From NCBI GenBank assembly GCA_018673915.1, contig JABHBK010000067.1:187292-251291 (forward strand): 64,000 nucleotides of DNA. The letters are read 5' to 3'. Position numbers and translations under genes: made by a program. This stretch comes from Nitrospina sp. GTDB taxonomy: Bacteria; Nitrospinota; Nitrospinia; Nitrospinales; VA-1. Shown piece by piece: positions 1 through 64,000 of this stretch; position 1 is the stretch's first letter, and the number at the start of each line of letters is the position of its first letter. The notes below the pieces were generated by a model, which saw nothing but the letters and a program-made list of their open reading frames with translations, had not been told where the DNA came from and ran no database searches.

Positions 1-1625
1 GTGCCGAGTTTGAGGCCTTTACTCCATATTTATATTCCACTTATGAGGATGAATGTGAAGCCGACCCCACTTCCAGAAAAAAAATTATGATCCTGGGCGG
101 TGGGCCTAACAGGATAGGTCAGGGAATTGAGTTTGACTATTGTTGCGTGCATGCCTCTTTTGCACTGAGGGAAGATGGCTATGAAACAATTATGGTCAAT
201 TGTAATCCAGAAACTGTAAGCACTGATTACGACACCTCGGACAGGCTTTATTTTGAGCCTTTGACTTTCGAAGATATTATGAATATCGCAAGGGTGGAGA
301 AACCCGATGGTGTAATTGTCCAGCTTGGAGGGCAGACACCCTTAAAGCTGGCACTATCATTGATGAATGAGGGGGTCCCTATTATTGGCACAAGCCCTGT
401 CGATATTGATCGCGCCGAAAACAGAAAACTATTTGCAGAAGTTTTAAACAAACTTGATCTTCGTCAACCTGCTAATGGAACTGCTGAGTCCTATCAGGAA
501 GCTCGTGAGATTGCTGAGAGAATTGGCTATCCCGTAGTTGTTCGACCTTCGTATGTTTTGGGAGGCCGGGCAATGGAAATTGTTTACAATCAAGATCGCC
601 TGGAACATTATATGCAACATGCGGTTCAAGCATCTCCCGAGCACCCCGTTCTGATCGATGACTTTCTAGAGGACGCTATTGAAATCGATGTGGATGCTAT
701 TTCTGATGGGCAAGATGTAGTGATAGGCGGGGTAATGGAGCATATTGAGGAAGCAGGTATCCACTCAGGTGACAGCGCTTGCTCCCTGCCCGCCTTTTCC
801 CTTTCATCCAAAACGATAGATGAAATTAAAAAGCAAACTTATGCTTTGGCGCGAGAACTTAAGGTTATTGGATTAATGAATATCCAATTTGCGGTTAAAG
901 ATGAAAGCGTTTACATCATTGAAGTGAACCCGCGGGCATCGCGAACGGTTCCATTTGTAAGTAAAACGATTGGAGTTCCTTTGGCAAAAATTGCCGCCAG
1001 GGTCATGGCTGGTAAAAGTTTAAAAGAATTAGATTTTACGCAGGAAAAATCTTTTTCTCATATTGCTGTGAAAGAGTCAGTTTTTCCTTTTAACAAGTTT
1101 CATGATGTGGATGTATTATTGGGCCCTGAAATGAAGTCTACCGGTGAAGTCATGGGGATTGATACGGTTTTTGGTCGAGCTTTTGCGAAATCACAGCTGG
1201 CAACAGGCATTAAACTTCCTTTGGAGGGTACGGCTTTTATCAGTGTAAAAGATTCTGATAAACCAAAAACGATTGCTATTGGCAAGGGATTAATCGAAAT
1301 GGGTTACCAATTGGTAGCAACCCGTGGCACAGCGGATTATCTAGCGAAAAATGGAGTTGAGGTTTCTACTATTAATAAGGTCAAGGAAGGGTCTCCCCAT
1401 ATTGTAGAAGCCATTGAAGAGAATCAGATTAGTATTATGATCAATACAGTATTTGGTGAGCAGTCAATCAAGGACTCATTTTCACTAAGAAGAAGCTCGT
1501 TGAATCAAAATTTGCCTTATTGTACAACTATGGCTGGTGCGTCAGCTCTGATGAAAGCATTAAAATACGTTAAGGATGATAACCTCTCGGTAGTAACTAT
1601 ACAGGAGTATGGGGAGAAAATTTGA
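1..1625 (+). CDS. carB: Carbamoyl-phosphate synthase large subunit, C-terminal half (5' truncated by window edge)
   Basis: The reading frame is open from base 3 and continues without a start, so the gene begins upstream of the window; the ATG at 87 in the ORF track is internal. About 540 of the usual ~1070 residues are present. They cover the second ATP-grasp (carbamoyl phosphate) half, which starts around the [14 protein letters not shown] signature, continues through the IDVDAI and EVNPRASRT metal/ATP-binding segments, and ends in the MGS-like allosteric domain (last ~140 residues). CarB makes carbamoyl phosphate for arginine and pyrimidine synthesis, using ammonia channelled from CarA. The stop is 11 bases from the convergent gene at 1637. 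Identification is secure from the motifs. Confidence 0.97.
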
Positions 1626-1636
1626 TTGTTCTCCCG

Positions 1637-2830
1637 TCAGTTTACAGTTCGATTTCCGTGAAATTCCCACCACGGTGCTTTTTCTTCTTCATGCGCTATG
1701 AATTTTTTGGTGCTTGAAGAGTTATTTTCTTTCCTAAACGAGTTTACCGCACGAACTAAAAATCCTTTTTTAAAATTCATTCCCCCTAATGAAACGGCTT
1801 TTGAAAATCCATCCCATGCATGCAAAACTTTAATGACCCCTGTTCTCACATAAATATCTCCCAGGTCATTTCCAGAAAAAGGATCATGCAACCCTAAACT
1901 AATGGCATGAACCTCAAGTAAATCACCAATACGCACTCCGTTTACTTTGCCAAGGTTCACTAAAATCTCCTCTTCACTTTCAACTATTTTTCCGCTTTGA
2001 TTTTTGATTTCCTTTTTATTTATGGCTATCACTTCGCCTTCCAATAAAACAGAATCGAGTTTTTCTGTTATGAATTCACCTATTTCGCGCCTTAGTCTAT
2101 CCACCGCGTATTTCATGGAACTGAATTCAGGTTTTTCAATACTGACTGCCGAGTTTATTTCATCACCCAAAAAAGGCCTGTTTCCCAATCTCGAAGTGGC
2201 TTTGAAAGTTTTTTCGAAAAGGGTTCTGCCTGTTTTATTTTGAACAATTTCTACATGGATTTGTATCTCAGCCATTTCACGTTCCAGGGATCCCATGCTG
2301 GTCGATCCTGTGGATTTCATCATTTTTTGGTCAGGTTCGAATTTTAAAACGGTTCCCCTTATTTTTGTCATGGAAGGGCTCTGAGTTTCCCTGCCCATTT
2401 TTGTCGGCCACGTTGGTTCCATTTTCATAGTTTTAGGCATTGAATCCATTTTATTCATTCTATCCATTCCATCCATCGAACCTTGAATGAATAAAAACTT
2501 TGGAGTACCAATATCTTCGAAATCTAAAAAGCCTGGATTTAGATTATCTTCACCTTGTAATCCGGCGTGGTTGCCCATCATTGAAGGGTTATTCATTGCT
2601 CCCTTCATACCTTCAGAAATAGAAACCAATTGAATACGCTTGTTAGCAATAAGTTCTTGGGTTATTGATTTTTTAAAAATATTTCCAGGGTCATAAGGTT
2701 TATCCCAGCCAACAGGATTTTTGAAGGGCCCAATTACCACTTTTTTCACATAAAAAGCATGGGAAGGTGTTGATACAAGGATGGCTAAAATTGCAAAAAA
2801 GAAGATTTTCCACCAGATTTTATTTCTCAT
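1637..2830 (-). CDS. Secreted protein with FlgT/CsgG-like features and a Met-rich insert
   Basis: This is a 397-residue protein with a clear N-terminal signal peptide (about residues 1-25, cleavage after SHA). The start of the mature part (VVIGPFKNP...) resembles the opening strand of CsgG/FlgT-type periplasmic proteins. The last ~120 residues contain a VNLGKVNGVRIGDLLEV stretch typical of the FlgT C-terminal/CsgG-associated beta domain. Between them, about residues 115-150, is an insert with roughly ten methionines alternating with Asp/Lys (MDGMDRMNKMDSMP). By analogy it may belong to envelope or flagellar assembly. Function is not established, and the Met-rich segment could bind soft metals. 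It is convergent with carB and has no operon partner. Confidence 0.6.
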   Translation of the reverse strand: MRNKIWWKIFFFAILAILVSTPSHAFYVKKVVIGPFKNPVGWDKPYDPGNIFKKSITQELIANKRIQLVSISEGMKGAMNNPSMMGNHAGLQGEDNLNPGFLDFEDIGTPKFLFIQGSMDGMDRMNKMDSMPKTMKMEPTWPTKMGRETQSPSMTKIRGTVLKFEPDQKMMKSTGSTSMGSLEREMAEIQIHVEIVQNKTGRTLFEKTFKATSRLGNRPFLGDEINSAVSIEKPEFSSMKYAVDRLRREIGEFITEKLDSVLLEGEVIAINKKEIKNQSGKIVESEEEILVNLGKVNGVRIGDLLEVHAISLGLHDPFSGNDLGDIYVRTGVIKVLHAWDGFSKAVSLGGMNFKKGFLVRAVNSFRKENNSSSTKKFIAHEEEKAPWWEFHGNRTVN

Positions 2831-2987
2831 AGGATTTTATTTGGGTACATAAAAGTTCGATTTATATTTCATATCGACATTTTCCCGCAATTCTACATCG
2901 TGATTCGGGTATTTTATTGATTTAATGTAGTTAAAAATCGTATCAGATTACTTGACCCAACCTTTTCCAACCAGTACAATTCACCGG

Positions 2988-3728
2988 ATGAAAAACACCA
3001 CTCATATAATTTTGTTGATTACGCTAATATTTGCTCCTCAGGTTCTTTTTGCGGCTAACCTGCCTGCGGATATGGTCCGTATTCAGGCGGGATGCTTCAT
3101 GATGGGTACCAACCAAAACTCCATTTATGAAGACGATGATGACAATGCCAGGGAAAAACCGGCCCACAAGGTGTGCCTGGATGAGTTTTATTTGGATCGT
3201 TTTGAGGTTTCGCAGAAGAAATGGGATTCGGTTATGGATTTTAATCGTTCTGTTTTTCACAATCCCGAGCAACCTATAACACATATTGAATGGCGTGAAG
3301 CGCGAAGTTTTTGCAAAAAAACTGGGAAAAGACTCCCTACCGAAGCCGAATGGGAGTACTCGGCCCGAGCCGGGAGCCAGACCCGTTTTTCTTGGGGAGA
3401 AAAAATGGATGATGACTATTTGTGGTATTCTGGAAACTCATCCAGGGAACCTGCAAATATAGGCAAGAAAAAACCTAACGCTTGGGGACTTCATGACATG
3501 ACTGGAGGAGTTTGGGAATGGGTGGAAGATTGGTTTTCTCTCGATTATTATCATCACAGTCCTGTTAAGAACCCAAAGGGCCCGGCTCGTCAAAGTTTTA
3601 AAGTCATTCGTGGAAACTCATGGATGAGCGATGAAGCTTATATTAGGGTTACCGCCCGTCATAGAGGTATGTCAGACCCGACTCTTTCCTATTGGGTTGG
3701 TGTCCGATGCGCAATGTCCCCCAAATAA
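2988..3728 (+). CDS. FGE-sulfatase-fold (SUMF1-like) secreted protein, probably not a formylglycine generator
   Basis: The ORF track starts at a TTG (2952). I prefer the ATG at 2988, because translation then opens directly with a signal peptide (MKNTTHIILL..., cleavage near LFAA) and leaves 246 residues. The mature protein has the family hallmarks: ADMVRIQAGCFMMGT, the VSQKKWDSVM region, RLPTEAEWEYSARAG, WGLHDMTGGVWEWVEDW and a terminal VGVRCA. Catalytic formylglycine-generating enzymes carry a cysteine in the segment that here reads RVTARHRG, with no cysteine. Such non-catalytic members are common in envelope and surface complexes. It stands alone between a divergent secreted protein and nth. 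Confidence 0.85.
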   Translation: MKNTTHIILLITLIFAPQVLFAANLPADMVRIQAGCFMMGTNQNSIYEDDDDNAREKPAHKVCLDEFYLDRFEVSQKKWDSVMDFNRSVFHNPEQPITHIEWREARSFCKKTGKRLPTEAEWEYSARAGSQTRFSWGEKMDDDYLWYSGNSSREPANIGKKKPNAWGLHDMTGGVWEWVEDWFSLDYYHHSPVKNPKGPARQSFKVIRGNSWMSDEAYIRVTARHRGMSDPTLSYWVGVRCAMSPK

Positions 3729-3742
3729 AAATTTAAACAGTT

Positions 3743-4372
3743 TTGTTACCTGCTAACGTAAACTATTTATACCAAAAGCTTTCCAAAAGCCTGTCGGAGG
3801 CTAAATCTGAACTGATATTTCAAAATAATTTTGAACTTCTGATTTCGGTTATTTTAAGTGCCCAATCTACAGATAAAACGGTCAATAAAATAACGCCCGC
3901 TCTTTTTTCTTTATGCCCTACTCCAGATCAAATGCTCGCTTTGGGACCCTCCAAGTTAGCAAAAATCATTAAACCCATTGGTCTCGCACCTGCTAAATCT
4001 AAAAATATTATTAACACCTGTAAAATTCTTCTGGATAAACATGGTGGAAATATTCCTGGAGTCAGGGAGGATTTGGAACAATTACCCGGTGTTGGACGCA
4101 AAACAGCAAATGTCGTATTGAATGAAGGTTTTGGTGTGCCTACAATTGCTGTAGACACTCATGTGTTTCGAGTGGCAAACCGCACAGGGTTAGCTCCTGG
4201 TAAAACCGTATTAGAAACGGAATTAAAACTTTTAGAAGTGACCCCCAAGAAATGGTTGAAAAATGCTCACCATTATCTAATCCTTCACGGAAGATATACT
4301 TGCACGGCTAAGAATTTTGACTGCCAAAAATGCGTTATTAAAAAGGAATGTGCTTTTAAAGAAAAAGGGTGA
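3743..4372 (+). CDS. nth: Endonuclease III (DNA glycosylase/AP lyase)
   Basis: This 209-residue protein has the complete endonuclease III architecture. The helix-hairpin-helix LPGVGRKTANVVLNEGFG contains the catalytic lysine, the VDTHVFRVANR segment contains the catalytic aspartate, and the C-terminal [4Fe-4S] motif has the expected spacing C-x6-C-x2-C-x5-C. It removes oxidised pyrimidines and cleaves AP sites in base-excision repair. Translation appears to begin at a TTG 14 bases after the preceding stop. The length matches the family (about 210). No strong ribosome binding site is visible, so the exact start is a little uncertain. Confidence 0.96.
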   Translation: MLPANVNYLYQKLSKSLSEAKSELIFQNNFELLISVILSAQSTDKTVNKITPALFSLCPTPDQMLALGPSKLAKIIKPIGLAPAKSKNIINTCKILLDKHGGNIPGVREDLEQLPGVGRKTANVVLNEGFGVPTIAVDTHVFRVANRTGLAPGKTVLETELKLLEVTPKKWLKNAHHYLILHGRYTCTAKNFDCQKCVIKKECAFKEKG

Positions 4373-4387
4373 AAAAAATAAAAAATC

Positions 4388-5158
4388 ATGAACTCCAAGG
4401 TTAAAGATATTGAGACAGTCTATTCCAGGTTATCCAAGCAATTGCATAATGGCAATATGCTCCACATGGAACATGAGCTGGAAACCTCGGTAAAGAATTA
4501 TTCTTTGGCCAAATTTGTATTGGGAAAAGGAAATCGATATAAGGCACTAATATCAGCAGGAATTCATGGTGATGAACCCAGCGGTGTGGAGACCATCTGT
4601 TCATTCCTGGAAAACAATAGATTTGAAAATTTTTCTGATACGTGGGAGTTGACTATCTTACCCTGCTTAAACCCCTATGGTTATGAATATGGAGTCAGGG
4701 AAAATCATAGGGGAGAGGACCTAAATCGTTTTTTTAGACATGATTCCCCACCTGAAGAAGTTAGGTTTGCACAATCAGCCTTTGACAAGAACTATGAGTT
4801 GACCATTGAGCTTCATGAGGATTCCATGACACCTGGTTTTTATCTTTATCAAAAAGGCACACATCAGGAAGATGATATCTTAGGTAATAAAATTTTAACA
4901 GCTATCAAAAATGTTATGCCTATAAATCATAATGGTGAAATTGACGGCCATTCTGCTCAAGGGGGGATAATTATTCAGCAAACAGACTGGACATCAATGG
5001 ATTGGTGGCCCATGGCTTTCTATGCGTTATCAAAAGGAACTAGAAGGACTTTGACACTGGAAACCGCTACCGGGTTTGCAATGCAGACTAGAGCGGAAGC
5101 CCACCTGATAGCCATAGACACGGCGTTGAAATTTTATACGGAGAAACTTAAGAGCTAG
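4388..5158 (+). CDS. M14-type zinc carboxypeptidase / succinylglutamate desuccinylase-aspartoacylase family protein
   Basis: A 256-residue hydrolase. Zinc-binding HGDE lies in SAGIHGDEPSGVE (near residue 60). LNPYGYEYGVREN and GEDLNRFF supply the substrate-binding Arg/Asn-Arg motif. ELHED follows around residue 140 and may carry the third zinc ligand. A TLETATG segment near the C-terminus is the likely general-base region. The family removes C-terminal or amide-linked residues from peptides or N-acyl amino acids; the substrate cannot be read from the sequence. It follows nth after 15 bases, and its stop overlaps the stop of the convergent transglycosylase gene. A cytoplasmic location is likely because no signal peptide is seen. 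Confidence 0.8.
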   Translation: MNSKVKDIETVYSRLSKQLHNGNMLHMEHELETSVKNYSLAKFVLGKGNRYKALISAGIHGDEPSGVETICSFLENNRFENFSDTWELTILPCLNPYGYEYGVRENHRGEDLNRFFRHDSPPEEVRFAQSAFDKNYELTIELHEDSMTPGFYLYQKGTHQEDDILGNKILTAIKNVMPINHNGEIDGHSAQGGIIIQQTDWTSMDWWPMAFYALSKGTRRTLTLETATGFAMQTRAEAHLIAIDTALKFYTEKLKS

Positions 5159-7359
5159 GCGCTTTTATCTTTAGGTATAATTATGGGGATGACAATGGGT
5201 TCACCAACAGCAAGGGCATGGATTTCTTTGTCGGAGTTGTAGCTACTTAAAAGCCAAAGAGGAATTGTGTAGATATCATTGCAAATTTCCCATAAAGTTT
5301 CTCCCTTTTCAACGCTTCTTATTGCCAATTTACTGATTTCAAAATTATTGAAAAAGTCTTCCTGGATGGCTTTATGGTATTCCTGCCGTCTTTCTTCAAA
5401 TTTGTCAGGCTGGGTTCTTGAAAAACTGACGCGAATATTTTCGTTTGCAGCTATGCCTCCTCTTTTCCCAATTCGGTTCATCCTTCTAAGTTCTTTCACC
5501 GATTGCAATGACCACTCGGCATAATGGCTAAGGGTTTCATCAAAATCAACGGTGATGGTCCCTATGCGGGAATTAGAATCTCCGCTAGGAGAAAATGATA
5601 CCGGTTTAAAAGCAGGACGATTTTTATTCAGCCGATCAGTCGTATTCCTGGCAACTTGAAGAGTTCCGGGTGAAACAGCTCTTTCCGTTTTTATCTGAGT
5701 TGAACTTTTTGAAGTATTTGACGATTTAGTAGCAGGTGAGCGATTTACTGATAAACTAAAATTCTTAGTTTTTACAGTTCTTGATGCCACCTTAGTTTTA
5801 TCTCTGATTAGCTCTCGACGAGGTACTTTTATCTTTTGCCCGGGATGCAGAGAATCTGGGTTGCGGAATCGGTTGATACGGGTCAGATGACTGACATTTG
5901 TATCAAAGCGCTTTGCAATTTTAGATAGGTTGTCATATCTACGAACCTTATAAGAAACCAGGCTTATTGAATATTTCTTGGAATCAAGTTTAGCTAATTG
6001 GTAAGTGGGCTGATGTCGGGATTTTCTTCCTGGTAATTGAAGCACCTGTCCGATATATATGCGATTACGCCTTCCAATATTATTAGAACGCTTTAAGGAA
6101 CCTACTGTTGTTCCAAAACGCAAAGCAACGCCAGACAAGGTATCTCCTCGCCTGACGGTATACCATTTGGATCGTAGTTGACTCCCATATTTCACCCTTT
6201 GTGGAATTTGTCCGTAACGGGTGACCAGGTTGTCAATTTTCATAGCCGGAGCTTGGAAAACAAAGTTTTTTGGAATTCGCTTCTCGCCATTTAAAACCGG
6301 CCTCCTCAAAGAGGGGTTTGCTTTCGCTATTTCTTCCCGTGTCATATCGAAATGATTCATAGCTGTTTGGATATGAATATAATCGGGCAAAATAAACGAT
6401 GCTCTGGGAATAGGTTTTTTAATGACTAGGTTAGAGAAATACTTATCCTGATTTTTTACTACATGGAGAGCAGCAAGAAATTCCGCATAAAAATTTCGCG
6501 AGGCAAAACCAAAAGTTCTACTTTTATATTTGGCTATTACTTTTACAATATCACTACCAAATCGTTTTTTTGCGCGCTTCATTCCTTGCAAACCATGGTT
6601 GTAAGCCGTAACAGCTAAAGGCCAGGAACCTATGCTTTCAAAGTTCTTTTTCAATAATTTGGCGGCACCATATGTGGCTATAATGGGGTCTCGTCTTTCA
6701 TCAACGTCATAACCCACACGCATGAACAAACGGCCTGTGCCCCGAGTGAATTGCCATATCCCAGCTGCCCCAGCACTTGAATAGGCACCAATCTGGAATG
6801 ACGATTCCACATGAGGAAGAACACTAAGCTCATCAGGAAGGTTGAATTTTTTGAAAATGCTTTTGATTTCCTTCATATACAAACCTGAGCGCTCAATCCC
6901 TTCCCGGAAACGGTCTTTCTGACCTAGTTGGGCTCGTATTTGTCTTGACGCTTTATAAAAATCCTTTTTTACTAACTCATAAACTCTTTTATCTTCACCC
7001 TTTAGTTTTGCCTTGTTTTTAGTTTTATTGATTTTGCGCAAAATGTTTTTATATTTTTTCTTTGTTTTTTCGAGTTTGCGCTCCCGAGATCTTCGGGATA
7101 ATGGTTTTTCACCTAAGTAAACAACCTCATAAATGACATCAAGATTTTTTATATCGTGAACTACCGCATGCTTAGTGCTGTATTCCGAGTATATTTTTTT
7201 CCAGAAATCGACTTCACTTTGAAGACCCGGAGGGGTGGAAAAGTGATATTGGTTTAGAGTATGAACTTCATACGAGAAACTTGCGCTGGCATTACCAAGA
7301 AACCAGGCAGAAAACAAAAAAACGAGGGAGAATAGGATGGTTCTAATAGATCTTAACAA
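5155..7359 (-). CDS. Membrane-bound lytic murein transglycosylase (MltD-like) with LysM repeats
   Basis: This 734-residue exported protein has a hydrophobic leader (residues 1-27). A Lys-rich helical region (about 85-150) is followed by a soluble-lytic-transglycosylase domain (about 165-330). Its catalytic Glu is E185 in LPHVESSFQIGA, with AGIWQF and AYNHG family motifs. Two canonical LysM repeats follow (about 390-436, VRRGDTLSGVALRFG; about 470-515, VRRYDNLSKIAKRF), and a third, more diverged one lies near the C-terminus (VEKGETLWEIC). It cleaves peptidoglycan glycan strands to 1,6-anhydro products; LysM modules hold it on the wall. MltD usually has 2-3 LysM repeats, so the domain order fits, but the protein is longer than E. 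coli MltD (~450). Confidence 0.9.
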   Translation of the reverse strand: MLRSIRTILFSLVFLFSAWFLGNASASFSYEVHTLNQYHFSTPPGLQSEVDFWKKIYSEYSTKHAVVHDIKNLDVIYEVVYLGEKPLSRRSRERKLEKTKKKYKNILRKINKTKNKAKLKGEDKRVYELVKKDFYKASRQIRAQLGQKDRFREGIERSGLYMKEIKSIFKKFNLPDELSVLPHVESSFQIGAYSSAGAAGIWQFTRGTGRLFMRVGYDVDERRDPIIATYGAAKLLKKNFESIGSWPLAVTAYNHGLQGMKRAKKRFGSDIVKVIAKYKSRTFGFASRNFYAEFLAALHVVKNQDKYFSNLVIKKPIPRASFILPDYIHIQTAMNHFDMTREEIAKANPSLRRPVLNGEKRIPKNFVFQAPAMKIDNLVTRYGQIPQRVKYGSQLRSKWYTVRRGDTLSGVALRFGTTVGSLKRSNNIGRRNRIYIGQVLQLPGRKSRHQPTYQLAKLDSKKYSISLVSYKVRRYDNLSKIAKRFDTNVSHLTRINRFRNPDSLHPGQKIKVPRRELIRDKTKVASRTVKTKNFSLSVNRSPATKSSNTSKSSTQIKTERAVSPGTLQVARNTTDRLNKNRPAFKPVSFSPSGDSNSRIGTITVDFDETLSHYAEWSLQSVKELRRMNRIGKRGGIAANENIRVSFSRTQPDKFEERRQEYHKAIQEDFFNNFEISKLAIRSVEKGETLWEICNDIYTIPLWLLSSYNSDKEIHALAVGEPIVIPIIIPKDKSA

Positions 7360-7533
7360 TGGCTAGCTTTCTATTCTAAAGAACTGTTTTGTAGGAAAAC
7401 GAATATCCGAATAAATAAAAAGTCCCCTAACTCAAGCTTTCACGTTAGCCTTAAAGCTACAGTAACGCGTTGATTTCAAAGGATATCAAAGGCCATATAT
7501 TAGGTCAAGGTAAATCGGCTTTTTGATGTTACC

Positions 7534-7553
7534 CCGGGGAATTTCAACCCCGG
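7534..7553. other. GC-rich hairpin downstream of the flagellar cluster
   Basis: Perfect 6-bp inverted repeat CCGGGG / CCCCGG with an 8-base loop, 13 bases past the stop of the FlhB-like gene. On the minus strand it is not followed by a T-tract, so it is not a canonical intrinsic terminator. It could still mark the end of the flagellar transcript. Confidence 0.4.
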
Positions 7554-7565
7554 CCCCGATGGCAA

Positions 7566-7871
7566 TTAAGCTCTCTTGACCCTCTGAATACTTCCATTTT
7601 TGGGATATTCATTGTTAAGTTGATATACCCAAGCTAGAAGCTCCGCGACCACCTTATATAATGAAGCAGGAATTTCCTTTCCCACATCAATTTTTTCCAA
7701 TAACGCAACAAGGTCTTTATCCTTTCTTATTGGAATATTTTGCTCTTGGGCCATCGCGATGATTTTTTCCGCCACCCAGCCCTGCCCTTTAGCAGTGATT
7801 TTCGGAGCATGATTACTACCGCCACTGTATTTAAGGGATACTGCAGAATTTTTTGATGAGTTCTGTTTCAT
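7566..7871 (-). CDS. Stand-alone FlhB C-terminal-domain-like protein
   Basis: This 101-residue protein matches the cytoplasmic C-terminal part of the flagellar export-switch protein FlhB: AVSLKYSGG, APKITAKGQGWVAEKI, IPIRKDKDLVALLEKIDVGKEIP and a final AELLAWVYQL. It lacks the transmembrane half and the NPTH autocleavage motif. It therefore corresponds to the fragment left after autocleavage, encoded as a separate gene. Similar free FlhB C-domain proteins next to FliK-like genes are known in several phyla. The likely role is substrate-specificity switching in flagellar export, or competition with FlhB for FliK. Its start overlaps the stop of the FliK-like gene in an ATGA arrangement, so the two are translationally coupled. 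Confidence 0.85.
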   Translation of the reverse strand: MKQNSSKNSAVSLKYSGGSNHAPKITAKGQGWVAEKIIAMAQEQNIPIRKDKDLVALLEKIDVGKEIPASLYKVVAELLAWVYQLNNEYPKNGSIQRVKRA

Positions 7872-9406
7872 GTCTTGATGTTTATCAATGATGTGTTGTG
7901 ATTTATTAGTAAACCAACCAGATTATCTTTTTCCGGTTCAAATTTTTTACTCACATAGCATTCCACCGAGGCTGTGATATCGTTTTCGATCATTTTTCCT
8001 TCAAAATCTTTAGTTCTATCGCGTATGAAACCGGCAATATCTTCATTCTCCACATCAATGCTTACAGATAATTGCTCGGGACCCATCTGTGCGTTAATTT
8101 TAATTTTCCCCAAAAAGGATAGATCAAGAAAAAAGGCTACATTATGTTTTTTTGAAGAATTTTTATTTCCACCTTTGTCTTCAGATGAATCATTGCGAAC
8201 AAATAATTGCAAGGTTTTGTTTGCAGGACCCAGTGGATTTGGAATTTGAATTACCAACGGCTGATTTTCTTGCTTCGATATTTGGGATGACAGCTGGTTC
8301 AATTCTATATTATCGATGGCATATTTAAGCGTATTACGGAATTCGATGAAAGAACTCGAAGACTTTTGCGGCTTATTTGATGAAGTTGTCTCTGTCGAAT
8401 TATAAATTTCCAGCAACAGTCCTTTTAAATCGCTCCCTAATTCTTTCCGGGCCAGTGCGCTTGGAGGTTCCCCTAACACTTGTCTAACTCTAGCCTCATA
8501 ATTGATTCCGGAAGATTCTACTTGCTGGCGAATTTTGGTTGCATTGGGAATTTCTCCGTCATTGGGAAGAAGCAAGCGCAAGGTGTCGCGCAGTCGGGTT
8601 ATCAAACCCGGTTTAATTTGTAAATCAGCCACCAACGGTGAATCAACAATTTTATGCTTAAGCAGATATGCCATTTCCCCAATGGGCATGCGAGCTGGCA
8701 AGTAAGGCTTTAGCGTATTAAAATCTAATTGTTTTGACTGGTTTGTAACCGTTGGCGCTAAAACTGGCTTTTGCCCATTTTCTGTTTTCTCGAATAATAT
8801 ATTTACCTTCGACCCAATTTTGAAGTTTTGGGCTTTTTCCACCGGGATTTCAAAATTCTTACCTCCAGCCTCTACCATAATGGTTTTTGAATCTACAATA
8901 CTTGTAACACGTGCCGTAGATACTCCGTTTGGGGATGAAGCCACTGAGGGGGAGCTTTCCAAACCGGAAAATCTGGAAATTGTTTTTCCCCTAGAGGTCA
9001 AACTTGTAGTAACTCCCACATTTTTATGTATGTTTGGTTGAGAGGTAAACGGAAATATTTTTAGGGCTGCCTTGGATCCTGTGTTTTCTACACGGACGGT
9101 CATTTTTTGCCCTTTAATTAAAGGTTCCCTTGGCAAATCCTTAAACTTGCTCTGCTCCTTGAGGGATATTTCCTGCGGTAATTTAACAACTACTTTATTG
9201 CCCTCAAGTGATAATACCCCTTTCCCACCTGGAAGATTTTTGATGAATACGGCATCTAAAACTTTACCAATTTGCAATTGGCTTATAAATTTAATGGATG
9301 CCGCATTAGACTCCTTACCAGCGAGAACCTTTAACACCTGCTGAGATACATTTTCAGTCTGAGTCGGCTGGGCTAGGGGGCTGAAACTCTTGTTCATATA
9401 TTTCAC
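7868..9406 (-). CDS. FliK-like flagellar hook-length control protein
   Basis: A 512-residue protein, soluble by appearance. The N-terminal half is low-complexity and Lys/Ser-rich with short beta-like segments (GKVLDAVFIKN, VRVENTGSKAALKIF). The C-terminal ~110 residues (FLDLSFLGKIKINAQMGPEQLSVSIDVENE) match the folded Flg_hook domain of FliK. FliK measures hook length and makes FlhB switch export from hook to filament subunits; the downstream coupled FlhB C-domain gene supports this reading. The ORF-track start is GTG at 9406; an ATG three codons later (9397) is an equally good start, as neither has a clear Shine-Dalgarno. Confidence 0.75.
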   Translation of the reverse strand: MKYMNKSFSPLAQPTQTENVSQQVLKVLAGKESNAASIKFISQLQIGKVLDAVFIKNLPGGKGVLSLEGNKVVVKLPQEISLKEQSKFKDLPREPLIKGQKMTVRVENTGSKAALKIFPFTSQPNIHKNVGVTTSLTSRGKTISRFSGLESSPSVASSPNGVSTARVTSIVDSKTIMVEAGGKNFEIPVEKAQNFKIGSKVNILFEKTENGQKPVLAPTVTNQSKQLDFNTLKPYLPARMPIGEMAYLLKHKIVDSPLVADLQIKPGLITRLRDTLRLLLPNDGEIPNATKIRQQVESSGINYEARVRQVLGEPPSALARKELGSDLKGLLLEIYNSTETTSSNKPQKSSSSFIEFRNTLKYAIDNIELNQLSSQISKQENQPLVIQIPNPLGPANKTLQLFVRNDSSEDKGGNKNSSKKHNVAFFLDLSFLGKIKINAQMGPEQLSVSIDVENEDIAGFIRDRTKDFEGKMIENDITASVECYVSKKFEPEKDNLVGLLINHNTSLINIKT

Positions 9407-9460
9407 TAAATGGGTGTGAGTTGCCTTGGCGATTGGCCCAAATAATAAGGGCTTAACTCT

Positions 9461-9468
9461 TTATCGGC
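9461..9468 (-). promoter_or_regulatory. Possible sigma-28 (FliA) -10 element
   Basis: The minus strand reads GCCGATAA, exactly the flagellar sigma-28 -10 consensus, about 55 bases upstream of the FliK-like start. The expected TAAA at the -35 position is not present at the right spacing, so this is only a candidate; the match could be chance. Confidence 0.35.
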
Positions 9469-9573
9469 AGGTTGCTTCGCCTCCACAATAACAATATTGC
9501 AGGTTAAGAAATAAACACCAATACTGCCTTTTTTACAACAAGTTGTGGGATTATATTTGGAGAGATTTAAGGG

Positions 9574-9900
9574 TCAGGCAAGAATATTCAATTTTCCTCG
9601 ATAGGGGTCTTCGGGGAGAGGAGGCTCTGGACTATCAGCCTCAGTAGCAGGAACACTTTTTTTGCGGTTTCTAAGGCGTTTTTTAGGTTTGGTATGGGGA
9701 TCGGTTTCTTCCAGATAATGTGTGGGGTCCATATCCTGCACCTGTCGACGTTTTAACTCATCTTCAAGCTCTCTTTCTTTATCAGCCTGCAGGGCCACAA
9801 CATTAGGGAGTGTCTGCATCGTATGCTGGAGCTTTTCAGTATGAGACCCCATTTGCAGAACTTGCTGGGTATTCACGAGTGGTGTTGTGGGCATAATCAA
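9574..9900 (-). CDS. Small hypothetical protein of the flagellar cluster
   Basis: This 108-residue hydrophilic protein has no signal peptide or membrane segment. The N-terminal half (TQQVLQMGSHTEKLQHTMQ...) is predicted helical and Gln-rich, and the middle is strongly charged (DKERELEDELKRR). The C-terminal half is basic and Pro-rich (KPKKRLRNRKK) and looks disordered. I do not recognise the family. Position between fliL and the FliK-like gene, all on one strand, suggests a flagellar accessory or export-chaperone role, but that is inferred from context only. Confidence 0.6.
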   Translation of the reverse strand: MIMPTTPLVNTQQVLQMGSHTEKLQHTMQTLPNVVALQADKERELEDELKRRQVQDMDPTHYLEETDPHTKPKKRLRNRKKSVPATEADSPEPPLPEDPYRGKLNILA

Positions 9901-9968
9901 AACCTGAATAATTAACGCAACCTAACAAATATGGGCCCTTGACAGGATAAGTCAAGGTGGATATTGAT

Positions 9969-10607
9969 TTATTTGACCATGAACTGAGTGAAATATACGT
10001 CGGTTATCGTTCCTGTACCACTTAATAGTAGAGCATTGGATGCGGTTAAAATCTCTTTTTTGATTCTTTCCTCAGTCCGAGAACGTTTAAGGGTGAAATC
10101 ACTTGGCCTCTTCCTTTGAAGTATTCTAAAAATACTTTTTCTTAACAGAGGGAGCACCTTGTCAATTTCACGATTCAATACCCTGTTACTCAACAAAAGA
10201 CTTGGCTTGATAGATATGAATTGACCTGTTTCTTTGCCGTCTTCAAGAATAGGGAGGAAAAAAAGGTCCAGCTTATATATATTTACCTTCTCAATTTTTG
10301 CTTCTTCTTCCTCAACGATTTCTTCCTCAACAGCCTGTTCCTCTACAGGAACCACTTCGACCTCTTCCTCTCCCAGCAAAAAATAGACACCTGCTCCAAT
10401 GGCTAGGATCAGAACCAGCAATCCCCCACCATAAATCATCAGCAGCTTTTTATTAGAGAGGATTTTTTTAAACTTGCCCTTTAAACCCTTTAGGCCGCCC
10501 TCCCCCGCGCCTTCTTCACCGGCATTCTCTAATAAGCGCTCAAGTTCCGCCGCTTCATCGGAAGATAGTTCCGGGTCCTTTTCTGGAGCTTCCTGATCTT
10601 CAGCCAT
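9969..10607 (-). CDS. fliL: Flagellar basal-body protein FliL
   Basis: A 212-residue, single-pass inner-membrane protein. An acidic cytoplasmic N-terminus (~55 residues) leads into a transmembrane helix (about 55-77, LLMIYGGGLLVLILAIGAGVYFLL). An unusually Glu/Val-rich linker (EEEVEVVPVEEQAVEEE) comes next, then the FliL domain (about 108-212: LFFLPI, GQFISIKPSLLLSN, KEILTASNALL, VYFTQFMVK). FliL surrounds the stator units and supports motor torque. The ending ...VYFTQFMVK is typical of the family. The N-terminal acidic extension is longer than in most FliL proteins. It is the first gene of the small minus-strand flagellar cluster. Confidence 0.93.
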   Translation of the reverse strand: MAEDQEAPEKDPELSSDEAAELERLLENAGEEGAGEGGLKGLKGKFKKILSNKKLLMIYGGGLLVLILAIGAGVYFLLGEEEVEVVPVEEQAVEEEIVEEEEAKIEKVNIYKLDLFFLPILEDGKETGQFISIKPSLLLSNRVLNREIDKVLPLLRKSIFRILQRKRPSDFTLKRSRTEERIKKEILTASNALLLSGTGTITDVYFTQFMVK

Positions 10608-10687
10608 AACTTATAAGTTTTGTTAGTAAATATTATAAAGAATTTAACGGTACCAACGTTCCAGAACTCAATATTTGACTAACTGAA

Positions 10688-11302
10688 TTATCTGATCTTT
10701 GAGCTACTCAGGAGCTTTGGATAAAGTTCTCGAACCTTTTCTTTGAGGTCTTCCTGTTGCAATTCATTGTCAAGAATGAAATCTGCATATTTTATTTTAT
10801 CATCTAGGCTCATCTGGTTGTTAATTCGAGTCTTCACTTCATCCAAGCTAAATTCATTTCTGCTTAATATTCTTTGAATTTGAGATTCCTCATTAGATCG
10901 AACGACGATAACTTTATTAACATGTTTATAGTTTCCAGACTCGATCAATAGTGCCGCGTCAATAATAACGATAGCAGATGGGTCGTGAGCGCAAATTTTT
11001 AAATATTCTTCCTGCTCCTTTTTAAAAATTTTAGGGTGAAGAATGCTTTCAAGAACAGTTTTTTGATCTGGATTCTGAAAAACTACTTTAGCCAGTTTTC
11101 CCCGATTTAAACTTCCTTTGTCATCCAGGATATTTTTACCAAAATGATCGATAATTTCATTTAGAGCAGTTTGTCCTGGATGAACCAAATCCCTGCTTAA
11201 TTGATCAGCATCAATAATGTAGGCACCCAATTCCTTAAAAAAAGATGCCGCCAAACTTTTCCCAGAGCCGATTCCGCCTGTCAGACCTACGAGTAAAGAC
11301 AC
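10688..11302 (-). CDS. coaE: Dephospho-CoA kinase
   Basis: A 204-residue P-loop kinase beginning VGLTGGIGSGKS, with the family segments IIDADQLSRDLVHPG, HPKIFKKE and VIDAALLIESG. It phosphorylates the 3'-hydroxyl of dephospho-CoA, the last step of coenzyme A synthesis. Size and motif order match the family exactly. It lies 17 bases after the class IV aminotransferase gene in the same direction and 80 bases before fliL, and probably belongs to the housekeeping operon that starts with the HPr-fusion gene. Confidence 0.96.
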   Translation of the reverse strand: MSLLVGLTGGIGSGKSLAASFFKELGAYIIDADQLSRDLVHPGQTALNEIIDHFGKNILDDKGSLNRGKLAKVVFQNPDQKTVLESILHPKIFKKEQEEYLKICAHDPSAIVIIDAALLIESGNYKHVNKVIVVRSNEESQIQRILSRNEFSLDEVKTRINNQMSLDDKIKYADFILDNELQQEDLKEKVRELYPKLLSSSKIR

Positions 11303-11319
11303 GTGTCACCAGTTTAGTA

Positions 11320-12171
11320 TTATCCCTTTAATAGAAACTCATAAAGCCGCATAAGTTTTAAAGTCACGGGTCCAGGTTTTCCAGACCCAACAGGCCGGCC
11401 ATCCAGATGCGATACTGGCATTACTTTTTTAATGGTTCCTGTTAAAAATATTTCATCCGCCTCAGACAGCTCTTCTCCTGGCCATTTCCCCTCCTCTACG
11501 CGGAACCCATTCTCCTTGGAAAGCTGAATTACTATTTCCCGGGTAATTCCTGAGAGTATGCCGCAATCAAGTGAAGGCGTAAAGATATGTCCATCACGCA
11601 CGAAAAACAAGTTGCTTGTAGTTCCTTCTGTCAAATGACCTAACGAATTGACCATGATTGCATCTTGAGCGCCAAGCTTATTAGACTCCACTTTCGCTAA
11701 AACATTATTCAAATAATTGCCTGTTTTAACATTTGGGTTCAATGCATCCCGCGAATTCCTTTTAATTGAAACCAAAGCAACATGAATACCTTTTTCATAG
11801 CAGGACTCTGGATATTCACTCGTTTCCATAACTATTATTATTATATTAGGGCGGTGACAAGTAGATGGATCAATATTAACTTCTCCAATACCTCGGGTAA
11901 CAATAATCCTGATATAAGACTCTAAATTACCCGCCGCACTTAATGTTGTATTTAATTGCTCCTGAAACCACTGTTTGTCATGGGGGATATCCAGTGATAT
12001 TGCGCTTGCCGAAGCAAAAAGTCGACAAAGATGCTTGTCTAAAAAACAAGGCTGGTTTTTGATAGTACAAACCACTTCATAAACGCTATCTCCAAACAAA
12101 AAACCATGATCCAAGACTGAAATATTTAGCTCGTCGTGGATTTGCCCATTGAAATTAATTTTTGTAGTCAT
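11320..12171 (-). CDS. PLP-dependent aminotransferase, fold class IV (D-alanine / branched-chain type)
   Basis: A 283-residue enzyme with the class IV opening (NFNGQIHDELNISVLDHGFLFGDSVYEV). The catalytic lysine sits in NVKTGNYLNNVLAK. The phosphate-binding segments are EGTTSNLFFV and SGITREIVIQL, and the C-terminal motif is DEIFLTGTIKKVMPV. Members include D-amino-acid transaminase, BCAT and aminodeoxychorismate lyase. The SNLFFV and SGITRE segments fit an aminotransferase, but I cannot choose between D-amino-acid and branched-chain specificity from sequence alone. It sits between cvpA and coaE. Confidence 0.88.
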   Translation of the reverse strand: MTTKINFNGQIHDELNISVLDHGFLFGDSVYEVVCTIKNQPCFLDKHLCRLFASASAISLDIPHDKQWFQEQLNTTLSAAGNLESYIRIIVTRGIGEVNIDPSTCHRPNIIIIVMETSEYPESCYEKGIHVALVSIKRNSRDALNPNVKTGNYLNNVLAKVESNKLGAQDAIMVNSLGHLTEGTTSNLFFVRDGHIFTPSLDCGILSGITREIVIQLSKENGFRVEEGKWPGEELSEADEIFLTGTIKKVMPVSHLDGRPVGSGKPGPVTLKLMRLYEFLLKG

Positions 12172-12196
12172 CGCTTATTTGGATAGGCCCGCAACA

Positions 12197-12865
12197 TTAT
12201 TTACTGTCAACGGATTTAAAGATATCGTTTAGTTTTTCAAGATCGTCTTTAGTGTACTCATCTTGAGGTTGGCTGTTATTTGGTAGGTTTTTCTTCAAGT
12301 CACTAATTTTATCAGACAAGTTTTTTAGATCTTTTAAGTCATTAAACTTTTCCTTGGCTCCCTCCATATCAAAATTTGAAATCTTTTGTCTTATGTTGAG
12401 AGTTCCAGGATTTTGATTCACGAAATCTAAGACTTTCGCTAAATATGGGGCAGAATACGAATCCTTTGTAAACTTTTCTGCCAATTCAGGAAAAAACTGT
12501 AGAGGAAATGTAACAGCAACAATTATAACTACACCTCTTGCTAATCCCACCACGCCGCCCATAATTCTGTCAAAGGTCGACAAATCTGTTCCGGACCATA
12601 GCATTGCTTTGGCAACTTTCCCCATTAGAGAGATAATAATTGCAGTAACTATATAGATGGCTCCAAACGCAATCAGTTTCGCCAATGGCTTGCTGGGAAT
12701 GCTTTCCATTAACACCTGGGCAAATGTGTTTTGATATTTGACGGCCATTAAATATCCTCCCACATAGGAGATTAGAGAGAATATTTCTCTTACAAATCCC
12801 TTCATTAAGGAGAAAATCAGGCTGAAGCCGAGAACAACCGAAACAAAAATATCAAAAGATGTCAT
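12197..12865 (-). CDS. CvpA family inner-membrane protein
   Basis: A 222-residue protein with four hydrophobic helices in the first ~125 residues (FDIFVSVVLGFSLIFSLMKGF, then helices around 30-50, 62-85 and 100-125). It carries the CvpA signatures KGFVREIFSL and FDRIMGGVVGLARGVVI. The last ~85 residues form a charged, Lys/Asp-rich cytoplasmic tail. CvpA proteins are linked to colicin V export and envelope homeostasis; the biochemical role is unknown. The start codon overlaps the stop of the upstream Nudix gene by one base (TAATG), implying translational coupling. Confidence 0.88.
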   Translation of the reverse strand: MTSFDIFVSVVLGFSLIFSLMKGFVREIFSLISYVGGYLMAVKYQNTFAQVLMESIPSKPLAKLIAFGAIYIVTAIIISLMGKVAKAMLWSGTDLSTFDRIMGGVVGLARGVVIIVAVTFPLQFFPELAEKFTKDSYSAPYLAKVLDFVNQNPGTLNIRQKISNFDMEGAKEKFNDLKDLKNLSDKISDLKKNLPNNSQPQDEYTKDDLEKLNDIFKSVDSK

Positions 12866-13407
12866 TAGACTGTGTTCTCCAATTCTATTCCTGTGGAAGA
12901 AATATTTTTTATGTCTTTAATTAAAGATAAAAGCATTTTAAATGAAGAGGTGAACTGGGCGGGATTACAAGCCACTTCTTTCTGAACTTGAGATAGGCTG
13001 AAAAAAGCACCTTCGCTGATTTCTTCTTGATTAATATTAATCTCAGCATCAGTTATACAACTGTAAACCTGAACATGCTCATTATAAGTTTCCTGGCAAG
13101 CTGAAATTTTTATGGAAGTTTTCAAGTTAGCCTTTAAGCCAAGTTCTTCCCAAAGTTCGCGGTGAGCGCATTCGTCATAGGATTCCCCCGCATCCACATG
13201 CCCGGCTGATGAAGTATCCCATAATCCTGGATTCTCATCTTTGGAAGGAGCACGTTTTTGCAAAAACAATTCATTCTTGGAATTAAAAACAAGAACGTGA
13301 ATGGATCGATGTAGTAAATTATTTTTATGAATCTGCTTGCGACTTGCTGTCCCCAATATCTGATCATTTTCATCGACTACATTATAAATTTCATTTTCTA
13401 CATTCAT
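12865..13407 (-). CDS. Nudix hydrolase (IPP-isomerase/YfcD-like)
   Basis: A 180-residue protein with a full Nudix box: GHVDAGESYDECAHRELWEELGL, i.e. G-x5-E-x7-R-E-x2-E-E-x-G. The N-terminal EIYNVVDENDQILGTASRKQIH and HRSIHVLVFNSKNELFLQKR segments place it in the subgroup that includes YfcD and isopentenyl-diphosphate isomerase-like proteins, which hydrolyse nucleoside or other diphosphates. The substrate is not deducible. It is coupled to cvpA (1-base overlap) and lies 22 bases after the HPr-fusion gene. Confidence 0.9.
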   Translation of the reverse strand: MNVENEIYNVVDENDQILGTASRKQIHKNNLLHRSIHVLVFNSKNELFLQKRAPSKDENPGLWDTSSAGHVDAGESYDECAHRELWEELGLKANLKTSIKISACQETYNEHVQVYSCITDAEININQEEISEGAFFSLSQVQKEVACNPAQFTSSFKMLLSLIKDIKNISSTGIELENTV

Positions 13408-13429
13408 AAAATTTTTTTTAATTCATTGC

Positions 13430-14740
13430 TTATTGGGGACGCAGATAGCTTAATTGCCGAGGAAATTCTCCTTCTTCACAATAATTATTCTGAGCAAGTA
13501 GTTTAACATCATTGATAGCCTGCTTGGACCCTTCTAAAATAACCTTTTTATATCCTTTGTCAGCAAGAAGGCCACCAGCCTGCAACAGGCTCATAACTGA
13601 TTTGGCGTTAAATTTTTCTTCATCAATTATCATAAACAGCTCACCTTCATGATGTCGGGCAATTAATGAAATGAAAGTTGAAGGCCTGGCGTGAAAACCT
13701 AAAGGCTGGGGAATGAGAACCTCTGCTCTGACGTTTTCCACAAACTTCAGCAAGATTTCCTTAACCAGCTTGTCACCCTCTTGAAGATAAAACATGCTGT
13801 AATGAAAACCAAAATTAAAAATTTGTCCCAATAAAATCTCTTTATTCACAACTTTTGAGATTTGTTGCCGGCATTCACCATGACGAATATCATCTTCATG
13901 ACGTTCATAAAAATGACACAGCCAGAGGACAACCTCAAGAAGATGAAGCGGCATGGATATATACCCCCTCATATATTTCAAATCCTCTCGAGTCTGTTCA
14001 AGCCGGGTATTCTTGACGTATGTGTCATATTCTGATTGAACACTATGCACTAACTCTTTAAACATTCGCACCAATTTTTCATCCAACTTAGAAGGAATAA
14101 CATGGCGGAACACTTCAAGGTCATCATTCCTTTTAAACCCGATCTCTTTCACCATTTTCGCGACTTTTCGATATTTTTGGCACAGGTCGATTATTCTTTC
14201 CTCCTCCTCTTTCACCTCATCTTCTAGAATAGTTCTAGGAAGGCGTTTATTTGATTCAATTTCAGAAAACTCATCCAATGCAAGTGAACCCTCGTGAATT
14301 TCCAAGCCGTTTAATTCGCCTGACTTTACCACTTCCGTTCTTAGACCCAATATTGAAGCATTTAGAAATTCCAAAGCCTGGTAGGCCGAATCGTGAAAGG
14401 CTTGAGCGTTTTCCTCCGATTCTCCAAGGTTATAATAAGGATAGCGATCCAAAATATGCTTAATATAAAATGCGGCAATAGAAAGGTTACGTATGCAAGC
14501 AACATATTCCGAGAAAAAAGACCACGTTTTATTTTCCCGAGCCCCATGTTCATCCAGAACACTTTCCAAATACTCCGTTTCCTGTATAAGGGTGGAATAA
14601 TATTTCCTGGAAATTTCCTTTTTGGCTTTTATTTTTTCGCATAACAATGCACTAACATTAAGGAAAAGCCGGGAAGGTTCCTGGACAATCTTTAAAAATT
14701 CCTCTTCAGAAATGATTTGAATAAGTGATTTTGCTTCCAT
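13430..14740 (-). CDS. Large helical protein with C-terminal HPr phosphocarrier domain
   Basis: 436 residues. Residues 1 to ~335 are strongly helical and charged with no family I recognise; parts resemble four-helix-bundle or signal-receiver helices (EEERIIDLCQKYRKVAKMVKEIG). From ~338 on the sequence is a recognisable HPr: LGFHARPSTFISLIARH carries the phosphorylatable His (about H350), and NAKSVMSLLQAGGL matches the HPr serine-46 region, followed by VILEGSKQAINDV. HPr is normally an ~88-residue free protein of the PTS. Here it is tethered to a large partner, so a regulatory rather than sugar-transport role is likely. No other PTS gene is in the window. It heads the coaE/cvpA/Nudix operon. 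Confidence 0.8.
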   Translation of the reverse strand: MEAKSLIQIISEEEFLKIVQEPSRLFLNVSALLCEKIKAKKEISRKYYSTLIQETEYLESVLDEHGARENKTWSFFSEYVACIRNLSIAAFYIKHILDRYPYYNLGESEENAQAFHDSAYQALEFLNASILGLRTEVVKSGELNGLEIHEGSLALDEFSEIESNKRLPRTILEDEVKEEEERIIDLCQKYRKVAKMVKEIGFKRNDDLEVFRHVIPSKLDEKLVRMFKELVHSVQSEYDTYVKNTRLEQTREDLKYMRGYISMPLHLLEVVLWLCHFYERHEDDIRHGECRQQISKVVNKEILLGQIFNFGFHYSMFYLQEGDKLVKEILLKFVENVRAEVLIPQPLGFHARPSTFISLIARHHEGELFMIIDEEKFNAKSVMSLLQAGGLLADKGYKKVILEGSKQAINDVKLLAQNNYCEEGEFPRQLSYLRPQ

Positions 14741-14833
14741 CTTTTTACCAATTACAGGAAAGTATTTATAAAATTAAAGGACCCGCTACTACCGATATCA
14801 ATTTCCTTGTAGTATACCCACATAAGGTACGGG

Positions 14834-15376
14834 TTAAAAGGCTACAGATTTGGCCAAAATATTTTTTGGTAGGTATTTTTGCCAGATTTCAATATGGGCA
14901 TCTGGCCCGGAAGGAATGTTGAAAGGAACGAATTGATAATCCGGTTTTCTTGGAAGCCGATGCAGCTTCATATCCACCTCGAAAGGAGTTCGGTCTCCTT
15001 TTTTGAGATTACAAGTTTTGCAAGCAACAACAATATTTGTCCAGTTGGTTTTTCCTCCCCGAGATTTAGGGACTACATGGTCTACGGTAAGGAAATGATT
15101 AGATGCCCCACAATATTGGCAGGTGTAATTATCTCTTCTTAAAATATTTTTCTTGCTAAATGCCAAGCCTTTTTTTCGGTTCCGGTTGACCATTTTCAAA
15201 ACCCGTACCACCGTAGGAAGTTTGAAGCTGGTCGATGGGGTACGGACAAAATAGCCAGCACTTTCCAATTCCTCGGCCCTGCCACCAAAAACCATAGTTA
15301 AGGCATGACGAGCACTACAAAACTGGAGCGGTTCATAGGAATAATTCAATACCAGTATCTTAAACGAATCGAGCAT
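14834..15376 (-). CDS. HNH endonuclease family protein
   Basis: A 180-residue protein. The C-terminal half is an HNH domain with a zinc-binding frame: CQYCG (CxxC), then FLTVDHVVPKSRGGKTNWTNIVVACKTCNLKKG, which supplies the DH, N and second CxxC. The N-terminal ~70 residues (LDSFKILVLNYSYEPLQFCSARHAL) are the conserved extension found in a widespread chromosomal HNH family in Proteobacteria and Cyanobacteria. The cellular role of that family is unclear. No phage or intron sequence flanks it, so it is not evidently part of a mobile element. Confidence 0.88.
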   Translation of the reverse strand: MLDSFKILVLNYSYEPLQFCSARHALTMVFGGRAEELESAGYFVRTPSTSFKLPTVVRVLKMVNRNRKKGLAFSKKNILRRDNYTCQYCGASNHFLTVDHVVPKSRGGKTNWTNIVVACKTCNLKKGDRTPFEVDMKLHRLPRKPDYQFVPFNIPSGPDAHIEIWQKYLPKNILAKSVAF

Positions 15377-15501
15377 GGTTCCAAACCTCGTGAAGCTGGA
15401 ATAACTTGATTTAGTTAAGCAGACCCCTATTCAGGCTGATCTAAAAAAAATTTTACTCTTTCCTTCATTACCCTGTCAATAAAAAGGAGTTACAAGCGGT
15501 T

Positions 15502-16920
15502 TTATAGAATATTCCCGACACCGAGTCTGTTCTGCGGATCAAGACAACGTTTAACTTTACTTAATTCCTTCAAGCCATTGGGCCCGACCATTTTTGCAAA
15601 ATAATCCTTTTTCAATTTACCTACTCCGTGTTCGGCAGAGACCGTGCCGCCCCATTTTAATATTTGATCTACCAAAGTATCGTAAATATTTTGCGCCTTA
15701 TCCCCTTGGGAATCTTCAGGTAGAAGGTTTATATGTAAATGATTGTCCCCTAGATGCCCAAATATAATGTAATCAACATCATTATCATTTAAGGTTTCTC
15801 GGTATAATTCCATCATCGATAGAAAATATTCATCTGGAACAGCCATGTCAGTCCCCAACTTCACTCTTCCTGCACGGCTATTTTCCTCGTTTATAAGTAC
15901 CGGAGCATCGTGCCTGAAATTTTGAAACATTTGCACATCTTTTGGTCCCTGAGCAAACCAGGAGTCCTCAAGTATAATTTCTTCAGCATTTAAAAATTCA
16001 TACCAATTCTCTAAAACCCCATCATAATCACACTTTTTTGCAACATCTTGCTCAAAAAACATTGCCGCTCTGGAATAATCAGGAATGTTTGTATATTTGC
16101 TCTTTAATCTTTCCAAAGCGTTATGGTCAAAATATTCCAGAGAACAAGGATCAATGTTTTGGTTAACCATTGATTTGATTTTTGGAATCAACTCCCAGCA
16201 AGAGTGTTCCTCTTTAAAAAATAAAACTCCACTGACAAAATCATCGGGCCGTGGGGCTAATCGCAGAATTATGTTTGTGAAAATCGCCAGTGTGCCGTCA
16301 GATCCAATGAAAAGGTCAAGCCAGTCCATATCGGGTTGTACAAAATAACCTGCCGCATTTTTGCAAACTGGACTTTGATATTTAATGTCCGGAAAATTAA
16401 TTTCACTCCCATCTGTAAAAGTGAGCGGTTCGGAAATTCTCAATCCACGTTTAAGAGAAGTTTTCCTGCCATCCACCAAAAGCAACTCAACCTCATCCAC
16501 ATAGTTACGGGTCACTCCATATTTATAGCTACGTGATCCAGAAGCATTGGTTGCAAGGTTGCCGCCCAACGAGGCCCATGTTTCAGTTGGATTGGGTGGA
16601 TAAAACCATTCCGTTGGTGCTAAAAATTTTTGCAGTTCATTTAATGATACTGCCGGGCCAACTTCTACCTTACCCGGGCCTTTATCCAAAATTTTATTTA
16701 ACCGCTCCAGCGAAACAATAATTCCCCCTGATGGGATGCGGGAAGCAGTCAACCCGGTTCCAGCACCAGCAATGGTTATGGGGCGAGTTTCTTTTTTCAG
16801 AAAATCAGCCAATTCATCAGAAGATTCAGGAATGACAACCTCCTCTGCATTCCCACCTGAAAAATTGGAAGCATCCCTTAAATAGGGAGCTATGAATTCC
16901 GGTTTTATTTTTCGAATCAT
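15502..16920 (-). CDS. FAD-linked 2-hydroxyacid oxidase/dehydrogenase (GlcD / D-2-hydroxyglutarate dehydrogenase family)
   Basis: A 472-residue flavoprotein of the VAO/PCMH type. The FAD-binding half (about 25-220) shows ITIAGAGTGLTASRIPSGG and SLGGNLATNASGSRSYKYG. The C-terminal half has the cap/substrate domain with IIFGHLGDNHLHIN (metal-ligand histidines) and GTVSAEHGVGKLKK, both diagnostic for GlcD, D-lactate and D-2-hydroxyglutarate dehydrogenases. It oxidises a D-2-hydroxyacid to the 2-oxoacid, passing electrons to a quinone or ETF. The adjacent upstream VOC gene suggests a linked pathway. The exact substrate is not determined. Confidence 0.9.
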   Translation of the reverse strand: MIRKIKPEFIAPYLRDASNFSGGNAEEVVIPESSDELADFLKKETRPITIAGAGTGLTASRIPSGGIIVSLERLNKILDKGPGKVEVGPAVSLNELQKFLAPTEWFYPPNPTETWASLGGNLATNASGSRSYKYGVTRNYVDEVELLLVDGRKTSLKRGLRISEPLTFTDGSEINFPDIKYQSPVCKNAAGYFVQPDMDWLDLFIGSDGTLAIFTNIILRLAPRPDDFVSGVLFFKEEHSCWELIPKIKSMVNQNIDPCSLEYFDHNALERLKSKYTNIPDYSRAAMFFEQDVAKKCDYDGVLENWYEFLNAEEIILEDSWFAQGPKDVQMFQNFRHDAPVLINEENSRAGRVKLGTDMAVPDEYFLSMMELYRETLNDNDVDYIIFGHLGDNHLHINLLPEDSQGDKAQNIYDTLVDQILKWGGTVSAEHGVGKLKKDYFAKMVGPNGLKELSKVKRCLDPQNRLGVGNIL

Positions 16921-16935
16921 TGCAAGCTCACGATT

Positions 16936-17541
16936 CTAGAGGCGGGAAGATTCCATCAATCCATCTGCTTGGGGAGGCAAAAATCCATTATAGCCGTTAT
17001 GTCTCTCTATAAGTTCCAGAACTGTATAGGCATGGCCATTTTTGAATTCCGGTTTAGTAAAGATCTGTCTTAAATCTGTATTCTTAGCACCCACAACATC
17101 CCCAACGAATTCAATTTCACGGGCTTTCATTTTTTGAATCGCATGCTCAATATCCTGAACCAAAATTGCGATATGATGAAAACATTGATCTCCATGAGTA
17201 TGAACCCAATCAGGAATCAGGCTGGCTTCACCCTTCTCGCCAGCAAAGGCTTGATCTATAAATAAACTTGGGTAGCCAGGTTTTCTAAACACCTTAGCCC
17301 ACCAACAATCAAATTCTAAAACACCTATCACCTTATCCTCAGTAAAACCAAGATGTAGAAAATCTTTAGCGCGTAGGTTTACATCTAGCGTACGTATCGT
17401 ACAATGATCGATTAGCGGCATTAATCCCACACCGCAATTAGAAAGCTCATTGTGCATAAGTTTTGCGGCTTTATTTTCAGACAAAAAATATTCGATGTAT
17501 TTTATAAAAAAGGCATCGGTTTGTTGGCTATCAAATGTCAT
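16936..17541 (-). CDS. VOC-superfamily metalloenzyme, DUF1338 (2-oxoadipate dioxygenase)-like
   Basis: A 201-residue protein with a glyoxalase/dioxygenase pattern. A metal-ligand His lies in LIDHCTIRTLDV, a second in QCFHHIAILVQDIEHAI, and a Glu in YTVLELIERHNGYNGF. The DHxTIRTLD motif resembles that of DUF1338 (HglS/YdcJ-type) proteins, which convert 2-oxoadipate to D-2-hydroxyglutarate, but this protein is much shorter than those (~450). Its start overlaps the stop of the upstream 52-aa gene (ATGA), and it lies 15 bases before the FAD oxidase gene, so the three form an operon. Assignment to the VOC fold is fairly secure; the DUF1338 link is tentative. Confidence 0.65.
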   Translation of the reverse strand: MTFDSQQTDAFFIKYIEYFLSENKAAKLMHNELSNCGVGLMPLIDHCTIRTLDVNLRAKDFLHLGFTEDKVIGVLEFDCWWAKVFRKPGYPSLFIDQAFAGEKGEASLIPDWVHTHGDQCFHHIAILVQDIEHAIQKMKAREIEFVGDVVGAKNTDLRQIFTKPEFKNGHAYTVLELIERHNGYNGFLPPQADGLMESSRL

Positions 17542-17696
17542 TTCTGGTCGTTTGGTGATGAGTTTTCTTTATCAGTGCCCTGACGGCGTTCTTCTTCCAT
17601 TTTAGGTTGATTATGGATAAACTTTGCATATTTGATCATCAGGACCATCATTCCTACAGCAAAACACGCTGCCAAAATTAAAAATAGGTTGTCCAC
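17538..17696 (-). CDS. 52-residue single-pass membrane peptide (not in ORF track)
   Basis: A GTG-started ORF of 52 codons, preceded at 7 bases by a near-perfect Shine-Dalgarno (GGAGG within ATGGAGGAGAAGGA). It encodes a short hydrophobic helix (about residues 3-23, LFLILAACFAVGMMVLMI) followed by a hydrophilic, charged tail (EEERRQGTDKENSS). The stop overlaps the start of the VOC-enzyme gene by four bases (ATGA), strong evidence that it is real and co-translated. It could anchor or regulate the downstream enzymes; function unknown. It was probably missed because of its length. Confidence 0.75.
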   Translation of the reverse strand: MDNLFLILAACFAVGMMVLMIKYAKFIHNQPKMEEERRQGTDKENSSPNDQK

Positions 17697-17782
17697 TCCT
17701 TCTCCTCCATTAAAAAAAGTTTATATTATTGTAGCATTACTATAAAGACCTTTAAAGATGGAGAACCAACCACTAGTCCGGC

Positions 17783-17812
17783 TTGACAGGAGCCCTAAAG
17801 CCTAAGTATTCT
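17783..17812 (+). promoter_or_regulatory. Sigma-70-type promoter for the MoxR operon
   Basis: TTGACA (17783-17788), an 18-base spacer and TATTCT (17807-17812), about 64 bases before the TTG start of the MoxR gene. The transcript leader contains a small GCGGA/TCCGC hairpin (17836-17849) before the AAGGA ribosome binding site. Confidence 0.55.
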
Positions 17813-17875
17813 GCTAGTATTTAAGCTTCACAACTGCGGAGGTTTCCGCCAAACCCGCTGTATAAGGATCATATA

Positions 17876-18823
17876 TTGAATACAACATCAAAAAAAACAA
17901 TCGAAATAAATGGGGTCACTCTATATTTGAGTCAATCTGACACTACGCGTTCTGAGTGGATTGGGCAGGAAGAAGTCCTCAAACAGATTCAAGCCTGCTG
18001 GATGGTTGTCTCTGAAAAAGACTTTCCGCTTTCGCCAAGAATAACTGGGATGCCAGGAACAGGAAAAACAACGCTGGCCATGGTAGCGGCGAACCAAAGA
18101 AAGCAGCCATTGTATATATTTCAGTGCACCAGTGACACACGTCCGGAGGATCTTCTGATCACTCCGGTTCTTTCAGAGAAGGGGAAGATTTCCTATCACG
18201 CTTCTCCTCTGGTATGCGCCATGATCGAAGGTGGCATTTGCATTCTTGATGAAGGCAACCGTATGAATGAAAAAAGTTGGGCCTCTTTAGCCCCTCTTCT
18301 CGATCACCGTCGTTACGTAGAATCTATTATTGCTGGAATTCAGATCCATGCCCATAAAGAGTTTCGGGCCTGCGTGACAATGAACAATGATGAGTCTACT
18401 TTCGAAATCCCTGACTATATACTTTCTCGTTTGCAACCCACCTTGCAAATGACGATGCCAAGTTATCAGGATGAATTGGCGATACTCAGATACCATCTCC
18501 CGTTTTCTGAAGAAGACCTTTTAAAAATGACGGTAGAATTCTTACAAAAATCTCACCAGTTGGATCTGGATTTTTCTCCCCGTGATGGTATTCATATCAT
18601 TCGTTATGCTCTAAAACGGATCAGTCAGGAAAAAGACAATCCTCTAGCGAAGGACAAGATATGGCAAGAAGCTGTCAGCAAAGTTTTAGGAGAAGAAGCA
18701 TTAGATCTGGATTCGTTAGCCGCTCAAAACCGCAGGGCTTTAGGAGAGGAAAGACTTCCCATGGGGTTGGGGGATTTCTTTTTCAACGACGACAACCCCT
18801 TACACCCAGATAGTGATAAATAA
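17876..18823 (+). CDS. MoxR-type AAA+ ATPase
   Basis: 315 residues starting at TTG behind AAGGA. Walker A is GMPGTGKT (residues 58-65), Walker B is CILDEGNRM (about 122-130), sensor 1 lies in [10 protein letters not shown], and SRLQPT carries the arginine-finger region. The helical lid follows (about 220-290). MoxR ATPases act as chaperone-like remodelers, normally encoded beside von Willebrand factor (VWA) proteins that serve as adaptors. Here the partner is instead the 610-aa gene starting 12 bases downstream, and no VWA gene is present. The pair has its own promoter and divergent neighbours, so it forms a self-contained two-gene unit. Confidence 0.92.
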
Positions 18824-18835
18824 GGATTTGAAATT

Positions 18836-20668
18836 ATGAGTCAAGTCCTTAAGCTCAGTGATCGCATACAATTTTTACCTGTCATTCATGGTAGCGGCAG
18901 TTTTGCACGGGAGGTGCGACATCGTCTTTTATCACTTCCCTGTGATTGTCTTGCGGTCGCGCTGCCTCCTGAATTTAAACAGACAGTTGAAGAGGGAATC
19001 AATTCACTCCCTGCAATTTCATTGAGTTGCCAAACTGAACAAAATGGTGGAATGAATTATGTTCCCATCGACCCAAGTCAGCCTGTAATCACGGGTCTGC
19101 GCATTGCCATGCAGGAGGGAATATCTCGTCATTTTATTGATTGGAGCACCGAGAATTATGAAAAAAGAGGCATTGACTTCCCCGACAGCTTTACATTGAG
19201 TAAAGTTTCTTATGAAAAATTTATCAGTACTCTACTTTTAACCCTTAAACGCCCTGAGGAAAAAAGCCAGCATTTTTGGCGTGCACGATGGATGGCTTAT
19301 CAACTTCATCAACTGGAGTTAGAATACTCCAATATTATATGTCTATGCTCAATCCTCGACTGGCCTTGGATTAAGGAAACTTATGATGAACGTTTAGAGA
19401 TACTCCCACCCCAAAAACCAGAAGGTTTGCCTTCTTTATTTGGAGTAGATAATAAAACCCTGTTTTTCGCGCTAACAGAATTTCCCTACGTAACCTATTT
19501 ATATGAAAAAAAGAGGCAGGAATTACGCCCTGATGCTAATACTCCAGTTGATGGCGTTAAAGAAATCCTTTTACGTGCCCGGGAATTATTCATTAAAAAA
19601 CATAAAATTCGCTATCACAACCTGACTTCCCAGACATTTCAGGTTCTTTTACAATATATTCGCAATCTAACTTTAATGGAGTCGCGACTTCTGCCAGACC
19701 TCTTCACGCTTGTTAATGCTGCCAAGCAATTCGGAGGGGATCCTTTTGCGGTAGCCGTGTTAGAAGCATCAAGGGAATATCCGTTTGAACCCAACGACAC
19801 ATTGCCAGAATCCCTTTCAATGGGAATCGATCAGGCCCTCACTCAAGAAGAAGGTGCTCAACCCTTATCTATGACCAACCGTTTGTCCGAAACTCAATTT
19901 GAATGGCGTACTCTAGATTTAAAGCCTGACCCGGACCAGCGAACCCAAGAAAAATGGCAACATCGTTGGGATCCTTATGGGCAGTGCTCCTGGCCCCCTG
20001 AAGATGAGAAAATAGAAAACCTGAATACGCATGTGCGCGAACAAACCAAACTATTATTAAGTCATGACTTGGCCCGGACCGAAAAATTCACATCCTCCGT
20101 TAAAGACGGCATAGATATAAGGGATACCCTGCGTCACTGGTACACAGGGGATATTTACGTGAAAGAAATTCCTCCTTCCAGAGGACAGGTCGAAATCATC
20201 GTTTTTCTTTTCGACCCTGAGCCTGAACCTCATAAATATAATTGGTGCCAAACCTGGTACGCTGAACATAATGAGGAATCAACATTATGTTTTTACGCTA
20301 CCGAGTATATGGAGCAGTTAATCGGTCCAGGTATCGGGCAAGCGACCTATGGAGGATGCATGATGATTTACCCTCCCCGCCCTATTCCAGATATATGGCA
20401 GGATCCTCGAATTCATATTTCAGTCACCTTGGAGGAAAAACTTCTGGAAGCCGCTTTTTATCACTCTAAAGAAAAAAATGTCACGGTTGTTTCACCTTGT
20501 GCCCCTCGAATAACATGGCGGAGGTTAGCCAGGAAATACGGAAAAAAAATCATCCATATTCCCTTAAAAAGATTTTCCAATCAAACGATTGAAAAAGTAA
20601 GGCGGTTCCACGTACTGAACGGAAAAAATATCCGCTCCTACGCCCAACGTTTTATTCAAGACCTATGA
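18836..20668 (+). CDS. MoxR-associated 610-residue protein of unknown function (N-terminus TraB/DUF5682-like?)
   Basis: No signal peptide or membrane segment; probably cytoplasmic. The first ~150 residues begin with a strand-turn pattern (LPVIHGSGSFAREVRHRLL...CDCLAVALPPEF) that recalls TraB/ChaN-fold proteins such as DUF5682, where a His-Gly start and a D-x-L-x-V-x-x-P segment recur. Next comes a helical, Trp-rich middle (W at WPWIKE, WRARWMAY). The C-terminal third (about 420-610) contains VEIIVFLFDPEPEPHKYNW, GIGQATYGGCMMIYPPRP and a basic end (TWRRLARKYGKKIIHIP). I do not recognise a full-length family. Close coupling to the MoxR gene (12 bases) makes it the likely substrate or adaptor of that ATPase. 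Confidence 0.8.
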   Translation: MSQVLKLSDRIQFLPVIHGSGSFAREVRHRLLSLPCDCLAVALPPEFKQTVEEGINSLPAISLSCQTEQNGGMNYVPIDPSQPVITGLRIAMQEGISRHFIDWSTENYEKRGIDFPDSFTLSKVSYEKFISTLLLTLKRPEEKSQHFWRARWMAYQLHQLELEYSNIICLCSILDWPWIKETYDERLEILPPQKPEGLPSLFGVDNKTLFFALTEFPYVTYLYEKKRQELRPDANTPVDGVKEILLRARELFIKKHKIRYHNLTSQTFQVLLQYIRNLTLMESRLLPDLFTLVNAAKQFGGDPFAVAVLEASREYPFEPNDTLPESLSMGIDQALTQEEGAQPLSMTNRLSETQFEWRTLDLKPDPDQRTQEKWQHRWDPYGQCSWPPEDEKIENLNTHVREQTKLLLSHDLARTEKFTSSVKDGIDIRDTLRHWYTGDIYVKEIPPSRGQVEIIVFLFDPEPEPHKYNWCQTWYAEHNEESTLCFYATEYMEQLIGPGIGQATYGGCMMIYPPRPIPDIWQDPRIHISVTLEEKLLEAAFYHSKEKNVTVVSPCAPRITWRRLARKYGKKIIHIPLKRFSNQTIEKVRRFHVLNGKNIRSYAQRFIQDL

Positions 20669-20675
20669 GAATTTT

Positions 20676-22583
20676 TTAATTTTTGGATTTAATCAAATAG
20701 GTATGAGCTCCATCGATAATCGTTCTTCGCTCACTTGTCTCAACTATGTCCTGCAAAACTTTTTCACCACTCCCTACAGAAGATAAGATCATTGTCATCT
20801 CCCATTTAAAATCGCTGAATTTGCTCTCAAAATCATTTTGGTTTGGATTTAAATAGGGGTTTAATTGGGCAGAAGCGGTTTTTGAAACCCCTTTATCTAA
20901 CCTGATGGTTCGATAAAAGGTTTTGTGCCATTGCGGCTTTAAAAAGAGATTTAATATAAATCCTTCCTTTTCACCCACATCTACATTCAATACGTTGGGG
21001 GAACCCATCGAAATAAAACCGGAAGAGCCATTGTCAACAAAAAGAGATTTCTTCCCTACGGCCTTTGGGTCTTCGATTAAATAAGTTTCAGCTTGATCAA
21101 ACTTAAGTCCTGCAACTAGACTCTCATAATCCAGGTCTATTTGGGGAGTAGCAACCCTTGACAATTCAACATCCCATTCAAAAACCTCAAAACTATCGAA
21201 AGATTTCACCAAATTCACGTTCACCCCTATCCCAGGAGTCTCAACACCGCTTAGTATTTGGTGTAGTGGGTATTTATTAGGAGGCACACCTGTTTTGCAC
21301 AAAAACACAATTTTCTCTATATTTTTTCCCGCCACGAATAAATTCATTCTCTGCCCAATATTTTGACCCAAATAATGAACTAATATGCTCCGTCCCGTGG
21401 CAGCATTCATGATGACTGGCAGTATATTTGATGATTTATTGCTAAAATATTCCTGTAATTTGATTGCATCTTCCATAAAACCATTGCCAACATTCATACG
21501 CTCTGGGTAATAGTGTACTAGTGACCGAATAGGTTGAAAAAAAATCCAGAATATTAAAAAAGCCAAAAAGACGTGCGCAAAATTTTTATTAGCTAGTTTG
21601 ATTTTTTCATAGAGGAAAAAAATCCCAACAGAGGCAACCATAAAGAAAAATGGAGATAAATAAATATAAATTCTAGCAAATCCTACTATCCCGCTAATCA
21701 GGCTAAATAAGATAGGAATTAAAAAAAGAGCTGAAATTCCATAACGAACTTTCTTTCCGAAGCCTGAAAAAAAACCAGCAATGAAAAATGGATACAACCA
21801 AAATCCCCAGGGAGCGACCAAAAACTCGGCGATTTCCTGAAAATACTCCCATTGAATATTTCCTCTGGAGTTAGCCTGCGCACTGAGTTGCAGGTCTCCA
21901 AGGTTAATAAGTAGATATCCAACAACCAGTAAAAGCGACAAAAAATAAGGAATCAAATATTGCGAATGAGGTTTCTGATCCGCTAAGGTCTCCGATTTTT
22001 TAAATAGCCACAAAACCCAACAAAATCCAGCAGCTCCGGCTACAAAAAAAACGTTGCTGGGCAGGGTAATAACCATAGAAGTGGCGCTCACTACCAACAA
22101 TATCCTCCATAGCCACAACCTTTGGTTGCCTAAAATATGAATAGAACAGCAAATCAAGCAAAGAGCTAAAAATACGGTAAGAGCATATCCCCTCCCTTCT
22201 TGGGAATAGGCAATGTGGGGTACATATAAAGCAAGAAGCAAGGCAGATAAAATTGAAATAGATTGAGAAATTTCTAAGGAACGGCACGTATAAAAATTCA
22301 ATGGAATGGCTAGAGCACCAGCCAATAAGGATGGAAGACGAAAAGCGACTTCATGATCACCAAAAACCAGTAGGCAGATATTGGATAGAATAGAAAATAA
22401 GGCGTGCTGATTTGAATCAGGGTAGTTGAAAAGAATCTCTGAAAAATTAAGATGCGCGTAATGATTAAAAGTTACGGCCTCATCACCAGCTAAGGGAGAA
22501 CCGATGGTGTGTAGCCTTGGAATCATGCCTCCTATAAATAAGGCCCACAATAAAAAATTTTGCTGGTTTATATATTTATCCAT
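20676..22583 (-). CDS. GT39/ArnT-like membrane glycosyltransferase
   Basis: 635 residues with ~11 hydrophobic helices in the first ~370 residues and a ~250-residue soluble C-terminal domain. The first periplasmic loop carries the acidic pair in GSPLAGDEAVTF and continues with DSNQHALFS, as in dolichyl/polyprenyl-phosphate-sugar transferases (PMT_2 superfamily). Such enzymes move a sugar from a lipid carrier to protein or lipid A-like acceptors at the outer face of the inner membrane. Acceptor unknown. The gene converges on the MoxR partner gene with 7 bases between stops, and is divergent from a GNAT gene. Confidence 0.82.
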   Translation of the reverse strand: MDKYINQQNFLLWALFIGGMIPRLHTIGSPLAGDEAVTFNHYAHLNFSEILFNYPDSNQHALFSILSNICLLVFGDHEVAFRLPSLLAGALAIPLNFYTCRSLEISQSISILSALLLALYVPHIAYSQEGRGYALTVFLALCLICCSIHILGNQRLWLWRILLVVSATSMVITLPSNVFFVAGAAGFCWVLWLFKKSETLADQKPHSQYLIPYFLSLLLVVGYLLINLGDLQLSAQANSRGNIQWEYFQEIAEFLVAPWGFWLYPFFIAGFFSGFGKKVRYGISALFLIPILFSLISGIVGFARIYIYLSPFFFMVASVGIFFLYEKIKLANKNFAHVFLAFLIFWIFFQPIRSLVHYYPERMNVGNGFMEDAIKLQEYFSNKSSNILPVIMNAATGRSILVHYLGQNIGQRMNLFVAGKNIEKIVFLCKTGVPPNKYPLHQILSGVETPGIGVNVNLVKSFDSFEVFEWDVELSRVATPQIDLDYESLVAGLKFDQAETYLIEDPKAVGKKSLFVDNGSSGFISMGSPNVLNVDVGEKEGFILNLFLKPQWHKTFYRTIRLDKGVSKTASAQLNPYLNPNQNDFESKFSDFKWEMTMILSSVGSGEKVLQDIVETSERRTIIDGAHTYLIKSKN

Positions 22584-22663
22584 TCATATAATTGAGTAAT
22601 TATTTCGTGTCTTTGAAAAAGCTCTATAGACTTATTATGAATTGTACTTTTTGAGTTAAAAAA

Positions 22664-23125
22664 ATGGAATTAGAAATCATAGTTCGTGAAGCTCATGAAG
22701 ATGATCTTGCCATATTGGTGAAAAATAACCAAGCTCTAGCAATGGAAACCGAAGAATTACCGCTAAACGAAGACATGTTGAGGAAAGGCATCGAACAGGC
22801 TTTAAAAAGGCAGGAATGTCATTACTTTGCTGCTACGGTTGCAGGAAAAGTTGTCGGACAAACCATGATCACTTACGAATGGAGCGATTGGCGTAACGGT
22901 ATTATCTGGTGGATACAAAGCGTTTATGTACTCCCCGGTTACAGAAAACAAGGAGTGTTCCGCAAACTATTTTCTCATATTGAAAATCTTGCCCGAATTC
23001 ACTCAGAAGTCAAAGCACTGCGATTATATGTCATGCAAAACAACAAAGTCGGCCAACACACCTACCAAAGTATGGGAATGAATAACTCAGGCTATATCGT
23101 TTACGAAAAGGAGGATTTATCCTAA
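22664..23125 (+). CDS. GNAT-family N-acetyltransferase
   Basis: A 153-residue protein with the GNAT core: strand 1 IIVREAHEDDLAILV, then FAATVAGKVVGQTMIT, and motif A (acetyl-CoA pyrophosphate loop) in SVYVLPGYRKQGVFRKLF, followed by ALRLYVMQNNKVGQHTYQSMGM. The acceptor substrate (amine, peptide or antibiotic-like) cannot be predicted. It is a single gene between divergent and convergent neighbours. Confidence 0.9.
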   Translation: MELEIIVREAHEDDLAILVKNNQALAMETEELPLNEDMLRKGIEQALKRQECHYFAATVAGKVVGQTMITYEWSDWRNGIIWWIQSVYVLPGYRKQGVFRKLFSHIENLARIHSEVKALRLYVMQNNKVGQHTYQSMGMNNSGYIVYEKEDLS

Positions 23126-23142
23126 ATACCCTTGTGGCAACT

Positions 23143-23736
23143 TCAATTTAACTGGTCTGGAGATGGAGTGGAGTTTTTCAGGGATAAAAAATCTCCGGGA
23201 AGTGCGGAGTTTTGGGAAAAGGCTTCTTGGACTGGATCCGGAAAAGCCCGGTCGCACTCGCTAAGATACTTCATCACCGCAATCATCCAGTCCGACTCAT
23301 GCGGGGCATGAATTATTGCAATATTCTCATCTTCATAATCTTTGCAGATTTGATCTAATGCCCGGCTGGCTCCGGGAATCGTGTCTCGCTTTTTTATTGA
23401 TAGCGGACGAAGGGGATCAACATGAATGATTTCCAGTCCTTTATACTTTTCCGGGATATCTTCTTCTATAAATTCTTCGATGGGTATACCATTTACATTA
23501 GTAAGTCCTGGCTGGGCTAATGAAGCAATGTAGATTGGAACTCTTTTAATAGATGCCTGCTCTGCAAAACCTTCGCGAAGAACCGTCTCATTATCATTTG
23601 TCTGGCCGAAAACCACAAAATCCCAATGACCGTATGTCAACTGCTTCTGCTTTTGAATAATTTTAGTTTTTTCATAAGCTTCAACAATTTTTTCATAAAC
23701 TTTCTGGTCTTTGGTTCTAACTTTTATTTTTGGCAT
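23143..23736 (-). CDS. Hypothetical protein (197 aa)
   Basis: I do not recognise the family. The protein is soluble and mixed alpha/beta, with segments GHWDFVVFGQTNDNETVLREGFAEQ, RVPIYIASLAQPG and NIAIIHAPHESDWMIAVMKYLSE that look like successive Rossmann-like beta-alpha units. The N-terminal ~35 residues are Lys-rich and helical; the C-terminal ~25 are Pro/Ser-rich and probably disordered. It is monocistronic, convergent with the GNAT gene (17 bases) and divergent from murJ. Confidence 0.6.
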   Translation of the reverse strand: MPKIKVRTKDQKVYEKIVEAYEKTKIIQKQKQLTYGHWDFVVFGQTNDNETVLREGFAEQASIKRVPIYIASLAQPGLTNVNGIPIEEFIEEDIPEKYKGLEIIHVDPLRPLSIKKRDTIPGASRALDQICKDYEDENIAIIHAPHESDWMIAVMKYLSECDRAFPDPVQEAFSQNSALPGDFLSLKNSTPSPDQLN

Positions 23737-23902
23737 TTAGCGACCTGGTAAGAAAAATTTTATACATTTCAATTATAACATGCTTGAGGAAGGTACTGGT
23801 TGCAATAGACTGAAATTTAATTAGTATTTCTAGCGACAAAAACCATTGTAATTGACCACCGACGGCTCGCCAAAAATATTTTGCCGACATCAACTCCAGC
23901 TT

Positions 23903-23911
23903 TGCTATACT
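23903..23911 (+). promoter_or_regulatory. Extended -10 promoter candidate for murJ
   Basis: TGC-TATACT, an extended -10 element about 57 bases upstream of the murJ ATG. A TTGCCG at 23881 could serve as a weak -35 at 19-base spacing. Confidence 0.4.
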
Positions 23912-23967
23912 TCTTTTAGCAAATACCTCGTCAAGCGTTCTAAAATTCCCACCCAGAAGAAATATCA

Positions 23968-25521
23968 ATGGAAAACAATAAAAACTTAGGTAAGGCAGCG
24001 GGTGCGGTGAGCGGCATGACCCTGCTATCCAGAATCTTTGGATTCCTTCGGGACATGGTCATTGCAATGGCATTTGGGTCTTCAGCTTCAGCAGATGCTT
24101 TTTTTGTCGCTTTCCGGATTCCAAACATGCAGAGGCGAATTTTAGGCGAAGGTGCAGTCAATGCGGCCTTCATTCCCGTTTTCACTGAGACCTTGACTCA
24201 AAAGGGAGAATCCGCCGCCTGGAAAATGACCGCCAACCTGTTTAACATTCTTTTCATTACATTATCCCTGGTATCCCTATTTATCCTGATATTTTCCCCT
24301 GCTGTAATTACGGTATTTGCCCCAGGGTTTATTGATGAACCCGGAAAATTTGAACTGACAGTCAAATTAACACGCTGGATGGCACCCTATTTATTCTTTA
24401 TTGGTTTGGCTGCATTTTGTATGGGAATTTTAAATACGCTGAAAGTTTTTGCCCTACCTGCCGCAACCCCTATTCTGCAAAATGTCAGCATGGTTTTATC
24501 AGTCATCATTATTGCTCCATTTATGGATGAGCCTATCCTGGGACTTGCCATCGGTGTTCTAGTGGGTGGGGTTCTACAACTATTAATTCAACTTCCCGCT
24601 GTCTTTAAAAAGGGGTTTCGCTTTAAAAAATCACTCGACTTCAAGCAGGAAGAAGTCATTAAAATTGCCAAGTTGATGGGACCTATAATATTGGGCCTTG
24701 CTGTTTATGAAATCAATATCATGATAGATACTCTTCTTGCCTCCCTTCTTCCTGGCGGTTCCATCTCATACCTTTATTATGGGAACCGATTAGTCCAGCT
24801 GCCTTTGGGCATATTTGCGGTGGCGTTGGGAGTAGCTCTTCTGCCCACCCTATCGGGCCAAGCAGCAAGAGGCGACCTGAAAGAGCTGGTCCAAACACTT
24901 AGTTTCAGCATTCGCCTAATTCTTTTTATCACCATACCCGCAACGGTTGGGCTGATCATCCTTCGCGAACCCATTGTTAATACATTGTGGGAACGTGGAG
25001 AATTTCTAGCCTCTACCACAGATGGCACCGCCATTGCTTTGCTCTATTATTCCATTGGCCTCTGTGCCTATTCAGGAATTAAAATAATCGCTCCAGCATT
25101 TTATTCGTTGCAGGACACCAAAACCCCGGCAAAAATTGGCATATATTCCATGGTCCTGAATACCATTTTGAATCTTATTTTAATGGGGCCCTTGAAACAT
25201 GGCGGCCTTGCACTGGCCACCTCTTTGGCGGCCCTATTTAATGTAGCGCTATTAATTCACTTTTTAAGGAAACGTCTGGGCCTGATAGGGGGAAGAAAAA
25301 TACTACGTTCGACTCTTAAAATGTCTTCCGCGGCTATCGCCATGGGGGTCATTACTTATTTTTGCAGGGAAAGTTTTTTCCACGCCAGCGACCCTTTTTC
25401 CATTCGATTATTTGTTTTGACCGCTTGCATATCAACCGGAATACTGGTATATGCCTTAATTGCTCATTTAACCAAGAACGAAGAATGGCGTTTTCTTCTG
25501 GATATGAGAAAGAACAAATAA
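23968..25521 (+). CDS. murJ: Lipid II flippase MurJ
   Basis: 517 residues, 14 predicted transmembrane helices, MATE/MOP superfamily. The N-terminus GAVSGMTLLSRIFGFLRDMVIA and the following FRIPNMQRRILGEGAVNAAFIPVF are the standard MurJ signatures, including the Arg residues lining the cavity (R in SRIFGF, R in FLRD). It flips lipid-linked peptidoglycan precursor across the inner membrane. The length matches the family (about 510). A GAAGA-type ribosome binding site precedes the ATG. thrH follows 50 bases downstream on the same strand. Confidence 0.96.
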   Translation: MENNKNLGKAAGAVSGMTLLSRIFGFLRDMVIAMAFGSSASADAFFVAFRIPNMQRRILGEGAVNAAFIPVFTETLTQKGESAAWKMTANLFNILFITLSLVSLFILIFSPAVITVFAPGFIDEPGKFELTVKLTRWMAPYLFFIGLAAFCMGILNTLKVFALPAATPILQNVSMVLSVIIIAPFMDEPILGLAIGVLVGGVLQLLIQLPAVFKKGFRFKKSLDFKQEEVIKIAKLMGPIILGLAVYEINIMIDTLLASLLPGGSISYLYYGNRLVQLPLGIFAVALGVALLPTLSGQAARGDLKELVQTLSFSIRLILFITIPATVGLIILREPIVNTLWERGEFLASTTDGTAIALLYYSIGLCAYSGIKIIAPAFYSLQDTKTPAKIGIYSMVLNTILNLILMGPLKHGGLALATSLAALFNVALLIHFLRKRLGLIGGRKILRSTLKMSSAAIAMGVITYFCRESFFHASDPFSIRLFVLTACISTGILVYALIAHLTKNEEWRFLLDMRKNK

Positions 25522-25571
25522 TTAGTGCCTTGAGATACTTTCTTTAACGTTAAACTTAGAATAATGGACTT

Positions 25572-26195
25572 ATGATAGTTACATGCTTGGATTTAGAAGG
25601 TGTTCTGGTTCCTGAAATCTGGATCGCCTTCGCTGAAAAAACTGGAATTGAAAAGTTACGGCTCACTACACGAGATATCCCCGACTACAATGAGTTAATG
25701 CGTGGACGGCTAAAGATTCTCGATGAAAACAATCTCAAACTGGCAGATATAGAAGAAGTCATTGGAGGTATTGCACCGCTTCCCGGCGCGAAAGATTTCT
25801 TGTCCTGGCTAGAAAGTGAATTTCAGGTCATCATACTTTCTGACACCTTTAACCAATTTGCCGAGCCTTTGATGGCACAGCTTGATTTCCCAACCTTGTT
25901 TTGCCATGACCTGGTGGTTGACACAGCAGGGCGAATCGCCGATTACCGCTTGCGCATCCCAGATGCTAAAACAAAAGCCGTAGCGGCATTGAAAAACCTT
26001 AATCTGAAAGTAATTGCTGCGGGGGATTCCTATAACGATACGGGAATGCTAAAAGAAGCCGATGCCGGAATTCTATTCCGGGCCCCTGATAATGTAGTCG
26101 AAGAGTTTCCTCAGTTTCCCGTAACTCGAACCTACGAAGAGTTTAAATCAGCAATCATTGAAGCCAGTAAAAAACTGGACGGTAATATTATCTAA
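25572..26195 (+). CDS. thrH: Bifunctional phosphoserine phosphatase / phosphoserine:homoserine phosphotransferase ThrH
   Basis: A 207-residue HAD-family enzyme. The N-terminus CLDLEGVLVPEIWIAFAEKTGI is characteristic of ThrH: the nucleophile Asp is in DLEG, rather than the DxDxT of SerB. Other motifs are ILSDTF (motif II) and AAGDSYNDTGML (motifs III/IV), and TTRDIPDYNELM is a ThrH-specific cap segment. It can dephosphorylate phosphoserine or move the phosphate to homoserine. The sequence follows the known Pseudomonas ThrH closely from memory. The convergent SH3-domain gene overlaps its 3' end by 8 bases. Confidence 0.93.
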   Translation: MIVTCLDLEGVLVPEIWIAFAEKTGIEKLRLTTRDIPDYNELMRGRLKILDENNLKLADIEEVIGGIAPLPGAKDFLSWLESEFQVIILSDTFNQFAEPLMAQLDFPTLFCHDLVVDTAGRIADYRLRIPDAKTKAVAALKNLNLKVIAAGDSYNDTGMLKEADAGILFRAPDNVVEEFPQFPVTRTYEEFKSAIIEASKKLDGNII

Positions 26196-26688
26196 TTTCA
26201 GAATCAAGAAGTCTGCTGACCAACCACCCTGTCCGGGCGTGTTCTTTTTGTCTCGGTTTTGAGCGGATTTTTGACCACTTCCCCTTTTTCTCCAGCACCT
26301 CGACCTCAGTGCCTTGAGTCAATACAAATAATATAGTGCTTGTTTTAGTATTAGGTTCATTACGCAGGTTGGCAAAACTCACATTGATCTTAAACACCAT
26401 TTGATAATCTGCGTCTTCCGCAACTTTAAGCGGCACTTCCTGTTTATCCATTTCCTGAAACAGGCCTGTTGAATCGATTCCAAGTTTGAACACTGCTACG
26501 ACTACAAAAACTAGTACTAATAAAGTAATACGTAGACAAGCCTGGGGAAACCCTATGCCCTTTTCAGGATCAGATTCGGGAACCCCTGGGGGATCACATT
26601 GGACGCAATAAAAACCCGGTGCAGGAAGAAGCATTCCGCAGGAATCACAGTATTGGTATTCGCGTTTCGTTTTAGGATAGGGTGGCAT
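26188..26688 (-). CDS. Membrane protein with zinc ribbon and SH3 domain
   Basis: A 166-residue protein. A short N-terminal zinc ribbon (CDSCG ... CVQCD, two CxxC pairs, residues ~14-32) precedes one transmembrane helix (about 52-70, ITLLVLVFVVVAVFKLGI). An extracytoplasmic bacterial SH3 domain (about 100-160: ANLRNEPNTKTSTILFVLTQGTEVEVLEKKGKWSKIR, GWLVSRLL) ends the protein. This layout is typical of zinc-ribbon/SH3 proteins presumed to bind cell wall or peptides. Its end overlaps thrH (8 bases), and it is 21 bases downstream of the M32 peptidase gene. Confidence 0.82.
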   Translation of the reverse strand: MPPYPKTKREYQYCDSCGMLLPAPGFYCVQCDPPGVPESDPEKGIGFPQACLRITLLVLVFVVVAVFKLGIDSTGLFQEMDKQEVPLKVAEDADYQMVFKINVSFANLRNEPNTKTSTILFVLTQGTEVEVLEKKGKWSKIRSKPRQKEHARTGWLVSRLLDSEIR

Positions 26689-26709
26689 ACTCTAACTGGG
26701 GTTCATCCT

Positions 26710-28227
26710 TTAGTTGAGTCGATAAATTTGGCGGTATTTATTTTTCAAATAAACCAAAAAACTATCTGGATTCAAGTTTTCTCCCGTCACCTGCTTAACC
26801 AAAGCGGGTACAGATAACAACCTACCATGCTGATGGATTTGAGAACCCAGCCATTTTCGCACGGGAGCAAAGTTTCCCATCTCAATTTGTTTTTCCATGT
26901 CAGGCTTAGCGCGGATTAATGCCTGATAAAACTGGCTGGCATAAACAGCTCCCAATGTATAAGAAGGGAAGTAGCCAAAAGCTCCCCCACTCCAATGAGT
27001 ATCCTGCAAAACTCCGAGCGTATCTGTGGGGGGTTCCACGCCTAAATACTCCTTCATTTTAGCATTCCATATCCCCGGCAAATGCTCAACATTAATAGAT
27101 CCATCAAATAGACCCTTTTCCAACTCATACCGCAGAATGACATGCATGGGATAAGTTACTTCATCCGCTTCTACTCTGATTAGTGAGGGCCCACTTACAT
27201 TCACCGCCTCATAGAAGCGTTCGGGTTGTACTCCTTCAAAGTTCTGCGGAAATGTTTCGGCAATTAGTGGAAGATAATACGCGCAAAATTGTTTTCCCTG
27301 GCCTATCATTCGTTCCCAAAACAGAGATTGGGATTCATGGATGGCCATGGTAAGTGCTTCCGATACGGGTAAATCACGACCCTCTTGCATGCGCCCTTGC
27401 TCATAAAGTCCGTGGCCTGTTTCATGAATGACTGCATATAAAGATTCGACAAAGTTGTCGGTTCGGTAGCGAGTGGTGATGCGAACATCTGTAGGGTGAC
27501 TCCCACCACAAAAAGGATGCACCGAAACATCCATTCGCCCCTGATCAAACATAAAGCCCATATCTTCACTAATTTTTCTTCCTAACGCTTCCTGCTTTTC
27601 AAGAGGAAAATGTCCAGATAAGAAACCAGCGTCTGGCTTATATCCAGATTCTTCGATTGCCTTAATCAATGGAATAAGTTCTGCCTTAAGTTTTTCAAAA
27701 ATCGGGGTGATATCTTTTTGAGTGGTACCTCTTTCATAAAGATCAATATTTGCATCATAAGGTTCCAAGTCGGGGAAAACGTAACCGGCCCATTTAATTT
27801 TCAAATCCACCAGACGCTTTAAAACAGGCGCAAAATCTGAAAACTTGTTTTCAGAGCGAGCTTTCACCCAAACCAAGTGTGCACGGGAAGATAATTCGGC
27901 CAATTCCGTAACAAGAGCTTTGGGAACCTGTGTCGCCATGTCGAATTCACGACGAGCTTCGCGAATATTGCACCATTCAAAAGAGCTGAATTCACTTTCA
28001 TCGGCTTGGGAGAGTTTATCTAGTAGCTTCCCCATTTCTGGGCTAGAGGATTTTTCGTGCAGAATTCCCGCCAGAGTTCCAAGTTGTTGAGCACGAGATT
28101 CTGAAGCACCGACAGGCATTATGACTTCCTGGTCCCAATGTAAAATACCCATGACTCCGCCCAAGCGACTGTTCTCTTGTAAATAATGCACCAACTCATA
28201 ATAATTTTCTTTTATTCCTTCTAACAT
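26710..28227 (-). CDS. M32-family metallocarboxypeptidase (Taq carboxypeptidase type)
   Basis: The zinc motif is HETGHGLYEQG (HEXXH), with downstream EGVQPERFYEAVN and the M32 signatures HWDQEVIMP, DVRITTRY and HESQSLFWE. The ORF track starts at a TTG (28287) that would overlap the neighbouring lipoprotein gene. I choose the ATG at 28227 (505 residues), which matches the family length (~500) and begins MLEGIKENYYEL. The enzyme removes C-terminal residues from peptides in the cytoplasm. It lies downstream of the glycine-zipper lipoprotein gene. Confidence 0.93.
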   Translation of the reverse strand: MLEGIKENYYELVHYLQENSRLGGVMGILHWDQEVIMPVGASESRAQQLGTLAGILHEKSSSPEMGKLLDKLSQADESEFSSFEWCNIREARREFDMATQVPKALVTELAELSSRAHLVWVKARSENKFSDFAPVLKRLVDLKIKWAGYVFPDLEPYDANIDLYERGTTQKDITPIFEKLKAELIPLIKAIEESGYKPDAGFLSGHFPLEKQEALGRKISEDMGFMFDQGRMDVSVHPFCGGSHPTDVRITTRYRTDNFVESLYAVIHETGHGLYEQGRMQEGRDLPVSEALTMAIHESQSLFWERMIGQGKQFCAYYLPLIAETFPQNFEGVQPERFYEAVNVSGPSLIRVEADEVTYPMHVILRYELEKGLFDGSINVEHLPGIWNAKMKEYLGVEPPTDTLGVLQDTHWSGGAFGYFPSYTLGAVYASQFYQALIRAKPDMEKQIEMGNFAPVRKWLGSQIHQHGRLLSVPALVKQVTGENLNPDSFLVYLKNKYRQIYRLN

Positions 28228-28264
28228 TCTATTTGCAGCCTCAAAATATTTAAATATAATTTTA

Positions 28265-28726
28265 TTATTTAATTTGATCCCTAACAATTCTCACTTTACC
28301 TGAATCCATAATCAGGACCCGCTCTCCGGCTTTTAGTTCCTCGTCATTAACCTGGACCACCACATAGGGCTCTCCCTCGTCAGGCTGGATGATGAACTCT
28401 GAGGCAGACCCGCTGGTAATTAAATCTTCAGTGGCAGTACCTACCAATCCACCTACCACCGCACCCCCTAAGGCACCTAAAGCGCGGGTCGCTGTATTTC
28501 CTCCCAACGTCGACCCCGCAAGACCGCCGGCTGTTGCTCCTGCCACTGCCCCGGCACCAGATTCGGTTCCTTTGATCTCAACATCTCTGACTGATAGAAT
28601 AACTCCTTTTTTAAAGTATTCAGGCGAACCCATTTCAGATCTTTCATAGGTCGAACCAGAATGAAGTGAACAACCTGAAACAATAAAGACAATACCTGCC
28701 AAAAGAAAACTCATCTTTTTATACAT
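28265..28726 (-). CDS. Glycine-zipper outer-membrane lipoprotein
   Basis: A 153-residue lipoprotein precursor. The signal ends in the lipobox FIVSGCSLHSG (lipidated Cys ~19). The middle holds a Gly/Ala-rich glycine-zipper stretch (GAGAVAGATAGGLAGSTLGG... GALGGAVVGGLVGTA) as in SlyB/Pcp-type lipoproteins. A beta-rich C-terminus with YVVVQVNDEELKAGERVLIM follows. Such proteins are thought to oligomerise in the outer membrane and stabilise it. It is divergent from the small ferritin-like gene, sharing a 131-base intergenic region. Confidence 0.9.
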   Translation of the reverse strand: MYKKMSFLLAGIVFIVSGCSLHSGSTYERSEMGSPEYFKKGVILSVRDVEIKGTESGAGAVAGATAGGLAGSTLGGNTATRALGALGGAVVGGLVGTATEDLITSGSASEFIIQPDEGEPYVVVQVNDEELKAGERVLIMDSGKVRIVRDQIK

Positions 28727-28755
28727 GGCCTACTCCAAATAATGGTACATAACTC

Positions 28756-28764
28756 TGGTATAAT
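28756..28764 (+). promoter_or_regulatory. Extended -10 promoter candidate for the small ferritin-like gene
   Basis: TGG-TATAAT is a consensus extended -10 element (no good -35), about 93 bases upstream of the ATG at 28858. The inverted repeat 28776-28804 lies just downstream, where transcription would begin. Confidence 0.45.
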
Positions 28765-28775
28765 TCAGGAAATTA

Positions 28776-28804
28776 TTAGTAGTTATATAAAAAAGAACTA
28801 CTAA
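28776..28804. repeat. Perfect 9-bp inverted repeat in the leader of the small ferritin-like gene
   Basis: TTAGTAGTT and AACTACTAA flank an 11-base A-rich loop. The repeat directly follows the putative start site. It could be a regulator-binding operator or an RNA stem in the leader. Confidence 0.5.
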
Positions 28805-28857
28805 AATGTTTTTATATTTAAATTTCTATTTCAATTTTATCAAATTCTGAGGGGTAT

Positions 28858-29103
28858 ATGGAAAACAATAAGGAAACCCGGGCAACAATAGAATCCCGTT
28901 TGGATGTTTTGCGTAAAGGTATTATCAGTGAAGAAAATTCCGTGAACTATTACAATACTCTCATTGATAAAACTCCTGAGGATTCCGAGGCCAATATAGG
29001 AATGCGTCGTATGTATATTGATTTGATGGCTGAAGAGAAAAAGCATGTAGAACGTTTTCAAGAACTGATTTTGAAATGGGAACAAAATCTTAAAGAAGTT
29101 TAG
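28858..29103 (+). CDS. Small ferritin/rubrerythrin-like helical protein (half four-helix bundle)
   Basis: An 81-residue all-helical protein behind a strong GAGGGG ribosome binding site. The pattern SEENSVNYYNTLI (Glu and Tyr on one face), then a turn, then LMAEEKKHVERFQELI (E-x2-H) is the E/ExxH arrangement of rubrerythrin/ferritin-like di-iron proteins. Only two helices are present, so a dimer would be needed to build a four-helix bundle. It could bind iron and buffer or detoxify it; its position ~220 bases upstream of the iron permease operon fits. The similarity is by pattern only. Confidence 0.6.
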   Translation: MENNKETRATIESRLDVLRKGIISEENSVNYYNTLIDKTPEDSEANIGMRRMYIDLMAEEKKHVERFQELILKWEQNLKEV

Positions 29104-29218
29104 AATATCTCTATGTTTGATATTAAATATTCTGTATTTTCGCCAAAATTCCCGCATTTTACTGTAGACCGTTAAAATCCCACTTAAAAACTCTAGTTTT
29201 ATCCAATTATTCCTTTTC

Positions 29219-29247
29219 TTGACATTTTAAAGACTTTCCCTTATTAT
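29219..29247 (+). promoter_or_regulatory. Strong sigma-70 promoter of the iron operon
   Basis: Perfect TTGACA (29219-29224), 17-base spacer, TATTAT (29242-29247; five of six consensus bases). The likely start site falls inside the adjacent Fur-box match. Confidence 0.75.
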
Positions 29248-29248
29248 T

Positions 29249-29267
29249 GATAACCATTCTCATTATT
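29249..29267 (+). promoter_or_regulatory. Probable Fur box
   Basis: GATAACCATTCTCATTATT matches the 19-base Fur consensus GATAATGATAATCATTATC at 14 of 19 positions. It starts one base after the -10 element, exactly where a repressor would block transcription. The downstream gene encodes an iron permease, which is consistent. Confidence 0.7.
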
Positions 29268-29324
29268 ATTAAGAAAGCATTTTATAAAACTCTAATACTA
29301 TCAACCCCCTAAGACTCAAACATC

Positions 29325-31475
29325 ATGCCACCTGTGGAAACCGTATTGCCTCATAGATCTGATAATCCAATTTTGAAGCTGGTCTTATTTTTATTACTCA
29401 CTCAGGTCTTCTGGTTCCCCAATCAAGCCAAAGCGACTAATCAAGCCACCATAGACAGAACAAAAAAAATTGTCATGATGTTGAATATAGCCGCCAAAGA
29501 ATTTGAAGAAGGTGTGGTAGACGGAAAAATTGTCGTTGCTCCAGAATATGAAGAAAGCCAGGTATTTTTGCAACAGGCGATCGAAAGATTTGAACGGATA
29601 TCACCAGAAATATCAGATCCTCTGAAAGCCGAGGAAATTAAAAAGCGATTCATCAATATGATGGCTTTGGTCAAAAGCAAAGTTGATTCCCAAAAAATAT
29701 GGGAGGAAGTCAATGCAATCAATTCAGAGTTGTTAACAACTTTTAATATTGAAATCAATAAAACACCTATTACGCCGGTATCTCTGACTAATGGGGAAAA
29801 AATATTTGAAAATAATTGTTCGGTTTGCCACGGTCTAAAAGGGAATGGTGATGGCCCCATGGCCAGCCAATTTGACCCCTCCCCTGCCGTTTTATCCAAT
29901 CCAAAACTTACTGGGGACGCAAACACTACAGCTTACGATAACTTTGAAGTAATTAATGTTGGCATTGCTAATACCGCGATGATTGCATGGGCTGGACTTC
30001 TCTCGGAAAACCAAATTTGGGATGTTACCTATTACCTCAGAACATTTTCCAATGCAAACTTACAGCTCCCTCCCGTAAACCTTGATTTGGCTGCTATAGA
30101 GTCTTCAGAGGATATTGGCCTAGCCGAGCAGGTTGTGAACGAGGTCAGAGAAGTTCTTGACAGAAGTTTAGTCACCTATAAAACAGGCCAAGTAGAAAAT
30201 GCCGCAGAATTGGCTTTTGATGCATATCTAGCGTATGAAAAAATTGAGTCGAATCTTATTACTAAAGACCGAGACCTGGGAGTGAATCTGGAATCGGCCT
30301 TTAGTCGCTATCGGGGAGAAATAAAACGTAACGCGCCTTTGGAGCAGGTGGAATCCCTTCATAAAGAAATTAACCTGAATCTTTTAAAAGGTTTGGAACT
30401 ACTCAAAAATGAAGTCGGTTTTACGGGTATGTTCTTCCAGTCTTTCTCCATCATCGTTCGTGAAGGCTTTGAGGCGATTCTTATCATAGCAGCGCTTATC
30501 GCATTTTTAGTTAAATCACGCAATCAGGCTCGGGTTAAATCCATTCACATCGGCGTTGTGGTGGGCATTCTTGCCAGTTTTGCAACGGCCTATATTATTC
30601 ATGAAGTTCTTCACCTGAGCATGGCGAGTCAGGAAGTTCTTGAAGGCTGGATCATGCTGATAGCCGTTGCTGTCCTATTCTCAGTCAGTTATTGGTTGGT
30701 ATCTAAAATTGATAACAAAAGGTGGCAGGAATACATAAACAAACAAATGCGCGGAGCCCTGTCCAAGGGAAATACTTTCACCTTAGGAGCAGTGGCATTC
30801 ATATCAGTTTATCGTGAAGGATTCGAAACCGTTCTTTTTTATAAAGCTCTCTTCTTATATGCCGGTGATTCTACAGGAGGGATCATACCTGGGTTTCTGG
30901 CCGGTTGCGTAGTTTTGGCATTAATATTCTACTTGATCAACACATTGGGAATGAGAATTCCTATTAAATGGTTTTTTGGGTTCACCAGTGTACTGCTGTA
31001 TTACATGGCGTTTACTTTCATGGGAAAAGGAATTCATGAATTACAAATGGGCGAGCAGATTTCCATGACATCCGCAGATATTTTACCCAGTCTTTCCTGG
31101 CTAGGCATGTACCCAACATGGGAAACATTCATAGGCCAGGCAGTGTTGTTTGCGGCATTTGTTTTTGCACTGGTTTACACTTTTATCATTAAGGCTGAGC
31201 TGGGTGCCACTCAATTAAAAGAAGAAACCTCTCAACTACAAGGCAACATCACCCAAGTGCATGACCTGGTAGAACATATTTCTCATCATGCAAAACGTTG
31301 CGAAGTATTCTTAAAAGATACTCCCGATCAGGATTTGCAGGAGCTTTCTGGACATTTAAAAGAAATAGATATCAAGATCCACGAACTTTTTGGGCATGTA
31401 AAATACGTGGAAAACCAACTTCAAGATGAGTATGAGAAGCTGGCCAAGAAGGCCTTTGAGGCCAAACAAAATTAG
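29325..31475 (+). CDS. Cytochrome c-FTR1 iron permease fusion with His/Cys-rich cytoplasmic tail
   Basis: 716 residues. Signal/anchor (~15-37) is followed by a periplasmic helical region, then a cytochrome c domain with CSVCH heme site at 165-169 and [12 protein letters not shown] second periplasmic helical stretch leads into an FTR1-type ferric permease from about residue 365, which has two REGFE iron-transport motifs (about 378 and 497) and seven predicted helices. The tail (from ~645) carries repeated His and one Cys. FTR1 moves Fe3+ while the heme domain probably takes part in Fe2+ oxidation. The tail is shared with the next gene (see findings). It starts an operon behind a Fur-type promoter. 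Confidence 0.92.
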
Positions 31476-31483
31476 GCGTTCCC

Positions 31484-33025
31484 TTGAATATTCGCTTATT
31501 TAAAAATACACGTGTCATCCACAAATGGGTTGGAATCCTTTTTGCCGTATTTATACTAATTCTTTCAGTTTCCGGCTTTCTATTAATGCACCCGGAAGAA
31601 TTTGGAATTGAGAAGGCCCAAATTAGCGGAAAATATTTACCTGCTAAATATTTCAAAGTCCATCAAGCCCGCCGTCGTATTCAGTCCCTGATTACACACC
31701 CCACTGACAAGCAGACTATATATGCAGGAACGGATATCGGGATTTATAGATCTCAGGATGGCGGCAAAACCTGGCTTCAAACCAATCAAGGATTGTTTGA
31801 CCAGGATATTCGTTCCCTTGTCATTGATCCTAAAAATTCCAGCACAGTTTATGCAGGGACCGGTCACGGCATATTTAAATCTGAGGATGCTGGGAATACT
31901 TGGAGCGACTGGTTTGATGAGTCAGCGGGTTTAACCCATTCCGGAATTCATGAAATTATTCTACATCCTGTAAATCCGGAAATTCTATTTGCCGCTACAG
32001 ATGGGGGAGTTTACCAATCTCTTGATGCCGGGGAGAGCTGGGAAACGGTGTTTTCTGGGTACTCGATCAACCTTATAGAATTTTCTGCATCCAACCCAGA
32101 TATCCTTTATGCTTCCGGAGCAAATGGGATTTTTCGTAGCAAAACTCGAGGGCAGGATTGGACTCGAGTCTGGGAAAATGTATTGCCTCCCGTAAGCCAG
32201 TTGATATCCCTCAATACCGACCCTGAATTTCTCTATTCCGGCACACAGACCGGGCTTTACAAGTCCTTTAATGGGGGCCGGAACTGGGTTCAAGACCCTG
32301 CTTTCAAGAGAATTCCTCTCAACGCAATTTTTGTAAACTCGTCTAACCAATCAAAAATTTATGCAGGCAGTGGAGCAAAAATTTTTTCAAGCAAGAATGG
32401 TGGAGATTCATGGGAAAACCTTTCCTCTCTCACTCAAATAATTAATGAGGATTCAGGAACATCCATTGACATTAAAATTAATAAGATCGTCAGTTTAGAT
32501 AAAAAAACTTTATTCGTAGGCACATCATCGGGACTGTATTTTTCTGAAGATGAAGGCGAGGTTTGGAAGAATATAGATTTGAGTGGAGCCGCCAATCAAC
32601 TATCGCCCGATGAAATGAAAATGGATGTTGTGAAACTGATAACCGAGATTCACAACGGGAGATTTTTTGGGTCTTATTTTTTTATGCTGGTAGATTTGGC
32701 AACTATCGGAATTGTGTTCCTGACTCTATCCGGTATTCTGATTGCTTACTACCGAACTAAAGTTAAGAACAGAAAAAAAATAGTGGGAGACCTGGCCGCT
32801 GACCGTGCAATCGAGTTAACTGAAACTACCGATGAACTTTCCAGCGAAAGTCATGAAATTCATGACATGATAGCGCACATCACCGAACACATTGAAAAAT
32901 GCCAATTGGTTTATATGGATCAAGAAAAAAAAGAAATAGAAGAAATCAGCCGACACCTGAATACTCTGGATAAAAAAATGCACCGGCTGATGGAGAATCT
33001 GGGGGAGTTGGAAAAGACCGATTAA
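31484..33025 (+). CDS. Membrane protein with periplasmic beta-propeller (Asp-box repeats) between PepSY-like helices
   Basis: 513 residues. TM1 (about 12-34, HKWVGILFAVFILILSVSGFLLM) and TM2 (about 395-418, VDLATIGIVFLTLSGILIAYY) resemble the helices of PepSY-associated iron-reductase proteins. Between them, about 60-370, are at least six sortilin/BNR-type Asp-box repeats (SQDGGKTW, SEDAGNTW, SLDAGESW, SFNGGRNW, SKNGGDSW, SEDEGEVW), which form a periplasmic beta-propeller. The cytoplasmic end (459-513) is the same His/Cys tail as in the preceding FTR1 protein. It follows FTR1 after 8 bases (TTG start, weak ribosome binding site), so it is probably a partner that binds or presents substrate. 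No catalytic motif is seen. Confidence 0.8.
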   Translation: MNIRLFKNTRVIHKWVGILFAVFILILSVSGFLLMHPEEFGIEKAQISGKYLPAKYFKVHQARRRIQSLITHPTDKQTIYAGTDIGIYRSQDGGKTWLQTNQGLFDQDIRSLVIDPKNSSTVYAGTGHGIFKSEDAGNTWSDWFDESAGLTHSGIHEIILHPVNPEILFAATDGGVYQSLDAGESWETVFSGYSINLIEFSASNPDILYASGANGIFRSKTRGQDWTRVWENVLPPVSQLISLNTDPEFLYSGTQTGLYKSFNGGRNWVQDPAFKRIPLNAIFVNSSNQSKIYAGSGAKIFSSKNGGDSWENLSSLTQIINEDSGTSIDIKINKIVSLDKKTLFVGTSSGLYFSEDEGEVWKNIDLSGAANQLSPDEMKMDVVKLITEIHNGRFFGSYFFMLVDLATIGIVFLTLSGILIAYYRTKVKNRKKIVGDLAADRAIELTETTDELSSESHEIHDMIAHITEHIEKCQLVYMDQEKKEIEEISRHLNTLDKKMHRLMENLGELEKTD

Positions 33026-33288
33026 TGGATATATCGTTTTTCTTTGCTTTTGGAGTTGGTAGATAAAGCCTGATCGCGATTGAGCATATCCATCTTCTTA
33101 TATTCTTCCCAGTTGTCTCGAAACAAGTTGAAGCCAACATAGTCCAAGGCTTGCATGATTTCAAGTTCTGAGATCTTACCTTCGCCGCCGTCTACATCAC
33201 GAATCGCCTCTTCCAACTGTTCGCATAGGCCAGCAAACCGCTCTTCATCCTCAAACATCATAAAGTCTTTCATAAAATCAAAGGTCAT
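33022..33288 (-). CDS. Hypothetical small acidic protein (88 aa)
   Basis: No recognised family. A hydrophilic, largely helical protein with acidic middle (EQLEEAIRDVDGGEGKISELEIMQALDYVGFNLF) and a basic Ser/Lys-rich end. The helix-loop-helix flavour around DVDGGEGKISELE is reminiscent of an EF-hand (D-x-D-x-G) loop, but one copy only. It overlaps the end of the convergent propeller gene by 4 bases and lies 14 bases downstream of the KDPG-aldolase gene on the same strand. Confidence 0.55.
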   Translation of the reverse strand: MTFDFMKDFMMFEDEERFAGLCEQLEEAIRDVDGGEGKISELEIMQALDYVGFNLFRDNWEEYKKMDMLNRDQALSTNSKSKEKRYIH

Positions 33289-33302
33289 TCTTGTTTCTCT
33301 CT

Positions 33303-33977
33303 TTAGTTTGAGTGATTCGCTAAATCAATATTGTCTATATTAGAATAGTTTTTATTAACTGCAAACATAAATTCTTCAATATCTTTTTGCATGGCATTAT
33401 ATTCCCGGTTTGCCATTCGGCTTAGAGAAAATATCGAACCCCCTAAAGCCACGGCAGAGGCTCCAGCAGAAAAGTATTCTGAGATATTCTTAGGCCCCAC
33501 ACCCCCCACTGCCATTAGCTTGATTTGCTCAAACGGGCCTTTTAAGACTTTAAAATAACTTGGCCCCATTTGTGAGGCAGGAAAAACTTTTACCATTGTC
33601 GCGCCTGAACTCCAGGCTTTTGCAATTTCAGTAGGAGTAAGAGCACCAGGGAAAAAGGCAAGATTATTCTTAACGCAGTACTCGGCAACGCTGTCATTCA
33701 AGTCTGGAGCCACAATAAATTTTGCTCCAGCATCCACGGCCCTCTTGGCTGCCTCAGCGGATAAAACTGTTCCAGCACCTATACAGAAATCGGGAAACTG
33801 CTCGACAGCCTTTTTGATTAGGGGAAACGCACCAGGGGTATTGAGCGTGATCTCAAGAAAACGGAGTCCTCCTGAGAATGCTGCTTCCAGCACACCGGCA
33901 AGGGACACCTCATCAACCCCGCGGAGGATACCCACAACAGGTTTTTGCTCAAAAAGAGTTAAATCAAATCCTGCCAT
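33303..33977 (-). CDS. eda: KDPG/KHG-family aldolase
   Basis: A 224-residue class I aldolase of the Eda family. Catalytic Glu is in LEITLNTPG, the GAGTVLS motif follows, the proton-relay FFPGALTPTE segment comes next, and the Schiff-base Lys is in MVKVFPAS; the barrel ends with VGGVGPKNISEY and ALGGSIFS. It splits 2-keto-3-deoxy-6-phosphogluconate or a similar 2-keto-4-hydroxy acid to pyruvate. No Entner-Doudoroff dehydratase is nearby; the upstream neighbour (7 bases) is a DRE-TIM aldolase. Together they may serve a non-glycolytic aldol step. Substrate therefore remains open. Confidence 0.88.
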   Translation of the reverse strand: MAGFDLTLFEQKPVVGILRGVDEVSLAGVLEAAFSGGLRFLEITLNTPGAFPLIKKAVEQFPDFCIGAGTVLSAEAAKRAVDAGAKFIVAPDLNDSVAEYCVKNNLAFFPGALTPTEIAKAWSSGATMVKVFPASQMGPSYFKVLKGPFEQIKLMAVGGVGPKNISEYFSAGASAVALGGSIFSLSRMANREYNAMQKDIEEFMFAVNKNYSNIDNIDLANHSN

Positions 33978-33984
33978 GAAAGGT

Positions 33985-34935
33985 TTAGACGTTGGCTTCT
34001 GAAGTTAGTTTCTCATAGAAATTCAGGTATTCATCTTTTTGATCAGAGTTTCTGATCTTCATTCCTGCACGCGGGTGCAAGTCCAGAATTCCTGTAATCA
34101 TATAAGGAATGGTATAACCCCACTCAATACTGTTACGTAATTCCACAAAGTCACTTTCCAATACTTCCAGAATGGGTCGGATATCAAATTTCGGATTCTT
34201 CAAAAATCCTAACAACAATTCCAGCGGACAGTTTCCAGCCGCTCTTCCAATTCCCCAAATAGTCCCATCCAGATAGTTGATATTCTGGATAACCGATTCA
34301 ATGGTGTTAGCAAATGCCAGTTGCTGGTTGTTGTGTGCATGAATTCCAAGTTCTCGACTGGGAAGTGCCGCTCTATATTTTTTGGCCAGATAAGCTATCT
34401 GCTCTGAATATAATGCTCCAAAGCTATCAACCAGATAAACAACATCAACAGCACTTTCTTTTTCAATCTGCTGCAGTGCCTCGTCCAACTCTGGCTCTCG
34501 AGAATGTGATACAGCCATAATATTAATAGTGGTTTCATACCCTTTAGCATTAAACGTATTGACCAGATCAATGGCCTTGTCAATATCCTTAACGTATGAG
34601 GCAACCCGGATCATGTCCACATAACTTTCAGATTTTGGAATCAAGGCATTAGGATCAAAACGTCCGATATCGGCCATGACAGATAATTTACAATTTGGCT
34701 CGGTATCCCCAATAACATTTTCCAGGTCTTTTTCAGAGCAAAATTTCATTGGGCCAAATTCGCCACGCTTAAACTGATTTTCATCGGCTTTATATCCTAG
34801 CTCGATGTAGTCAACGCCTGATTTATTAACTGCTTGGAAAACTCGGCGAACTAAATCATCGCTAAACAAATGATTATTCATCAAGCCACCATCACGAATT
34901 GTGCAATCTAGTACTTTTATTTCTTTTCGGAACAT
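33985..34935 (-). CDS. DRE-TIM metallolyase family aldolase (HMGL/4-hydroxy-2-oxovalerate aldolase-like)
   Basis: A 316-residue TIM-barrel protein. The first strand carries LDCTIRDGGLMNN (metal and substrate site). YIELGYKADE, VYLVDSFGALY and the metal-binding HAHNNQQLAFANT follow, then GRAAGNCPLELLLG. This is the aldolase subgroup related to MhpE and nikkomycin/LPS-associated aldolases, acting with a divalent metal on a 2-oxo acid. The Shine-Dalgarno GGGAG lies 10 bases upstream. Coupled to the KDPG-type aldolase gene; exact reaction unknown. Confidence 0.86.
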   Translation of the reverse strand: MFRKEIKVLDCTIRDGGLMNNHLFSDDLVRRVFQAVNKSGVDYIELGYKADENQFKRGEFGPMKFCSEKDLENVIGDTEPNCKLSVMADIGRFDPNALIPKSESYVDMIRVASYVKDIDKAIDLVNTFNAKGYETTINIMAVSHSREPELDEALQQIEKESAVDVVYLVDSFGALYSEQIAYLAKKYRAALPSRELGIHAHNNQQLAFANTIESVIQNINYLDGTIWGIGRAAGNCPLELLLGFLKNPKFDIRPILEVLESDFVELRNSIEWGYTIPYMITGILDLHPRAGMKIRNSDQKDEYLNFYEKLTSEANV

Positions 34936-35348
34936 GCTGTTATATCTCCCAACCAGGATCCATAGATCCTCGGCAAAATGAATTTGGGCAAAAGTTTCAA
35001 CTAATTGGAAGGCTTAATTATATTTCTTATATAGGTTTTGGTCAATCAGATAATTCCAATTGAACCCAGAAACCGGTATTTACACAAAAAACAGCAGGAT
35101 TAGGAGTTAATTGAGTTATCTCTGTACTCCCACTTTTTGATTCTTATTGAAAACTCACATTTCCCCTCAATTTTAAGGACCCTATCAATCCCAGTTGTTC
35201 GATTTATTCTCCCACAAAGCGCATCTCTGCACAGGTTTTAGCAATAACCCTCTGGAAGGAAGCAAAAACCCAAATATTTTTCAGTTTATAATATATAATT
35301 GGCTTGTAATCATGATAGTTATTACATTTGGAATTTTGGAGACAGTAA
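34936..35348. other. 413-base intergenic region between divergent genes
   Basis: AT-rich, no credible gene (the 115-codon minus ORF here overlaps the next gene and looks spurious). It holds an inverted repeat AGGATC-CATA-GATCCT (34955-34970) just upstream of the aldolase ribosome binding site, and a long-range pair AATTGGAA (35003-35010)/TTCCAATT (35054-35061). GGAG (35338) serves the response-regulator ATG. TATAAT-like sequences occur at 35287 and 35294, without a good -35. Confidence 0.5.
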
Positions 35349-36083
35349 ATGTTAAAAGGTAAGACCGTTTTAATCGCAGAAGATGATTCGACCATGCAAA
35401 TGTTTGTGGGTGGCATATTGAGACAGGAGCTTAATTGCCGCAACTTAATCACTTGTACAAATGGGCAACAGGCTTTAAACGCTTTAAGAAATCCGGAACA
35501 AAAGTCCGCTATTGATCTAATTCTATGCGACTGGGAAATGCCAGGTGCCAATGGGGATGAAATTCTTCTTCATGTAAGGAAGGATAAGGATATCCGTCAT
35601 CTTCCTTTCATAATGACCACCTCGCGCTCCGAAAAGGAAGACTTGATAAAAGTCGTGAAACTGGGAATCAACAATTATCTGGTTAAACCGTATTCCGCAG
35701 CAGACCTTATGGATCGAATCAAAAAAGTAATGGAAACAACTAAAGAAAAAGTTAAAAAGAAAAAATTTAGCAAAAACACCGCTCTTTTAGTAAGAATTAA
35801 ATTCAAAGGTGCAGAAGAAAGTTGCAATGGGACTTTAAATGAAATTTCTTTAGAAAAAGGCCTAATTCGATCGCCGCTGCCTAAAGAAGCCCCTCCGGGT
35901 TTATATGAGGAGTTCGAACTTCAAATCAAATTCATAAACGAAGTAATACACCTGAAGGGAGAAATCCGGAATTTGGAACCGGATGTAGAAGATCAATTCT
36001 CAAAGGACTTCGTGATGATTGGATTTAAAATAATAGAGATCAAGGAACCAGACCGAGAGGTTTTAGAACTCCTACTGGCGTGA
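35349..36083 (+). CDS. Response regulator, REC domain with PilZ-like C-terminus
   Basis: A 244-residue protein behind GGAG. Residues ~5-125 are a receiver domain: acidic pair in IAEDDSTM, phosphoacceptor Asp in LILCDWEMPG, Thr/Ser in IMTTSRS and the conserved Lys in YLVKPYS. A Lys-rich linker (KEKVKKKKF) leads to a ~100-residue beta-rich domain (VRIKFKGAEESCNGTLNEISLEKGLIRS) resembling PilZ, but without a clean RxxxR motif, so c-di-GMP binding is doubtful. No DNA-binding domain. It is monocistronic, with two HD-GYP proteins encoded elsewhere in the window, consistent with c-di-GMP signalling. Confidence 0.8.
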   Translation: MLKGKTVLIAEDDSTMQMFVGGILRQELNCRNLITCTNGQQALNALRNPEQKSAIDLILCDWEMPGANGDEILLHVRKDKDIRHLPFIMTTSRSEKEDLIKVVKLGINNYLVKPYSAADLMDRIKKVMETTKEKVKKKKFSKNTALLVRIKFKGAEESCNGTLNEISLEKGLIRSPLPKEAPPGLYEEFELQIKFINEVIHLKGEIRNLEPDVEDQFSKDFVMIGFKIIEIKEPDREVLELLLA

Positions 36084-36129
36084 CAAGGTTATTTGCGGAT
36101 CTAATATATTTTTTTAAACCGGGCAATTC

Positions 36130-37191
36130 TTAATTGCCACCCTCTTCCATACTATCCGAAAACTGATCTTTAATTTTCACAATCTCCGGCAAAATTTTCA
36201 CAAATAAAGGCACTAGTTTAGGGTCAAAATGTTTGCCACTTTCTTGTTCAATCATGTTGACGGCATCTTCAACCGTCCAGGCCTTTTTATAAGGTCTTAT
36301 GGATGTTAAAGCATCAAACACATCAGCAATCGCCACAATACGTCCTTCCAGTGGAATATCTTCCCCCTTCATCCCATTTGGATATCCCGAACCATCCCAT
36401 TTTTCTTGATGGGTGATAGCGATTGATTCTGACATTTTCATTACCTCAGATTCACCACCTGAAAGAATAGCTGCACCCATAGTGGTGTGGGTTTTCATGA
36501 TTTCCCATTCATCATGATCAAGTTTTCCAGGTTTCAATAGAACTTTATCAGGAATACCAATTTTCCCAATATCATGCATGGGGCTGGCATTTAGAAGCAC
36601 TTCACAATAGTGATCATCCATTCCCATTTCTCGGGCTAAAAGTTCACTATAGTGACTCATGCGAATTACATGCATTCCCGTTTCGTTGTCTTTGTATTCT
36701 GCAGCTTTACCTAGACGGCCTACAATTTCCAATCGACTGTCATTGAGCTGTTTCGTCCTCTCCAATACCATCTGCTCTAAATTCTTTTGTAATTCACGCA
36801 ACTCAAGATGTGTGCGAACTCGAGAACAGATTTCTTCCTGTTGAAATGGTTTTGGAACATAATCAATTCCACCCACCTTAAAACCATGAACAATATCTTC
36901 AGTTTCTTTTTTAGCGGTTATAAATATAATTGGGATGTCTTTGGTTTTATCATCTTGCTTCAATCGGGAACAGGTTTCGTAGCCATCTATGCCTGGCATC
37001 ATTACATCAAGAAGAATCAAATCAGGGTTTATTTGAGCAGCTATTTCCAGAGCTTTTTCACCGGTATTTGCAAATGCCAGCTTGTAGCCTTCAGGAGCTA
37101 ATGTTTCTTTCAGTACAGCCAGGTTTGCCGGAGTATCATCCACCACCAGAACACGCCAGTTCGCTGCATCAACCTTTCTTGGCTCATTCAT
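36130..37191 (-). CDS. Response regulator with HD-GYP c-di-GMP phosphodiesterase domain
   Basis: 353 residues, RpfG-type. The receiver domain (about 12-130) has VLVVDDTPAN, phosphoacceptor Asp in DLILLDVMMPG and Lys in DYVPKPFQ. The HD-GYP domain (about 160-340) has HDIGKIGIPD (metal HD), HQEKWDGSGYPNGMKGEDIPLEGRI (GYP motif) and ADVFDALTS. It hydrolyses c-di-GMP under phosphorylation control. It is the last gene of a three-gene operon, 62 bases after the kinase gene that starts at 42596, which is the likely phosphodonor. Confidence 0.95.
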   Translation of the reverse strand: MNEPRKVDAANWRVLVVDDTPANLAVLKETLAPEGYKLAFANTGEKALEIAAQINPDLILLDVMMPGIDGYETCSRLKQDDKTKDIPIIFITAKKETEDIVHGFKVGGIDYVPKPFQQEEICSRVRTHLELRELQKNLEQMVLERTKQLNDSRLEIVGRLGKAAEYKDNETGMHVIRMSHYSELLAREMGMDDHYCEVLLNASPMHDIGKIGIPDKVLLKPGKLDHDEWEIMKTHTTMGAAILSGGESEVMKMSESIAITHQEKWDGSGYPNGMKGEDIPLEGRIVAIADVFDALTSIRPYKKAWTVEDAVNMIEQESGKHFDPKLVPLFVKILPEIVKIKDQFSDSMEEGGN

Positions 37192-37253
37192 AACTTCCCT
37201 TTCAAAATCATATTAGTTCTAATAATTTTATTATAAATTCCAATTCGAAACAT

Positions 37254-40200
37254 TCAACCAGGATTAACTTCACCCATTACTTTAATAATACCGTCCATAT
37301 CAAATTGATCGACCATGCTTTGCAAACAGACGGCTAAACCCGGGCCATTTGGGCCACTGTTCTTTACCTGTGGCAGGAGCTCCGCAAGCTCATCCATCAT
37401 GCCCATACTAGCCATTTCTTTAATGGAAGCATGTAGTGTTTCAGGAAGAGTGACGGCCGCAAAGTCAATGTCTCCGACAGCTGGGGTTCCTTCTTGAGTA
37501 ATCTCATATTCATACTCCAAACTTAACAGTCGCGCCATAATTCCCAGAACTTCTTCTCGTATAAATGGTTTCCCAACAAAACCATGCACCCCTTCTTTCA
37601 TATACTGCTCGCGATGATGATCAAATGTGGAGGCTGAAATCATGACAATCTTAATACCGTTCATTCCATGCTCCCCTTGCACTCTTCTTGTCACTTCTAA
37701 ACCATCCATTCCCGGCATGTGGTAATCGACAAAAATAATATCCGGTTTGGATTCACGAATTTTTTCCAGTCCTTCCAGGCCACTCTCGGCTTCAATCGTT
37801 TCCACACCCACTTCCTCCAGGGTTGCAGCCAACACATCAATATTGTCGCGGTTATCATCGATCAACACGGCTTTAACGGAATGTCCCTGGGCCAAACCTA
37901 TGGCTCCGGCTAATTTATTGTCCTTCTCTTTGACTTCCTCTTTCGCGGCAGGAAGGCTTATCGAGAAGAAAAATCGCGATCCTTTATTGATTTCAGATTC
38001 AACTTCTAACTCACCACCCATTGCTAAAACCGTTTTCTTTGCAATCACCAGACCCAAACCGGTTCCACCTTTCTTAATGCCCTCTTCATCCTGCTGAAAC
38101 GATTCAAATATAGACTCCAACTTTTCCGAAGGAATGCCCTGCCCCGTATCCTTCACTTCAAAATAGAACTCATCTCCGGCTAGCGGCATAACCCTTAAAC
38201 TCACACTACCTGATTCCGTAAATTTCACCGCGTTCCCTAACAGGTTCGTCAATATCTGCCTTAATTTTGCGGCGTCCGTATGAACATGAATGTTTTGCCC
38301 TTCATGAACTCCCTCAGACCTTAGTTCCAGCTTCTTTTCCTTGCACTTTCCCGAAAATATCACCAACAGATCCTGGACAAAACTCCCTAAATCAAAATCA
38401 TGAGGATGCAACTCTAGTTTTCCAGATTCAATCTTTGAGAAATCCAATATGTCATTAATAATATCGAGCAAATGTTTTCCAGCACGATGAATAGCTTCCA
38501 CTCCCTTTTTCTGTTTTTCTTTTAACTCTTTATCCCGACCCAAAATTTGTGAGTATCCCAAAATCGCGTTCATAGGAGTGCGAATCTCATGGCTCATACT
38601 GGAAATGAAAAGACTTTTAGCCTGGTTGGCCTGCTCTGCAGCCACTCGAGCCTGAATTATTTTATTCTCGGCTTCTATTCGTTTGGTAATATCTCGGCAA
38701 AATGCAGTGAAACAATATTTATCACCTACCTTGCTTGGAGTTATGGTCAGCTCGATCGGGAATTCTTCTCCATTTTTTCGAAGGGCAGTAATTTCTACCC
38801 TAGTGTTCAGTATTGGTCCTTCACCCGTTTCAAGAAAGTGTTTAAATGCTTTCAAATGTAAGTCTCGGAACTGAGGTGGAATTATATAGTTCGACACATT
38901 AAAACCCAGGATTTCCTCTTTGGACCAACCAAATACTATCTCTGCCTGGGCATTCCAGTCTAAAACATTATTTTCATGATCAATCATGATCACTGCATCC
39001 ATAGCGTTGGTAATTACTGAACGCGTCATTTCCTCACTGGCCTGTAACTCACGCGTTCTTTCTTCAATGCGAATTTCTAAATCATCACGGGCTTTTCTCA
39101 GAACTAAGTTGGCCTGTTCACCAATCCATGCACTCAGAGCTGTCAAGACCAGGGAAAAAATAACTATAATACTCAATACCAAAACTATGATATTGCGCAT
39201 GACATAAAATGGGCTGAGAGCCTCTTCCAAATCTATTTCAGTAGCCAATCCTAATTCTAAATTTTCGTCCCACAACCATGTGCCGAGAACTGGAACGCCT
39301 CGATAATCACGATAACCCTGAATATTGATTCCTGATTGACCGGTTGTCGCGCTTTGGGTCATAAGGGTAAGAGGACGACTATTTATAGACTGGGAGCCCA
39401 AGAAGCCGGTCATAAGATTTCCACCGGGGTCGCTCACCCTCACCTTGAGGATTCCACTTTGACCATTGGAAATTAATCCCAATTTTTCTGTTTGTTCTTT
39501 GAATCGGCTCTCCGTAATAAGATATCCCTCTTGGTTGAAGGCATAAGTTTCGCCGCTTTCGCCAATGCGTCCGCCCTGTGCTAAGCGGGTGAAATCTCGA
39601 AAAGGATCTATACGTAGAGCAACAGCCGCAATTATTTTATCTTGAGCATTGCGTATGGGACCAACGAAAAACATAGCTGGAACTGATCTCTTTTTATTTT
39701 CTGACTCATCCGATAATTTTATATAAGATTTAATCGGCGGAATAAAAACCATCTCTCCCTGTAACGCACGCTTCACCCGTTCTTTATCCTGTTGGGAAAT
39801 TTGATTGATCAACCTTAGTTCATCATTCTTATGTGCACCAATAACAAAAAAGTCGGGAGAAATAACTAAGAAACCCTCGTTGAGAGAAGTCGATAACCGG
39901 GAATTAAAAAACTCTCGTAAAACTTGCTGGGCGTTATTATTAGCTAATTCGTCTTCATCTCGGGGAACAGACAAAAGAGCTTCTATAGGCTCTAAAATTT
40001 CAGGTTCCATAATTAGCTGCGCAAGAGATCTTTTGTTATTGTCCACCCAGATTCTTAAAGAATCCTGAGTCGATTTTAAAACAATGCCCAGGGTGACCCC
40101 AATATCCCTGCGAATACGTTGATCGACATGATTTATCGCCATCCAGGCTAATATGATTGTCACGGCCAGAAATAGTCCAATTATGCCAACACCTATTCTG

Positions 40201-42596
40201 CGTATCTTCGAAGATTGAAATAAGTCTTCCGATAGCCCTTTGGCGCGGGCGGTTTTCAGATACCGGTTTAAGATAAAAACAGCCCCGACCAGAACCAGAG
40301 TTAACAGGGCAACAACAATAGAAACTCGCAGTAGACTGATTTCAGTTTCCTGCGCCCCAACCTTTTCATCGACTCGAAGAATTTTTCTTCTCTCCTCTTC
40401 CGTCACAGATCGAATAGCTTTATTCAGGATTTTCGTAAACTCGGGCCAGTCCTTGCGCACGCCGATAGCCAGTTTCAAAGTGAAACCTGCCGATGCCCCC
40501 ACCTCAAGGTTACTTAGAAGAAGCTCTTCAATGAAATGGTTGACTGAGGGGAGATTGCCCACAAAAGCATCCGTTTTACCCGTTGATAATGCCAGGAGTC
40601 CCTCGGAAAAATCTTTAGCCGGAACGATATTGAGATGTGCGGCATCCTGGCGAACTTTCTCCTCTGCGGCGTAGCCGGAAACAACTCCAACTTTTTGTCC
40701 ACTCAAATCATTCAAGTCACTCACCGATGCGGAGCCTGTGCGTTTAACTATTACAAAGGGAGCCTGAATATAAGGATTAGTAAAGTGGAGAAATTTTTCC
40801 CGTTCCTTCGTGGGTGATAAAATAGAAAGAATATCCAACTCACTCTTTTTTGTTTTGGCAATCACTTCATCCCATGAGATATTCGGTGGAGATGCGAAGC
40901 GAATACCAAGTCGTTCTTCAATTAGCTGAAAAAAATCGGCCGCAATGCCCGTATGTCTGCCCAGATCATCGAGATACTCGAAAGGGGGCCAGGAGCGATC
41001 CACTCCCATTCTGATTAACGGGTGCGCCTTGAGCCATTTTTTCTCTTCCAGAGTCAGGTCTAAAGGCACCGCTTTATTATCTAAATGAAATTTATTAGCG
41101 TAGACCCGTTTATCGGGATCAACGATCCAGCGTTTTTCCAATTCTCCCAATTCTCTCTGGCTTATTTGTGAAAGACCTTGTTGGATAAGCGCCATTATTT
41201 CAGGACGCTCTTTAAGAACAGCAGGGTGAACGGCATCCACAGGCAATCGATTGGAATTGAGGACTATTTCTCCTCGCAACCCCATTTGATCAAGCAGAAC
41301 ATCCATAACCGGGATCTCTTCCAATACAGCAAGAGCTTTCCCCTTGAGTAAAGCTTCGATCAGTTCCTGCGGAGAATCAAATAGGGTTCGCTGTGAGTCG
41401 GGCCAATGGGATCGAGCTATGGTTTCCTGATGCGATCCCGCAATAACCCCTAACGGGCTCTTACCAAACTGGGCCGGGTCCTGGGAAATCTTTTCACCAG
41501 CGCGATGGTATAAGCCAGTTCTAATCCGATAAACCTCAGGAGCAAAATTTAGCCATTCGTTGCGCTCTTCATTTTTGAAAAGACCCACATGGACATCTGC
41601 CTCTCCATTGCGGATAGCTTCTAGGCTATCTTTCCAATTATTTTCCCTGAACCGGATGGATAGGCCGGTCTTTTTAGACCATAAACGCCAAAGATCCACC
41701 AGGAATCCAGCGGGGTTTCCCTGGTTGTTGAGGAAGGTCATGGGAGGATATGCTCGGTCCATGGAAATAAGCAGAGCATCTGTCTTCTTCTCCTTAGTAA
41801 TTCCTGTCCATTGGCGGCCAATTTCCGTCTTTTCCTCCTGGCTGATCTGGGACATTCCTTGATTGATTATCTTAATCAATGCCGCGTTACCCTCTTTCGC
41901 GGCGGCGTACCAATCATTTTGGTAGAGAAGGAGTTTTTTGGTAAAAGAGAATTGCTCGACCATCCCACTGTGCTTAAGATGATAAATACCAGTAAGGGTG
42001 TCTGCCGCGAAGACCCGCAGTGTTCCGTCTTTCAAAGCCATCATAATGCTGGCATAGTCGGGATAGGGAACAACGATAGCATTTGGCAAACGTTTTTTTA
42101 AATAACCTTCTACATAATCCTCAGCCAGGACACCTATCCGATAAGCAGATAATTCTTCAAGACGACTGATGGTAGGCAGACTTTTGTGAATGAAAACATG
42201 GGTATCTGTTTTGCGTAATGCCGCACCATAGTCTAGAAACTCATCTCTTTCCTTATTAAAAAACAACCCCGCATGCGCGTCGACCACTCCGGAACCCACC
42301 CTTGCAAGGGTCTCGTCCCAGGGTGCTGCGCGAAAATCAAGAGCGATACCTGTCTTCTGGGACCAGAGACGCCAGATATCAATGAGCATCCCTGCAGGTT
42401 GACCCTGCTCATCTTTGAAGTGAAAAGGTACACAGTCAACGCAATAGGCAATCGAAATGCGATCGGGCTTCTCAATCACCTTTTTCGCGTCGTTGATTTC
42501 CTGGGAAAAAGAACTGGCGGGGACAAATATAAGCAACATCAAGGTTGCAAAAATTAACAACCCAATAAATTTTGGCAGCGAATAGGATTGATGCAT
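37254..42596 (-). CDS. Hybrid histidine kinase with three tandem solute-binding sensor domains
   Basis: 1780 residues. Signal peptide (~1-32) is followed by three tandem SBP_bac_3-type domains (about 45-265, 270-495, 515-745), each with a P-F/M-x-F-...-G-F/M/I-x-x-D opening. A membrane helix (~757-777), a second (~797-817) and a Cache-like extracytoplasmic domain (~825-1125) follow; then a third helix (~1130-1155), PAS (~1190-1310), HisKA with phospho-His in [11 protein letters not shown], HATPase (DTGQGIPSEKLE, GGTGLGLVIA) and receiver (phospho-Asp in FVDYHMPGMDG). It ends with a short helical tail. It probably senses small ligands (amino acids or similar) in the periplasm and signals to the neighbouring HD-GYP regulator. 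Confidence 0.92.
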   Translation of the reverse strand: MHQSYSLPKFIGLLIFATLMLLIFVPASSFSQEINDAKKVIEKPDRISIAYCVDCVPFHFKDEQGQPAGMLIDIWRLWSQKTGIALDFRAAPWDETLARVGSGVVDAHAGLFFNKERDEFLDYGAALRKTDTHVFIHKSLPTISRLEELSAYRIGVLAEDYVEGYLKKRLPNAIVVPYPDYASIMMALKDGTLRVFAADTLTGIYHLKHSGMVEQFSFTKKLLLYQNDWYAAAKEGNAALIKIINQGMSQISQEEKTEIGRQWTGITKEKKTDALLISMDRAYPPMTFLNNQGNPAGFLVDLWRLWSKKTGLSIRFRENNWKDSLEAIRNGEADVHVGLFKNEERNEWLNFAPEVYRIRTGLYHRAGEKISQDPAQFGKSPLGVIAGSHQETIARSHWPDSQRTLFDSPQELIEALLKGKALAVLEEIPVMDVLLDQMGLRGEIVLNSNRLPVDAVHPAVLKERPEIMALIQQGLSQISQRELGELEKRWIVDPDKRVYANKFHLDNKAVPLDLTLEEKKWLKAHPLIRMGVDRSWPPFEYLDDLGRHTGIAADFFQLIEERLGIRFASPPNISWDEVIAKTKKSELDILSILSPTKEREKFLHFTNPYIQAPFVIVKRTGSASVSDLNDLSGQKVGVVSGYAAEEKVRQDAAHLNIVPAKDFSEGLLALSTGKTDAFVGNLPSVNHFIEELLLSNLEVGASAGFTLKLAIGVRKDWPEFTKILNKAIRSVTEEERRKILRVDEKVGAQETEISLLRVSIVVALLTLVLVGAVFILNRYLKTARAKGLSEDLFQSSKIRRIGVGIIGLFLAVTIILAWMAINHVDQRIRRDIGVTLGIVLKSTQDSLRIWVDNNKRSLAQLIMEPEILEPIEALLSVPRDEDELANNNAQQVLREFFNSRLSTSLNEGFLVISPDFFVIGAHKNDELRLINQISQQDKERVKRALQGEMVFIPPIKSYIKLSDESENKKRSVPAMFFVGPIRNAQDKIIAAVALRIDPFRDFTRLAQGGRIGESGETYAFNQEGYLITESRFKEQTEKLGLISNGQSGILKVRVSDPGGNLMTGFLGSQSINSRPLTLMTQSATTGQSGINIQGYRDYRGVPVLGTWLWDENLELGLATEIDLEEALSPFYVMRNIIVLVLSIIVIFSLVLTALSAWIGEQANLVLRKARDDLEIRIEERTRELQASEEMTRSVITNAMDAVIMIDHENNVLDWNAQAEIVFGWSKEEILGFNVSNYIIPPQFRDLHLKAFKHFLETGEGPILNTRVEITALRKNGEEFPIELTITPSKVGDKYCFTAFCRDITKRIEAENKIIQARVAAEQANQAKSLFISSMSHEIRTPMNAILGYSQILGRDKELKEKQKKGVEAIHRAGKHLLDIINDILDFSKIESGKLELHPHDFDLGSFVQDLLVIFSGKCKEKKLELRSEGVHEGQNIHVHTDAAKLRQILTNLLGNAVKFTESGSVSLRVMPLAGDEFYFEVKDTGQGIPSEKLESIFESFQQDEEGIKKGGTGLGLVIAKKTVLAMGGELEVESEINKGSRFFFSISLPAAKEEVKEKDNKLAGAIGLAQGHSVKAVLIDDNRDNIDVLAATLEEVGVETIEAESGLEGLEKIRESKPDIIFVDYHMPGMDGLEVTRRVQGEHGMNGIKIVMISASTFDHHREQYMKEGVHGFVGKPFIREEVLGIMARLLSLEYEYEITQEGTPAVGDIDFAAVTLPETLHASIKEMASMGMMDELAELLPQVKNSGPNGPGLAVCLQSMVDQFDMDGIIKVMGEVNPG

Positions 42597-42623
42597 ATTA
42601 CAATTTCAGCACATTCATAAAAA

Positions 42624-45600
42624 TTAATTCTTCTCTATTGAATCCAGTATTTTCATAATTTCCTGATCATCAAACTGTTCTGCCAAGTCTTTTAAATGGG
42701 CTGCCAGCTTCTGGCCATCTGGCTCTACTTTTTCAATTTGCGAAAAATAGGGATCCAACTCCATAAGCAACCCAGTCTCAATATCTTTTTTAATCGAATT
42801 TATAAGAGATTGCTCCAGATGAATTTTCGAATAATCCAAATGACCATTATTGTCGTCTCCATTCTTGGAAACCAGTGTTTGCAAAGACTCGAGAACCTCA
42901 TCCAAAGTCTTGGAAAATTCGCTGAATAACTTTTTGCTGATTTTCTTTTTGCCTTTGCGCAGATCAGCTTCAATAGGTTCTGATGCCTCCGCCAATTGTT
43001 TAGCTCCAATCGTTGCACTCACCCCCCTGACCGTATGCACCAGTCTTTCGGCTAGCTTAATCTCACCCTCATCAACAGCTTTTTGAATCTCCGATTGCAC
43101 ATTGAGATTGTCCTTATAGAACTTGCTCAGCATTTTAGTGAAGAGTTTTTTATTGCCATTGACCCGGGTCAGCCCCTCTTCCACATTGATACCGGGAAGA
43201 TTGGGTAAATCGTTGTCATCAGTTTCAACTTCTTCCGCAGAAGGTAAGCCGGATACTTCTCCCGCACCTTCCTGAGGAGGCACCCATTTAACGAGGGTGG
43301 AATATAGATCTTTCGGGTTGATGGGTTTCCCCACGTAGTCATTCATTCCGGCATCGATACATTTTTCACGATCCCCCTGCATGGCATTGGCGGTCATGGC
43401 AATGATCGGAAGGTCCTTAAACCGGCTTTCCTGTCTCAGTGCATGAGTGGCTTCATAACCATCCATTTCGGGCATTTGCATATCCATTAAAATACAATCG
43501 TAATCAGATTGCTCTGCCATCTCCACTGCCTCTCTGCCATTATTTGCCACCGTGACGTTCAACCCAATTTCTTTCAACAACTCAATCGCAATTTCCTGAT
43601 TAATTTCATTATCTTCTGCAAGTAAAACTCTGGCTCCACGAATTTTCCCCAAAGCTTCGGTTTCCTTGGTAATCGGACTTTGGAAGGTTTTCTGGTGATT
43701 CTTTTTTTCAACCTCTTCCCCGAACAACTCCATAAGGGTGTCAAACAGCACCGAGGTGTTCATGGGTTTGACTAAAAATGCATCAATGCCTACTTCTTCT
43801 GCCTTCTGAGAAATCTCTTCACGGCCATAAGCTGTCAGCATTATGATTTTTGGGATACGTTTCAATTTTGAGTGGGTTTTGATTATCTCAGATGCCCGGA
43901 CTCCATTCATCTCTGGCATCTGCCAATCCATAATGACGATTTCATAAGGTTGGTCCAAGTCAGCGGCTTCTACCATGGTAATCCCTTCTGCTCCCGAAGA
44001 AGCCGAAGAAACATCAAAGTTTAAGGATAAGAGAGCATGCTCTAAAATCTCCCGCGCCGATTGATTGTCGTCAACAATGAGCACCCGCTTTCCTACAATG
44101 TCTTGTGAAGTGGCTAAAAAAGGCCTCTTTTTCTCCACGCCTTTTTTGAAAATCCCGGTAAAGATGAACCGGCTTCCTTCTCCAGGTTCACTTTCAACCC
44201 AAATTTTTCCATCCATCAGCTCAACAAGTTTCTTTGATATCGTAAGTCCCAAACCGGTTCCACCGTACTTTCGCGTTGTGGAAGAGTCTGCCTGACTGAA
44301 CTCTTTAAATAGTTTGCCAATTTGTTCTTCGGTTAAGCCAATCCCCGTATCTTTGACAGAGAACTCCAGCCGTACATGGTCCTCCTGGTCTTCAAGAAGC
44401 TGGATACTTACAACAATTTCTCCCTGCTCGGTAAATTTCACCGCGTTATTGGTTAAGTTAGTTAATATCTGCCCCAACCGAAGTGGGTCTCCCACAAGGT
44501 ATCGTGGTACTGTCCGTCCTACGTGAAACAAGACTTCCAATCCTTTTTCCTGAGCCTTCAAGGTTGTCAGGGTGGCCAGATGGTCCAACACATTGTCGAG
44601 ATGGAAATTGATATATTCTACATTCAGCTTCCCAGCTTCAATTTTTGAGAAATCAAGAATATCGTTGATCAGGTTTAGCAAAGCCTGGCTGGATATCTGA
44701 ATCTTGCTGATATAATTATGCTGCTTGGCTGTTAATTCGGTTTTCATCGCCAGATCGCTCATTCCAATAATGGCGTTCATGGGCGTGCGGATTTCATGAC
44801 TCATATTGGCAAGAAAATCACCTTTAGACTGGCTCGCCGCTTCTGCCTCCACCTGGGCTTGTTTTAGTTCTTTCTCTATCTTTTTGCGTTCGGTAATATT
44901 GCGAACCGTCCCGTTAAAAAAGCGATTTTCTCCTTGACCCATTTCCGTCACTGAAAGTTCAATAGGAAAAACTGCTCCATCCTTACGTTGCCCCTCAAGC
45001 TCTCTAGAAAAACCAATAATCTTTTTTATGCCTGTTGTTAAATAAGCTTCCAAGTAACCATCGTGTTCGCTTTTATAAGGTTCGGGCATTAGAATTTTGA
45101 TATTTTTTCCGATCAAATCTGAAACTGGATAGCCAAAAATGGTTTCTACAATAGGGTTTGCAGACTGTATTATTCCAGCAGGATTGATAGTGATGATTCC
45201 ATCTGTAGCAGTATCAATGATGGCACGAGTTTTTTCTTCGCTGATCTTTAATTCCCCTGTACGTGCTGCAACTGTATTTTCCAAATTTTCTCTTTCTTCG
45301 TCCAACTCTTTTGCAATTTTCTTTTGATCGGTAATGTCTCTGGCTATGGTTGCCAGGGCAACAACTTTACCCTCTTCATCAAGCAACTGGGACATCGTCA
45401 GTAAAACAGGCATGGTTTTCTTATCTTTGCCCCAGCGAAGCCCCTCAATATTGCGCACTTCTGTACCCTTGATACTTCCCTCATGCAGCTTCTTCGCATC
45501 CTCGCGTCTTTCATCCGGCACCAGGATATGATGGGGCTTCCCGATTAGTTCTTTGCGGGTGTAATTATAAACACGCAATGCTTCGAGATTCACGTCAATG

Positions 45601-47789
45601 ATATTTCCATCCAGGTCTTCGATTGTAATTGGGTCTGCCGCATCCATGAACACCTTGGCGGTTCTGCTTTTTTCCTGCAGACGTAATTGACTGGAGGCCG
45701 AATTCAGAGAAATAGCTATTCCTTCCGCAGAAATTCGGAGCAGTTCCAGTTGACGTTCAGTAAACTCTTCCGTCGACCCCAGAATCAATACTCCCAACAC
45801 ATCATTTTCGTAAATAAGAGGATAAATAAAAATGCTTGCAGGTTTAATGGTACCGACCCCGGCATTGATACTCATTTCAGATTTTTCATCACTGATATTA
45901 TTTAATAACATCTCCTTTTTTGATTTCGCGACCTGCCCTACAAGGCCTTCACCCAATTCAAAGCTATTCTTATTTATGCTTTCATCGGTAAAAGCATACA
46001 TACCCGCCAATTTGAAATTGCCCTCTACTTCGTTTTTGAGATAAAGGCAACTGGTCTGTGCATTCAGGTATTGTCCTAAAAATTCCAGAATGCTATCGAT
46101 CATAGAGTTCAGTTCTTTTTCACTTCTCAGCCGGGTTGCCAATTCTGTTTGCCGGGTCTTGGTCCAATCCCTTTGCTCACTTTCCACCTCTGCTGTGCGA
46201 AGCTGTTTGACCATCTTGTTCACGGCCAGGCTCAGTTCATCTTTTTCACCGCGAACTTCTGTTTCTCTTTCCAAATCCCCATCGGCAACCGCAGTGCATA
46301 CCTCCGAAACTTCGCTCACTGAAATCACCATTTTCTTCATGGATTCAAGCAGTTTCCCGGTTTCATCTTTGGATACCACGTCAATATCAATAGAAGTATC
46401 TCCCACAGCCAGACGGTCAGAAACCTTAAGAGCCTGATTGATGGGTCGTGCTATGCCTTGAGAAATGATATAGGCCAGCCAAAGTCCCAATGCGATGGCA
46501 GACAAACTGGCGACAATAACACTGAAGTTGGCTTCAGCTATATCCTTTTCCATCCGAGATTTCTGTGTAGCCCGGGCTACTTCATTTGCCTGGCGGGACT
46601 CCCGAGCCGCTTCCAGCATCGCCGCTTCAGAACCTTTTTGAGCCTCAATCAGGCTGGCGTAATTTTCCAGATCCTTTTTGTAGGTGGAAATGGAAGAAAC
46701 CACATCATTGATTTGAGCCAGATCAAATGCCAGCTTGAATCGGGATTTCAAATCTATAGAGAGATTAAGTATGTTTTGCAGATTATTCAGCGCCGATTCA
46801 TAATCCTCCGAATTATGACTGATGACGAAATTCTTCTCATCTTTACGGGCATTCAAAAAAAGTTTGATGATCCGATTGGCATCGTCCGCCTTGGTAAGTT
46901 TATCAATAACTTTCGATTTTGAACTGGCCATAGCCTCGGCCAATTGTTTCTTCTGGTCCTTACGCAAAGAATCGATTCTTTTTTCTATATCCTGCTGTAA
47001 TTCCAAAGAATTTTTTTGATCGTTGGAGTTTTTTGATTTTAGATATCGAACAAATATTTTTTTATAATTCTCGCCTCTTTCTATGATTTCATCGGCAAGC
47101 TTTAGGTGATACCCCTGCTGGAATCGTGACCTTAAATTTTTTGAGAGTTCAATCAGTTCAGAGGTTAAGGAATCCCATTGTTTGAATACTTTTGGGTCGT
47201 TTTTTTGGAGTAACCGCTCCCGGTACATACTGCCCTTGAAGAGTATTTTAAACATCCGGTTCGAGTCATCTGCCTTGGCTAGCCTGTCTTCAAGAAACGC
47301 ATCTCTATCGGTTTGAATTTTTTTCAGTTGCGATTTTTGATCGGAACGGATGGATTCGGCCTGATTCAAGGCGTTTTGACCCGCCTCTCTCATTTCCTTT
47401 ACTGCGGATTTTTTCTGGTCTTCAAGCCTTATATAGGATTGAAAGGCATCATCGTAATGATCGACAATCGTTTTGACCTTTTCGATTTGCTCAACATCTT
47501 CCTTCATCAGAAACCGTGATCGAGTTTCTAGTATTTGGCTGCGGATTCCCTGGATTTTATCTGAGACTTTCTTGGCATAAACCGGGTCACTACGGAGGAT
47601 GTAGTTCTTCTCTTCCAGGCGGGCTTCAAGAATGCCCTTGACCAGACGATTGACGTCATCGGCCTTGACAATTCGAGTATCGAGTTTGTTGACCCCTTGA
47701 TAGCCAAAATAGCCTACCAAACTGGTCAAAATCAGGATCATGGCAAATGATCCGGTCAATTTTGAGCGAATGGTCAAATCTTTAAACAT
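42624..47789 (-). CDS. Hybrid histidine kinase with triplicated HBM-like sensor, GAF, PAS, two receivers and HPt
   Basis: 1721 residues. TM1 ~10-30; three ~130-residue helical repeats (KADD at 42, 172 and 300); TM2 ~425-445; HAMP ~446-500 plus a second HAMP-like segment; GAF ~560-705; two PAS domains (~710-830, ~850-975). The kinase core has [13 protein letters not shown] (HisKA), [10 protein letters not shown] and [12 protein letters not shown]. Receiver 1 has phospho-Asp in [13 protein letters not shown], receiver 2 in [13 protein letters not shown]. HPt carries His in [13 protein letters not shown]; a C-terminal helical tail follows. A ready-made phosphorelay. GGAG Shine-Dalgarno 7 bases upstream. 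It starts the operon with the SBP-kinase (27 bases) and HD-GYP genes. Confidence 0.93.
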
Positions 47790-48249
47790 ATAATGGCTCC
47801 CAATTTAATTGAGACTGTACACTTTGGATGTAATTCATATTACAAGATAATCCTAAAATTTAGAAGTAATTTACACCTATAGTAACAGCAAAATAAATGC
47901 CATAAAATATTGATATATCGGGTAATAGATATAGTAATAGGATGAATTTAGTAACTATCTATTTTATTGAACTTTATCGATTTAGTTCCATAGCGAAAAA
48001 ATTAAAAAAGATATATTTTCCAAAGTTTAAATAGATATCTGGCACAAAAAATATACGATTTATTACAAAAATCAGGTTTTTTTGAAAAATATTCTTTACA
48101 ATTCCTAAAAAAGTAAAAACAAACAAATTTTATAAAATATAAGCCTCTTCTAAGCTTCGAGCTTGTTATAATGCCTAGTATTGAGAAGTTTCGGAGCAGT
48201 TTTTCCACTCATTTTTATCAACTAAAACATCAATAAACACTATTTAACC
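47790..48249. other. 460-base AT-rich intergenic region between divergent genes
   Basis: No convincing gene: the 68-codon minus ORF at 48002-48208 is low-complexity Phe/Tyr/Lys codons in AT-rich DNA. The right side has an extended -10 promoter for the EVE gene. The left side must hold the promoter of the kinase operon, but I cannot point to one with confidence. Confidence 0.6.
48152..48172 (+). promoter_or_regulatory. Extended -10 promoter for the EVE gene with an overlapping inverted repeat
   Basis: TGT-TATAAT (48164-48172), about 78 bases before the ATG. The perfect inverted repeat AAGCT-TCG-AGCTT (48152-48164) lies immediately upstream and touches the TG, suggesting a possible operator. 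Confidence 0.5.
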
Positions 48250-48675
48250 ATGAATAATAAAACATCTTTTTGGCTTGTGAAGCAAGAGCCCTCCAAATAC
48301 AGCTGGGAAACATTTTTGAAGGATGGTGGAACATACTGGGACGGGGTGCGGAATTATCAAGCGCGCAATAATTTACAATTGATGACAAAAGGCGATCGGG
48401 TTTTCTTTTACCACAGCGTCACGGGAAAGGAGATCGTGGGGATTGCCGAAGTGACCCGCGAGGCTTATCCCGACCCTACCACAGATGATTCGCGTTGGGT
48501 TGTGATTGATCTTAAGCCTATCAAATCACTCGTTCACCCGGTCAGCCTGGAGGAAATCAAAATCCATAAGGATCTTCAGGAAAATGCGTTGGTCAGACAA
48601 TCGCGTTTGTCTGTTATGCCAATTACCAAAAAGGAAAGCCAGGTTATATTAAAATTGGGTAAGACTTCCATTTGA
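48250..48675 (+). CDS. EVE-domain protein
   Basis: A 141-residue protein that is a single EVE domain (PUA superfamily): FWLVKQEPSKYSWETFLKDGGTYWDGVRNYQARNNL, GDRVFFYHS, KEIVGIAEVTREAYPDPT and WVVIDLKPIK are classical. EVE proteins bind modified bases in DNA or RNA and accompany methylation, restriction or RNA-modification systems, but also occur alone in Proteobacteria as here. The aromatic cage residues (W in TYWDG, F in FFYHS) are present. No restriction-modification gene is nearby. Confidence 0.94.
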   Translation: MNNKTSFWLVKQEPSKYSWETFLKDGGTYWDGVRNYQARNNLQLMTKGDRVFFYHSVTGKEIVGIAEVTREAYPDPTTDDSRWVVIDLKPIKSLVHPVSLEEIKIHKDLQENALVRQSRLSVMPITKKESQVILKLGKTSI

Positions 48676-48729
48676 TAGATCATTCTCGCTTCCACCTGGA
48701 TTGAAAGTTGAGGCTGGTAGAAATATCCG

Positions 48730-48756
48730 TTGACTTCAAATATGCGGAAGTATAAA
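48730..48756 (+). promoter_or_regulatory. Promoter candidate of the first mini-lipoprotein copy
   Basis: TTGACT (48730-48735), 15-base spacer, TATAAA (48751-48756). The same block, with TTGACT at 48967 and a diverged TTAACT at 48989, precedes the second copy. Confidence 0.4.
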
Positions 48757-48791
48757 TTCACAATAATTGTTTCACCTATGGAAATGGACCT

Positions 48792-48950
48792 ATGAAAGCT
48801 GTAATCACCCTAATCACCCTGATCTCTTTATTGGGCCTATCAGGTTGCTCAGATAGCACAGATAAGAACGGCCCGCAGCCTGTGGCAAAGCAGTCGGCCC
48901 CCTCTCCTGTTAAAACAGATCTCAATGAGCTTTTACAATTGCGGTCGTGA
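48792..48950 (+). CDS. 52-residue mini-lipoprotein, copy 1 (not in ORF track)
   Basis: An ATG ORF with a lipoprotein signal ending in LLGLSGCSDSTDK (lipobox LSGC, Cys 19) and a 33-residue mature part rich in Pro, Lys and Ser (NGPQPVAKQSAPSPVK). Sequence, leader and upstream 65 bases closely match the next gene 237 bases downstream, so the two arose by tandem duplication. Compared with copy 2 it stops early, after a VKTD segment, and may be a truncated remnant. Function unknown; such short lipoproteins resemble entericidin/LptM-type peptides. Confidence 0.6.
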   Translation: MKAVITLITLISLLGLSGCSDSTDKNGPQPVAKQSAPSPVKTDLNELLQLRS

Positions 48951-48966
48951 CCAACAGAAGCATCCG

Positions 48967-48994
48967 TTGACTCAAATTGTGTGGAAGGTTAACT
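48967..48994 (+). repeat. Repeated upstream block of second lipoprotein copy
   Basis: This block repeats the region at 48730-48756: TTGACT-CAAAT...GTGGAAGG...TTCACAATAAT. The -35-like part is intact and the -10-like part diverged (TTAACT). Confidence 0.5.
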
Positions 48995-49028
48995 TCACAA
49001 TAATAATTTCAAGTAGAGAAATGGACCT

Positions 49029-49295
49029 ATGAAAACTGGAATCACCCTAATCTTCTTGATCACTTTATTGGTGGGTTGCTCAGAAGATAGCACAGATAAG
49101 AAAGCCCCAAAGCCTGAGGCAAACTCGCCAACATCTTCTGTTAAAACAGAACCAGCAAAAACAACACTACCCACTGTGCCTTATCCTAATTCCCCCACTG
49201 ATCAGGATTTGCAACCGGATTTGCATGTCAGCGGTGTACAGAGTAACCATGCTTCTGGGGCAATGTTTTCCTCTGAACATTTAAGCGGTCAGTAG
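49029..49295 (+). CDS. Small lipoprotein, copy 2 (88 aa)
   Basis: Lipoprotein signal MKTGITLIFLITLLVGCSEDS (lipobox LVGC, Cys 17), then a low-complexity Pro/Thr/Ser/Lys-rich linker and a C-terminus ending LHVSGVQSNHASGAMFSSEHLSGQ. The first ~40 residues are the duplicate of the 52-aa copy upstream (SDSTDK/SEDSTDKK, VKTD/VKTEP). No domain is recognised; an extended surface or periplasmic tether is likely. The next gene (GTG at 49300) starts 4 bases after its stop, so the two are probably co-transcribed. Confidence 0.65.
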   Translation: MKTGITLIFLITLLVGCSEDSTDKKAPKPEANSPTSSVKTEPAKTTLPTVPYPNSPTDQDLQPDLHVSGVQSNHASGAMFSSEHLSGQ

Positions 49296-49299
49296 TTTA

Positions 49300-49971
49300 G
49301 TGAAATTCACCCCAAAATTTCTTTTAATTTTATTGATTCATATTGTTTCGATTATACCTGTGTGGGCAGACCCTGAGGAGTCATCTGCCTGCATGAAGCG
49401 AGTTGCCCCACTCCAAGTAGACTTGGAAAAGGTAGCTGAATTGGACGGAATATGGGGACTATTTCAAAAAACAATTGAGTTCAAAGATAATTCTGTTCAA
49501 GGTATAAGTTTAGATAATAAGGTCCACTCAATTCTTTTTCATTTAGATTATCTGTGTAATACCATAGATGGAATTCCTTATGATGAATTGTCTGACTATG
49601 TTTCGACCAACCTGAAAGAGAAAGGCGCAGAGAAATTCAAAAAGGAATTGATAATTCTTGGGAAGAGTGAGGGGGAAATCGAAGTTTGGTTTGAGTTTTC
49701 TAAATTTGCTGTTGCCAATCGGCATCGTCCTCTCTACCCTAAAAATATTTTTCAAACCATTCAGTCTGCGCAACCATTCGTCAAAAAATATTTCGACCTA
49801 GCTGAAAAAATAAATCACAAAGAAGATATGGGTTCCATCATTCAGGAAACACAAAATTTGACAAATCAAATCGAAGTATTTCTCAAGTCAGATTCCTATA
49901 TGTCTAAAGCGATCTATGAGAATGCCCAAGTTCCACATGCGGATTGGGATGAAGACGTTGGCGGCTCCTGA
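49300..49971 (+). CDS. Secreted hypothetical protein (223 aa)
   Basis: GTG start; signal peptide MKFTPKFLLILLIHIVSIIPVWA with cleavage before DPEES. The mature ~200 residues are helical with two cysteines (SSACMKRV and YLCNTIDG), which could form a disulfide in the periplasm, and a conserved-looking YDELSDYVSTNLKEKG segment. No family recognised. It follows the lipoprotein gene by 4 bases, so a joint envelope role is plausible. Confidence 0.6.
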   Translation: MKFTPKFLLILLIHIVSIIPVWADPEESSACMKRVAPLQVDLEKVAELDGIWGLFQKTIEFKDNSVQGISLDNKVHSILFHLDYLCNTIDGIPYDELSDYVSTNLKEKGAEKFKKELIILGKSEGEIEVWFEFSKFAVANRHRPLYPKNIFQTIQSAQPFVKKYFDLAEKINHKEDMGSIIQETQNLTNQIEVFLKSDSYMSKAIYENAQVPHADWDEDVGGS

Positions 49972-50020
49972 GCTTAATGTGCTTACAACCTGAATCTATT
50001 CAAAAAATGAGAGGACACCA

Positions 50021-50824
50021 ATGAGTAATTTTCTTGTAATAGGCGGAACCGGTGTGATGGGGACTGCGGCGATTAAAGCCGTTAGAGAAAAATTTGGCGC
50101 CGCAGCGAACATCCTTGCTAACTGGTATGGCAAAGAAGACACCGGGATTAGTATTGAAGGTGCTAATGAAACATTATTTGGGGATATCAATGACCCTCAG
50201 GTTCTGGAAAATATTAAGAGTTTTAATAATGGCCAGTTTGACACCTTGTTTTACGCCACAGCTCTAGGTGAAGTTGGAGTCCCCATTGCTGAGGCGACTC
50301 CCGAGTCGATAGCATTATCTAATAAGCTTTCATTTGATCCCATCCTTAAACTAGAAGCTGAATTGAATGTTAAAACCATTGTTGCCTATTCCACTTTTTA
50401 TGTAATCCGCCACCAATTAGCCACCTATGGAGCGATGGGTCATTCAAAAGAGGCTATTGAAAAGTGGACCGTCGAGAAAGGCAAGTCCCACCATGCCTGC
50501 ATTCGAGCTGGGCTATTTGAATCTCAATCTTCAAGAGGAATTAAGCTGCTTTTAAGAAAATCTGCTAAAAATCCAGATAACTTAAGAGATCCTCTTCTTC
50601 GGTCCTATTTTCAAGGAAAAAGTTCCAAGGAAGGCATACAAAAGTTTGAAGAAGGGATTTTTAACGAAGAAAAAGAAGCCTATGGAGATTGTCGAACAAC
50701 AGCGGAGGATTTGTTTCAATCCCACCTGAAATATTTCGAGTCCGAGGAATCTATATTCATAAACGTTTGCGGTAAACGTATTTGGTTATCCGACTCACCC
50801 CTTCTCCTCAAAGACTACCTTTAA
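50021..50824 (+). CDS. SDR-family oxidoreductase with FabI-like Y-x6-K motif
   Basis: A 267-residue protein behind a GAGAGGA ribosome binding site. N-terminal Rossmann GGTGVMGTAA (nucleotide-binding GxxGxxG). The catalytic region reads YSTFYVIRHQLATYGAMGHSKEAIEKW: Tyr136 and Lys143 are seven apart, the Y-x6-K spacing typical of enoyl-ACP reductase FabI (YxxMGxxK) rather than the normal YxxxK of SDRs. The rest (ACIRAGLF) follows FabI-like order loosely. It may reduce an enoyl or keto substrate with NAD(P)H. The fab operon in this window has no enoyl reductase of its own. Assignment beyond SDR fold is tentative. Confidence 0.7.
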   Translation: MSNFLVIGGTGVMGTAAIKAVREKFGAAANILANWYGKEDTGISIEGANETLFGDINDPQVLENIKSFNNGQFDTLFYATALGEVGVPIAEATPESIALSNKLSFDPILKLEAELNVKTIVAYSTFYVIRHQLATYGAMGHSKEAIEKWTVEKGKSHHACIRAGLFESQSSRGIKLLLRKSAKNPDNLRDPLLRSYFQGKSSKEGIQKFEEGIFNEEKEAYGDCRTTAEDLFQSHLKYFESEESIFINVCGKRIWLSDSPLLLKDYL

Positions 50825-51009
50825 ATCGCATTTATTGCCTCCCGGAAAGTGCGATATTTCAACGGAATATAACCCTTGATTTCGTCATCCCTATAAGGAT
50901 ATTTCATTTAAATTGCTTTCGGGAATCTTTTATTTAATAATAATAACAACTGGATACAATTTATTTGTGATTAGTAAGAATCGTAATTTTGAGCTTTGAG
51001 ATTTAATTT

Positions 51010-52677
51010 ATGAATGATTCTCCAAAAAATGTGAAATCGGACGAGACCCGTAGGTTTTCTACAGATGAAAACCTAAACACATTGTTAAACAGCGTGGTGG
51101 ATGAAGTTAGTGCTTACGCCGAGCGTCTAGGCGGCCAAATAAAAAAGCTGTCAGACATTGGCCGCGCCCTTTCAGGAGTTTACGACCTAAATACTCTTCT
51201 TGAAATGATCGTTGATCAAGCTCGAAGCTTCACCAATGCAGATGCAGGCACATTATACATTGTGGAAGATAATACCCTCCGTTTTCAAATCGTTCAAAAC
51301 GATAGCTTAAAAATCAGAATGGGAGGTAAAACCGGGGAGACGATTCCATTTCCACCCGTTGAATTAAAAGAATCCAATGTTTCTGCTTTTGTTGCCCTAA
51401 AGGGCGTTTCCGTTAATATCCCAGATGTATATGATACTGACTTGTTTGATTTCACGGGACCCAAGAAATTTGATCAATCCACCGGATATCGTTCCAAATC
51501 CATGCTGGTAGTACCCATGCGTAATCATGACAACGATGTGATTGGTGTTTTGCAACTATTGAATGCCACTAATCCTTTAAATAATGAAGTCATCGCATTT
51601 TCTCAGGATTATGAGAATCTCTCCGAATCGCTCGCATCGCAGGCAGCAGTATCCATTACGAACGCGAAGCTGATTTCCAATATGACAGAATTGTTTGAGG
51701 CGTTTGTTAAAGTTATGGCTACTGCCATCGACGAAAAGTCTCCTGTTACAGGTGGACATATTCGCAGGGTTGCCGACCTCACCCTGACAATGGCCGATGT
51801 CATACATGAATTAAAAGAGGGCGTTTTTAAGGATAAAAAATTCACACCGGATCAGATGTATGAATTAAGAATTGCCGCTTATATGCACGATATAGGCAAA
51901 GTTACATCTCCGGTAGAAATCGTTGAAAAGGCAAAAAAACTGCAAACTATATTTGACCGCATTCATTATATTCGTTTAAGAATGGCTTACATCAGCCAGA
52001 AGGTCCAGTTGGAAGGACAGGAAGCCAAGATAAAAATATTACAAAATGGCTCTGATCCTGAACAATTAAAGACTCTTGAAAAAACGACGCATGACCAGTT
52101 GGAAGAGTTAAAGGAAATACGGGAATTTATAAATAAGTGCAATGAACCTGGAGAATTCCTTGAGGATGAAACTCTTGACCGGTTAAAAGAATTATCTCAA
52201 AAAACTTATATTGATGATGAAGGAGAGCAACAACCGCTCATCACAGAAGATGAGTTGGTAAACCTGTCCATCCGACGGGGCAGCATAACGGAAAAGGAAA
52301 GAGGGAAAATGCAGGACCATGCAGCGGTAACATTAAGAATGTTAAAACAAATCCCTTTTACCAAAAAGCTGAAGAACATTCCCGATTTTGCTGGAGCTCA
52401 CCACGAGTTTATAAACGGAAAAGGTTATCCTCTAGGTCTGAAAGGGGATGAAATTCCTTTTGAAGGAAAATTGATGGCCGTCACAGATATTGCTGAAGCC
52501 CTGACTGCATCAGATAGGCCTTATAAAAAAGCAATGCCTTTGGAAACAGTCTATCGAATTCTTCGGTCTATGGCTGAAAAAGGAGAACTGGACCCCAGCC
52601 TGGTTGAATTATTTATCGAAAAAGAAGTTTACAAGCTGTATCAGGAAAGACATGAAAATGTTTCTTCTGACAAATAA
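51010..52677 (+). CDS. GAF and HD-GYP c-di-GMP phosphodiesterase-like protein
   Basis: 555 residues, no membrane segment. GAF domain about 45-215 (DLNTLLEMIVDQARSFTNADAGTLYIVED, SMLVVPMRNHDNDVIGVLQLLN). HD-GYP region from ~235: GHIRRVADL, AAYMHDIGKVTSPVEIV (HD metal site), then a ~120-residue insert of charged helices (KAKKLQTIFDRIHYIRLRM ... TYIDDEGEQQPLITEDE) before HAAVTLRML, FAGAHHEFINGKGYPLGLKGDEIPFEGKL and VTDIAEALTAS. The GYP motif reads GKGYP. Such inserts occur in a known subset of HD-GYP proteins. The product would lower c-di-GMP in response to a ligand bound by GAF. Confidence 0.92.
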   Translation: MNDSPKNVKSDETRRFSTDENLNTLLNSVVDEVSAYAERLGGQIKKLSDIGRALSGVYDLNTLLEMIVDQARSFTNADAGTLYIVEDNTLRFQIVQNDSLKIRMGGKTGETIPFPPVELKESNVSAFVALKGVSVNIPDVYDTDLFDFTGPKKFDQSTGYRSKSMLVVPMRNHDNDVIGVLQLLNATNPLNNEVIAFSQDYENLSESLASQAAVSITNAKLISNMTELFEAFVKVMATAIDEKSPVTGGHIRRVADLTLTMADVIHELKEGVFKDKKFTPDQMYELRIAAYMHDIGKVTSPVEIVEKAKKLQTIFDRIHYIRLRMAYISQKVQLEGQEAKIKILQNGSDPEQLKTLEKTTHDQLEELKEIREFINKCNEPGEFLEDETLDRLKELSQKTYIDDEGEQQPLITEDELVNLSIRRGSITEKERGKMQDHAAVTLRMLKQIPFTKKLKNIPDFAGAHHEFINGKGYPLGLKGDEIPFEGKLMAVTDIAEALTASDRPYKKAMPLETVYRILRSMAEKGELDPSLVELFIEKEVYKLYQERHENVSSDK

Positions 52678-52760
52678 ACTCTCCTCACTCCACCCAAACA
52701 ACCCTCTATCCATATCCAAACCCAACAGGGCTTGAAAAAGAATAGCTATCTTAGAGTTCT

Positions 52761-53003
52761 CTACTTGCTTTTAGGTTTATAAGGCCCTGTACGCAAGTAA
52801 TTATCATTCATTTTCATATGCACATCAATTTGAGGGGCATCTTGTTCTTTACCCTCTGGATGGCCATCATCGAATTTTTTTGATAGAAGGTTTTTAGTTT
52901 TATCTGATAGGATTAAAGACCTTTGTTTACGAACTCGAGTTTTCTTTTTGCCAAATGACTTTTGGTATTTTTTTTTGTCCTCATGGGACATATTAAGAAC
53001 CAT
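52761..53003 (-). CDS. Hypothetical small basic protein (80 aa)
   Basis: A highly charged, Lys-rich protein (DKKKYQKSFGKKKTRVRKQRSL...) with no hydrophobic segment and a Pro/Lys end (TGPYKPKSK). Possibly RNA-, DNA- or ribosome-binding; no family recognised. I keep the first ATG because a GAGGG ribosome binding site sits ~5 bases upstream of it (the Met four codons later has none). It is divergent from mgtE. Confidence 0.5.
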   Translation of the reverse strand: MVLNMSHEDKKKYQKSFGKKKTRVRKQRSLILSDKTKNLLSKKFDDGHPEGKEQDAPQIDVHMKMNDNYLRTGPYKPKSK

Positions 53004-53097
53004 ATTCCCTCACTAACTATTCAAAATTAGAATTAGTAGAATCGACTTAACATTAAATAGAATACGCCAATTTCAACTAATTTTATAATTATTTTTT

Positions 53098-54453
53098 ATG
53101 CCAATAGAAAAAATTAAAAATGCTTTCAGGGATACGGAGGGCCAGGAGGATTCTTTGCGCTCGCTCATTTCTGAATTAGATCATTTTGAAATAGCCCGGC
53201 GTCTTCATGAGTTAAATGTCGAACAGAAAGTCAGGGTTTTTCATCTTCTTGAAAATGATGAGGTAAGGCAAGAGCTTCTTTATGAAACAGATATGGATAG
53301 CCGTCTCGAAATTCAGGAAAACCTTGATCGAGATTATTTAGCCGCTCTTCTGGATGGTATGCCGGAAGATGAAGCAACAGACATCATTCAAGAACTTCCT
53401 GATGAGGCTCAGGAAGAACTCCTGAGCAAAATGGAAAGTCAGGACGCGGAGATCATCAAAGACCTGATCCGTTATGAAGAAGAAACCGCTGGCGGCTTGA
53501 TGACCCCACACTTCAACAAAATTCTTCATGACAACAAGGCGGGAGACATCTTCACCAAAGTAAGGAGAGACACCAATAAAGAGACCACCCCTTATTTCTA
53601 TGTGGTAGATGATAAAGACAAATTAATTGGATATTTTAAGTTGAGGGACTTGATGAACATTCAAACCTCAGCCCTGGCAACTGAATTTGTCCGGCCTACT
53701 ACTCCTAAGGTAAAACTGAATGACCCCTGCGAAAAGGTTGCCCATATTATGGGACAGGAGCATCTAAGTAGTTTACCCGTTGTGGATGAAAATAACGTGA
53801 TCCAGGGGGTTATTACATTTGATGATGTACTGCGAACCATGCAAGACAGCGCAAGTGAAGATATTTACACTATGGTTGGAACTGCCACGGTTGACCCTTT
53901 TGCAAAGAAGATAAGTAACAAAATTCTCGCGCGGGCTCCATGGTTATTCACAACCTTCATCGGAGGGTTGGTCAGCGCTTGGATTTTGGGCTATTTCCAG
54001 ACGACACTTGCAGAATATGCCGCTGTCATATTTTTTATTCCGTTTGTGATCGGATTGGCAGGGAATGTAGGGATTCAAGGGGCCACTGTCATTGTCAGAG
54101 GTTTAGCGACCGGCGATATTCAACAAGACAACCTTGCCAAGGTGGTCAAAAGTGAGATTTCAGTGGGGATTTTAAATGGCGTGATTTTTGGACTAATGTG
54201 TGGAGGTCTAGTTCACCTGATTTCCGAATCCATACTCCATACTAATCCAGTGCTGGGTTGGGCTGTTGGGACAGGAATTTTTCTGGCTGTATCCATAGCG
54301 TCCCTGATGGGTTCGCTAACCCCAATATTGTTTATAAATATGGATATTGATCCTGCTATTAGTGCCGGTCCAATAATCACGGTCATCAACGATATTCTCG
54401 GGCTGGCTATTTATCTAGCAACGGCAGCCTATTACTTTTCAAGTCTACAATAA
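53098..54453 (+). CDS. mgtE: Magnesium transporter MgtE
   Basis: 451 residues, the usual length. N-terminal helical MgtE domain (about 20-125, with LDGMPEDEATDIIQELPDEAQEEL), then a pair of CBS domains (about 135-255) that gate the channel by cytoplasmic Mg2+, then five transmembrane helices from ~285. The pore signature is GLAGNVGIQGATVIVRGLATG. It imports Mg2+ when cytoplasmic Mg2+ is low. Single gene; it ends 2 bases before the convergent lipoyl-like gene. Confidence 0.96.
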   Translation: MPIEKIKNAFRDTEGQEDSLRSLISELDHFEIARRLHELNVEQKVRVFHLLENDEVRQELLYETDMDSRLEIQENLDRDYLAALLDGMPEDEATDIIQELPDEAQEELLSKMESQDAEIIKDLIRYEEETAGGLMTPHFNKILHDNKAGDIFTKVRRDTNKETTPYFYVVDDKDKLIGYFKLRDLMNIQTSALATEFVRPTTPKVKLNDPCEKVAHIMGQEHLSSLPVVDENNVIQGVITFDDVLRTMQDSASEDIYTMVGTATVDPFAKKISNKILARAPWLFTTFIGGLVSAWILGYFQTTLAEYAAVIFFIPFVIGLAGNVGIQGATVIVRGLATGDIQQDNLAKVVKSEISVGILNGVIFGLMCGGLVHLISESILHTNPVLGWAVGTGIFLAVSIASLMGSLTPILFINMDIDPAISAGPIITVINDILGLAIYLATAAYYFSSLQ

Positions 54454-54455
54454 GT

Positions 54456-54701
54456 TTATTCTTTTTCTGCCAATTCCACTTCTATCAAAGCAGTGTCCAC
54501 TTCAACATAATCTCCCTCCAACACATAAAACTCTTTAACCCGCCCTTCTACTTCTGACAGCAAGGTAAAATATCCCTCAGAAATAATTTCAGCCACGGCC
54601 GTCCCTGGCACCACTTTATCACCTTGCTTGACCAGGTATTTATCTACCTTGCCTGATGTCATGGTGTTATACATAGCGGCCATGACAATATAATCCTCCA
54701 T
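54456..54701 (-). CDS. Stand-alone biotinyl/lipoyl-fold protein lacking the modified lysine
   Basis: An 81-residue protein with the lipoyl/biotinyl-carrier beta-sandwich pattern: TSGKVDKYLVKQGDKVVPGTAVAEIISEG, then VEGRVKEFYVLEGDYVEVDTALIEVEL. In true carriers the hairpin between the halves has a Lys in an MKM or DKA motif; here the equivalent stretch reads ISEGYFTL, with no lysine. The protein therefore cannot be lipoylated or biotinylated in the normal way and may be a structural or regulatory relative. It is divergent from the 70-aa gene. Confidence 0.7.
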   Translation of the reverse strand: MEDYIVMAAMYNTMTSGKVDKYLVKQGDKVVPGTAVAEIISEGYFTLLSEVEGRVKEFYVLEGDYVEVDTALIEVELAEKE

Positions 54702-54792
54702 AAGGTTTTCCTCTCAAACCAGATATATATAAAAAGTTTATTCCGGGGATATTAATTGTATAATTAGAAAAACCCTTAACCCAACTTTTATC

Positions 54793-55005
54793 ATGAAACT
54801 AAATACTGGCGATGTACTTTACGAACCACTGTCCAGAAATACCGGAAAGATAACTTCCATCATCGAACATCCTGTTGGAAAAGTGGTTAAAGTACGTTGG
54901 CGACTGGATGGTCAACTTCCCCATGACACCGAATTATTTTACAAAAAGGTCCAAAAATGCGTTCGGGATGGTTACTATCAACACACTCCAAAGGACTCCG
55001 TCTAA
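54793..55005 (+). CDS. Hypothetical small protein (70 aa)
   Basis: A short beta-rich protein (LNTGDVLYEPLSRNTGKITSIIEHPVGKVVKVRWRL), resembling a KOW/Tudor-like small barrel, with a basic end (YKKVQKCVRDGYY). It has a TATAAT-like element at 54759 upstream. It ends 6 bases from the convergent ABM gene. Family not recognised. Confidence 0.55.
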   Translation: MKLNTGDVLYEPLSRNTGKITSIIEHPVGKVVKVRWRLDGQLPHDTELFYKKVQKCVRDGYYQHTPKDSV

Positions 55006-55011
55006 TAGCTT

Positions 55012-55296
55012 CTAGTGTTTGTAAACAGTATGTGAAGGACGACCTGCAAGAATATTCTCCTTACCCCAATTCACCACACCTTTGAATTTGTCAGATTGTA
55101 TAAATTCATTATATGCGTCCTCGGAATTCCATTCTGAAACAATCAAGTATGACTGAGCATCACTAACATCTTTATACAAGGAAGATTTGGAATGCCCCTC
55201 CATTTCATTCATCACTTTTATGACCGCTACAAAAGCATCTTCAAAAACTTTTTCCTTGCCAGGAATCATTTTATAGTTCATTCCAATTGTGACCAT
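55012..55296 (-). CDS. Antibiotic biosynthesis monooxygenase (ABM)-like protein
   Basis: A 94-residue ferredoxin-like-fold protein: MVTIGMNYKMIPGKEKVFEDAFVAVIKVMNEMEGHSKSSLYKD, then YLIVSEWNSEDAYNEFIQSDKF. This is the dimeric alpha-beta barrel family that includes ABM monooxygenases and heme-degrading proteins. The Trp in SEWNSEDAY is family-typical. Role unknown; the shape suits heme or small quinoid ligands. Confidence 0.85.
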   Translation of the reverse strand: MVTIGMNYKMIPGKEKVFEDAFVAVIKVMNEMEGHSKSSLYKDVSDAQSYLIVSEWNSEDAYNEFIQSDKFKGVVNWGKENILAGRPSHTVYKH

Positions 55297-55337
55297 TTCT
55301 ATCTCCTATATAAACAACTAATAATTTTTAATACCTA

Positions 55338-56366
55338 TCAGGCAACAAGTTCCAATTGATCCAATGTGGATTCCTGTTTCACATCAATAGATTCTAAGCC
55401 AAACATACTTTTAATAAATGAAAGGTTTTCTTTTTTATGTCCCAAATAATTAGACATCCTTTTTGAAGGCACCCGGAAAGTAACCGCTGGGGGTATCTGA
55501 TTTTCGTTTCGCAGCAATTTTATCATCCGGTCTCGAGCAATGCGGCTGTCAATCAAATAGCGGAACGAAGGATGCATAGGGCCATCCACATAATTCTCCA
55601 GCAATGACTGGTCAGGATGTAAGCCGACTCGAATAACTGGGATATCAGCCATTTCAAATTGGACAACAGCTTCTTTAACAACCTCAATCATTTTTTCCAA
55701 ACCCCAGGGTCTAAATGTACCCTGTTGATACATATCATATAAACCTGTGTTTTTTATGACTAGTGTGGGATAAATCCTAACAAAATCAGGACGGAAATTT
55801 ATAACATCGCTTACCGATTTTTGAAATATTTTTTCACTATCCCCAGGAAGGCCCGGCATTAATTGCAAACCCAAACGAAATCCCATTTTCCGGATATTGG
55901 AGACTGCAGACTGTACCACCTCAAATGCGCATTCCCGACCCACTCGTCTGAGAACCTCATCATCCGTGGATTGAACTCCCAGCTCTACCGTTCCAACAGA
56001 ATATTTACGCAGTAAGGAGAGTCGGGCTTCATCAATAAACAAAGCATGAGTTGAAACTCGGATCGACTGGATTTGTTTTGATAAAATCCAGGGCTGAACA
56101 GATGAAAGCAAATACTCCTGACGCTCGGAAGGAATTCCCGTAAAACTGCCTCCAAAGAAGGCCAACTCCCTGGTATCCGGAAGGTGATTTTGATCTAACC
56201 CTTCCAAATAAGTTCGCAAGCCTTCTCTAATCATAACCCTGTCAGCTTTATTATTCGAACCCGTAATATTAGACTGATTACAAAAGGAGCAACGGTATGG
56301 ACACCCTTCATGAGACACAAAAATAGGAACGATTAAGTGTTTTTTCTTTTTCAAAATATTTTCCAA
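55338..56366 (-). CDS. Radical SAM protein, Elp3/coproporphyrinogen-oxidase-like type
   Basis: A 342-residue protein with the [4Fe-4S] motif CPYRCSFCNQ (C-x3-C-x2-C) near residue 18. GGSFTGIPSERQ, VELGVQSTDDEVLRR and LQLMPGLPGDSE are typical of the Elp3/HemN-like subgroup. No acetyltransferase domain follows, unlike full Elp3. In many bacteria a homologue sits next to rnc, as here (rnc is three genes upstream), but the substrate of that conserved protein is unknown to me. Probably RNA- or cofactor-related. Confidence 0.88.
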   Translation of the reverse strand: MENILKKKKHLIVPIFVSHEGCPYRCSFCNQSNITGSNNKADRVMIREGLRTYLEGLDQNHLPDTRELAFFGGSFTGIPSERQEYLLSSVQPWILSKQIQSIRVSTHALFIDEARLSLLRKYSVGTVELGVQSTDDEVLRRVGRECAFEVVQSAVSNIRKMGFRLGLQLMPGLPGDSEKIFQKSVSDVINFRPDFVRIYPTLVIKNTGLYDMYQQGTFRPWGLEKMIEVVKEAVVQFEMADIPVIRVGLHPDQSLLENYVDGPMHPSFRYLIDSRIARDRMIKLLRNENQIPPAVTFRVPSKRMSNYLGHKKENLSFIKSMFGLESIDVKQESTLDQLELVA

Positions 56367-56390
56367 ATAACGGATAAGAGGGCTAACTTA

Positions 56391-56588
56391 TTACAAGCCC
56401 GCCAGGTAATTTAAAAACTGATTAAAAGATCGCCAAATCCCTATCAAGACAAGAACTAAAAAAAAACATCCCAACGCAACGCTAAAACCTAATGTAATTT
56501 TTGAACCAATAGTTTCAGGTTCGAAACGCGGGGGCTCTTTGTCTTGGGGAATAGGGTCCCTTTCATAGGGTAGACGTTTATTAACCAT
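56391..56588 (-). CDS. Small single-pass membrane protein (65 aa)
   Basis: Hydrophilic, Pro-rich N-terminus (YERDPIPQDKEPPRFEPE) and one transmembrane helix (about 32-50, LGFSVALGCFFLVLVLIGIW). Located between the cNMP-binding protein and the radical SAM gene, all co-directional with short gaps. No family recognised. Confidence 0.6.
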   Translation of the reverse strand: MVNKRLPYERDPIPQDKEPPRFEPETIGSKITLGFSVALGCFFLVLVLIGIWRSFNQFLNYLAGL

Positions 56589-56606
56589 ATTGAGGGAATT
56601 TAAGGC

Positions 56607-57095
56607 TCATAGGCGGCGATACATTTTTTCAAACTCAAACTTGAAAGCCGCCATGGAGGAATTCATTTCATCCAACCTTTTGATAAGCACTTTAATAAGG
56701 TGGTCTTTAAATTTATTCAGTATGGAAGGATCCAGAGTTTTTAACAAATAGCCATCCATTTTTAGAGCAACCACCTTATTTTTGGCGATCACATTAGTAG
56801 ACCTGGTTTTTCCGGTAATTAATGGAACTTCACCGAACATGGCTCCAGCTTTCAATGTGTTGAGTTCCGCATCCGGCACTTCATCTTTAGTGATTGCTAA
56901 GGATCCCTTTAACAAAATAAAAATAGTGGAGTCTTTTTCTCCCTGGCGAATTAAAAAATCCCCTTTTTTATATTCAATTATATGACTATCCAAGTTCGCA
57001 ATTGTCTTCATTTCCTTCGCCGAAAACGGCTTAAAAAAAGGAATGTCTTTCATCAATTTAACTATTGTCTGATCTCGCATCTCTATTTCTTTCAA
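56607..57095 (-). CDS. Cyclic-nucleotide-binding domain protein
   Basis: A 162-residue protein that is essentially one cNMP-binding beta-roll. IPFFKPFSAKEMKTIANL is followed by EYKKGDFLIRQGEKDSTIFILLKGSLAI and the phosphate cassette GAMFGEVPLITGKTRSTNVIA, which includes the FGE and the conserved Arg. No DNA-binding helix-turn-helix follows, so it is not a CRP-type transcription factor. It may act as a regulatory subunit. Cyclic nucleotide binding is likely from the conserved cassette but not shown. Confidence 0.87.
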   Translation of the reverse strand: MKEIEMRDQTIVKLMKDIPFFKPFSAKEMKTIANLDSHIIEYKKGDFLIRQGEKDSTIFILLKGSLAITKDEVPDAELNTLKAGAMFGEVPLITGKTRSTNVIAKNKVVALKMDGYLLKTLDPSILNKFKDHLIKVLIKRLDEMNSSMAAFKFEFEKMYRRL

Positions 57096-57143
57096 TCAGT
57101 GTTTAAATTTATACAGATCCATTAAGTTTTAACTGACGGAATT

Positions 57144-57551
57144 TTATTTTTCTCGGCACTCACAATAGCCATCCTCAGTCCACTGGATAGTAATATAATC
57201 AGGGAAAACTGTGTCTTTGTCAAAATTGGCTAATTCTATCTGATCACAGGTTAGATTGACAACACCTTTTAAATTGGCTCCGTGCAAAAATGAGTCCATG
57301 AGCTCAGCGCCTTCCAAGTCAGCATCGGCAAGGTTAGCTTCGCTCAAAACTGCCTGGGTCAGATCAGCTTCCACCAAATTGGCTTTGCGAAGATCCGCTT
57401 TAATCAAGTAAGCAGCAGTTAAATCTGCCTGGGTCAAATCCGCATTGTCCAATTTAGCACCCATTAATTTAGAGTTGCTAAGATCGACTCCCTTCAGGTC
57501 ACCTTTAGTGGCCTCAATTTCTTTCTTTTTTAATATCCAGTCTTCCAGCAT
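57144..57551 (-). CDS. Pentapeptide-repeat protein
   Basis: 135 residues. From about residue 20 to 100 it runs through consecutive pentapeptides of A(D/N)LxX type ([52 protein letters not shown]...), forming a right-handed quadrilateral beta-helix of about 4 coils. A short C-terminal tail carries two cysteines (DGYCECREK). Some family members mimic DNA and protect gyrase, but nothing here says so. It follows rnc on the same strand. Confidence 0.9.
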
Positions 57552-57628
57552 AGTATTTAATGCACCTAATTGGCTATTTTCATGATGCTACTATATCAAA
57601 TAATAAATCAACTTAAATATACAGAATG

Positions 57629-58354
57629 CTAGCTTGCACTTGATGAGTCCGAAAAGTTTTCCAGGGCTATTTTTGCAGCCGCTTGTTCTGCTTCTTTTTT
57701 ACTTTTCCCAAAACCTTTGCCCATGACTTTATTCTTTATTTTTACGTTAACTTCAAATTCTTTTGCATGGTCGGGACCCATTTCGTTAACTACCTTATAA
57801 GAAGGTGTGCAGACAAGTTTATTCTGCGTAATTTCCTGAAGGTCACTTTTAAAATCCCTGAATGACCATGATTTCGCAAATTTTGATATTTCCTCTTCCA
57901 ATAAAGGAAGAAACACCCTAGATGCTGACTCCAAACCACCATCCTTGAACAGGGCACCCGCTACAGCTTCAAAAGCATTTGCAAGAATGGAAGGTTTCTC
58001 TCTCCCGCCAGATAAATTTTCTCCCTTACCGAGAAGAAGGTATTTCCCTAAATCAATTTTTCTAGCAAGCCCGGCTAAACAGCTCTCATTGACAACTGCC
58101 GCACGGATCTTTGACAAGGTTCCTTCTGCGTAATCAGTGAATTGATGTATTAAATAATCACTGACCAATATATCAAGGACAGAGTCACCTAAAAATTCAA
58201 ACCTCTCATTATGTTTGAGGTTTTCATTTATTTCATTTACATAAGATTTATGAGTCAGAGCTTTGTTAAGGAGTTTCAGGTCGGAAAATTCATATCCGAG
58301 GGTTTTCTGCAGGGAGGCTACTTCCTGGGCGCGATCCGAAGAGACTTCAGTCAT
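57629..58354 (-). CDS. rnc: Ribonuclease III
   Basis: The ORF track start (58429) overlaps fabF by 62 bases. I prefer the ATG at 58354 (MTEVSSDRAQ...), giving 241 residues, typical for the family. The catalytic domain carries NERFEFLGDSVLDILVSDYL and a downstream acidic site in KPSILANAFEAVAGALFKDGG. The double-stranded-RNA-binding domain occupies the last ~70 residues (FKSDLQEITQNKLVCTPSYKVV, KSKKEAEQAAAKIAL). It processes rRNA and other dsRNA. Following fabF directly is a classical arrangement. Confidence 0.96.
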   Translation of the reverse strand: MTEVSSDRAQEVASLQKTLGYEFSDLKLLNKALTHKSYVNEINENLKHNERFEFLGDSVLDILVSDYLIHQFTDYAEGTLSKIRAAVVNESCLAGLARKIDLGKYLLLGKGENLSGGREKPSILANAFEAVAGALFKDGGLESASRVFLPLLEEEISKFAKSWSFRDFKSDLQEITQNKLVCTPSYKVVNEMGPDHAKEFEVNVKIKNKVMGKGFGKSKKEAEQAAAKIALENFSDSSSAS

Positions 58355-58367
58355 AGCGGGTAGTGGT

Positions 58368-59603
58368 TTAAATTTTCTTAAAAATAAGAACCCCGTTGGT
58401 TCCTCCAAAACCAAAAGAGTTTGAAACACAAATATTTAAATTACTATCGCGGGCCTCATTGGGTACATAATCCAAATCACACTCTGGGTCGGGAGTATTG
58501 TAATTGATCGTGGGAGGTATCACACCTCTCTCCATAGCAAGGAGGGTAAATATTGCTTCGACTCCTCCTGCTGCTCCGAGCAAGTGACCCGTCATAGATT
58601 TAGTGGAACTAACGGCCAGTTTATATGCATGATCGCCAAACGCGGTTTTAATGGCTTGAGTTTCCGTTGCATCGGCACCGGTAGAGGTACCATGAGCATT
58701 AATATAATCCACATCCTCTTTATTAATCCCCGCGTTATTCAAGGCAAGTTTCAGACAACGCGCAGCACCCTCGCCACTGGGAGAAGTCGCGGTGATGTGG
58801 TAGGCATCTCCATTAAGACCATAGCCAATAACTTCACCATAAATTTTGGCTCCACGTTTTTTGGCTAACTCCAGTTCCTCAAGAATAAGGACACCGCCTC
58901 CTTCACCTATGACAAAACCATCTCGATCTTTATCAAAGGGTCGGCTGGCACCTTGGGGATCATCGTTGCGGTGCGATAAAGCCTTGGATGCATTGAAACC
59001 TCCAACACAAAGCGGGGTGATGACCGATTCTGTACCCCCGGCAAACATAACATCGGCATCCCCGTATTGAATAAGTCGCGCGGCTTCGCCTATGGAATGG
59101 GTCCCTGTTGCACAGGCAGTGACTACACAGGAATTAGGCCCCTTGGCCCCAAATGTGATTGATACCTGACCTGAAGCCAAATTAGCAATCAACATGGGAA
59201 TAAAAAAAGGAGTGATTTTTTTCACTCCTTTTTCCCTGGAAATATTATGATATTTTTCAATAGCGGGCAAACCGCCCAGACCAACCCCAACAATAACGCC
59301 AACCCGCTCTGCATTCGCGTCATTTATTTCAAATCCGGAATCTTCCAGTGCCATTTTGCTACAAGCCACGGCATAATGGATAAACCGGTCCATTTTCTTT
59401 ACAGCTTTGTGGTCTATATATTGTTCTGGATCGAACCCTTTAACCTCTCCGGCTATTTTAACGGGGAAGTCCTCATCAGGAGTGAAGGTTTTGATATAAT
59501 CAACCCCTGAACGGCCGTCAAACAAAGCCGTTTCGTTATCCTTTAATCCTAGCCCCAAGGGCGAAACGATCCCCAAACCAGTAACGACAACGCGTCTTTT
59601 CAT
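58368..59603 (-). CDS. fabF: 3-oxoacyl-[ACP] synthase II
   Basis: 411 residues (family usual ~412). The catalytic Cys is in [16 protein letters not shown]; the His residues are in [14 protein letters not shown] and [14 protein letters not shown]. It opens with [15 protein letters not shown]. The enzyme elongates acyl-ACP with malonyl-ACP in type II fatty acid synthesis and sets temperature-dependent chain composition in E. coli. It is 29 bases after acpP and 13 bases before the rnc start. Confidence 0.97.
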
Positions 59604-59632
59604 ACATATTTCCTGGGGATTATTTTGACCAA

Positions 59633-59866
59633 TCAGTTGGTCCGGCTATTAATATAATTTGTGGCATCCTGAACCGTGGCAATTTTTTCAGCCTCGTCAT
59701 CGGGAATTTCGATATCAAATTCTTCCTCAAGAGCCATGACCAACTCTACCGTATCCAGAGAATCAGCCCCAAGGTCATCAATAAAAGAAGCCTCAGATGT
59801 AACTTGTTTTTCATCAACACCCAACTGGTCTACGATAATTTCTTTAACTTTTTCTTCAACAGACAT
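59633..59866 (-). CDS. acpP: Acyl carrier protein
   Basis: 77 residues, acidic. The phosphopantetheine-attachment Ser is in [19 protein letters not shown]. It carries the growing acyl chain as a thioester for FabH, FabF and FabG, and for PlsX. The size and the motif leave no doubt. It lies in the middle of the fab operon between fabG and fabF. Confidence 0.97.
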
Positions 59867-59890
59867 AATATTTCAAACTCCTTGTTGGAA

Positions 59891-60631
59891 TCACATCAAC
59901 ATACCACCATTCACATTAATAACTTGCCCGGTAATATAACTGGACCTATCGGAAACCAAAAAACTGACACAACGTGCAACATCATCAGGCAACCCCAGTC
60001 TGGCCAGGGGAATTTGTTCAATCAATTGTTGCTTCACCGATTCATCCAAAACCCGAGTCATCTCAGTATCGATAAAACCAGGAGCCACGGCATTAACTCT
60101 TATCCCTCTTGAGGCAACTTCGCGTGCCAAGGTTTTTGTTAAACCGATTACTCCAGCTTTGGATGCAGAATAGTTGGCCTGACCAAAATTGCCCATTACT
60201 CCCACGATCGATGCAATATTAACAATTGCCCCACTTTTTTGTTTCATCATCTGCTTTGCAGCCTGTTGGCTACAAAGAAAACTTCCCTTCAAATTGATAT
60301 TGAGAACGCTGTCCCAATCCGATTCTTTCATCCTGATCATCAAACCGTCACGGGTGATACCCGCATTATTAACTACAATATCCACGGGCTTTTTATCTTT
60401 TAGAATAGAATCAAAAACCTGTTTCACTTCACCTGGGTTTGAGACATCGAGTTTAACTGCAGAAGCGGACCCGCCACTATTATTAATGGCCTCAGCAGTT
60501 GCCTGCGCTCCTTCCAGGTTCACGTCCCCTAGTACTACATGCGCTCCATGACGCACCAGTTCCTCACTGATCGTTCTGCCAATCCCCTGGGCGCCTCCTG
60601 TTACAAGAGCAACCTTGTTTTCCAATTCCAT
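59891..60631 (-). CDS. fabG: 3-oxoacyl-[ACP] reductase
   Basis: 246 residues, classical SDR. NADPH site VTGGAQGIGRTI. The N-S-Y-K tetrad is NNAGITRDGLMIRM (Asn), IVNIASIVGV (Ser) and YSASKAGVIGLTK (Tyr/Lys). The C-terminus YITGQVINVNGGM is the family ending. It reduces 3-ketoacyl-ACP to the 3-hydroxy form. It is 26 bases after fabD and 24 bases before acpP. Confidence 0.97.
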   Translation of the reverse strand: MELENKVALVTGGAQGIGRTISEELVRHGAHVVLGDVNLEGAQATAEAINNSGGSASAVKLDVSNPGEVKQVFDSILKDKKPVDIVVNNAGITRDGLMIRMKESDWDSVLNINLKGSFLCSQQAAKQMMKQKSGAIVNIASIVGVMGNFGQANYSASKAGVIGLTKTLAREVASRGIRVNAVAPGFIDTEMTRVLDESVKQQLIEQIPLARLGLPDDVARCVSFLVSDRSSYITGQVINVNGGMLM

Positions 60632-60657
60632 TAAAGAATCCTGTTCAATCAGCTAAA

Positions 60658-61599
60658 TTAATTACCATTCAAGGCGGCTAAGGAATTTGACAAACTCTCT
60701 CGGTCTCCCACCTGATAACAATTGATATTCCTGTTAAATCTTTTAATCAGCCCGCTTAACACTTTTCCCGAACCCAATTCTACAACCGAATCTATCTCCT
60801 GATCCACCAGCACCTGCATCGTTTCAGACCAACGAACGGGAGAACAAACCTGTTTGATAAGAGCAGATCTAGCTTCACTCCCTTTAGTAATGGGTTTTGC
60901 CTCAATGTTGGTGATTATAGGATAGGACAGGTTGTAAAATTCGGTCTGCTCCAATTCTTTTTGAAGCTTTAATTCAGCGGGCTTCATAAGAACACTGTGA
61001 AACGGCGCACTCACCGGCAAAGGTACCGCTTTTTTCGCGCCCGCCTTTAACGCTTTTTCTGAAGCCTGCTCAACGGCCTCCTTATGACCTGCGATGACCG
61101 TTTGCACAGGACTGTTTAAGTTTGCCGGCTGCACTATGAAAGAGTCTTCAGAAATTTGATCGCACAATTCCTGAAGGGCATCAATCTCCAATCCAATAAT
61201 GGCGGCCATTGTTCCTACGCCTACTGGAACCGCCTCCTGCATAAACTGACCTCGCAAACGAACCAGTCTTACCGCATCTTTAAACTGAAGAGCTCCTGCT
61301 GAGACCAATGCCGAAAATTCACCCAAGCTATGGCCCGCTGCAAGTACCGAATCTATACCATTTTCCCTTAATATTTTCAAGGCCATTGTACTATGAACCA
61401 ACAGTGCCGGCTGGGTATTTTCCGTTAATCTCAAAGTTTCTTCTGGGCCATTAAAACAAATACTTGCCAGGTCATATCCTAAAACCTCATTGGCCTCCTC
61501 CATCAGCTCACGGGCTGATGGGACATGGTCATAGAAATCCTTACCCATACCAACGAATTGAGAACCCTGACCGGGAAAAACAAATGCAACTTTTACCAT
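60658..61599 (-). CDS. fabD: Malonyl-CoA:ACP transacylase
   Basis: 313 residues. It begins AFVFPGQGSQFVGMGKDFYD and carries the catalytic Ser in AAGHSLGEFSALVSAG and the conserved His in VSAPFHSVLMKPA. It transfers the malonyl group from CoA to ACP. The start overlaps the stop of fabH by 7 bases, implying coupled translation. Confidence 0.97.
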   Translation of the reverse strand: MVKVAFVFPGQGSQFVGMGKDFYDHVPSARELMEEANEVLGYDLASICFNGPEETLRLTENTQPALLVHSTMALKILRENGIDSVLAAGHSLGEFSALVSAGALQFKDAVRLVRLRGQFMQEAVPVGVGTMAAIIGLEIDALQELCDQISEDSFIVQPANLNSPVQTVIAGHKEAVEQASEKALKAGAKKAVPLPVSAPFHSVLMKPAELKLQKELEQTEFYNLSYPIITNIEAKPITKGSEARSALIKQVCSPVRWSETMQVLVDQEIDSVVELGSGKVLSGLIKRFNRNINCYQVGDRESLSNSLAALNGN

Positions 61600-62594
61600 T
61601 TGATCACCGCCGATCCCCAGGTTAGTCCCGCACCGACTGCTGCCAGCACAGAGGTTTGCTTTGGTTTAATACTACCCGTCCGTCTTGCTTCATCGACCCC
61701 TATCGGGATAGAAGCACCAGACGTATTCCCATATTTATGGATATTCATGAATACTTTTTCCATTGGGTATTCAAGCCTTTCGGCAACAGCACGAATTATT
61801 CGTTGATTCGCTTGATGGGGTACCAGAATTCCCACTTCCTCCATACTAAGACCATTGAACTCTAAAGCTTCACGAATCACATCTGTCATTCTCTTAACAG
61901 CCACCTTAAAAGTCGCATTGCCGGACATTTTGATAAAGTATTTTTTATTATCTATATCCTCTTTATTAATCCCTGTCTTGCCAATACCTCCCGGAACACA
62001 AATCAGATCTGACAAGCTCCCATCCGAATATATGTGCGTGGATAAAATTCCCAAGGGCTTTTCCTGCTCCACCCGCTTTAACAACATGGCCCCTGCCCCA
62101 TCGCCAAATAAAATACAGGTCGCTCTATCCGACCAATCAACTATCCTCGAGTTGACCTCACTACCAATAAGTAAAATATTTTCGTAACGCCCCGTCTTCA
62201 AATATTGCTCAGCGATAGAAAGGCCAAAAATAAATCCCGAGCATACAGCCGAAATATCATAAGCAGCGGCACCAAAAGCATGAAGCTCGTTTTGAACAAA
62301 ACAAGCGGTAGAAGGAAATAACACATCCGGGCTGGAAGTGGCGACTATGATCAAATCTAAATTTTCCGGACTTAACCCGCCCTCTTCCAATGCCTGTTTC
62401 CCAGCCTTAGCCGCCATCACCGATGCGGATTCTTCTTCCGAAGCAATCCGGCGTTCATGAATTCCAGTCCTCTCGGTGATCCACGCATCCGAAGTATTCA
62501 GGGTTTTTTCCAAATCCTGATTGGTGAGGATTTTTTCCGGCAAATAAGAACCCGTTCCGGCAACTACAGCTTGAAAAGATTTATTATTCGTCAT
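61593..62594 (-). CDS. fabH: 3-oxoacyl-[ACP] synthase III
   Basis: 333 residues. The catalytic triad is visible: Cys in DISAVCSGFIFGLSIAEQ, His in LVPHQANQRIIRA and Asn in YGNTSGASIPIGVDEA. It condenses acetyl-CoA with malonyl-ACP to start fatty acid synthesis. Its stop overlaps the start of fabD (7 bases), and it is 15 bases downstream of plsX. Confidence 0.97.
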   Translation of the reverse strand: MTNNKSFQAVVAGTGSYLPEKILTNQDLEKTLNTSDAWITERTGIHERRIASEEESASVMAAKAGKQALEEGGLSPENLDLIIVATSSPDVLFPSTACFVQNELHAFGAAAYDISAVCSGFIFGLSIAEQYLKTGRYENILLIGSEVNSRIVDWSDRATCILFGDGAGAMLLKRVEQEKPLGILSTHIYSDGSLSDLICVPGGIGKTGINKEDIDNKKYFIKMSGNATFKVAVKRMTDVIREALEFNGLSMEEVGILVPHQANQRIIRAVAERLEYPMEKVFMNIHKYGNTSGASIPIGVDEARRTGSIKPKQTSVLAAVGAGLTWGSAVIKW

Positions 62595-62609
62595 TAGAGT
62601 AGGGAGTTA

Positions 62610-63725
62610 TCAAGATTCGTCTTGGCTTTTATCTTGCGGTTTGTCGTTTTCAGGCGGTTGAATGGGTTCATCCCCAAATGCAATACTTTTAATCTGATTC
62701 CAAATAGTACCTTTAGCCGCCTCTACATCCATTAAGTTTGATTCAATATCTTCTCGAATATGCTCGGTTATCTTCTTTTCGCTCAATTCGCAAGCCCTAT
62801 TGATAGCATTTTTGATTGCTTTAGGCGATGAGCTCCCATGCGCAATAATAACGACTCCATTAACTCCTAATAGGGGTGCCCCTCCGGTTTCTGAGTAATC
62901 AACTTTTTTCTTAAACTGGTCTAACTGTGGTTTCAATAGTAGATAACCCAGTTTGCTGGCCCAATTACTCTGAAACATCCTTTTAAGATTGGCCCCGATC
63001 ATTTCAGCCAGGCTCTCACTTATCTTGAGCGCAACGTTCCCAGTAAACCCATCACAAACGATCACATCCGCATTGCCTCGATAAACTTCCTTACCTTCTA
63101 TATTACCGATAAAATTAATGTGGCTGGATTTAAGCATCTGAAACGCCTCCTTGACAATTTCATTGCCCTTACCATCCTCTTCACCAATACTGAGCAAACC
63201 CACTCGGGGGTTTTCCTTTTCAAGAATATATTCAGCAAAAACATGCCCCATGATTCCAAACTGAAATAACTGATTGGATTTGCAGTCCACATTTGCGCCA
63301 GCATCCAAAAGAATGGCGTTGCCCTTTAAGGTAGGTAATTGGATGGTAATAGCGGGTCTATCCACTCCTTTTAAGGGTCTTAAAATGACCGTCGAATAAG
63401 CCAAAACTGCACCCGTATTGCCAGCACTGACAAAGGCGGAGGCCGTCCCCTCTTTTAGGAGGTCCAGCCCAATTTTCATAGATGATTTACGTTTAGAGCG
63501 AAGAACTTTTCCGGGAACATCATGCATTTCCACAACCTCATCGGCGTGGACTACCGTAATTGGAAGCTTGTGATCAGGGTCAAGACGATCCAGAACGGCT
63601 TGAACCGTGTCGGATAAACCGGTGAGAATAATTTGAGTATTATATTCCGTTGCCGCAAGAACCGCGCCTTCCACGGCGGCTTCTGGAGAATGATCGCCAC
63701 CCATGGCGTCAACCACGATTTTCAT
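62610..63725 (-). CDS. plsX: Phosphate acyltransferase PlsX
   Basis: 371 residues. Opens IVVDAMGGDHSPEAAVEGAVLAA. Later signatures are VSAGNTGAVLAYSTVILR, DAGANVDCKSNQL, VCDGFTGNVALKI and GVNGVVIIAHGSSSPKAI. It makes acyl-phosphate from acyl-ACP, the first committed step of phospholipid synthesis in most bacteria. It is the second gene of the fab operon, after rpmF; about 180 bases separate them. The C-terminal ~20 residues are acidic (PPENDKPQDKSQDES) and probably disordered. Confidence 0.96.
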   Translation of the reverse strand: MKIVVDAMGGDHSPEAAVEGAVLAATEYNTQIILTGLSDTVQAVLDRLDPDHKLPITVVHADEVVEMHDVPGKVLRSKRKSSMKIGLDLLKEGTASAFVSAGNTGAVLAYSTVILRPLKGVDRPAITIQLPTLKGNAILLDAGANVDCKSNQLFQFGIMGHVFAEYILEKENPRVGLLSIGEEDGKGNEIVKEAFQMLKSSHINFIGNIEGKEVYRGNADVIVCDGFTGNVALKISESLAEMIGANLKRMFQSNWASKLGYLLLKPQLDQFKKKVDYSETGGAPLLGVNGVVIIAHGSSSPKAIKNAINRACELSEKKITEHIREDIESNLMDVEAAKGTIWNQIKSIAFGDEPIQPPENDKPQDKSQDES

Positions 63726-63904
63726 CTATGAACCTGGCTCCTTTCCACTAGCCGTGGAGGCAATAGTAGTGGCTCGTAAGCCGCGAAAACATTTTGCTCG
63801 CCCAAGAAAGTTGTTGTACTTTGCCACCGGCGGCTCGCCGGTCAGAGGGCGTTGGAAATTTTTTAGCAGGAAATGAGTGACCAAGCAGTGATAAAACAGA
63901 GGTA
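63726..63904 (-). other. Intergenic segment between rpmF and plsX with GC-rich hairpin
   Basis: It contains CCGGCG-GCT-CGCCGG, a perfect hairpin (63827-63841) inside a 26-base block that recurs, with 4 mismatches, at 23846-23871 in front of murJ. The block has no coding potential. The 88-codon minus ORF across this region reads through rpmF in another frame and is not credible. Confidence 0.45.
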
Positions 63905-64000
63905 TTAAACCGCTTCGACTTCCATCACTTCTTTGCCTTTGTAATAACCGCAATGCGCGCAGATATGATGCGGACGGGCCATTTCGTGGCATTGAGGGCA
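63905..64000 (-). CDS. rpmF: 50S ribosomal protein L32, C-terminal part (truncated by window edge)
   Basis: The minus strand is open from 64000 to the stop at 63905-63907 and encodes 31 residues, too short for the ORF track. It reads CPQCH...[20 protein letters not shown]. The two CxxC pairs and the GYYKGKEV ending are diagnostic of zinc-type L32. The start lies outside the window. L32 before plsX is the standard gene order. Confidence 0.93.

Follow-up and report, generated by a model that had tools for sequence, protein, structure and literature searches.

Introduction

The known phosphate acceptor of Enzyme I (EI) is HPr. In the available part of the survey PMC2405797, EI proteins with an N-terminal GAF domain make up the Ntr group, with group R set apart from it. 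HPr is described there either as free or as fused, the usual partners being IIA and EI domains. The EI-R regulatory PTS is found in bacteria without PTS transporters, as far as the accessible portions of PMC2405797 and PMC13104625 describe it. Together with the PTS-Ntr (PtsP-PtsO/NPr-PtsN), it comes closest to the system considered here: judged from the same portions of these sources, both combine genes for EI and for an EIIA of the Ntr class with an rpoN-hpf cluster and use a single HPr-type carrier between EI and EIIA, as appears to be the case in Nitrospina. The difference lies in the carrier. In PTS-Ntr it is a protein of its own, whereas here HPr forms the C-terminal part of a larger protein (436 aa) whose gene lies outside the cluster. 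HPr within a larger protein is also known from the multiphosphoryl transfer proteins FruB/FPr and DhaM (PMC2405797, in the part available), but their partner domains are IIA or EI, and that of the fusion is a helical domain without family match. The fusion architecture is mentioned neither in the available sections of the PMC2405797 survey nor in those of a 2026 review on PTS-Ntr. The open-access papers searched contained nothing about a PTS in Nitrospina or an HPr-helical fusion, and the main text of the N. gracilis genome paper mentions neither phosphotransferase nor HPr.

Results

The fusion gene and its product

The fusion gene, called HPRX here, was identified in a window of 64,000 nucleotides, the whole stretch of DNA that was analysed. 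The open reading frame list of the window gives a product of 436 aa with an ATG at 14740, and the orthologues share start and length. All features with coordinates in the window are summarized in Table 1. An AlphaFold model of the whole fusion, calculated with an alignment of 24 orthologues, reached a mean pLDDT of 85.8 and a pTM of 0.80; residues 1-335 were modelled as all-helical and the C-terminal part as the beta/alpha fold of HPr. The open reading frame, Pfam, AlphaFold, Foldseek and the orthologues agree on an HPr domain joined to a helical domain of ~335 residues, as had been read from the sequence in the preliminary description.

Table 1. Features of the fusion gene and of its surroundings (positions of the window).
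Feature	Position	Strand	Basis or remark
Fusion gene (HPRX)	13430..14740	-	ORF; orthologues share start and length
N-terminal all-helical domain, residues 1-335	13736..14740	-	AlphaFold alone; matches no family
C-terminal HPr domain, residues 336-436	13430..13735	-	Family and structure matches
His350, equivalent of phosphorylated HPr His15 (GFHARPST)	13691..13693	-	Conservation in orthologues
Ser381, equivalent of HPr Ser46 (KSVM)	13598..13600	-	Conserved in 21/22 sequences
NUDIX hydrolase, downstream	12865..13407	-	22 bp past the fusion gene; conserved in Nitrospinales
HNH endonuclease-domain protein, upstream	14834..15376	-	Neighbour conserved in Nitrospinales
Conserved opposite-strand gene pair	17876..20668	+	MoxR-like AAA ATPase (by eye) and 610-aa partner

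The HPr domain

Residues 338-389 match the Pfam family PTS-HPr (PF00381) with an E-value of 5.4e-6 and 26.8 bits, above the cutoff of 23 bits. The NCBIfam model TIGR01003 also matches (E 6e-8), with 32.5 bits below its cutoff of 47.9. The Pfam match takes in model positions 2-52 of 81. The description of the ~100 C-terminal residues as HPr consequently holds for the first two thirds of the family model only, whereas the last third is divergent and extended (NYCE...YLR). Both predicted functional sites were found in place, the phospho-His motif as GFHARPST (His350) and the Ser46-type region as NAKSVM (Ser381). Foldseek matched the C-terminal part to HPr structures with a probability of 1.00 and TMt values mostly of 0.66-0.77, and in a search of PDB sequences solved HPr structures were the sole significant relatives of the fusion. 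With a family match above cutoff, the His with its adjoining Arg and the HPr fold, the domain belongs to PF00381. The phospho-His, Arg17 and Ser46-type positions and the fold are common to the fusion and free HPr, NPr and Crh; the fusion differs by ~335 extra residues, the divergent, extended C-terminus and a separate branch in the tree. It is thus no free HPr or NPr (ptsH/ptsO), which is a single domain of ~85-90 residues.

A loss of the His in orthologues would have spoken against the proposed phosphorylation-controlled regulator. His350 never varies among the 52 distinct orthologue sequences scanned, and the active-site Arg is present in 51 of them, with a single Lys (G001). In a broad alignment of 22 diverse sequences, outgroups included, HxRP is kept throughout, H350, R352 and P353 being the invariant residues of the HPr domain. 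Cys421 is invariant in the Nitrospinota alignment, where it appears as C420 due to a reference without the first Met. Some outgroups carry a Gly at this position, and Cys421 is therefore not essential. In the copies of G311 (L159:7852-9465) and G250 (L162:8931-11510) ~60-100 residues are inserted in the HPr domain past the Ser46 region, and the domain resumes beyond the inserted stretch in both. In a phylogenetic tree the fused HPr domains separated from the free ones (support 91/87; 92% of bootstrap trees), which suggests a single lineage of old age rather than recent fusions that arose repeatedly; this is a weak single-domain tree with long rows for G200 and G249.

The helical domain

Modelled alone with AlphaFold, residues 1-335 reached a pTM of 0.88 and are therefore a domain and not a linker. 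Over the same 22 diverse sequences, the residues F15, E59, D63, A67, N70, L167, D239, R258, H266, L267, H276, E279, R280 and H281 are invariant. The polar ones among them (E59, D63, N70, D239, R258, H266, H276, E279, R280, H281) point, on the basis of this conservation, to an interface or to a site of binding or catalysis.

The helical domain had been described as unrecognised, and this was confirmed: profile searches of residues 1-335 gave nothing convincing in Pfam, NCBIfam, PHROGs or the PDB sequences, and Foldseek found no convincing match among PDB and viral models. The family and structure searches likewise did not bear out a known PTS component. A CHAD identity was considered and rejected, with no Pfam CHAD match at E-values up to 10 and only weak Foldseek matches to 6rn5 and 6qva (probabilities 0.77 and 0.57, TM-scores 0.27-0.30, E 0.18-0.40). 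The former is the CHAD protein PptA, and the latter carries a CHAD label in its entry. Their common trait with the helical domain is that all are all-helical, a likeness only of the kind seen among generic helix bundles. An internal duplication was also rejected, as hhalign of the two halves found nothing.

PTS genes in the source genome and in the phylum

According to the preliminary description, no PTS enzyme is encoded nearby. This holds within the window, but not for the genome as a whole, where both EI and an EIIA are present. The EI of the source genome (G000:C32) is a protein of 593 aa and matches TIGR01417 with 581 bits (cutoff 341.7), which answers the question whether an EI exists at all. 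It consists of EI domains only, without a GAF domain, unlike EI-Ntr, and is hence no PtsP. EI was found in 71 of 77 Nitrospinota genomes (31/31 of the good ones), and the active-site His is present in all 31 EI loci read. An EIIA of the Fru/Ntr class was found in 70/77 genomes, again including 31/31 good ones. In the source genome it is a PF00359 protein beside the sigma54 and hpf genes, above cutoff for the fruA-class model and below it for the PtsN equivalog model, so that the name EIIA-Ntr is based partly on its place beside rpoN. The order in the source genome is sigma54 (partial, at the contig end), hpf, EIIA, EI and metK, the last being named by eye. An EI is thus encoded and the EIIA lies beside rpoN, as in a PTS-Ntr-type chain.

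An HPr family search of the source genome yielded a single match, the fusion itself. Across the phylum 61/77 genomes gave an HPr match, and in 57 of these 61 the fusion is the sole HPr. Only four free HPr genes were found, all in family f9 and adjoining ptsI, with the fusion elsewhere in the same genomes. A free ptsH is absent from the rpoN-hpf-ptsN-ptsI cluster of the source genome. The Nitrospinales tables place EIIA about 30-180 bp from EI, too little space for a ptsH between them; tblastn detected no free-HPr remnant there, and the wider EIIA-EI gap of G002 contains no HPr-like frame. EIIA-Man is restricted to the deeper families f5-f9, which sets the phylum apart from the described regulatory PTS, and lies between ptsN and ptsI (or ptsH) where coordinates show its place. 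These patterns fit an ancestral cluster rpoN-hpf-ptsN-manX-ptsH-ptsI that first lost ptsH and then manX, the fusion being retained at its separate place; we infer the order of the two losses. The rpoN clusters of the regulatory PTS in the accessible portions of PMC2405797 and PMC13104625 resemble this proposed ancestral arrangement.

HPr kinase, a further difference from the regulatory PTS, gave 0 matches in the source genome. Across the phylum only partial matches were obtained (8/77 genomes, 28-50 of 171 positions). The kinase/phosphorylase of an HprK-controlled HPr was accordingly not found, which makes Ser46-type control unlikely despite the conserved Ser.

Distribution of the fusion

A profile search for the fusion in related genomes found it in 62/77 Nitrospinota genomes (29/31 good ones) and, in a wider sample of about 310 bacterial genomes from outside the phylum, in nine, namely G138, G148, G279, G289, G340, G311, G249, G200 and the divergent G250. 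The outgroup sample is thin and most genomes are MAGs, so that single absences are unsafe. Plasmid-borne relatives were searched for and none were found. Judged by sequence comparison, the fusion is ancient. A total of 26 relative loci were retrieved, all Nitrospina or Nitrospinota by title or close identity. A Nitrospina-type locus (54-86% identity) was also observed on contigs titled Neomarinimicrobiota, Marinimicrobia and Nitrospirae (L002, L004, L022), with 84-86% identity for the Neomarinimicrobiota-titled ones; the odd titles are probably due to wrong titling or binning.

Gene neighbourhood

Where a Nitrospinales locus extends far enough, it shows the conserved order HNH, fusion, NUDIX, (insert), cvpA, class IV aminotransferase and coaE. 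The NUDIX gene is a probable co-transcription partner of the fusion gene. As an explanation for the fusion the neighbourhood was rejected: HNH, NUDIX, CvpA, aminotransferase and CoaE are stable, yet indicate no single pathway. The HNH protein shows partial similarity to the HNH region of IscB/Cas9d, below cutoff. The opposite-strand pair (Table 1) is mostly 68-97% identical in Nitrospina relatives.

Outside the Nitrospinales type, a gene for an M20 amidohydrolase (TIGR01891) follows the fusion closely on the same strand in f5 and f9 Nitrospinota and in G138 and G279 (L154, L156, L163, L166-L171), and in most f9 genomes an IlvE-type branched-chain aminotransferase comes next. The recurrence of the M20 gene in two distant groups is a circumstantial hint at amino-acid nitrogen metabolism. 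A tie to carbon or nitrogen status, as suggested, is at most a possibility, drawn from these amino-acid genes near relatives of the fusion and from the resemblance to PTS-Ntr. An AnmK-like gene was seen by eye past the amidohydrolase in G138 and G279. G148 (L155:3184-6673) and G289 (L157:2490-5951) have a common three-gene cluster near the fusion, by eye an LD-carboxypeptidase (ldcA-type), a serine hydrolase and an Mpl-type ligase (murein recycling).

Discussion

The preliminary description left the fusion standing apart from a PTS, which did not hold up. With EI and EIIA encoded beside rpoN/hpf and no other HPr found, the fusion probably fills the gap between the two in a regulatory PTS. From the observed architecture and conservation, the presence of EI and EIIA and the absence of any other HPr and of HPr kinase, we infer the following phosphotransfer steps and that the helical domain serves in sensing or output. 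EI would take phosphate from PEP and hand it over to His350 in the HPr part of the fusion, from where it would go to the EIIA-Ntr-type protein encoded beside EI. In most Nitrospinota the free HPr gene would be gone from the rpoN-hpf-ptsN-ptsI cluster, leaving the fusion as the last HPr. The helical domain could act as a ligand sensor gating the flow of phosphate, or as an output that switches according to whether HPr is phosphorylated. We consider it fairly probable that the fusion is the phosphocarrier of such a PTS-Ntr-like regulatory chain and replaced the lost free HPr in most Nitrospinota. Where no other HPr exists, the fusion has to accept the phosphate of EI, if the chain works at all, and no other donor to EIIA is visible. 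For most Nitrospinota and for G249 and G200 this argument is a strong one; for the other genomes it is weaker.

Several observations stand against the relay. One is the divergence of the HPr domain of the fusion in its last third. The out-of-phylum genome G289 (L157; 96% complete) carries a fusion with conserved His and gave no EI match (PF05524), being either a MAG gap or a case of a fusion without EI. Conversely, EI and EIIA occur without fusion or HPr in G028 and G067 (92% complete each); these absences are possibly MAG gaps. Finally, six outgroup genomes, G138, G148, G279, G340, G311 and G250, hold a separate, better-scoring HPr in addition to the fusion, so that carrying phosphate cannot be the sole reason why the fusion is kept. 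From its retention alongside a free HPr it follows that the helical domain has a function in its own right.

The same coexistence, found in the six outgroup and the four f9 genomes, favours another explanation, in which EI (or free HPr) phosphorylates the fusion and none of the phosphate is passed to EIIA. Phosphorylation would then control the helical domain, acting on a target such as a neighbouring enzyme; the M20 amidohydrolase gene directly after the fusion in nine genomes of two distant groups would suit this, and the invariant residues of the helical domain exceed the needs of a passive linker. Where free HPr is missing (most Nitrospinota, G249, G200), however, EIIA has no other visible donor and is nonetheless retained in every good Nitrospinota genome, which makes a fusion that hands on no phosphate unlikely. 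It is more improbable still that the HPr fold was reused as a docking module and phosphorylation given up. The divergent last third, the fusion genome without EI and the weak HPr scores (20-21 bits) of the outgroup copies in G249 and G200 point in this direction, but a His without exception in 52 sequences from several lineages is the pattern of a used phosphorylation site. The idea that two unrelated reading frames were joined by chance or in assembly has nothing but the unusual architecture in its favour and is, on the sequence record, practically excluded by the same full-length frame in independent assemblies from 62 genomes of the phylum.

With the relay through the fusion preferred, we classify the fusion as a protein with an HPr domain within a PTS-Ntr-like chain and do not regard it as a canonical NPr. 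With a real HPr domain, a conserved His and an N-terminal domain of no known family, a phosphorylation-controlled regulator remains the natural reading, as proposed before. The helical domain represents an additional domain family without a Pfam model, common to several bacterial lineages. More tentatively, it may be a novel kind of sensor or effector that contains a conserved polar pocket, in which case the PEP relay of the phylum would run via a sensor/regulator carrier instead of a free HPr.

To our knowledge, little is known about how Nitrospinota sense their carbon and energy status. The abstract of PMC8026999 ranks them first in abundance among the known marine nitrite oxidisers. In these bacteria and their relatives the PEP-driven signalling relay of the cell probably runs through a two-domain fusion protein. 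EI, the fusion and EIIA form a defined, easily expressed set for in vitro work, and, if the proposal is true, a regulatory input or output would be located at the HPr step of the PTS.

Follow-up and report, generated by a model that had tools for sequence, protein, structure and literature searches.

Two neighbouring genes in the stretch of Nitrospina sp. DNA analysed here (64,000 nucleotides, hereafter the window) encode membrane proteins whose C-terminal tails are, judged by sequence, members of one domain family. The link of this tail to iron import is strong, and from our point of view the best explanation, to which we give somewhat better than even confidence, is that it represents a family of cytoplasmic two-helix hairpins, which accompany the membrane machinery of iron transport and reduction, either as a part of it or encoded next to it, and which receive the iron at the cytoplasmic mouth.

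The permease, the propeller protein and their common tail

The two genes are separated by a gap of 8 nt, with the gene of protein P lying downstream of that of permease F:

29325-31475, + strand: permease F, 716 aa; cytochrome c domain, FTR1 iron permease and His-rich C-terminal hairpin
31206-31412, + strand: tail hairpin of F, residues 628-696 (from alignment, conservation and AlphaFold)
31484-33025, + strand: protein P, 513 aa, TTG start; PepSY_TM, Asp-box beta-propeller and His-rich C-terminal hairpin
31619-32575, + strand: propeller of P, residues 46-364 (modelled by AlphaFold as all-beta; Foldseek matches to propellers)
32807-33022, + strand: tail hairpin of P, residues 442-513 (from alignment, conservation and AlphaFold)

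F matches the Pfam model FTR1 (PF03239; 2.3e-28, above the cut-off) as well as TIGR00145 (2e-36), and with its REGxE-type motifs (REGFEA and YREGFE) it qualifies as a member of the FTR1 family. A secreted N-terminal cytochrome c domain (Pfam, 8e-10) is fused to the FTR1 part, and given this secreted N-terminus and the known topology of FTR1, the tail of F should be located in the cytoplasm.

Protein P had been described in a sequence-only reading of the window as a propeller protein. The propeller is indeed there, with Foldseek matches to GH74 and YCF48 propellers (E about 1e-14 to 1e-11), and is expected to be periplasmic; but P is a PepSY_TM membrane protein (PF03929, 32.5 bits with a cut-off of 28.8; PF16357, 31.5 bits with a cut-off of 27), in which the propeller is inserted between two membrane helices. 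In the AlphaFold model, a membrane helix at residues 3-35 leads into the propeller (about 46-364); after this come another membrane helix, at residues 397-433, and the tail, which, according to the positive-inside rule applied to the KVKNRKK stretch after helix 2, should likewise be cytoplasmic. PepSY_TM proteins are known or proposed periplasmic reductases of iron or siderophores, in which haems are held by His residues on both sides of the membrane (PMC8238504, PMC13038864), and the known reductases possess at least four membrane segments (PMC13038864). Like the FoxB/VciB-type iron reductases, P retains the PepSY_TM signature and invariant His residues near both membrane faces (H13, H36 and H390 in 25 sequences), and it probably transfers electrons by way of haem and so reduces iron outside the cell. 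It differs from them by its His-rich tail, by its two long membrane helices where a FoxB-type reductase requires at least four, and by having an Asp-box propeller where those reductases have their periplasmic PepSY domain. With the membrane-side His residues retained, this is apparently an unusual architecture for a reductase.

As had been proposed from the sequence, the tails of F and P align without gaps, namely over 53 residues with a BLOSUM62 score of 110. The 15 identities claimed, five His and the one Cys among them, were recovered within the 43 columns H19-L61 (numbering of alignment A1, which is used hereafter); the similarity does continue upstream, with matches at A, L, E, T and L, and residue 645 of F falls on base 31257, as had been indicated. 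In terms of the individual proteins, the conserved residues are H646, E650, H651, H655, C659, H677, D682 and H686 of F and H460, E464, H465, H469, C473, H491, D496, K498 and H500 of P, with the position of E464 being occupied by A in the window's own P. Random coiled-coil similarity, the objection that the sequence-only reading had itself raised, does not explain the score: among 20,000 shuffles each that were plain, heptad-preserving or hydrophobic-pattern-preserving, the maxima were 69, 73 and 108, respectively, and none of the 60,000 reached 110. When the whole of P was used as a query in 64 genomes of the order, its tail region matched the tail of an FTR1 protein in about 45 genomes (E 1e-9 to 1e-4), mostly in the gene adjoining P upstream, and in the window's own genome no third tail-bearing protein was found besides F and P. 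The idea that the resemblance reflects chance or a generic coiled coil can draw on the scattered coiled-coil noise that the tails return in Pfam and NCBIfam, but it was rejected and in our opinion has next to no chance of being right, given the shuffles, the cross-genome matches to FTR1 tails and, as detailed below, the invariant His residues across 100 distinct tails and the empty search of Gemmatimonadota.

Carriers of the hairpin and their iron setting

The tail was searched for in the genome sets of Nitrospinota, of Gemmatimonadota and of the phylum of Deltaproteobacteria bacterium GWC2_42_11, which is larger than and distinct from Nitrospinota. Whether it recurs only on iron or redox membrane proteins had been posed as a question. 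A profile built from both tails matched in 52 of the 77 genomes of the window's phylum, the Nitrospinota, in which the closest named relatives are Nitrospina sp. LS_NOB and Nitrospinaceae MAGs. Among the strong matches examined, each belonged to a protein of iron transport or of the PepSY_TM type, or to the neighbour of one. The carriers comprise cytochrome c-FTR1 fusions, PepSY_TM proteins with and without a propeller, a free form, and FTR1 proteins without cytochrome c, among them FetM-type ones in the phylum of GWC2_42_11 that are followed by a NapH-like 4Fe-4S gene and P19. In genome G064, the tailed FTR1 protein has no cytochrome c and is encoded in the vicinity of genes for P19 and Fur. 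Four genomes of one family carry the tail on a PepSY_TM-like protein of 209-212 aa without a propeller, which adjoins an FMN-binding protein and a porin-like protein (porin by eye, with no Pfam match). This porin-like and FMN-binding locus (L068, L067, L069, L070, L171) is common to the genomes with the short PepSY_TM protein and to one genome with a tailed FetM/P19 system. Further, a BFD-type [2Fe-2S] protein (PF04324; L075:1126-1419) is encoded upstream of a tailed FTR1 gene in a P-free pelagic genome.

In GWC2_42_11 itself, the tail is found on an FTR1 protein that adjoins a NapH-like 4Fe-4S gene and P19. Within its class, 12 of 63 genomes carry the tail, ten on FTR1, one as a broken copy and one on a short PepSY_TM protein, the latter next to a gene that encodes both DtxR-type and FeoA domains. 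A second class of this phylum has the hairpin as a free protein of 85-94 aa directly after feoB (3 of 17 genomes), in loci of the type DtxR-FeoA-FeoB (identities by Pfam) and with one copy cut by a contig end:

L173:4766-5050; L189:3026-3283; L172 from about 4626: free hairpin protein, directly behind feoB, where FeoC sits elsewhere

A plasmid search with the free copy gave no match. As a negative control, 298 genomes of Gemmatimonadota were searched, and no tail match below E 0.0038 was obtained. Gemmatimonadota do possess the cytochrome c-FTR1 fusion without the tail, and this fusion was hence rejected as the source of the tail. Some of their fusions (L113, L114, L123, L124, L127 and others) end in a different short coiled coil of the LRSLERMEADLAELRAEVERMR type that has no His pattern. 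An FTR1 fusion with a duplicated cytochrome c region, at L107:4995-7481, carries no tail and has no adjoining P gene.

Two features upstream of the permease gene bear on the iron context of the locus in the window:

28858-29103, + strand: EncFtn-type ferritin-like protein, 81 aa
29249-29267, - strand: Fur-box-like site, AATAATGAGAATGGTTATC

The Fur-like site was found by comparison of orthologous upstream regions and scores 15 of 19 against the Fur consensus, a value that shuffled upstream regions reach in 1% of cases; a search of the window for the consensus with up to 3 mismatches returned nothing. Of 21 tailed FTR1 genes whose upstream regions were tested, 17 have a site scoring 14-17 of 19, and the window's genome contains two Fur-family genes. 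The EncFtn-like gene (PDB 5n5e, E 1.2e-4; NCBIfam EncB_fam, 5.8e-6) has stayed in place ahead of F in several of the family's genomes and is possibly part of the iron locus; an encapsulin shell for its product was not found in the genome, which is 92% complete.

As to known domains, the F tail, the P tail, the free copy and 55 aligned members gave nothing above the cut-off in Pfam or NCBIfam, only coiled-coil noise. No solved structure was matched among the PDB sequences, no sequence match to hemerythrin, ferritin-like or zinc-hairpin proteins was obtained, and the tail was not described in any of the literature that our searches returned. On the Pfam, NCBIfam and PDB sequence searches, identity with a known domain was rejected, and within the libraries and papers searched the supposition of an undescribed domain holds. 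The tail resembles SmbP of Nitrosomonas europaea (PDB 3u8v), a metal-binding protein of the periplasm, in being small, His-rich and helical, but the sequence match is at chance level (E 8.1) and SmbP is periplasmic and not attached to transporters. FetMP/P19-FTR1 uptake is similar in that several of the tailed FTR1 proteins are encoded together with P19 and NapH-like genes; the hairpin, however, lies outside every Pfam and NCBIfam model of FTR1 and is absent from the FTR1 fusions of Gemmatimonadota. FeoC, finally, is a winged-helix protein. The free copy is similar to FeoC and PF12669 in that it is a small accessory protein with suspected iron ligands encoded behind feoB, but it is a His-rich helical hairpin that matches neither family: the FeoC profile found no match in it, and it shows a two-helix pattern with no Cys in the shared core. 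FeoC usually has a Cys motif, and PF12669 is a Cys-rich membrane peptide (PMC8749426).

Conservation and predicted structure of the tail

Residue conservation was assessed in 100 distinct tails, many of which stem from related genomes and hence do not represent 100 independent cases. H28 and H50 are conserved in all of them, H19 in 97%, H24 in 95%, D55 in 96% (H in the other four) and H59 in 93% (replaced by Q, N or Y), and the replacements at H19, H24, D55 and H59 are often potential ligands themselves. Given the strictly conserved His residues and these often ligand-capable replacements, the tail is likely to bind metal. Not every proposed ligand is universal, as the free FeoB-linked copies are without H19, and H24 or H59 is replaced in some copies of the tail. 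The single Cys, which had been placed in the core of the shared pattern, turned out to be dispensable: it is present in 44 of 45 tails of cytochrome c-FTR1 fusions, 36 of 37 of propeller PepSY_TM proteins and 9 of 10 of FetM-type proteins, but it is missing from all five short PepSY_TM tails, from both free copies counted and from G064, and has been lost in G031. A role of the Cys as central ligand or disulfide link was therefore rejected as a core feature. The tail of F is at least as conserved as the FTR1 part in all eight comparisons between genera; in four of them, the identity of the tail core amounts to 81-85% compared to 69-75% for the FTR1 part, and in the other four to 71-77% compared to 70-72%.

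AlphaFold predicts the tail of F as a two-helix hairpin with a turn at residues 664-668, at modest confidence (mean pLDDT 73, pTM 0.34), and the tail of P as helices 439-476 and 479-511, again at modest confidence (pLDDT about 60 there); overall, the pLDDT of the hairpins ranges from about 60 to 77. A Foldseek search with this modest-confidence hairpin returned generic helical matches, none with E<=0.001. The helix ends of the F model set a register of i+j=78, in which H28-H50, H19-H59 and C32-E46 would be at equal height. By helical wheels, H28 and H50 share one side of the hairpin, with H19, D55 and H59 facing the opposite way. Register and wheels together yield two candidate metal sites, N and S, and this predicted geometry suggests two sites per hairpin. 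Putative site N would consist of H24, H28 and H50, plus Cys32 or E46 in many tails, and putative site S of H19, E23, D55 and H59. In one clade of pelagic Nitrospina P proteins (L095, L100, L103), H19, E23 and H59 have been lost together while H24, H28 and H50 are kept, as two separable sites predict; judging from these sequences, this looks like the loss of one of the two sites. The F proteins of this clade retain H19, E23 and H59 although the P tails have lost them.

Possible roles of the hairpin

The sequence-only reading had suggested a cytoplasmic metal-receiving or pairing domain that lets permease and propeller work as one complex. In this suggestion, the new domain, the link to iron transport and the C-termini expected to be cytoplasmic have stood, whereas pairing as the purpose has not. 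In the window's genus, the P gene is absent at intact synteny from five genomes (G028, G029, G031, G033 and G037, with the P-free loci L073, L190, L074, L191 and L192, respectively), which in the tree of F amounts to three or more separate losses of P. F keeps its tail in all five, and G031 is the only one in which the tail Cys has been lost. Further, the short PepSY_TM proteins carry the tail in genomes that have no tailed FTR1. The tail therefore does not need a partner to work, and pairing as its sole purpose was rejected on the losses of P. Contact between the tails of F and P, when both are present, is possible. In an extended form of this idea, the tail is mainly an assembly domain, in that the hairpins of F and P, or two like hairpins, form a four-helix bundle which joins permease and reductase and in which the His and Cys residues are structural or pin the dimer by way of a metal. 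In favour of this, the same domain occurs on neighbouring genes, every intact F-P locus seen has a tailed F and P was never seen beside a tailless one, F is without a tail in the P-free loci L090 and L107, and a PepSY_TM protein of two helices would probably have to dimerise to build the four-helix haem-binding core (at least four segments in PMC13038864). However, the F tail has survived the repeated losses of P, partnerless tails occur in several lineages as does the free protein, and L090 could have lost tail and P perhaps through a single deletion spanning both, so that we regard an assembly domain as rather unlikely.

That His-rich hairpins may also serve a structural purpose, or bind haem or metals other than iron, is a counterpoint to the reading as an iron receiver. 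One could imagine that the tail senses iron and, when its cytosolic level is high, slows or gates the transporter. The same distribution and the same ligands would be expected of such a feedback device, and the free copy occupies the place of FeoC and other accessory proteins of FeoB (PMC8749426); on the other hand, our results are compatible with both a sensor and a carrier, and PepSY_TM proteins are not iron transporters. We consider this role improbable. Haem binding by the His pairs, with the tail carrying electrons to the PepSY_TM protein and the cytochrome c-FTR1 fusion, would agree with the two facing His residues per hairpin, with the PepSY_TM relatives being haem proteins (PMC13038864) and with the invariant membrane-side H13, H36 and H390 of P, but the free copy beside FeoB and the tails on FTR1 proteins without cytochrome c have no obvious haem role, and the accompanying carboxylates fit Fe(II) better. 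It is, in our view, very unlikely.

Reception of iron by the hairpin is thus the explanation that we prefer. Since its relatives are found on other iron importers and free beside FeoB, the tail probably represents a portable module for handling iron at the inner face of the membrane. It would pick up iron that arrives at the cytoplasmic mouth and keep it or pass it on, with the hairpins probably acting as a dimer or larger bundle, and in the window one hairpin would belong to the permease F, through which iron enters, and one to the PepSY_TM/propeller protein P, which would reduce iron outside. A more far-reaching version, namely a portable cytosolic receiver joined to FTR1, PepSY_TM and FeoB that has two metal sites per hairpin and delivers iron to a dedicated acceptor instead of the free pool, is put forward tentatively, as we hold it to be somewhat short of an even chance.

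The reception of iron on the cytoplasmic side, once FTR1 or FeoB has imported it, is an open question. A small domain that is common to unrelated importers, and that in one case stands alone as a soluble protein of about 90 residues, would open this reception step to ordinary biochemistry, and one module would connect the PepSY_TM reductases, FTR1 and Feo. As such, the tail adds to the picture of how bacteria of the Nitrospina group, which oxidise nitrite in the sea, may acquire iron where it is scarce.
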